A DNA stretch of 22,318 nt. Origin: a virus. The notes under the pieces are model-generated. The model had not been told where the DNA came from. It saw nothing but the letters and a program-made list of their open reading frames with translations, and ran no database searches. The stretch is from positions 1 through 22,318 of IMG/VR virus record IMGVR_UViG_3300036846_000846; one strand, given 5' to 3'. Below are positions 1 to 22,318 of the stretch, piece by piece (the first letter of the stretch is position 1; the number at the start of each line of letters is the position of its first letter). The translations under genes and the position numbers were made by a program.

Positions 1-1027
1 CGGCATCGTGTCGGTGTTCCCCACTCCGACCCCGTGGCGGCCGACCAAGCGCATCTGGCAAACGGTGAGGTTCTGTGAAATCTGGATCAGGGACGCCGAC
101 CGCGGCGGCGACTACACGACGCTGCAGATGGTCTATCCAGACATCCTGATCGAGGGGAAACACACCCGCCGCAATCTGTCGAAAATCCCCGGACGCCAGC
201 CGTTCGTGAAGGTCCAATCAGCGCCGACGCCGGGATACTTCTGGGGCCGGTCGCTGCTCGCCGACGTCCAGATGCTGCAAGACGTGCTGAACAAGCGCAT
301 GCGCGACCTCAAGGTCATGTGGGACCGCAACGCGAACGCCCCGCAAGTTTTCTCCGGCTTCACCAGCGTCACCGAGGAGCAGTATTTCAAGATCATCTCC
401 GAGGGCGGCTTCATCAACGACCCCAACCCGAATGCAAAGGCGCAGAAGCTGACCGAGCCGCCCCCGCAGGGATACATGGAAGAGCTCCAGTTCCTCTTTC
501 AGCTGTTCGACGAGTCCTCCGGGTTCTCCCCGGTCATGTCCGGCCAGGGCGAGCCGGGCGTGCGCGCCGGCATCCACGCCCAGACGCTGGTGCGGACCTC
601 GAGCCCGCGGCTCATCGACCAAGCCTGCCGCATCGAACGGCAATTGGCCGAAAGCGGCTACCTGTCGCTGCGCCTGATGCAGGCCCAGGACCCCAGCATC
701 TACACCACCGACCAGGGCACCGAGTTCACGCTCGAGCAGCTGCCAGGGGACTTCCAGGTCGCGGTCGACTCGCATTCGGCCTCGCCGGCCTTCGCCGAGG
801 ACAACCGCCAAGTGGCGATCGCGCTCGCCCGCGCCGGTGCCATCGACTCCGAGGATCTGATCCGGATGTTGCATCCACCAGGATCAGAACTGCTGCTGGC
901 GCGGCTGCGAGACCGTCAGAAAGCGCAGAAAGATCAGGCCGAAAAGGATCACAAAGAGCAGCTGCTGCGGGACGTGCTGCACATGCCCCAGCACAAGCAG
1001 AGTGGACAGGGCGGCAAAAAAAGTTAA
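1..1027 (+). CDS. Phage portal protein, C-terminal part (5' end outside window)
   Basis: The reading frame is open to the left edge, so the GTG at 8 is probably internal and the true start lies upstream. The visible 340 residues show the look of a podovirus/P22-like portal: a beta-rich stretch (about residues 20-75), then the long helical region with LLADVQMLQDVLNKRMRDLKV, and a Gly-rich turn around VMSGQGEPGVRAGIHAQTL. The tail is Lys/Gln-rich and charged, compatible with the barrel or crown helix. Portals form the dodecameric ring at the capsid vertex through which DNA is packaged and ejected. Position supports the call: it lies upstream of scaffold-like and capsid genes. The assignment rests on pattern memory plus synteny, not on an alignment. 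The gene ends in an A-rich stretch before TAA. Confidence 0.82.
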   Translation, partial: GIVSVFPTPTPWRPTKRIWQTVRFCEIWIRDADRGGDYTTLQMVYPDILIEGKHTRRNLSKIPGRQPFVKVQSAPTPGYFWGRSLLADVQMLQDVLNKRMRDLKVMWDRNANAPQVFSGFTSVTEEQYFKIISEGGFINDPNPNAKAQKLTEPPPQGYMEELQFLFQLFDESSGFSPVMSGQGEPGVRAGIHAQTLVRTSSPRLIDQACRIERQLAESGYLSLRLMQAQDPSIYTTDQGTEFTLEQLPGDFQVAVDSHSASPAFAEDNRQVAIALARAGAIDSEDLIRMLHPPGSELLLARLRDRQKAQKDQAEKDHKEQLLRDVLHMPQHKQSGQGGKKS

Positions 1028-1057
1028 TTCTCCCGCCCCTCACGTAGGAATCCGATC

Positions 1058-1537
1058 ATGCCGGATATCTTGGGTGCCGAAACCGGTGACATGGGCGGCC
1101 CTCCCAGTGCCCCCGGTCCAGGTCCAGGTGGGCCCGCACCGGGCGCTCCACCGGGAGGAGGCTCTCCGCCTCCTGGCGGAGGCCCGATGCTCGCCGCGCT
1201 GACCAGGGGCCAGCAAGGACCACAGCAATCAGCGCCGGGAATGGGCGCGCAGGCCGATGCGCTCAACAAGGTTTTCGGAGCGGTCAAGATGTTGGAGTCC
1301 GCGCTCGCAGGCCTCGGCGCCGGCAGCCCTCCGTACAAAGACACCCTCAAGGCTATCCAATCCCTGACCAAGCACATCCCGCAGGGAAGTCCTACGGCAG
1401 GAGTTCAAAAGACGATGTTCAGTGATATGCTGCAGGGCACGATCAAGAATGCCCTGCTGCAAAAACTCGCGTCGGGAGGTCAGGGACAGCCCGGTCAGCA
1501 GGCGCCCAACCCATCCATGCCGATGCCAGGAGCATAA
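1058..1537 (+). CDS. Gly/Pro-rich small virion-module protein, unknown function
   Basis: 159 residues. The first about 50 are almost entirely Gly, Pro, Ala and Ser (several PGGG and PPGG runs) and are surely disordered. Residues from about 60 to 135 look helical (ADALNKVFGAVKMLESALAG and KTMFSDMLQGTIKNALLQKL). The C-terminus is again Gln/Pro/Gly-rich. Sits 30 bases after the portal stop, in the same direction. Position between portal and capsid suggests a head-morphogenesis accessory protein, but nothing in the sequence names a family. A matching ORF on the opposite strand is a composition shadow. Confidence 0.75.
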   Translation: MPDILGAETGDMGGPPSAPGPGPGGPAPGAPPGGGSPPPGGGPMLAALTRGQQGPQQSAPGMGAQADALNKVFGAVKMLESALAGLGAGSPPYKDTLKAIQSLTKHIPQGSPTAGVQKTMFSDMLQGTIKNALLQKLASGGQGQPGQQAPNPSMPMPGA

Positions 1538-1539
1538 CC

Positions 1540-1728
1540 ATGGCCATGCAAAATAAGTCGTTCGAGCCGCCCATCTCATCTCCGCCGCAGAAGCCGCCGC
1601 GAACGATTCTGCAGGTGGACAATCAATCAGAGGTCAGCGAGTGGGGCGCGATTCCAAAGGTCGTTCCAAAACCAGAAGGCGGCGTGCCAGTGCAAAGAAC
1701 CATCGCAGGCAAGTCGGGTGAATCCTGA
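1540..1728 (+). CDS. Small hypothetical protein (62 aa)
   Basis: A 62-residue Pro- and Lys-containing protein without recognizable motif; it reads as a flexible polypeptide with a short central segment around ILQVDNQSEVSEWGAIPKVV. It begins two bases after the previous stop (a second in-frame ATG follows at codon 3), and its TGA overlaps the ATG of the next gene (TGATG). This coupling suggests it is translated. Function unknown; it may be a head-assembly accessory factor by position. Confidence 0.6.
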   Translation: MAMQNKSFEPPISSPPQKPPRTILQVDNQSEVSEWGAIPKVVPKPEGGVPVQRTIAGKSGES

Positions 1729-2273
1729 TGCCCAAACAGATCAGCGACGAAGAGTACGACTACCTACAATCACGCAAGCAGACCGCCGACTTCGTCGAGT
1801 CGATTTACAACGATCCAGCCCTTGCCGATGAGGCAAAGGCGCTGATCAAGAAGAAATACCCCAAGCTTCCGATCCCGGAATACGACCTCCGTCACGAGGT
1901 GCGCTCGACCTTCGCGGCCGAGAAGAAGCAGCGCGACGACGCGGAAGCAGAGCAGAGGAAGCGGCGGCAGAATGCCAACTGGCAGAAGAAGCGCGCGGAG
2001 ACGCAAGCAAAATACGGCTTCACCGACGATGGAATGAAAGACCTCGAGAAGATGATGGTGGAGCGCAACATCGGCGATTACGATGCCGCAGCCACCTTCA
2101 AAGCCGCCAGGGACCCCAAGCCGATCGACGCCGAGTTCACCAGCCAGCGATGGGAGCACGACAAGAAACCGGGCTGGGCCGAGATGACCAAGGATCCCGA
2201 AGCGTGGGGGCGCAAAGAGATCATGGGCGCGATTCAGCGCGACCAGCAGCGGATGAAGAATCAGCAATACTGA
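1728..2273 (+). CDS. Probable capsid scaffolding protein
   Basis: 181 residues, highly charged and predicted almost wholly helical, with a Lys/Arg/Glu/Gln-rich central segment (EKKQRDDAEAEQRKRRQNAN, about residues 65-85) likely to form a coiled coil. The N-terminal part has SDEEYDYLQSRKQTADFVES and the C-terminus is basic and Gln-rich. Scaffold proteins of P22-like phages are helical, poorly conserved and encoded directly before the major capsid gene, which is exactly this position. The call is inferred from composition and synteny; no family signature is visible. Starts with an ATG overlapping the previous stop. Confidence 0.6.
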   Translation: MPKQISDEEYDYLQSRKQTADFVESIYNDPALADEAKALIKKKYPKLPIPEYDLRHEVRSTFAAEKKQRDDAEAEQRKRRQNANWQKKRAETQAKYGFTDDGMKDLEKMMVERNIGDYDAAATFKAARDPKPIDAEFTSQRWEHDKKPGWAEMTKDPEAWGRKEIMGAIQRDQQRMKNQQY

Positions 2274-2302
2274 GATAAATCGTATATTGCAGGAGGCGCA
2301 AC

Positions 2303-3340
2303 ATGGCGTTGATAGGAACTGGACTCGTCCCGGCAGGTCCGATCGGCCTCGAACTAACGGCGACAGTCCGCCGGGTGTTTGCAGAATGCGTTGTTGTTCT
2401 GCTCTACAAGCAGAATCCTCTGCTCAGTCTGCTGCTCAGAAATGCGATCCGTGCATCCGGCGGTATAGCACCATACACCCAGCCAGTGCAGACAGGCCGT
2501 TACGTCCAATCCACATGGATGGGACCAGCTGGAGCGTTTAGCCTGCCGCCCGATGTCGCCGCCACGCTCAACGCCGAGTTCAACATGTGCGCGCTGGCGA
2601 CCCCTGTCACCAGCTTCGGCCTCGAACAACTCGTGACGCAGGATGCGATCGCGGTGTGCTCAAGGTTGATGCTCAAGATGAACGACATGAAGAACAGCGC
2701 GCTGGAGTCGCTTGCGGCGGCGCTGTTCGGATCGAACTTCACCGGTCCGGCGCCGGGCACGACCAACGTGCAGCAGATGTTCGGGCTCAACGATGCCTAT
2801 GGCAACATCGCGCTATCGCCGATCTACGGCGGGCTTGACCGAAACGTCTATCCCAGCTGGCAGGGCACCGTTGTCCCGGCCGCGGGCGCCATCCTCACCC
2901 GGCAGGCCTTCATCCAGAAGTTCCTGCAGGTCGCCAAGGCGTCCGGCGGCGAGGCCCCGGACTTCGCGGTGCTGTCGGTCGAAGACTGGTCAACGCTGAT
3001 GACCGATTTCATGAGCCTGGAGCGGTACAACAACGATCCGAGCTCGCGTTGGGGCAAGGACGATCCGGTGAACTCCGGATTCCGCGGTCTGCTGCTGGGC
3101 GACACCCCGATCTTCTTCGACCTGAACTGCCCGGTCGGCACCGGCTACATTTTCAACTCGAAATATCTGACCACGGTGATCCACGAGGATTGCAACTTCG
3201 CCTGGACCGGCTGGTACTCGACCATCCCGCAAGGCCAGATTTCCAGCGTCGGCTTGACGTTGACCGCGCTCAATCTGGTTTGCTCCAAGCCGCCGACCGG
3301 CGCCATCCTGCAGGGGATTACGGGCGGAGCCCCATGGTAA
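2303..3340 (+). CDS. Major capsid protein
   Basis: 345 residues, preceded by a strong ribosome binding site (AGGAGG, 2291-2296). The size, the helix-rich middle (residues about 95-150) and the beta-rich C-terminus with repeated aromatic/Gly segments (GTGYIFNSKYLTTVIHEDC, WYSTIPQGQISSVGLTLTAL) fit an HK97-fold major capsid protein. The N-terminal region lacks the charged delta domain typical of self-scaffolding capsids, in keeping with a separate scaffold gene upstream. Its TAA overlaps the ATG of the following gene. Capsid assignment is by position, strong SD and composition; the exact capsid family was not identified. Confidence 0.8.
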   Translation: MALIGTGLVPAGPIGLELTATVRRVFAECVVVLLYKQNPLLSLLLRNAIRASGGIAPYTQPVQTGRYVQSTWMGPAGAFSLPPDVAATLNAEFNMCALATPVTSFGLEQLVTQDAIAVCSRLMLKMNDMKNSALESLAAALFGSNFTGPAPGTTNVQQMFGLNDAYGNIALSPIYGGLDRNVYPSWQGTVVPAAGAILTRQAFIQKFLQVAKASGGEAPDFAVLSVEDWSTLMTDFMSLERYNNDPSSRWGKDDPVNSGFRGLLLGDTPIFFDLNCPVGTGYIFNSKYLTTVIHEDCNFAWTGWYSTIPQGQISSVGLTLTALNLVCSKPPTGAILQGITGGAPW

Positions 3341-3744
3341 AGTATCTGCTGCTTACACTTGCTCTGCTTCTGCTGGGGGTGCCGACACCGGCCGCCGCGC
3401 AGGGAGCGATTCCGTGCAATCAGTGGTCCATCATCCACGACGTTGGCGCGACATCACTGACGCAACTCATTCCGGCCCCGACCAACCAGCGCATCGGGCT
3501 GTGCGGCTATGCCATGCTGGCCTCGGTCATGCCGGCGGAGTTGCAGCTTGTTTACGGCACGGGCGCCAATTGCGCGACCGGCACGGTCAACCTGTCGCCT
3601 GTGATCCTGCTGCCGGCCGGCGGCAGCTTCATCAACCGCTCGGGGAACATCGTGGAGCGCACCCCGGCCAACAATGCAGTCTGTTTCGTGTCCACGGGAC
3701 AGACCGGCACCATGGATGCTATCGTTTACTGGACCTATTTCTGA
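3334..3744 (+). CDS. Secreted-type small protein encoded next to the capsid gene
   Basis: 136 residues starting at the ATG that overlaps the capsid stop codon. A longer in-frame version starting at 3049 would run through the capsid gene and is not believed. Residues 1-22 form a textbook Sec signal peptide: Met-Val-Lys, then a Leu-rich core (YLLLTLALLLLG), then a cleavage-like AAAQ. The mature part is about 115 residues, beta-rich, with four cysteines that could pair as disulfides and a C-terminal AIVYWTYF strand. A signal peptide in a capsid-module gene is odd. It could be an exported modifier of the host surface or a decoration protein with a hydrophobic leader. Family not known to me with certainty. 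Confidence 0.75.
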   Translation: MVKYLLLTLALLLLGVPTPAAAQGAIPCNQWSIIHDVGATSLTQLIPAPTNQRIGLCGYAMLASVMPAELQLVYGTGANCATGTVNLSPVILLPAGGSFINRSGNIVERTPANNAVCFVSTGQTGTMDAIVYWTYF

Positions 3745-3756
3745 GAGGAGCCGACA

Positions 3757-4038
3757 ATGGCAACGTCACAAGGCGGCAGCATCACGATCCTGGACGCCCC
3801 CTGGCATCCGACCATCACGCTGGCGATGGTGCAGCTGTACGATCCATCGATCACGGCCCTGAACCAGTGCGTCGTGCTGCCCGACAGTTGGACCGGACCG
3901 CCGCCCGGACCTCCGACCGGGACCGGTATCGCAGGCTCCGGCACGATCACGTTAGCGTCCGCTGCCGCCCTCGAGTCCGCGCCACCGCCCCCGCCAACCG
4001 GCACCGCCAACCATGGCCGCCGATCCGCGCACGCCTGA
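3757..4038 (+). CDS. Hypothetical protein with Pro/Gly-rich linker
   Basis: 93 residues with a good SD (GAGAGGAG, spaced before the ATG). The N-terminal 45 residues look like a small beta domain (GGSITILDAPWHPTITLAMV), then Pro/Gly-rich stretches. It lies 12 bases after the signal-peptide gene and just before the adaptor candidate. Might be a small head or neck component; nothing specific is visible. Confidence 0.65.
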   Translation: MATSQGGSITILDAPWHPTITLAMVQLYDPSITALNQCVVLPDSWTGPPPGPPTGTGIAGSGTITLASAAALESAPPPPPTGTANHGRRSAHA

Positions 4039-4051
4039 TCCGCTGTGATGA

Positions 4052-4747
4052 ATGTTGAACCAGTACGTCACGGAGACGCAGGAACTGCTGAATGACCAGC
4101 TGGGGCAGTTCTTCAAGCTGCCCATGGTCACGCGCTACGTCAACAAATCGAGGCGCCGCATTGCAGGCGCCTCCGGCTGCATCCGGTGCATGCCGCCCGG
4201 AACACAGACCCACCCGCAGCAGGAAGTCTATCCGTTCTCCGACTGGATATCGCTGATCCAGGGCATCGTCCCCGGCGTCGAGTCGATCCTCGCCTGCCGG
4301 TCGCTGGCGGTGGCGATCGGACCCCGCGGCTGGAAGCCGCTTTGGCGGCGGATTGTCTGGACCGACTTTCAGTCCCGATTCCGCATCTACAACGGGACAT
4401 TTTTTGGCACCATCAGTGAACCGGGTTGGTACGCTCAGTATGGCGCAGGACCGCTCGGCGCGCTTTATCTGGCACCAATCCCCAGCATGTCGACGCCGAT
4501 GGAAGTTGATCTGACGTTGATTCCAGCCCCACTGCTTTCCGACGACGACATCGAGCCGATCCCCTATCCTTGGAGCGACGCCGTACCCTACTGGGCGGCA
4601 ACATTGTTGTTGTTGGCACAGCAGCGGCCTGAAGACGCGAAGGCTATGAGTTTGCTTTTTATCGCAGAGCTTCCGATGTGTGCCGCTGTCGTGGCGCCAC
4701 AAATGATCCAATCCACCTACGCGCCGGGAATCATGAGGTCAGCCTGA
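4052..4747 (+). CDS. Probable head-to-tail adaptor (P22 gp4-like position)
   Basis: 231 residues. The N-terminus (ETQELLNDQLGQFFKLPMVT then RYVNKSRRRIAGASG) has the helix-turn-helix-like bundle and basic NKSRRRIA stretch common to podovirus adaptor/connector proteins. A middle beta-rich part (FRIYNGTFFGTISEPGWYAQ) is followed by a C-terminal helical part (YWAATLLLLAQQRPEDAKAM), again typical of that group. Adaptors bind below the portal ring and extend it. Location between capsid and gp10-like tail gene matches P22 gene order. No clear SD is seen in front of ATG 4052. Assignment is moderate because these proteins diverge strongly. Confidence 0.6.
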   Translation: MLNQYVTETQELLNDQLGQFFKLPMVTRYVNKSRRRIAGASGCIRCMPPGTQTHPQQEVYPFSDWISLIQGIVPGVESILACRSLAVAIGPRGWKPLWRRIVWTDFQSRFRIYNGTFFGTISEPGWYAQYGAGPLGALYLAPIPSMSTPMEVDLTLIPAPLLSDDDIEPIPYPWSDAVPYWAATLLLLAQQRPEDAKAMSLLFIAELPMCAAVVAPQMIQSTYAPGIMRSA

Positions 4748-4914
4748 TGCAGAACCTCGGTCTCGTCCTGCTCGTGTTCGCCTTTGTCTGTGCCGTGCTC
4801 GCGAGCGTGCTCGGTCCGCAGCAATGGCGCTTTCATCTCGGCTGGGCCGCGATTGCCTTCTGGCTCGCGGCCGAGATATTCGGAGGGGTAGGTCGTATCT
4901 TCGGAACGCACTGA
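4747..4914 (+). CDS. Two-helix small membrane protein
   Basis: 55 residues from the ATG that overlaps the previous TGA (TGATG). Two hydrophobic segments are evident: residues about 4-22 (LGLVLLVFAFVCAVLASVL) and about 31-48 (LGWAAIAFWLAAEIFGG), joined by a short polar turn with QQWRFH. A charged C-terminal tail is lacking. Size and topology would suit a holin-like protein, but its place inside the head/neck cluster rather than next to a lysin is unusual, so the role is open. The ATG of the next gene follows immediately after its stop. Confidence 0.7.
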   Translation: MQNLGLVLLVFAFVCAVLASVLGPQQWRFHLGWAAIAFWLAAEIFGGVGRIFGTH

Positions 4915-5361
4915 ATGCCCGATCCGCCCGGCACCAAATGGTTCAAGCAGCAGACGCAGCAAATCCAGAACGCTGGACCGGCGGCTGAAATTCCTTACGG
5001 CCCGGTGCGGGGCGAACTTAACCTGCTGCCTGAGTATAACGACCTCGGTCCAAACCGCCCCTTCGGCCAAGGCGAATACCTGAAGATGCCCAACGGCGCT
5101 ATCACCAGTGAGGAGACCTACACGGCCGGTCCCATCAAGGGAAAATATCACGTCATTCCCGGACTCTGGCTCAAGAACGGAGTTCCTCACCACGTCACCG
5201 AGGACGAGGCCGTCGAACTGATGGAGCAGAGCGGCCTCGACTGGCCGCACAGCTACGACACGCTGGAGGAAGCCGACAAATATTCCGTCGATCGCGAGCA
5301 GCATTGGCAGGACCATCCCGGCCAGACCAAATCGCAGGAATCTCTATGGAAGCGGAGATGA
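4915..5361 (+). CDS. Phage protein with a conserved virion-associated C-terminal motif
   Basis: 148 residues. The C-terminal half reads YHVIPGLWLKNGVPHHVTED, then EAVELMEQSGLDWPHSYDTL and EEADKYSVDREQHW. This resembles a short module seen repeatedly in phage structural proteins, of the form IPTxVxGxxVSEDEAxxxxxxTGxHLGxFxTxExADxYAxxLHxxW, sometimes fused to virion peptidoglycan hydrolases or ejection proteins. The similarity is from memory and needs a profile search. The N-terminus is polar and Pro-rich. The gene starts directly after the stop of the membrane protein and stops one base before the gp10-like gene, so it belongs to the same translational chain. Confidence 0.65.
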   Translation: MPDPPGTKWFKQQTQQIQNAGPAAEIPYGPVRGELNLLPEYNDLGPNRPFGQGEYLKMPNGAITSEETYTAGPIKGKYHVIPGLWLKNGVPHHVTEDEAVELMEQSGLDWPHSYDTLEEADKYSVDREQHWQDHPGQTKSQESLWKRR

Positions 5362-5362
5362 T

Positions 5363-7003
5363 ATGCCGATCCAATCGGCCAACCCGCCCGACATCACCAC
5401 CGTCGACCAGTGGAAGGGGCTTAACCAGCAGTCTCTACGTGCAACTATTGACGACCAGGAGTTGTGGTGGTCGGAAAATTTATACGCAGTCGGGCCCGGC
5501 GATCTTCGCTCCTGCTGGGGCCGCAGCGCGGCCATCTACACGGCGCCTGCCGGCGTTACGATCCTGCGCATCTTCTTTGGCTACTACGGATATCCCACGC
5601 CGTTCCTGACCCAGCCGCCGCCGGGCCGCATGGGCTGGATGTTCCTCTCGGATGGGACCGTCGACGAGGTTGACGTCGACACCGGAGCGGTGACCCACGT
5701 CGGCGCCATCTGGCAACCGGTCTCCCCGTACTGGTTCGCCGACGCGGTGGTGTGGCGTCCGCGGTTCTTCGGCAACACGCCGGGGCAGCGGGGTGGCGTC
5801 CTGTTCGGCTCCCCCAAGGGCATGTACGCCTGGGACGGCACCACGGTTTCCGCGCCCGGCCAACCTGCCCCCGATTGGCTGACCTCCGCCAACGAACAGC
5901 CGGTGGTTTCCACCACGATGCCGGTGGGCCTGCCCGGGATCCTGGCCATGGAGGTCTATCAGAGCCGGGTGTGGGTCGTGGGCGAGACGGTGATGTCGTT
6001 CTCAGCCGCATCGAACGGCTGCGATTTCTCGGTGGCCGGCGGCGGCGGATCGTTCGGCTATTCGGGCAAAACCCTGACCACCACCTATCGCGACCTGCGC
6101 GCCTCGGCCTCCTACCTGTTCGTGTTCGGCGATTCCTCGACCGACATGGTCAATAACGTCATAACTTTCGGCGACGGCACCACGATCCAGTTCACTACCC
6201 AGTTCAACTACCTGAATGTCGACCCGATGGTGGGTCATGCCTTCCCGCGCAAGGTCGGACACTCCGGGCGCTACTCGGTGCTGGCCAGCGGCGCGCGCGC
6301 GTTCCCCTCGAGCGCAAACAGCCGCAACTCCGGCGGCGGACTCTGGTTGCTGCTGGGAGGGGAGGCGCAGGAAATCGGACAGAAGCTCACCAATCTCTGG
6401 ATGACGCTTGACACCAGCCAGTTCTATCCGACCTTCGCCACCGTCACCATGTTCGGACGCCGCATCGTGCTGCTCAACGGAATGTTCGTCGACCCATGGG
6501 GCGTCAAGCGTGCCATGATGCTGGGCTACGACGGCACCACCTGGACAATCATGTCGCAGGGTCTGAACCTGACCAACATCGGATATATCGAGCAGGACTC
6601 AATCTGCGATGTCTACGGCACCGATGGAAACTCGCTCTATCATTTGTTTGACCATCCCGATCCAACGCTCAAGAAAAAGCTGTCGACCAAGATGCTAAAG
6701 AATAAAGGTCCGCTCACGCACCTCTCAATCAACAACTGGAAACGGCTGTTCCTCGAGATCAGCGACAAGTCGGGTCAAGGCGTCTCCATCCTCGGCACGG
6801 TGACGACCGCAGGCGGCGGCGTTCCCAACGGAACCGAGGACGTTGCCTTCCAGCTGGCGGCGGGCGTCACTTCCGGCTTCGAAGCGCAGCCGCTGTACGG
6901 TCAGGGCATCATGGCAGGCGTTGATCTCGAATCGTTCTCGCCCGACTTCATCATCGAGCGCATCCACCTAGTGGGGGAATCACGTAGCCTGTTCGGCGCC
7001 TGA
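5363..7003 (+). CDS. Tail accessory / packaged-DNA stabilization protein, P22 gp10-like
   Basis: 546 residues with SD GGAG before ATG 5363. The opening (WKGLNQQSLRATIDDQELWW, SENLYAVGPGDLRSCWGR) is typical of P22 gp10-type tail accessory factors: a statement of mainly-beta protein with a Gly/aromatic-rich propeller-like body (GMYAWDGTT, MEVYQSRVWVVGET, LMLGYDGTTWT-like strands). These proteins bind below the adaptor and close the packaged head. A C-terminal part with KNKGPLTHLSINNWKRLFLE is less repetitive. Order adaptor then gp10-like matches P22. Family call is by pattern and synteny. Confidence 0.7.
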   Translation: MPIQSANPPDITTVDQWKGLNQQSLRATIDDQELWWSENLYAVGPGDLRSCWGRSAAIYTAPAGVTILRIFFGYYGYPTPFLTQPPPGRMGWMFLSDGTVDEVDVDTGAVTHVGAIWQPVSPYWFADAVVWRPRFFGNTPGQRGGVLFGSPKGMYAWDGTTVSAPGQPAPDWLTSANEQPVVSTTMPVGLPGILAMEVYQSRVWVVGETVMSFSAASNGCDFSVAGGGGSFGYSGKTLTTTYRDLRASASYLFVFGDSSTDMVNNVITFGDGTTIQFTTQFNYLNVDPMVGHAFPRKVGHSGRYSVLASGARAFPSSANSRNSGGGLWLLLGGEAQEIGQKLTNLWMTLDTSQFYPTFATVTMFGRRIVLLNGMFVDPWGVKRAMMLGYDGTTWTIMSQGLNLTNIGYIEQDSICDVYGTDGNSLYHLFDHPDPTLKKKLSTKMLKNKGPLTHLSINNWKRLFLEISDKSGQGVSILGTVTTAGGGVPNGTEDVAFQLAAGVTSGFEAQPLYGQGIMAGVDLESFSPDFIIERIHLVGESRSLFGA

Positions 7004-7090
7004 TTGACGGACCCCCCTCCACAGGATTAGCCTCCCCGCCGCGGTCAACCCGATCGCGAATCAAGAATGCCCTTAACAATGGAGGCCATC

Positions 7091-7132
7091 ATGGCTCGCA
7101 GAGGTCGAAGAGGCCGTCGGCGTCGGAGGTAG
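7091..7132 (+). CDS. Tiny arginine-rich peptide 1 (13 aa)
   Basis: ATG 7091 to TAG 7132 encodes MARRGRRGRRRRR, nine Arg in thirteen residues and no acidic residue. A canonical SD (GGAGG, 7081-7085) stands five bases before the ATG. In-frame ATGs at 7067 and 7079 could add eight or four residues, but only 7091 has the well-placed SD. It is the first of five consecutive basic ORFs. A DNA-binding, protamine-like or J-protein-like role is an inference from charge alone. Confidence 0.5.
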   Translation: MARRGRRGRRRRR

Positions 7133-7136
7133 GACC

Positions 7137-7178
7137 GTGTCTCGCCGCCGAAGATATCGCAGATATCGTCGGAAATAA
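7137..7178 (+). CDS. Tiny arginine-rich peptide 2 (13 aa, GTG start)
   Basis: GTG 7137 to TAA 7178 encodes VSRRRRYRRYRRK (Met at position 1 when initiated): eight Arg, one Lys and two Tyr. SD-like GGAGG at 7125-7129 lies seven bases before the GTG, inside the end of peptide 1. The Arg/Tyr pattern (YRRYRR) recurs in peptide 4 (YRRSYRR), suggesting related roles. Its short length makes it uncertain. Confidence 0.45.
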   Translation: MSRRRRYRRYRRK

Positions 7179-7181
7179 CCG

Positions 7182-7334
7182 ATGCCGCGCCAGTATGTCC
7201 GACCGGCCAATCTGGCGCGGGCGGTTAAGGTCAAAGATTGGAGAAAGCCCAACGAGCTCAATTGGCGACCTCGGCTTCACTCCTATCGAATGACCCACAC
7301 AGGCAATCGGATGCGACGAACGCGGAGGCTGTGA
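7182..7334 (+). CDS. Small basic protein 3 (50 aa)
   Basis: 50 residues with 12 Arg and 3 Lys against one Asp and one Glu. Starts MPRQYVRPANLARAVKVKDW and ends MRRTRRL. Only a weak SD (GGAA, 7171-7174) precedes the ATG, which lies three bases after peptide 2's stop, so reinitiation is plausible. Its TGA overlaps the ATG of the next ORF (TGATG). Probably binds nucleic acid or a polyanion; no family recognized. Confidence 0.5.
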   Translation: MPRQYVRPANLARAVKVKDWRKPNELNWRPRLHSYRMTHTGNRMRRTRRL

Positions 7335-7501
7335 TGGCAAAGCGCGGAGCGCGGAGTGGCGTCGGCATCGGCGCCGTCGGCGGCCATAAGATGCCGCGGA
7401 GCGAAGTGCAGGTGCCGCAACGCCGCGGCACCATGGCAAGAGACTGCAGCCCACATGGGGCAGGACAGCGATATCGGCGCAGCTATCGCCGAGGACGGTG
7501 A
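7334..7501 (+). CDS. Small basic protein 4 (55 aa)
   Basis: 55 residues with 12 Arg and 2 Lys; Gly/Val-rich N-terminal half and an Arg/Tyr-rich end (QRYRRSYRRGR). Start chosen at ATG 7334 because it overlaps the previous stop and has GGAGG at 7324-7328, five bases upstream. A longer in-frame version from 7238 is not favoured. Its stop overlaps the ATG of ORF 5. The 3' part also overlaps the start of the VRR-NUC frame. Confidence 0.5.
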   Translation: MAKRGARSGVGIGAVGGHKMPRSEVQVPQRRGTMARDCSPHGAGQRYRRSYRRGR

Positions 7502-7946
7502 TGGCGAGGCGCAGGCGGCGTTCCCATGGCGCCCGGACTCTGCCCAGAGTCGCGCACGCCGCGCGCGGCCGCAGGGGACGAAAACACTGACCGAATTCGA
7601 CCTTCACAAAGCCGTCGCGCAATACCTTGATTGGTGCCTCGCGCCGCCAGCGTTCTACACCACCTTCCCGGCCGGCTGGGACAGAATGAGCAAGACCCGC
7701 GCCGGCATGCTGTACGCAGCCGGACTGAAAGCCGGCATTCCTGACATCCTCATCTTCTACAACGGGCGCACGATCGCTCTGGAATTGAAGGCCGGCAAGG
7801 GCAGGCTGTCCCGCATCCAGAAATCAACCATATTGCTGCTCGAGGCGGCCGGCGTGATTGTCCAAGTCTGCAAGAGCGTGGACGAGGTGGAGACGGGCAT
7901 GCGACTGCACGGAATCCCCTTGCGCGGAACAGTGAGAGCAGCATGA
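7455..7946 (+). CDS. VRR-NUC family nuclease
   Basis: Drawn from ATG 7455 (164 residues). The domain begins near residue 45 (TEFDLHKAVAQYLDW). It shows the PD-(D/E)XK-type core of VRR-NUC proteins: GIPD with Asp97, then ALELKAGKG with Glu110 and Lys112, then a Gln (Q122) after the strand, and a C-terminal helix. VRR-NUC enzymes are usually structure-specific or single-strand-directed DNA nucleases; in phages they commonly stand alone. The start is uncertain: no good SD precedes 7455, and the first about 45 residues overlap the basic ORFs 4 and 5 and look low-complexity. Its location within the late virion operon rather than with the recombination genes is unusual. The stop overlaps the next ATG (ATGA). 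Confidence 0.85.
   Translation: MGQDSDIGAAIAEDGDGEAQAAFPWRPDSAQSRARRARPQGTKTLTEFDLHKAVAQYLDWCLAPPAFYTTFPAGWDRMSKTRAGMLYAAGLKAGIPDILIFYNGRTIALELKAGKGRLSRIQKSTILLLEAAGVIVQVCKSVDEVETGMRLHGIPLRGTVRAA
7501..7590 (+). CDS. Small basic protein 5 (29 aa)
   Basis: 29 residues beginning MARRRRRSHGARTLPR and ending RGRRGRKH: 11 Arg, one Lys, three His, no acidic residue. The ATG overlaps the preceding TGA, and GAGGA at 7491-7495 is a suitable SD. It lies wholly inside the N-terminal part of the nuclease ORF in another frame. Either both frames are used or the nuclease starts further downstream than drawn. Confidence 0.45.
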   Translation: MARRRRRSHGARTLPRVAHAARGRRGRKH

Positions 7947-8164
7947 GCGACGGCGGCTTCATATCACAGCATGATTGCTGGCACTGGCAGCATATCTGGT
8001 CCTCGCCCTGGACCCAGCAGGTCGGCGGCGGACGCATCGCCGCGACCCCGCCCAACGCAGGCTTCACCGGCGGGCCGCCCCAGACCATCCCGCCGCCGCT
8101 CGTATCTATCCCCGGAAACCAAAGCGTGAGGATCGGCAATGGCAAAGCAGGACCCCTGGCCTAA
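7943..8164 (+). CDS. Hypothetical protein, His/Trp-rich N-terminus (73 aa)
   Basis: 73 residues starting at an ATGA overlap with the nuclease stop. The first 25 residues are rich in Trp and His (HDCWHWQHIWSSPW); the rest is a Pro/Gly-rich tail. No recognized domain. It may be a small tail or neck component. Its last 26 bases overlap the next gene in another frame. Confidence 0.6.
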   Translation: MSDGGFISQHDCWHWQHIWSSPWTQQVGGGRIAATPPNAGFTGGPPQTIPPPLVSIPGNQSVRIGNGKAGPLA

Positions 8165-8429
8165 GATCGCTGAAAGCCCGCCCGCGTTTACGCTGCACCC
8201 GGACGGAGTTTTCCGCAGCGATCGCGCGCTCGTCGGACCGCTGCGCATGGGCACCGCCCCCGGCGTTGGCCCCAAGAATCGGCTCGACGACGGCACCACA
8301 AGTTCCGACTTCGGCAGCGATCGCATCTCGCCGCGAAGATTCGACCCCGCAGGAACCAGCAGCACGCGGGCGCCCGAGCGCGAGTCGTCAGCGCGCGTCT
8401 CCAGAGAGATGCGAAAGACCAGCAAGTGA
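8139..8429 (+). CDS. Hypothetical basic, low-complexity protein (96 aa)
   Basis: 96 residues, polar, rich in Arg, Ser, Pro and Asp, with no predicted globular core. ATG 8139 follows a GAGG SD-like sequence. The C-terminus (RESSARVSREMRKTSK) is basic. The stop overlaps the GTG of the next gene (GTGA). Unknown function, probably a virion-associated linker protein by position. Confidence 0.55.
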   Translation: MAKQDPWPKIAESPPAFTLHPDGVFRSDRALVGPLRMGTAPGVGPKNRLDDGTTSSDFGSDRISPRRFDPAGTSSTRAPERESSARVSREMRKTSK

Positions 8430-8821
8430 GCACGGCCGATTTGCTGACCTACCCCAGTGATCCGCGTGCGCAAATCTGGTGGGCGTTCGCTCACGGACAG
8501 AGCCACAAGCCGTGGGTTGGCGTCTGGGAAAAAGAGCGCGCCGGCTATTCGACCATTCCGTACCTGATCGGAAATGCCTGGGGCAATCACGACAATCCAT
8601 CCTGGCGCTTGAATCACCAGATGGCGCATTGGGACACCGTCTATCAACCATCGCAGCCGGTGGGGCCGTTCACGGCGCCGGTCGGACAAGACCTGCTGCA
8701 CAGCGGGCCAACCGATCCGGTCAATGGAAAGTTCTGGGTCTTCGCCAACCATGTCGAGCACAAGCTGGTGGAAGATAACCAAGCCACGAACGGCTGGCCG
8801 TTCTATTATCCGTTCGGATGA
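8426..8821 (+). CDS. Hypothetical aromatic-rich protein (131 aa)
   Basis: 131 residues starting with GTG in a GTGA overlap. Unusually rich in Trp, Tyr, His and Asn (QIWWAFAHG, NAWGNHDNPSWRLNHQMAHW, GWPFYYPFG), with even spacing that suggests a compact beta fold. No family recognized. Its stop overlaps the ATG of the GNAT-like gene, so four consecutive genes are translationally coupled. A tail or receptor-contact role is possible but unproved. Confidence 0.6.
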   Translation: MSTADLLTYPSDPRAQIWWAFAHGQSHKPWVGVWEKERAGYSTIPYLIGNAWGNHDNPSWRLNHQMAHWDTVYQPSQPVGPFTAPVGQDLLHSGPTDPVNGKFWVFANHVEHKLVEDNQATNGWPFYYPFG

Positions 8822-9222
8822 AGCTGCTGATCAAAGACGATCTTCCGTGGATGATCGAACTGGCGCGGCGACGATTCCGCGCGTTCGACCCGGTTGCGGC
8901 GCAAAGCTGGTTCGTCAACGAGGTGATGACGAACGATCGCTATTTCGCCGTGCGCACCGAGGATGCGTTCCTGATTGCGGTCCTGAGCTCCATGCCCTGG
9001 ACGTCCAGAACCGAGGCCATCGTGCTCATCCTGATCACCGCCGATGGCAAGCCCTGGCAGGTTGTGCGATTGCTCCGGGAGTCGATAAACTGGGCGCGAC
9101 GACGGAAAGCAGCGCATTGGCATTTCTGGATGGACGATGCCGATGCCGGGGCGCTCGCCCGTCGGGTCGGCGCCCGGGAGAACACGAACAGATATCGGGT
9201 GGACATAGGAGGCATAAATTGA
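8818..9222 (+). CDS. GNAT-like (acetyltransferase-fold) phage protein
   Basis: 134 residues. The layout suggests the GNAT fold: N-terminal helix (LPWMIELARRRF), then a strand-rich segment with AFLIAVLSSMPWTS and EAIVLILITADGKPWQVVRL as the core strands, then a helix (LLRESINWARRRKAAHW) and a final strand near FWMDDADAGALARRVG. The usual acetyl-CoA loop (Q/RxxGxG/A) is not evident, so catalysis is doubtful. GNAT-like proteins of unknown role are often found among phage tail genes. Low to moderate confidence; the fold call needs a structure prediction. Confidence 0.45.
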   Translation: MKLLIKDDLPWMIELARRRFRAFDPVAAQSWFVNEVMTNDRYFAVRTEDAFLIAVLSSMPWTSRTEAIVLILITADGKPWQVVRLLRESINWARRRKAAHWHFWMDDADAGALARRVGARENTNRYRVDIGGIN

Positions 9223-9668
9223 CCTACGTCCTCGCACCTATTTTAGGAACCGCGCTTGGCAGCCTTGCCAGCAGCTTTTTCGGCGGCGGCGGCTCGACCG
9301 CCAATCCGAGCTCCGGGAACGCCAGCGCAGTCGGTATCGCCAACACAGCGCCGCTGGTATTTGGCGCCGCCAATCAGGCCGGAACGAACGCAGCCACCAA
9401 TGTAGCGAATCGCTACGGCTCTCTGGGCCTCGGAGATTCGACCATGGCGTCAATCGATGAGTCACAGGCCAAGACCTTCCCGTTCGTGGGCGCCGCCACC
9501 AACATTGCCAACCTCGACCTGTCGGCACAGAAGTTCAACGCCACCGCGGCCCAGAACTACCAGAACCAGATGCAAACATTCCAAGACGACCTGCAGAGCT
9601 TCCTCGGCGGCCGAGCCGGACAGCAGTCCGTTGGTGGTGGGGGAAACCCCTTCCAGATAGGGGGATAG
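9219..9668 (+). CDS. Ala/Gly-rich internal virion (ejection) protein candidate, TTG start
   Basis: 149 residues beginning at TTG 9219, which overlaps the previous TGA by three bases and sits seven or so bases after a strong SD (GGAGG, 9208-9212). A longer in-frame version from 8724 would run through the preceding gene and is rejected. The N-terminus is hydrophobic and Gly-rich (YVLAPILGTALGSLASSFFG), then Ala/Asn/Ser-rich helical stretches (AANQAGTNAATNVANR, AAQNYQNQMQTFQDDLQSFL). Composition resembles P22-type ejection proteins (gp7/gp20/gp16 class), consistent with position. Confidence 0.6.
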   Translation: MTYVLAPILGTALGSLASSFFGGGGSTANPSSGNASAVGIANTAPLVFGAANQAGTNAATNVANRYGSLGLGDSTMASIDESQAKTFPFVGAATNIANLDLSAQKFNATAAQNYQNQMQTFQDDLQSFLGGRAGQQSVGGGGNPFQIGG

Positions 9669-9671
9669 GCC

Positions 9672-11264
9672 ATGTCCTACGTCGGCGGATCAGGAGCAGC
9701 GGGTGGGTACGGCGGTGGATTGGCCTCCCTGGTAAGCAGCCTGTTTGGCCTCGGCGGAACCGGCGCAACCGGCACGCCTTTGTCGTCGGTAGCCAGTTCA
9801 AGTTCAGGCGCCTACGGGGACGTGTCACTGACGGATCCCGGATTAGCCAGCGCCATTGATCAGTCCACCATCCAGACCGCCCTGCAGCAGCCGAGCTCGA
9901 GCGCACCGCAGCCGGTCGACCCGAATCAGGCATCGGCGCCAACCGGGAGCATGCTGGCGACCGCGCTCACCAATTCGCAGCTGGGCGTCCCGCCGGTGAC
10001 GACGGACCCCAACGACCCCACTGGTGGGAACCAGAGCCCGACGCTGGGCGGTCCGGATCAGCCCGCACCCGGGCAGGGCGCACAGCCTTGGGGCACGCCC
10101 TACCCGGGATCCGGCCGGACGCCTCCGCCAGGGTACCAGCGGGTGTTCACGCCTCCCGGAGCCGACCCCGTCGCCAGCGGTTCCCAACCTCCTGGCCAGC
10201 AAGCCGCCCCACAGGGCGGTGGTGGTGGCGCCCTTCCCCGTCTGCCACCGGCGCAACAGGGTGCGGGCGCCGTCGGCAACATGGGCGGCGCCGCCGGAAC
10301 GCCGCTCCCCCAGCTGATCGCGATGATGATGCAGCGCATGCGCCAGCGGGGGCAGATTCCGCCATGGGCCCGAGGGCCCGGAGGCCTGACCCGGCCCGGC
10401 TACGGGGTCGGCGCCGGTCGCTATCCGTTCCCTGGCCGCGGCCGTGCCCCATTTTCGCCACAATCGCCTCGGGCTTTTGTTCCAAGAGAGGCCATGGGAG
10501 GTTCCTACGCGCCGCGCGGGCTCGGCGGCGAGCGCGGACTCGTCCCGCAGGGGCCCAACTACATGCAGCGGCTCTACCAGGGCGAATATCCGCCGCACGA
10601 GAGCACGATGCGGAACATCCAGACCCCCGCCGGACCGATGAAGGTCAATCCGCTCGCGGCCGGCGATGTCCAGGGCTTCACCCGCGATCTGCAGCGGCAC
10701 GGCTTCCCGTTCGAGAAACCGTGGGGCTCCTACAATCGGCGCCGCATGCGGTGGTCCAACAACTGGTCAAGCCACTCCTGGGGCACGGCCTTCGACATGG
10801 ACAACCAGGATGGACCGATGTCGCCGCGCGCGCAGCGGTGGATGCAGCAGAACCCTGGCCTGTTCCAACAGCTGCTGCGGCAGTGGAATATGAGCCAGCC
10901 GCTTCCAGGTCGTGATCCTCGCCACATCGAATGGACCGGCCCCAATCCGCAGTATCATCCGCCGAACACGCAAACGGCTGGTGGCGGCGATGACACGCCG
11001 AACAAATACGGTCCGGGTGTGAGGCTTTTCCCCGATGGTACGCTTAGACGGGTTGACGAGCAGGGCAACCTGATCCCTGGCGTCAGCGGCATTCCAGGTA
11101 CCCCGCCGCCGCTGCCGCGCGCGAGGCCGGCGACGGCCGACCAGCCGCCTACGGAGGAGAAACCGCCAGAAACCGCGCCAGCTGAAGCTGATCCCGCCGG
11201 GCCAGATCTCAGCAGCATGTTCGCCGCCGATGACACCGGGGAAGACGACACCGAGACAGCCTGA
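9672..11264 (+). CDS. Large Gly/Pro-rich virion protein with M15-type peptidase domain
   Basis: 530 residues. About residues 1-260 are Gly/Pro/Gln/Ser-rich and disordered. Around 290-430 lies a globular domain with the zinc-peptidase M15 (VanY/VanX-like) signature: SSHSWGTAFDMD, with S366, H368, G371 and D375 as in SxHxxGxAxD, and HIEW with H418 and E420. H368, D375 and H418 would be the zinc ligands. M15 enzymes cut D-Ala-containing or L-Ala/D-Glu peptide bonds in peptidoglycan. The C-terminus is Pro/Glu-rich. Likely a virion-carried lysin helping DNA entry, though a role as endolysin cannot be excluded as no other lysin is seen. Starts three bases after the previous stop. Confidence 0.72.
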   Translation: MSYVGGSGAAGGYGGGLASLVSSLFGLGGTGATGTPLSSVASSSSGAYGDVSLTDPGLASAIDQSTIQTALQQPSSSAPQPVDPNQASAPTGSMLATALTNSQLGVPPVTTDPNDPTGGNQSPTLGGPDQPAPGQGAQPWGTPYPGSGRTPPPGYQRVFTPPGADPVASGSQPPGQQAAPQGGGGGALPRLPPAQQGAGAVGNMGGAAGTPLPQLIAMMMQRMRQRGQIPPWARGPGGLTRPGYGVGAGRYPFPGRGRAPFSPQSPRAFVPREAMGGSYAPRGLGGERGLVPQGPNYMQRLYQGEYPPHESTMRNIQTPAGPMKVNPLAAGDVQGFTRDLQRHGFPFEKPWGSYNRRRMRWSNNWSSHSWGTAFDMDNQDGPMSPRAQRWMQQNPGLFQQLLRQWNMSQPLPGRDPRHIEWTGPNPQYHPPNTQTAGGGDDTPNKYGPGVRLFPDGTLRRVDEQGNLIPGVSGIPGTPPPLPRARPATADQPPTEEKPPETAPAEADPAGPDLSSMFAADDTGEDDTETA

Positions 11265-11329
11265 TCGATGCAAACGCAATAAATGCAAATGCAAGGAAAT
11301 TTTTCCCCGGATTTTTTGGATTCCTGACC
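11265..11329 (+). other. AT-rich intergenic leader with ATGCAA repeats and weak hairpin
   Basis: A 65-bp gap between two late genes that is much more AT-rich than its surroundings. It contains three ATGCAA copies (11268-11273, 11283-11288, 11289-11294) and an inverted repeat GGAAATTTTTCC (11295-11306) followed by six T (11312-11317). This could be a weak terminator, a promoter or a processing site. The next gene's SD is not obvious. No function is assigned. Confidence 0.3.
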
Positions 11330-13786
11330 ATGGTCGACTTCACACAGCCGCAAGAGCAGCAGGAAGGCGACGGTTACGACCAGTCCCAGTTCCCGGAGAA
11401 CAGCGACTGGGACCGAATCGCGCCCGAACAGGACCGGCCGCGCCAGCCCTATTACGAATACCAGGGCGCCAAGCAGCGTCAGTCGCAGGATTGGGGCACC
11501 CCCAACCGAGCCAACCAATTTGCCGAAGACTACGGCCCTGCCATGCCACAGGGGCCGTACTGGCCGACCATGCAGCAGCTGCCGAACCTGATGAAGTCGA
11601 CCATGGGCGACATCAGCACGTTTTCGATGCCGATGCAGCGCGGCTCGCTCGCGGCAATGCAGGGAACGCTTGCGTATTTGAAAGCCTATGACAAGGCGCG
11701 GAAAGAGGCGCTAACCGAGCAGCGGCAGGAAGCAAACGACGCCCCGATCCGGCATTTGAGGGAACTCGATCTCCAGCTGAAGACACTTGAAGCTGAAACG
11801 GATCGAAAGAGCCGGGAGTATCGCGACATCCTAGCGGGGACCGATGTCAACAGCCCCAAACAACACGATCAATTATTGGCGGCCGCTATCAAAAACCAAG
11901 ACCATTATGTGCAGACTCTCATCGAAGAAGGACATATGGACAAAGCCCTTGCTGTCCTGGCAGAGCACGACAAGAATTCGCAGGAGTGGCAAGGCATACG
12001 GAAGGCTATTAATTCCGAATTGAATGACGCAGCAACTCGAAAAGAAAAAGAAGCGCAGACGGATCTGGCGAGAGAAAGAATCAGGAAGTCGCAAGAGCAA
12101 AAGGACGGTACAGGACAAGCCGGAACTCCCGTTCCTGCATATCCGAAAGGTGAAGCGCCTGATCCTCCCAAACCGGAGGAGACCGCACCAGCAGTAAAGG
12201 CCCCGGGGACATCTTCTACTCCATCAGAAAAAGCCCCTTCAGAAAAAGCCCCCGAGCAGGAGACTGTCCCGGAAACCGTTCCTCCTGCCGAGGTCCTGGA
12301 ACCGTCCAAGCCTAAATTTCATTCCGGACCACAACCGCCACCTTCGCCCGGAGAACTGCCTCCGCCGGTCCCTAAGCGCCCGACGTTCCCTCCCCGCGAC
12401 CCCGCTGCCCAACAGGAAGGCGCCGCCGAGGAGCCGGAACAGCAACAACCCGTCCGCCTTGCCTCGGCGGATGACCCCAGTGTGGCGTCGGACGCCCCCC
12501 AGCCTGGATTTGCCGGGCAGCGCGTGGCGCAGGCCGCGCCAGAGGGCGCGCTAGGAGCGAAAGCACCAGTCCAGGCCGCGCCGAGTCCTCAACAGCCTCT
12601 ATCGATCGATGAATTCGCGGAAAAATTAGCCCGCGAAAGCGGAGTTCCGGGCCTGACCGCGACGGAGATCAAGAATTCTGCCCAGACGATCGCCAGTGGA
12701 CAGCCCGGAGCGCATATTTCCTACGGCGCCGCAGGAAGTGCGCAACAAAGGTCTGAAGAATATCTGATGAACCGGCAGGCGAGAAAATTTCTAGATTACC
12801 AGAATGCAGGGGTGTCGGAAATCAACCGACAGCTACTGGAGGCCGGCAAGAAAAACCAAGACATGACCCCCGAACAGAAGCGTTGGCTGCAAGACTGGGG
12901 CATCGGCAAGATTATGGAGATCGATCCAACTTTTGGAGCGACGCTGCGTCCGATATTGGACGGCAACAGGCAACTTCGCAGCGCCGGCTACACCAGCAAC
13001 TCTCCCTATAATCAAAAATTGACCGCGACCGTATTCGCTCTCGATTTTGACAAGGGGACCGACAGAGCGTTCAGCGAAAATCGTTTCGCCCAGAAGGCAC
13101 AGGCAATAAAAAACTTCGGGCCTGGGGGATTGTGGGGGACTCGCCTGACGAGCAACGCCACCGTCATGCAGCACAGCGCCGTGCTGTGGGATAAATTGAT
13201 GGCCCTCGATAACGGCAAGATACAGGCGGCCAACGGGCTGGAGAATTATCTCAGGACTCAGAGTGGTGACCCCAGGGTCGTTGAGTTCCAGGCTGCCCGT
13301 CTGGCGTTCGCGGAGGAAATGGCAAGGTCATTCCGCGGCAACAACAGTTCTGTGACCGAGGTGAATGAAAATCTGAAGCTCCTAAGCTCTTCGTCATCCA
13401 AGCAGCAAGGCATGGGTTACCTGCGGACAATGACCGGCCTGCTGATGGGTGCGGTCAACACCGGAACCGATCTGTACAACTTCTCAACATTCTCACATAT
13501 GACGCCCGAGCAGATGCTCGAGAAATACGGTGGCAAAGAAGCGGTCAAGTGGATGCACACATTGCAAGGACAGAAAGTGATCGACCCCAACAATAAAGAT
13601 TTCGCCAAGGGGCTGTCCAGCTACCAATCAAGCGACCACCTGCGGGACCCGACCGCGGAGGCCAATGAAAGCGACCAATCCCAGATATTCGGGTGGTACA
13701 CCCGAAACCAGTACAATCCAAACGTCGACAAAGAGAGGCTGCAGCGGACAAGAGCTTATCTGGTCAAGCAAGGGTTGTTATACTGA
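11330..13786 (+). CDS. Large internal virion / ejection protein candidate
   Basis: 818 residues. N-terminal about 100 are Gln/Pro/Tyr-rich, then a helical region about 105-260 that is Lys/Glu/Gln-rich and likely coiled coil (DLQLKTLEAETDRKSREY). A Pro/Glu/Lys/Ala-rich linker follows to about 420, including a tandem SEKAP repeat from a 15-base duplication at 12224-12253. The C-terminal half (about 425-818) is alpha-helical and soluble, with SIDEFAEKLARESG and AVKWMHTLQGQKVIDPNNKD. Long helical-plus-linker proteins at the end of the virion cluster are typical of podovirus internal core or ejection proteins. No catalytic motif seen. Ends in a TGATG overlap. Confidence 0.6.
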   Translation: MVDFTQPQEQQEGDGYDQSQFPENSDWDRIAPEQDRPRQPYYEYQGAKQRQSQDWGTPNRANQFAEDYGPAMPQGPYWPTMQQLPNLMKSTMGDISTFSMPMQRGSLAAMQGTLAYLKAYDKARKEALTEQRQEANDAPIRHLRELDLQLKTLEAETDRKSREYRDILAGTDVNSPKQHDQLLAAAIKNQDHYVQTLIEEGHMDKALAVLAEHDKNSQEWQGIRKAINSELNDAATRKEKEAQTDLARERIRKSQEQKDGTGQAGTPVPAYPKGEAPDPPKPEETAPAVKAPGTSSTPSEKAPSEKAPEQETVPETVPPAEVLEPSKPKFHSGPQPPPSPGELPPPVPKRPTFPPRDPAAQQEGAAEEPEQQQPVRLASADDPSVASDAPQPGFAGQRVAQAAPEGALGAKAPVQAAPSPQQPLSIDEFAEKLARESGVPGLTATEIKNSAQTIASGQPGAHISYGAAGSAQQRSEEYLMNRQARKFLDYQNAGVSEINRQLLEAGKKNQDMTPEQKRWLQDWGIGKIMEIDPTFGATLRPILDGNRQLRSAGYTSNSPYNQKLTATVFALDFDKGTDRAFSENRFAQKAQAIKNFGPGGLWGTRLTSNATVMQHSAVLWDKLMALDNGKIQAANGLENYLRTQSGDPRVVEFQAARLAFAEEMARSFRGNNSSVTEVNENLKLLSSSSSKQQGMGYLRTMTGLLMGAVNTGTDLYNFSTFSHMTPEQMLEKYGGKEAVKWMHTLQGQKVIDPNNKDFAKGLSSYQSSDHLRDPTAEANESDQSQIFGWYTRNQYNPNVDKERLQRTRAYLVKQGLLY
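12224..12253 (+). repeat. 15-bp in-frame tandem duplication (SEKAP x2)
   Basis: Two adjacent 15-base copies starting TCAGAAAAAGCCCC, at 12224 and 12239, encode SEKAP twice inside the Pro/Glu-rich linker of the large virion protein. The period is a multiple of three and keeps the frame. This is a simple coding repeat, not a regulatory array. Confidence 0.85.
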
Positions 13787-15246
13787 TGGAAGACGATGAA
13801 CTCCTGAACCAGAACGAAGGCGCGCTCGCCCAACCCGAGCCGGAAACTTCCGTACCGCCGGACCCTAGGGCAGAAGCCGAGTATCAAGCAAAGATCCGGA
13901 AACAGGAAGCGGCGGCGGCCAAGCCCCCGGTTCTGAAGCCGGAATTGAGTGCGGCCGACGTGGACGCCAGGATCGGAGGCGGGGGTGGAGCCGAGTCTAA
14001 ACTAGGCGATGCCGACGTTGACCGGATCACGGGCGCACCTCCTCCCGGTACGCCGGAGAGCATGCGCAGTCTTTTCCAGCCGGCGCGCACGGTGAGCGGC
14101 TCCATCGGCCACGCACTGGCCCAGTCGGCAGCCGAAACGGCAGTCGGCGCGGGACAGCGAACGGACGAGGCGCTGAATTGGTTGTACGGCCCCGATATAG
14201 TCCGCCGATCGTTCAAGCGCGGGCCTAGCGGGACGGTCGGCGACATCAAGGTCACCCAATCACCGCCCGTCCGGGACATGCCAAGCAGCCTAAGCTGGCT
14301 GGACAAAATGGCGCGCGGCACCCGCCGCGGAACATGGCTCGACGCGCTGGCCAAGAAAGAGTCGGAGGGACCCATTTCGAGCGCCACCGGTTTTGCTGGC
14401 GATCTTGGGCAGATCGCCGCGCTCTCGGCTCTAACCCGGTCGCCTATGGTCGCTGGCGGCGTCTACGGGTTGACCCGCCCGGCCGATACGCCGGGCGACG
14501 TTGCCATCAACACTGCCGCCGGAGCCCTCATCCCAGGCGGCCTCAAGGCCCTGGCGTGGAAGTATCCTGCGTTGGGGACACCGGCCCAAATCCGCGCAGG
14601 CATAACCACAATCGCCTCCAAGGCGGCAGACCTCGCCGGTAGAATTTCAGCAAAGCTCCCGATCCCCAAAAACAGCTTCTTCGGAAATGTCGAGAGCACC
14701 CTCACCAGCGTTAGATCAACAGTGCCTCCAGGTGAGCAAAAAGCACTTCTGAACCAACTCGAAAGCAGAATCGAGAACGCGAAGACCAAGGCTGGCAGTA
14801 AATTTGGGGCGCAGGAGATGACCGACCTCATGACGGATGTGTCAAAGGCCGAGCACAACGCTGTCGAAGCCGGACACAGAGAACTTGCCGAGGGCATCGG
14901 AGATGTACGGGAGACTGTGCAGGACATGGTGGCTCAACGAGGGGGCCAAGCGGTGCGGTCCCAGTTCGGTGCTCTCAATGCCCAGCGGGGCAATGCCGTG
15001 AGGAATTTCCTGCGATCAACGCAAAGGGAAGCGCAGCAGACCCGGCGCGGACCTCTCCACTATAACCCTTTTGCTCACCCGCTTGCCGCCACCGCCCACA
15101 TCGGCTCTCAAATCGCCACCCGTGGTGGCCCAGCCTTCCACCGTGCGGTAACACAACACAGCCTGCCCGGAATTCTGGGGGCGGAAGGGTTGGTCAAAGG
15201 AGCCCAGGCCGGAGAACAGATGAGGGACGATGACAGCGAGAATTAA
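13786..15246 (+). CDS. Internal virion protein candidate (486 aa)
   Basis: 486 residues from the ATG that overlaps the previous TGA; an in-frame extension back to 13693 lies inside the upstream gene and is rejected. N-terminal about 75 residues are acidic and Pro/Glu-rich. A middle part has Gly/Ala-rich segments (GFAGDLGQIAALSALTRSPM, INTAAGALIPGGLKALAW) compatible with membrane-active helices, as in ejection proteins. The C-terminal half is helical and charged (ENAKTKAGSKFGAQEMTDLM). Together with the two upstream genes it forms three successive large proteins, like the gp7-gp20-gp16 set in P22. This is by position and composition only. Confidence 0.55.
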   Translation: MEDDELLNQNEGALAQPEPETSVPPDPRAEAEYQAKIRKQEAAAAKPPVLKPELSAADVDARIGGGGGAESKLGDADVDRITGAPPPGTPESMRSLFQPARTVSGSIGHALAQSAAETAVGAGQRTDEALNWLYGPDIVRRSFKRGPSGTVGDIKVTQSPPVRDMPSSLSWLDKMARGTRRGTWLDALAKKESEGPISSATGFAGDLGQIAALSALTRSPMVAGGVYGLTRPADTPGDVAINTAAGALIPGGLKALAWKYPALGTPAQIRAGITTIASKAADLAGRISAKLPIPKNSFFGNVESTLTSVRSTVPPGEQKALLNQLESRIENAKTKAGSKFGAQEMTDLMTDVSKAEHNAVEAGHRELAEGIGDVRETVQDMVAQRGGQAVRSQFGALNAQRGNAVRNFLRSTQREAQQTRRGPLHYNPFAHPLAATAHIGSQIATRGGPAFHRAVTQHSLPGILGAEGLVKGAQAGEQMRDDDSEN

Positions 15247-15598
15247 CCGGAACTACAGCAACATCAAACGGCTGGACCCGCTCAATATCGACGGCCGCCT
15301 GTACGAGCAGGTGTCGAAGCTGCTCGATCAACTGCAGGACCCGTCGGTCACGATCCGTGAACGCTACATGTCGCTGGCGGCGATCGCCCGCATCCGCATC
15401 TCATACGTCAAACTCTCAGACGGAGAGGCCCCCAATGCCGGAGCCACAGTTAGAAAATACACCGCCGCGTTCGCGGCCAATGCAGCTGGTGGCCGAGCAA
15501 GAATTTCCCGACGAAATGCTGCCCATGCCGCCGCCGATACCGACCGCGACCCCGTCGAGGACGAGATCGACCGAGAGCTCGGCGGCGAGTCGGCCTGA
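15230..15598 (+). CDS. Hypothetical small protein with helical N-terminus (122 aa)
   Basis: 122 residues. ATG 15230 lies 17 bases inside the previous gene and is preceded by a GAGGG SD. The first 70 residues form a credible small helical domain (INRNYSNIKRLDPLNIDGRL, YEQVSKLLDQLQDPSVTIRE). From about 73 the sequence becomes Ala/Arg-rich and then acidic. That part overlaps the next gene in a different frame. No family recognized; might be a late regulator or structural protein. Confidence 0.6.
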   Translation: MTARINRNYSNIKRLDPLNIDGRLYEQVSKLLDQLQDPSVTIRERYMSLAAIARIRISYVKLSDGEAPNAGATVRKYTAAFAANAAGGRARISRRNAAHAAADTDRDPVEDEIDRELGGESA

Positions 15599-15818
15599 AA
15601 ACCTCGCCTATCGGGCCGCTGTGTTAGGGGCGATCAACGTCCTGGTGCGCGTCCTGGCGGTGCGGGTCATCCTGCTCGTGACCCTGGCCGGCAGCATTGC
15701 CCTCACCGCCCTGTGTCTGCAGAACCCTGACCCCTACCGGTTAACCGCCTTGGCGATCTATTGCTGCAGCGCGGTAGTCCCCATGATCGTGATGTCCCTG
15801 CGGCGACCGCCGGGGTAA
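15435..15818 (+). CDS. Two-helix membrane protein, holin candidate, overlapping previous gene
   Basis: 127 residues starting at ATG 15435, with a good SD (GGAGAGG) about seven bases upstream; in-frame upstream Met at 15357 lacks this. First about 55 residues are Pro/Glu/Met-rich and polar. Two membrane helices follow: about 69-91 (VLVRVLAVRVILLVTLAGSI) and about 101-119 (LTALAIYCCSAVVPMIVMSL), then a short basic tail (RRPPG). 164 bases overlap the previous gene in another frame. As the last gene of the late operon, next to no lysin, it could be a holin or a membrane anchor. The overlap makes both genes worth confirming. Confidence 0.6.
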   Translation: MPEPQLENTPPRSRPMQLVAEQEFPDEMLPMPPPIPTATPSRTRSTESSAASRPENLAYRAAVLGAINVLVRVLAVRVILLVTLAGSIALTALCLQNPDPYRLTALAIYCCSAVVPMIVMSLRRPPG

Positions 15819-15836
15819 GCGAAAACCGGTTTTCGC
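15819..15836. repeat. Perfect 18-bp palindrome
   Basis: GCGAAAACCGGTTTTCGC at 15819-15836 is its own reverse complement; as RNA it can form a 7-bp stem with a CCGG loop. It begins one base after the stop of the last rightward gene. Either a terminator element or a binding site. Confidence 0.8.
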
Positions 15837-15854
15837 AGTTTTCGCAGTTTTCGC
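15828..15854. repeat. Three 9-bp direct repeats (TTTTCGC core)
   Basis: The right arm of the palindrome is followed by two more copies of the same unit: GGTTTTCGC, AGTTTTCGC, AGTTTTCGC (TTTTCGC at 15830-15836, 15839-15845 and 15848-15854). Any of the copies could pair with the GCGAAAA arm, giving alternative hairpins. Purpose unknown. Confidence 0.8.
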
Positions 15855-15888
15855 ACCCGTAGGAAGCCCGTGGACGCGCCTTGCGCCT

Positions 15889-15915
15889 GGGGGGCTACAG
15901 GGGTAGCGGCCCCCC
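15889..15915. terminator. Strong hairpin between convergent operons, probable terminator
   Basis: GGGGGGCTAC (15889-15898), loop AGGG, then GTAGC, a GG bulge, and CCCCCC (to 15915): about ten GC-rich pairs. It lies between the rightward late operon (ends 15818) and the leftward operon (ends 15977). There is no long T-run, so intrinsic termination is inferred from stem strength and position only. Confidence 0.55.
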
Positions 15916-15976
15916 TTCAAACGCTCACCGGCGGCCACACGGCCGCGCCTCCCGCCGCTTCCTGGAAAGACCTAGC

Positions 15977-16309
15977 CTAGGGCCGGTTGCAGCGCCAAGA
16001 TTGCCAGCCGTCGCGCCGGTAGTGGGTGCGGCCCCGCGCGCCGCAGACCGGGTCGATCGCCCGCTTTGCATAAACCGGGGGTGCTTCTGCATAAACCGGG
16101 GGTGTCGCTGCATAAACCGGCGCCCGGTAGGTCTCGGTCTTGACCCGCTTGAACCATTCGGGGACGTCGGAGACGGGCCCGAACCGCGTCACCTCGTCGA
16201 CGACCGGGCGCGGGCGCGGCAGCGGCACGGGCTCCAGCGCGGGCGCGGGCTGCAGGACCACAGTCACGATGGCGGCCACAGCGACACTCGAGATAACCGC
16301 AAACTTCAT
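15977..16309 (-). CDS. Secreted small protein with PVYA repeats
   Basis: 110 residues. N-terminus MKFAVISSVAVAAIVTVVLQ then PAPALE is a Sec signal peptide or N-terminal anchor. The middle is Pro/Val-rich with a 7-residue repeat (PVYAATP, PVYAEAP, PVYAKRA) encoded by a 21-bp DNA repeat. The C-terminus has two Cys (CGARGRTHYRRDGWQSWRC), likely a disulfide in the periplasm, and is basic. It is the last gene of the leftward operon; its ATG overlaps the preceding stop by four bases. Might modify the envelope. No family recognized. Confidence 0.7.
   Translation of the reverse strand: MKFAVISSVAVAAIVTVVLQPAPALEPVPLPRPRPVVDEVTRFGPVSDVPEWFKRVKTETYRAPVYAATPPVYAEAPPVYAKRAIDPVCGARGRTHYRRDGWQSWRCNRP
16068..16120. 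repeat. 21-bp tandem repeat encoding PVYA motif
   Basis: GCATAAACCGG recurs at 16068, 16089 and 16110, a strict 21-base period. The repeat lies inside a coding region on the minus strand and keeps its frame (7 residues per unit), so it is a protein repeat and not a CRISPR. Confidence 0.85.
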
Positions 16310-16887
16310 GGTTCGTGGCCCGATAGCAGCGCATCGGCATAGGCCTCGGGCGAATACCCCCTATCGTAGTCCTGATCGCGAAGACGGCGGAGGCCTTCCC
16401 GCAGCCGATGGTCATGCGCATTGAGTTCTTCCATCAGTCGCAAGCACGTCTGCGGGACGAAGAACGCTGGCCGCCCGCCGACCGGGTCTTCCCAATAGTT
16501 CTGCTGCTTGCCGTCGCCAGCGAGTATCCAACCGCGCAAGGTCACGTTTGGTAGATCGTGCACGATCGCGAGCACGAACGGACTAGCATCGTCGTCTTCG
16601 GGGTGTAAGATCAGTCTACGGTCGGATCGACTGCAGGCGCGGACCTGCACTTTCCCGCCGACATCGACGGCCTTGAAGTCGCCGATCGCACCGGCCCAAA
16701 ATAAATTGCAGTGCTTCGCGACCGCCATTTCTCCAAGGCATCCAATCCATTGGATTTCGTAGGAGCCTTCGCCGTTCTCTGCGCCGAACCGTGGCTTCCG
16801 TCGGTCGCGGATGTTCGCAATTATCCGCATCGCGGCAACGCTCGAGCACAGATATATTTCAGGCCAAGTGAGCGACACGATGGTCAT
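16306..16887 (-). CDS. PD-(D/E)XK-like nuclease-fold protein with altered active site
   Basis: 193 residues from ATG 16887, which overlaps the previous stop (ATGA). A GCLGEMAVAK helix (E53) leads to GDFKAVDVGGKVQVR (D70, D75, then Q81 and R83), and then strands LILHPEDDD and SPFVLAIVHD, and GWILAGDGK. This matches the order of an Holliday-junction-resolvase-like or phage nuclease fold: E in the first helix, D before a beta turn, then E/QxK. Here the usual ExK is QVR, and I recall related phage proteins with EVR. Loss of the acid may mean altered chemistry or none. Part of the recombination operon. Moderate confidence in fold, low in activity. Confidence 0.5.
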   Translation of the reverse strand: MTIVSLTWPEIYLCSSVAAMRIIANIRDRRKPRFGAENGEGSYEIQWIGCLGEMAVAKHCNLFWAGAIGDFKAVDVGGKVQVRACSRSDRRLILHPEDDDASPFVLAIVHDLPNVTLRGWILAGDGKQQNYWEDPVGGRPAFFVPQTCLRLMEELNAHDHRLREGLRRLRDQDYDRGYSPEAYADALLSGHEP

Positions 16888-17075
16888 TGCTTGTGTCCGC
16901 GCGCATGATTCAGCAGGCTCAGAATGTTGCCGGGATGCGTCGCGTCCGCCTTGGCAAGGTGCCACATGTCGCCGCAGTGCGGGCACTCGACCAGCCACTT
17001 GTCGGGTTGGCGCGGCGCCGTCTCGACCGTGAAGTATTTGAGAATCGACGCATGTGCGAGGTCGTCGGGCGACAT
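16884..17075 (-). CDS. Small zinc-binding protein (C2H2-like, 63 aa)
   Basis: 63 residues from ATG 17075, chosen over the upstream TTG because a GAGGGG SD stands seven bases before it. Contains CPHCGDMWHL followed by LLNHARGHK: a CxxC pair and a His pair at a spacing fit for zinc. N-terminus MSPDDLAHASILKYF is short and helical. Probably a DNA- or protein-binding zinc module. Coupled to the next gene by a 4-base overlap. Confidence 0.65.
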   Translation of the reverse strand: MSPDDLAHASILKYFTVETAPRQPDKWLVECPHCGDMWHLAKADATHPGNILSLLNHARGHKQ

Positions 17076-17086
17076 ATGTGATCCCC

Positions 17087-17383
17087 TCAATTTACGTTGG
17101 GTGGGTCTACCAACTCGGTGGTCATTTCCATCTTGATGCCGGTCAGGCAGGCGATGATCTGGGCATGAGCTTCGAAGGCCAGGAGGCGCACCTGCGGATC
17201 CTCGATGCCTTTGAGAGAAGCCCCCGCCAGACGGCTGGCCAGCATTCCCACCAGCCGGACCGGCAAGTGCTCCGCTTCGATCAACCGCACCACCTTTTCC
17301 AGCGTTGCCTCGAGCAGCTTCATGTCGGTGGTGAATTCCTTCACCAACTCCTTGACCGTCTCATCGAAAGGTTTGTTGGTCAT
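17087..17383 (-). CDS. Small helical hypothetical protein (98 aa)
   Basis: 98 residues from ATG 17383, an ATGA overlap with the upstream gene's stop; the longer in-frame version would run through that gene. Nearly all helical, charged: FDETVKELVKEFTTDMKLLE then KVVRLIEAEHLPVRLVGML. No family recognized. Position in the ERF/YqaJ operon suggests an accessory protein. Confidence 0.65.
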   Translation of the reverse strand: MTNKPFDETVKELVKEFTTDMKLLEATLEKVVRLIEAEHLPVRLVGMLASRLAGASLKGIEDPQVRLLAFEAHAQIIACLTGIKMEMTTELVDPPNVN

Positions 17384-17745
17384 TTTGGACCTACCAGTAA
17401 TGCGGGTGGGACCGCTGACTGCGGCCCGATCGGCCGCCACAGATGCAGGCAATTGGGGTGGCAGTTGACGTATTCCGACTTGGGTGGATGAAACTGCATC
17501 ACAAGCTCCTCCTCGTCCCAGAAACAGTTCTTGACGAAGCACATCTCGGCCCAATTGGGCGTGCGGTTGGGCAGCGATACGCTGACATGCTCCCAGCCTA
17601 GGTCGTCGCTGGCGATGATCCTCAGTACCCTCCCGTGCGGCCCCAACAGCTGAAACGCCCCGTTGCAGCCATACGTGCTGTCGCTGCCGAGATCGCCATC
17701 ACGCAGGCGGCCCCGCTCGACATCATCAGGTAGGCGTTTTCGCAT
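17380..17745 (-). CDS. DUF7694-type conserved phage protein
   Basis: 121 residues. Carries the pattern I know from a common phage family of unknown function (DUF7694): DLGWEHVSVS, RTPNWAEMCFVKNCFWDEEE, QFHPPKSEYVN, HPNCLHLWRP, and PPALLVG at the end. SD GGAG precedes the ATG. The function is not known; these proteins occur widely in phages with ERF or recombination modules. The His, Cys and acidic residues in the core could bind a metal, but that is a guess. Confidence 0.75.
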   Translation of the reverse strand: MRKRLPDDVERGRLRDGDLGSDSTYGCNGAFQLLGPHGRVLRIIASDDLGWEHVSVSLPNRTPNWAEMCFVKNCFWDEEELVMQFHPPKSEYVNCHPNCLHLWRPIGPQSAVPPALLVGPK

Positions 17746-17753
17746 GTCCGCTC

Positions 17754-17993
17754 CTAGTTCAGCACCGTGGTGGAGTCCTGGGCGCGGACGATCTTCGGCG
17801 AGGCCTTCATCAAATCGCCGACCAGGATCGACAATGTTTCATCGGAAGTATCTTGCAGGTACATAGCTTTGATCATCAAGATCGAGCCCACCAGTGCGAC
17901 CAAACCCTCCATCGGGTTTTTGCTGCGTGCTCGAACCAAACTGCAGATGTCCGTCACAAGATCGGCATCGATCTCGAATGTCACCTCCGCCAT
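17754..17993 (-). CDS. Small hypothetical protein (79 aa)
   Basis: 79 residues with strong SD (GAGGAGG) before ATG 17993. Acidic N-terminus (MAEVTFEIDADLVTDICSLV), a hydrophobic helix near 32-45 (LVALVGSILMIKAMYL), then a soluble helical tail. The helix is probably buried rather than membrane-spanning. No family recognized. Confidence 0.65.
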   Translation of the reverse strand: MAEVTFEIDADLVTDICSLVRARSKNPMEGLVALVGSILMIKAMYLQDTSDETLSILVGDLMKASPKIVRAQDSTTVLN

Positions 17994-18008
17994 GTGATCC
18001 TCCTCGCT

Positions 18009-18656
18009 TTAGCCGATAAGTCTTCGCAAAGTCGCCTCGCCCGCGTCCACTTCAGCCAGGAATGTCTCAAGCCGCGTCCGCAGCAGATCAATGATGCGAT
18101 TGTTGCGCTCGCAAACCATGTAGTAAGGCGGAAAATCCGGGTGGTAGGAGTAGAAGTGGACGAGGTCGAACTGCCCCACCAGCATCTGGCCCTGCACCTG
18201 GATCACGTAGGAGTCACCCGGGCCATCCAACAAATATCCGACATGGGTCCACGGCGCCGGGCATTTGATCTCGACAGCTTCGCTGGCTAGATTGGGATTG
18301 TCGGTCCTGATGATCCGATCCGGACTGCTGCCCACCTTGCCGTCATCGCTGGTGATAAAACCTCCCGGCTCGAGCGTCATGCGGCGGCCGAAGGTGTCGC
18401 GCTGCCGGCGCAGAAAGTGCTTGACGGCCTCACCTTCCAGCTTGGTGCCGCGGCGCATCCACTCGGTCGGCTTGACGCGACCGAGGTCCTGCTTGATCAC
18501 CCGCTCCGCCAAGAGTTCATTACGGTAGTCGTGCCGCTGCTCGGACAGCGCCCCGCCTTTGGTCATGATCCGGTGGAATTGGCTCGTGGTTGGAATGCCA
18601 AGACGCTTCTCCAGCCATTCCGGGGAGCCCTGCTCGAGGTCCCACTTTACGCTCAT
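18009..18656 (-). CDS. YqaJ-type viral exonuclease (lambda-exonuclease-like)
   Basis: 215 residues with SD GAGGAG. Has the YqaJ order: GSPEWLEKRLGIPTTSQF at the N-terminus, RRGTKLEGEAV (E74/E76), GSSPDRI (D113), VEIKCP (E129-x-K131), and YVIQVQGQMLV (Gln motif). These are the PD-(D/E)XK metal and substrate residues of lambda-exonuclease-type enzymes that resect 5' strands of double-stranded DNA. The product is a 3' single-strand for the annealing protein. Encoded with the ERF protein in the same operon, it forms the usual two-component recombinase. Start confirmed by overlap with the upstream stop. Confidence 0.9.
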   Translation of the reverse strand: MSVKWDLEQGSPEWLEKRLGIPTTSQFHRIMTKGGALSEQRHDYRNELLAERVIKQDLGRVKPTEWMRRGTKLEGEAVKHFLRRQRDTFGRRMTLEPGGFITSDDGKVGSSPDRIIRTDNPNLASEAVEIKCPAPWTHVGYLLDGPGDSYVIQVQGQMLVGQFDLVHFYSYHPDFPPYYMVCERNNRIIDLLRTRLETFLAEVDAGEATLRRLIG

Positions 18657-18859
18657 TGCTCCTCCTCTGGGATTTTGACGCCATCGATCAGCCTTTCGAG
18701 CGTGCGCTTGACGGCGCGCAGCCTGTCCATGTGATATTCGGCCACGGACGCCCGCATTTTTCCGACAGATATCTGATGGGCGTAGACCCTCTGTCGCAGC
18801 GTCAGTTCGCGCTCAACCTCCTCTAGCTGGGCGCGAAGAGAGATTTTCCTTTCGCTCAT
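18653..18859 (-). CDS. Small coiled-coil protein between ERF and YqaJ
   Basis: 68 residues, charged and helical throughout (ISLRAQLEEVERELTLRQRV then MDRLRAVKRTLERLIDGV), a probable coiled coil. It overlaps both neighbours by four bases, so it is co-translated with the two recombination proteins and may regulate or bridge them. No family recognized. Confidence 0.65.
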   Translation of the reverse strand: MSERKISLRAQLEEVERELTLRQRVYAHQISVGKMRASVAEYHMDRLRAVKRTLERLIDGVKIPEEEQ

Positions 18860-19644
18860 TTTTTTTCCTTGCCGACGTCAGCCTTTGCTGCTGCTTCAGC
18901 CTTTGCTCCTTCCAGCTTGGCTTTTCGTTCATTGTAGGCCAGCACCAACTCGGTTTTGTCGGCGGGAAACAGGTCCATTTTCAGCAACTCATCGCCGATC
19001 TTTTTCAACGCCGCCAGCGTTTCGCAGGCGTTCATCTCCGCGATTTTGGCGTCCACGTTGATCTGCTCCGGTTCCGGCGTATGCTCCGGCCCCGGGCGCA
19101 CCCGGTCGCCCGCAAACTCTTCATCCTCGGCCTCGGCCAGATTGAAAATCATCTTGAGCAGCGCACGCCTACCGTAGGTCACCGCTGCAATGCTGGCATG
19201 GGTTGGGGTCATCATTTGCCGCCCGGCGATGCCGGTGGTCACCACCGGAATCCACTTCTCGCGTCTGCGGGTCTCGGCGCCGCACGAGACGTAGGCGACC
19301 AGCCTCAACCAATCCGGCCGATCAGAGGGCGTCTCGTCGTTGAATTCCACGCTGAAACCGCATTCGGTGTAGATCGGACGAATCGCTTCATCGAGCGCAG
19401 CCAACGAGGCGTATCGGGATCTGGTCTGTGTGTTCGCGCTGTCCTTGCTGATCGTCGTCATATGGGACTGCGCCAAGGACATCTGCTCGTTATAGTGGGT
19501 CGCAGCCGCCCGCCGATCCCACTCCTCCTGCAGCGCCAGCAGTTTCGCCAGCTTGTCGACGTCGAGGTCTTTGACCGCGGCGACCTTGGCGATAACGTCA
19601 TGGTAATCGCGCGTCACCACCGCCGTTTGGTTCGTGGCAGGCAT
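18856..19644 (-). CDS. ERF-family single-strand DNA annealing protein
   Basis: 262 residues from ATG 19644 (an AAAGGG element lies nine bases upstream; an in-frame Met at 19689 would place the start in the divergent control region). ERF hallmarks: helical N-terminus, SKDSANTQTRSRYASLAALD then EAIRPI with the YASLxxLxexIRP core (about 85-100), WIPVVTTG and GRRALLKMIFNLAEAEDEE (about 175-195). ERF proteins anneal complementary single strands and pair with YqaJ/lambda-exonuclease partners. The C-terminal 50 residues are Lys/Ala/Glu-rich. First gene of the leftward operon, transcribed from the 62-bp region shared with the HTH gene. Confidence 0.9.
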   Translation of the reverse strand: MPATNQTAVVTRDYHDVIAKVAAVKDLDVDKLAKLLALQEEWDRRAAATHYNEQMSLAQSHMTTISKDSANTQTRSRYASLAALDEAIRPIYTECGFSVEFNDETPSDRPDWLRLVAYVSCGAETRRREKWIPVVTTGIAGRQMMTPTHASIAAVTYGRRALLKMIFNLAEAEDEEFAGDRVRPGPEHTPEPEQINVDAKIAEMNACETLAALKKIGDELLKMDLFPADKTELVLAYNERKAKLEGAKAEAAAKADVGKEKK

Positions 19645-19706
19645 TGTGCATGACCCTTTCAGTGTGTATAGTAATAAGACAACGACCATATTTAAATGGA
19701 CACACG
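19645..19706. promoter_or_regulatory. Divergent control region with nested inverted repeats
   Basis: Sits between the leftward ERF operon and the rightward HTH gene. It holds a palindrome, CCAT-ATTTAA-ATGG (19686-19699), inside an outer pair GTGTGT (19662-19667) and ACACAC (19700-19705). It is AT-rich, with TATAC-like hexamers on the minus strand (around 19667-19671). The palindrome sits where a repressor bound would block both promoters. Binding by the adjacent HTH protein is inferred; no strict -35/-10 pair is clear. Confidence 0.5.
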
Positions 19707-19967
19707 ATGAATGTCAATAGCGCATCGAACCGGACCTTCAAGGCGACAAATTCAATTCTGTCCAAGGTAAAGGCTCGCAGGCGCGAGGAACTTGGCAAGA
19801 TCATCGCCATGACCGGCGCAACGGTGACGGAGCGCGCCCGCAACCTCGGGGTCGCAAGGCAGTCCATTTACGATTGGCTTAACGGAAGGACTTGGCCCAA
19901 CAAAACCACAGCAAACAAAATCTCCAAATTAACCGGAGTTCCTGTCGAAGAGATCAGGCCACTCTAG
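19707..19967 (+). CDS. Cro/CI-like HTH transcriptional regulator
   Basis: 86 residues from ATG 19707; an in-frame start at 19644 would be read from inside the divergent region. Basic N-terminus (residues 9-30: FKATNSILSKVKARRREELG), then a helix-turn-helix at about 39-60: TVTERARNLGVARQSIYDWL, with a short third helix (NKTTANKISKLTGVPVEEI). Small size and location beside a divergent operator suggest a Cro- or CI-like regulator of the early operons. No dimerization or LexA-type cleavage domain is present. SD is weak (TGGA). Confidence 0.8.
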   Translation: MNVNSASNRTFKATNSILSKVKARRREELGKIIAMTGATVTERARNLGVARQSIYDWLNGRTWPNKTTANKISKLTGVPVEEIRPL

Positions 19968-19983
19968 ATGAAAGGAAAACTAC

Positions 19984-20439
19984 GTGACTGACTACAACCA
20001 GATGCTCAGAGAGGAAATCAACAGGATCGAGCCGCCATCGCTACGTGAGATGGTTCTTACCGGGCGACGGCCGCCTGATCTACCCGAGGAGAAGTTGCCC
20101 GGCGTCGGCAGATCGGCGCGGCTGTCCGAGGTGACCCCGGACAGTGGAGCTCTGCAACTCGCCACCAAGGTCACCGAGAAGATTGACGAATCCACCAAGT
20201 ACATCGTCCACGAGCTCGACCAGCTGATTGAGGAGATTCAGGCGATCAAACAACAGGTGATGGTTGATGCAGATTGGGTTAAGCGCGCGGTCCAGGGCCA
20301 CCTGGAACTTGGCGCCGAGGCGCTCGGGTTCACGACCAAGGTCCGCCAGCGGCTGAATAACCTGCACCGGCCAGCGGCTAACGAATACCCCAGAGAGGCG
20401 TCTGGTACGGCTCGCAAGGCCCCCAGCGGTCCGTTATAG
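19984..20439 (+). CDS. Hypothetical helical protein, GTG start (151 aa)
   Basis: 151 residues, starting at GTG 19984 after AAGGAAAA. Polar Pro/Glu-rich first third, then a long charged helical stretch (ATKVTEKIDESTKYIVHELD, QLIEEIQAIKQQVMVDADWV) and a basic C-terminus. Possible coiled coil. Follows the regulator with 16 bases between. No family recognized. Confidence 0.65.
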   Translation: MTDYNQMLREEINRIEPPSLREMVLTGRRPPDLPEEKLPGVGRSARLSEVTPDSGALQLATKVTEKIDESTKYIVHELDQLIEEIQAIKQQVMVDADWVKRAVQGHLELGAEALGFTTKVRQRLNNLHRPAANEYPREASGTARKAPSGPL

Positions 20440-20649
20440 GGCGGACCCTCCGCGCAAGCGGGTGAAGCGGTGCTCAAGCACGCGCCTCGCTAATATTGGT
20501 TGCCGTCGGCGGAGTCCCTCCAGCCGGCGGTGTCGGTTGGTGCGTCGAAAGACGGGAAGACGGAGCCGCTGGATACCTCACGAAGTAGGGCTACGGCCTT
20601 GCGGATGGTTCAGATGCCAGCCACCAACTGAATTTCTTTGGAGATTAAA
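20440..20649 (+). other. 210-nt gap with stable hairpins, no credible gene
   Basis: No gene has good support here; a 63-residue Arg-rich ORF is probably spurious. Visible structure: GGTCCG with CGGACC across the end of the previous gene (20428-20433 / 20442-20447), GTGCTcaAGCAC (20472-20483), and a hairpin pairing CGGCGGAG with CTCCaGCCG (20507-20526). No tRNA cloverleaf or long T-run. It could hold a terminator, a leader RNA or a promoter for the next operon; none can be proved. Confidence 0.4.
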
Positions 20650-20778
20650 ATGAACTGGATCGAGTGGATGTTGGTGGGAGCGGTGTTCGGGTTTGGCACC
20701 GGGCTGCTGACCGGGTGCCTGATGGTGATCCTGTCGGAGAACCTGATTGAAGGCCGCAAGTGGTGGAGGATCTGGTGA
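20650..20778 (+). CDS. Tiny single-helix membrane protein (42 aa)
   Basis: 42 residues with SD GGAG before ATG 20650. One membrane helix at about 7-29 (MLVGAVFGFGTGLLTGCLMV then IL), then charged SENLIEGRKWW. Basic/aromatic end (RKWWRIW) favours an N-out or N-in orientation by the positive-inside rule. The stop overlaps the next start (GTGA). It may be a toxin-like, holin-like or envelope-modifying early protein; no family recognized. Confidence 0.65.
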   Translation: MNWIEWMLVGAVFGFGTGLLTGCLMVILSENLIEGRKWWRIW

Positions 20779-21044
20779 ATAAACGACTTGGCGATGCGCC
20801 TATCGACCCGGAATACCACAAGCTTATGAACCGGGTGGCTGTCGCGCTTGATGAGATGTTCAACGGCGAGGCGCACGGCGCCGATCGTAAGGTTGGCTTC
20901 GTGCTGCTGGTATTCCCATTCGGTGAGAAGGAGGGCCGCTGCAATTACATCTCAAACGGCGCCGACCGGCGCGACATCGTCACGTTGTTCAAAGAGCAGA
21001 TCAAACGCTTCGAAGGACAGCCGGGTATATCCGGACACGCATGA
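20775..21044 (+). CDS. Conserved phage hypothetical protein (89 aa)
   Basis: 89 residues. GTG 20775 is chosen because it overlaps the upstream stop (GTGA) and follows GGAGG by five bases; GTGs at 20760 and 20763 are alternatives in the same frame. Contains a pattern I recall as common in small phage proteins: YISNGADRRDIVTLFKEQIK then FEGQPGISG. Function unknown. A core strand (VGFVLLVFPFG) suggests a small alpha/beta fold. Confidence 0.65.
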   Translation: MNKRLGDAPIDPEYHKLMNRVAVALDEMFNGEAHGADRKVGFVLLVFPFGEKEGRCNYISNGADRRDIVTLFKEQIKRFEGQPGISGHA

Positions 21045-21178
21045 TCGACTTCATCAAAAAGTTGCTGGCGGCTTATGTTCTCGTCGGCCTCTGCGTCATG
21101 GCGGCGGGCTTCGCTATCATCGGCACCATGGCTTGGTGGCCGCTGCTCAAGGTTTCCTGGAGATACTGGTTCGGATGA
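21041..21178 (+). CDS. Tiny single-helix membrane protein (45 aa)
   Basis: 45 residues, ATGA overlap with the previous gene. One hydrophobic segment at about 9-31 (LLAAYVLVGLCVMAAGFAII), preceded by IDFIKK and followed by an aromatic, basic tail (TMAWWPLLKVSWRYWFG). Second small membrane protein of this operon. Function unknown. Confidence 0.65.
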   Translation: MIDFIKKLLAAYVLVGLCVMAAGFAIIGTMAWWPLLKVSWRYWFG

Positions 21179-21342
21179 GCATCCCTGGATACGACGCTTG
21201 GAAGCTGGCTTCCCCGCCCGGCTACGATTATGTGCCGGAGTGCTCGGCTTGTGATGATGCCGGCTGCCCGCAGTGCTGCGAGACCTCGCCGATGACGGAA
21301 GACGACCTAATCGAGATTATTCAACAGGAGATGAGTAGATGA
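21175..21342 (+). CDS. Small Cys-rich protein (55 aa)
   Basis: 55 residues from the ATG that overlaps the previous stop; an in-frame frame-extension back to 20848 crosses another gene. Central CSACDDAGCPQCC has five Cys arranged as CxxC pairs and could bind zinc. N-terminus is short with PGYD repeats, C-terminus acidic helix (EDDLIEIIQQEMSR). Possibly a small zinc-ribbon-like phage protein. Stop overlaps the next ATG (ATGA). Confidence 0.6.
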   Translation: MSIPGYDAWKLASPPGYDYVPECSACDDAGCPQCCETSPMTEDDLIEIIQQEMSR

Positions 21343-21563
21343 CCGACCAAACTCTAGGGCAATCTCGCGTGCGGATGTCTTTCAATCCATCGGCGAATCA
21401 GGACGTCGAGAACATCAAGATGCGCGCCGCCGACCTGATTGATCTGTGCGAGGACTTCAAAAAGAAGTGCGGTAGCAATGGTGAGGCGGTGCGCCTGTTC
21501 TCTCTCGCGCAAACGCATTTTGAGGACGCGGCTATGTGGGCCGTGAAAGGCGTGACGATATGA
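21339..21563 (+). CDS. Acb2/Tad1-hairpin-like protein, possible cyclic-nucleotide sponge
   Basis: 74 residues. Pattern: VRMSFNPSANQDVENIK, then MRAADLIDLCEDF, and a C-terminal helix AQTHFEDAAMWAVKGVT. This matches my memory of small phage proteins annotated with the Acb2/Tad1 hairpin domain: an N-terminal FNPS-type turn, a long helix and an A-x-T-x-x-E-x-A-x-M-W-A-V-K end. Acb2 and Tad1 oligomers bind signal nucleotides (cGAMP, cyclic oligonucleotides, gcADPR) and block CBASS or Thoeris. Ligand specificity cannot be read here. ATGA overlap on both sides. Membership is moderate; the anti-defence role is inference. Confidence 0.6.
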   Translation: MTDQTLGQSRVRMSFNPSANQDVENIKMRAADLIDLCEDFKKKCGSNGEAVRLFSLAQTHFEDAAMWAVKGVTI

Positions 21564-21778
21564 AGTTGGGCGCCACCGGCAAATTTCCTCTCGGCTCCCT
21601 TGGTCCAGAGGATGAAGGTGAATTGCGAATGGGTGTTGCCCACGACAGTAATGGCGACGTCCATATAAACTTCGGCACGCCGATCACATGGTTTGCGATG
21701 CCGAGCGATCAAGCGATCAAATTCGCCAAGCTGATCTTACATCATGCCGGCGCGAAGAAGGTGGAGATCACTCTATGA
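21560..21778 (+). CDS. Conserved small phage protein (72 aa)
   Basis: 72 residues from ATG 21560 (ATGA overlap). Contains a pattern I recognize from a phage family of unknown function: KLGATGKFPLGSLGPEDEGE, then VHINFGTPITWFAMPSDQAI, and an AKLILHHAGAKKVEI end. A single beta-rich domain followed by a helix is likely. The neighbour on the 3' side starts in a 4-base overlap. Confidence 0.65.
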   Translation: MKLGATGKFPLGSLGPEDEGELRMGVAHDSNGDVHINFGTPITWFAMPSDQAIKFAKLILHHAGAKKVEITL

Positions 21779-22182
21779 CCGGAAAACCCTGGACCCGTGA
21801 ACAGGATGAGGAATTGCTCGAGTTAGAGGCAGAGGGGTATTCAGCCTCACTGATTGGTGAGCGCGTCGGCCGATCGCGTGAGTCGGTGATCGGTCGCTCC
21901 ACGCGACTGCGCGGCGCCAAGCGCCTCGTCAAGGCGGAGCCGCGGAGGACCACGACCATAATTCGCAAGGATGGACAAATACCCAAGCCCAAGCCGGTAC
22001 CAGTTCCGCCTGTGGATAATGGACAGCATGGGATCAGCTTTTTCGAACTAACCGAAACCAGCTGCCGCTGGCCATCTGGGTATAGGGCACCGTATTTGTT
22101 CTGCGGCGCGCCGCGAGCGGGTGTGGGCCACTCCTATTGCCAGGAGCATGCCCGTATGGGGTTCAGTCACCGGGACCGCTGA
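21775..22182 (+). CDS. gcrA-like: GcrA-family cell-cycle regulator-like protein
   Basis: 135 residues from ATG 21775 (ATGA overlap). N-terminal HTH: WTREQDEELLELEAEGYSAS then RVGRSRESVIGR (W6, residues 22-46), close to the GcrA start (WTxExxxxLxxLwxxGxSxxxIAxxLGxxSRNAVIGK). A Lys/Pro linker (KPKPVPVPP) follows. C-terminus TSCRWPSGYRAPYLFCGAPR and HSYCQEH carries C97, C110, C122 and H125, the zinc-like ligand set of GcrA. Host GcrA recruits sigma-70 at CcrM-methylated GANTC promoters. A phage copy may redirect transcription or interfere with the host cell cycle. The N-terminal GcrA hallmark RNAVIGK is changed (RESVIGR). Confidence 0.8.
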   Translation: MTGKPWTREQDEELLELEAEGYSASLIGERVGRSRESVIGRSTRLRGAKRLVKAEPRRTTTIIRKDGQIPKPKPVPVPPVDNGQHGISFFELTETSCRWPSGYRAPYLFCGAPRAGVGHSYCQEHARMGFSHRDR

Positions 22183-22318
22183 AATTGGGTGCCCGCCCCC
22201 ACTGTCAACATTTATCTGTACAGGACCGCAGTCCTAATCGCGTCCAGAAAATACTTGATAAGCCGGAATCCGGTGCCGTAGCCGCGACCGCCCCGCGGCC
22301 GCCCACTACACCGCGCAG
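22183..22318. other. Short 3' end without a confident gene
   Basis: Holds hairpins AGGAC-CGCA-GTCCT (22222-22235) and CCGGA-A-TCCGG (22262-22272). A minus-strand frame is open from the right edge to a TAA at 22212-22214 and would end RLIKYFLDAIRTAVLYR, which could be the C-terminus of a gene lying outside. This is too short to call. Confidence 0.3.

Follow-up and report, generated by a model that had tools for sequence, protein, structure and literature searches.

What are the very short, arginine-rich open reading frames that follow each other in the late region of a podophage genome, and what might their products do? The window analysed here, a stretch of 22,318 nt covering late podophage genes on a 22.3-kb IMG/VR virus record, had been predicted to carry five of them in a row, each with an SD, between a gp10-like gene and a nuclease gene.

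Mini-genes behind a predicted tail nozzle gene

All five ORFs were located exactly at the predicted positions, directly after a gene (5363-7003) whose 546 aa product matched no sequence family. AlphaFold modelling of this protein gave a poor pLDDT of 43.7 with 9 sequences and one of 88.8 with 72 relatives. The top Foldseek matches of the latter model were podophage tail nozzles, those of Pa223, P22 (gp10), Sf6 (gp8) and T7; the best was the Pa223 tail (E 2.5e-17, TM 0.69), and P22 gp10 gave a TM of 0.58-0.60. By its predicted fold, the upstream gene product is a tail nozzle of the P22 gp10/T7 gp12 type. The features of the locus are the following (numbers after SD are pairing energies).

8-1027: portal protein, C-terminus
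2303-3340: major head protein (phrog_9953)
5363-7003, + strand: gp10-like tail nozzle gene, upstream anchor of the array (AlphaFold model and Foldseek)
7004-7033, + strand: possible, weak sigma70-like promoter at the nozzle stop, TTGACG-18-TAGCCT (8/12 matches)
7091-7132, + strand: mini-gene 1, family A, MARRGRRGRRRRR (SD -9.3; signs of in-frame selection)
7137-7178, + strand: mini-gene 2, A-like, GTG start, VSRRRRYRRYRRK (SD -10.9; in all four clade members)
7182-7334, + strand: mini-gene 3, family D, 50 aa (weak SD, -3.5; signs of in-frame selection)
7334-7501, + strand: mini-gene 4, divergent family E, 55 aa (TGATG coupling; SD -9.5; signs of in-frame selection)
7501-7590, + strand: mini-ORF 5, 29 aa, probably a nuclease shadow (SD -5.9; substitutions follow the nuclease frame)
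7455-7946, + strand: VRR-NUC nuclease gene closing the array (PF08774, 5.9e-6; phrog_5702, Holliday junction resolvase, 1.9e-10)

The arginine richness of the ORFs was borne out, with 9/13, 8/13, 12/50, 12/55 and 11/29 residues from the first to the fifth. Four good SDs and a weak one, and successive junctions of +4, +3, TGATG and TGATG (two short gaps and two overlaps), also agreed with the original prediction. The window's peptides are short (13-55 aa), arginine-rich (22-69%) and strongly positive (net +9 to +13); one copy each of the four supported ones, identified below, carries a total charge of +43. Elements resembling the promoter-like one, TTTACG-17-TAGACT and TTGCCT-17-TAATCT, are present in two close relatives (L020 and L075); a formal promoter scan found no promoter.

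Coding potential was examined by comparing the window frame by frame with the other members of its clade, L019, L020 and L075. Synonymous differences clearly exceeded nonsynonymous ones in 7182 (pS 0.50, pN 0.12 against L020; 0.43 and 0.10 against L075) and in 7334 (0.58 and 0.15; 0.49 and 0.10), as expected for in-frame purifying selection. The same tendency appeared in 7091 (pS 0.45, pN 0.05 against L075). Support for 7137 is modest because it is so short (0.47 and 0.09 against L020; 0.23 and 0.19 against L075). The result was reversed at 7501-7590, where comparison with L075 gave a pS of 0.62 and a pN of 0.17 in the nuclease frame and a pS of 0.18 and a pN of 0.32 in the mini-ORF frame; the ATG of this ORF is also lost in L075. 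Since the codon changes follow the nuclease frame there, the fifth ORF is probably a shadow of the VRR-NUC N-terminus, lying at the slot where most relatives carry a gene of another family (F, below). Conservation supports four of the five predicted mini-genes as genuine genes, but not 7501-7590 as a separate one.

The nuclease itself most likely starts at ATG 7455, CTG 7587 being a possible start. A frameshift joining the fifth ORF to the nuclease was considered and dropped, the A-AAA site being absent (by eye) in L019. In that relative (5974-6020; on the contig of L002), the counterpart of 7334 lacks its middle part and is reduced to about 14 codons, yet it is still basic and coupled.

Elsewhere in the window, the large genes at 9672-15246 matched no informative family. 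A protein with an Acb2/Tad1 hairpin domain (21339-21563, + strand; PF24729, 2.4e-11) is likely a cyclic-nucleotide sponge directed against CBASS/Thoeris defence, and a GcrA-like cell-cycle regulator (21688-22182, + strand; PF07750, 1.1e-15) suggests an alphaproteobacterial host. A YqaJ-type exonuclease (18009-18656, - strand; PF09588) and an ERF annealing protein (18856-19689, - strand; PF04404) form a phage recombination pair.

The array in related phages

Relatives of the nozzle protein were collected by profile searches of IMG/VR, which gave 74 loci at first and later 98 confirmed loci, of which 80 were kept. Their nozzle proteins are 45-96% identical to that of the window and the layout is kept: tandem arginine-rich mini-ORFs lie directly 3' of the nozzle gene in nearly all of them, 3-8 basic genes per array (median 6). 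Counting as a run consecutive ORFs of 11-80 aa with at least 20% arginine, an SD pairing of -4 or better and gaps of -14 to +25, runs of at least three were found 3' of the nozzle gene in 59 of the 80 loci. None was found in 240 dinucleotide shuffles, on the 80 opposite strands or in 464 upstream windows, and a single one in 155 windows further downstream. The window's own array scores just two in a row under this strict rule, because the SD of 7182 is weak. The predicted gene order, with the mini-genes between gp10-like and nuclease genes, is kept across many phages; this check, suggested with the original prediction, did not refute it, 7501-7590 being the one ORF at which the conserved frame is that of the nuclease. 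This polycistronic, start-stop coupled set of arginine-rich mini-genes is a set of real genes, far beyond chance, carried by a large group of uncultured podophages.

When sorted by motif, the mini-genes fell into at least six recurring families, each under strong purifying selection. They are listed below with the number of loci in which each occurs (of 80), the pooled dN/dS of close pairs (the pairs share ancestry and so do not count as independent; all families show a large effect) and the share of starts with an SD pairing of -5 or better (somewhat inflated, as starts were picked partly by SD; 14% for control ATGs).

Family A: short poly-Arg peptides, with an xWLDFTED head in a subset (dN/dS 0.08)
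Family B: RLKQTRRARRIRARK (64 loci; dN/dS 0.08; SD 90%)
Family C: MVLVPASRKAARARRR (22 loci; dN/dS 0.12; SD 83%)
Family D: KxWRLPxWRPRLxSYRKGRRL (at most 71 loci, an upper bound as the loose regular expression also catches some unrelated ORFs; dN/dS 0.17; SD 46%)
Family E: MARGVxLGPRSRVDPAG..RRHRGHRQG (73 loci; dN/dS 0.10; SD 100%)
Family F: GPVxRMPWSDDAWPSDW..SPRPGARTGPVR (69 loci; dN/dS 0.21; SD 87%)

The window holds A-like genes (7091 and 7137), a D gene (7182) and a divergent E gene (7334), tied to typical E through intermediates such as L086 and L047; it has no B, C or F. A seventh kind (ARRNLRKARR) follows the nuclease gene in some loci. Third codon positions take most of the differences (700 of 932 in B, 1217 of 1617 in E). 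Where a column is arginine in all or nearly all sequences, between four and six different codons are used for it, usually five or six, which shows that selection acts on arginine in the protein. The mini-proteins, 12-75 aa long overall with a net charge of about +9 to +15 each, are probably unfolded on their own. Conserved non-basic motifs stand beside the basic stretch: xWLDFTED in the subset of A, GPRSRVDP in E and PWSDDAWPSDW in F. Searches of Pfam, PHROGs, NCBIfam and PDB sequences gave no convincing match to the families, ribosomal and known small basic proteins included.

Two variations of the layout were noted. An insert of about 570 bases separates nozzle gene and array in L007 (7660-8160; on the contig of L075) and has a reverse-strand frame resembling, by eye, a phage lysozyme; since the array is intact behind this insert, it may have its own promoter. 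In L024 (6094-6321), as well as L033, L049 and L061, an additional gene rich in Arg and Gly (RGG-like), about 50-75 aa long, stands between E and F.

In most of the loci examined, the array is closed by a gene whose product is predicted to be a Holliday-junction or structure-specific nuclease. Three unrelated kinds occupy the slot: VRR-NUC; a PDDEXK/RusA-like/Hjc-like kind (phrog_244, with a PF24608 match just under the cut-off); and a phrog_1770 resolvase. Examples of the slot are L025 6299-6712, L032 6374-6991, L024 6500-6937 and 7455-7946 of the window. Judged from these family matches, the predicted Holliday-junction enzyme at this fixed position has undergone non-orthologous replacement. 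Late in infection such nucleases usually serve to remove DNA branches before packaging, and the neighbourhood therefore points to DNA packaging.

Basic mini-genes were also found at a second location. A profile search with family B was empty after tblastn confirmation, probably owing to low-complexity filtering, but DNA patterns (an SD followed by Met-Ala-Arg5, and a degenerate pattern for family B) succeeded. The podophages found in this way have portal and head proteins 29-43% and 31-42% identical, respectively, to those of the window. One or two basic mini-genes lie directly behind the portal gene in L186, L205, L224/L235 and L233, and true family B genes start 15-48 bases past the portal stop in L233, L243, L256 and L278. 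In these wider relatives the post-portal mini-genes precede the scaffold and head protein genes. Two annotated uncultured phages from Manatee Spring, MW202753 and MW202825 (head protein 35-36%, portal 37-38% identity), carry behind the portal gene two Lys/Arg-rich mini-ORFs of 13 aa that have strong SDs and are missing from the annotation (L093 4758-4919 and L094 25912-25752, - strand; MW202753 and MW202825). About 40 conserved bases between these mini-ORFs, TTTCCTTCACCGGAAAAGGGTGTGGCTGCCTTCCCTCT, may form an RNA structure. The single post-portal mini-gene of L186 (5913-6010, + strand), MARRRRRGRKSRR, is followed by a terminator-like hairpin and a T run (by eye). The annotations of the more distant isolates Mx8 and BUCT555 (about 26% head-protein identity) leave no gap at that place for such genes, and that of MW202489 has no long gaps at the corresponding place; as Mx8 and BUCT555 have similar head proteins and no room for them, the basic mini-genes appear to be dispensable for that head fold. 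Whether behind the nozzle or the portal gene, the mini-genes belong to the head/tail module. The simplest story would be that one or two post-portal basic genes moved or spread behind the nozzle gene and multiplied in the window's group.

Possible roles of the mini-proteins

We favour, with moderate confidence, the reading that the mini-genes encode virion-destined, protamine-like peptides, predicted to bind the phage dsDNA and to act in its packaging. DNA binding is predicted from charge and virion location from gene neighbourhood, and the packaging role is likewise a prediction; such a protamine- or J-like function is the best inference from charge, neighbourhood and post-portal location. 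The small arginine-rich proteins, made late, would bind the double-stranded DNA during packaging; they would most likely travel into the head together with the genome or coat the inside of head or portal, and would neutralise part of the DNA charge, like microvirus J or the protamine-like proteins of some eukaryotic viruses. With the basic part holding the DNA, the non-basic motif could tether the peptide to the capsid, the portal or the packaging machinery. Short arginine-rich peptides from another viral system do bind DNA in gel-shift tests (PMC6163548), and J/VP8 is a packaged, Arg/Lys-rich DNA-binding peptide that is important for DNA packaging (PMC11281519). Against this reading, it has been argued that there is no evidence of much neutralisation of phage dsDNA by basic proteins and that dense packing leaves little room for them (PMC3281028). 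The largest related contigs measure 42 kb, and a genome of that length contains about 84,000 phosphates against +43 per four-peptide set, so that hundreds of copies of each peptide would be needed to matter electrostatically. This number is not absurd, since T4 packs about 1000 internal protein molecules among its DNA (PMC3012670). That the genes appear dispensable for the head fold shared with Mx8 and BUCT555 also counts against the reading, and basic peptides could equally bind RNA or host targets.

The peptides might instead, like T4 internal proteins, be packaged and ejected with the DNA and act mainly inside the host rather than condensing DNA in the head, coating the incoming DNA against nucleases or defences or aiding envelope crossing; we consider this rather unlikely. 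Podophage genes 3' of the nozzle gene often encode ejection proteins. The gene set also varies, families B, C and F coming and going, as does that of the T4 internal proteins (PMC3012670). However, T4 IPI* is compact and folded (PMC3012670), whereas the mini-proteins are short and saturated with arginine, and the position of the genes in the wider relatives, behind the portal gene and ahead of scaffold and head protein, speaks for head assembly. It is likewise improbable that the peptides act in the infected cell, outside the virion, as RNA-binding or nucleoid-compacting peptides, nuclease cofactors or host inhibitors. RNA is readily bound by arginine-rich peptides of the lambda N type, and the nuclease gene after the array would provide a possible partner; but regulators of that type are single early genes and the array is a multi-gene set in the late structural region. 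The nuclease, moreover, is swapped for unrelated kinds while the array stays, which makes a specific cofactor role unlikely.

We give very little credence to the idea that the mini-ORFs are leader peptides tuning the downstream nuclease through Arg-tRNA supply or coupling. The strong start-stop coupling into the next gene would fit, as would AGA/AGG codons, whose share is about twofold higher in the mini-genes (about 18%) than in the nozzle gene (8%). Yet the codon itself, which an attenuator should conserve, is not conserved, since the near-invariant arginine columns use four to six codons interchangeably; non-arginine motifs (GPRSRVDP, PWSDDAWPSDW) are kept as well, and in the wider relatives the genes do not lie upstream of a nuclease gene. 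That the ORFs are chance open frames, shadows thrown by a GC-rich sequence, is hardly credible. This caveat, raised with the original prediction, applies to 7501-7590; elsewhere it is rejected by frame-specific purifying selection, by the excess of SDs at the starts and by the near-absence of runs in the null sets, and lower-GC relatives employ lysine besides arginine in their mini-ORFs.

The packaging reading that we favour has a bolder form, to which we hold only tentatively and which may well be wrong. A lineage of dsDNA tailed phages would possess a chromatin-like system of about six co-translated arginine-rich microproteins with different anchoring motifs, packaged with the genome, neutralising much of its charge and setting the internal pressure and/or protecting the ejected DNA. 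It would have originated from one or two post-portal genes and expanded behind the nozzle gene.

Comparison with known systems

The original prediction stated that no phage system of this layout had been described, and we found none in the open-access literature. None of the characterised phages checked showed the array. Neither the window DNA nor the nozzle nor family E had a match in 50,697 phage records, and no match was obtained with the nozzle or with family F in 84,980 bacterial and archaeal species genomes. The protein families of the array, at least six, have no match in any family library searched, and genes of 12-75 codons are short enough for annotation to miss, as with the unannotated equivalents in MW202753 and MW202825. 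Tailed phages are the textbook case of nearly naked packed DNA, balanced by metal ions and polyamines. If the packaging reading is true, protamine-like gene arrays in podophage head/tail modules contradict the published view on basic proteins (PMC3281028), and the array would make packing pressure, ejection and genome protection accessible to genetics.

The J/VP8 proteins of microviruses (phiX174, SpV4) are also very short Arg/Lys-rich peptides encoded by a late phage gene, with a basic part for the DNA and a conserved end docking in the capsid (PMC11281519). They differ in belonging to tailless ssDNA phages and in being encoded by one gene, whereas the array consists of about six coupled genes of unrelated families in dsDNA podophages; the nozzle fold, portal and major head protein mark the carrier as a tailed podophage. 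No homology to known small basic virion proteins, J/VP8 included, was detected in Pfam, PHROGs, NCBIfam or PDB sequences. Baculovirus P6.9 and the protamine-like proteins of other eukaryotic dsDNA viruses are likewise small and arginine-rich, and are thought to condense dsDNA for packaging (PMC6163548), a function that for the array is predicted from its genes. Unlike the array, they are encoded by single genes of eukaryotic viruses that have no portal-driven tailed-phage head, and they share no sequence match with it. The T4 internal proteins (IPI-III) resemble the mini-proteins as a varying set of small proteins, packaged among the DNA in about 1000 copies with lysines touching it (PMC3012670); they are, however, larger, folded and lysine-based, with a targeting peptide that is cleaved off, and the array showed none of these traits. 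P22-like and T7-like podophages share the module of nozzle (gp10/gp12 fold), portal and major head protein, and we know of no arginine-rich mini-genes in the head/tail module of P22 or T7. Small basic DNA-binding virion proteins are already known; the occurrence in tailed phages of several coupled families of this kind is, as far as we found, new.
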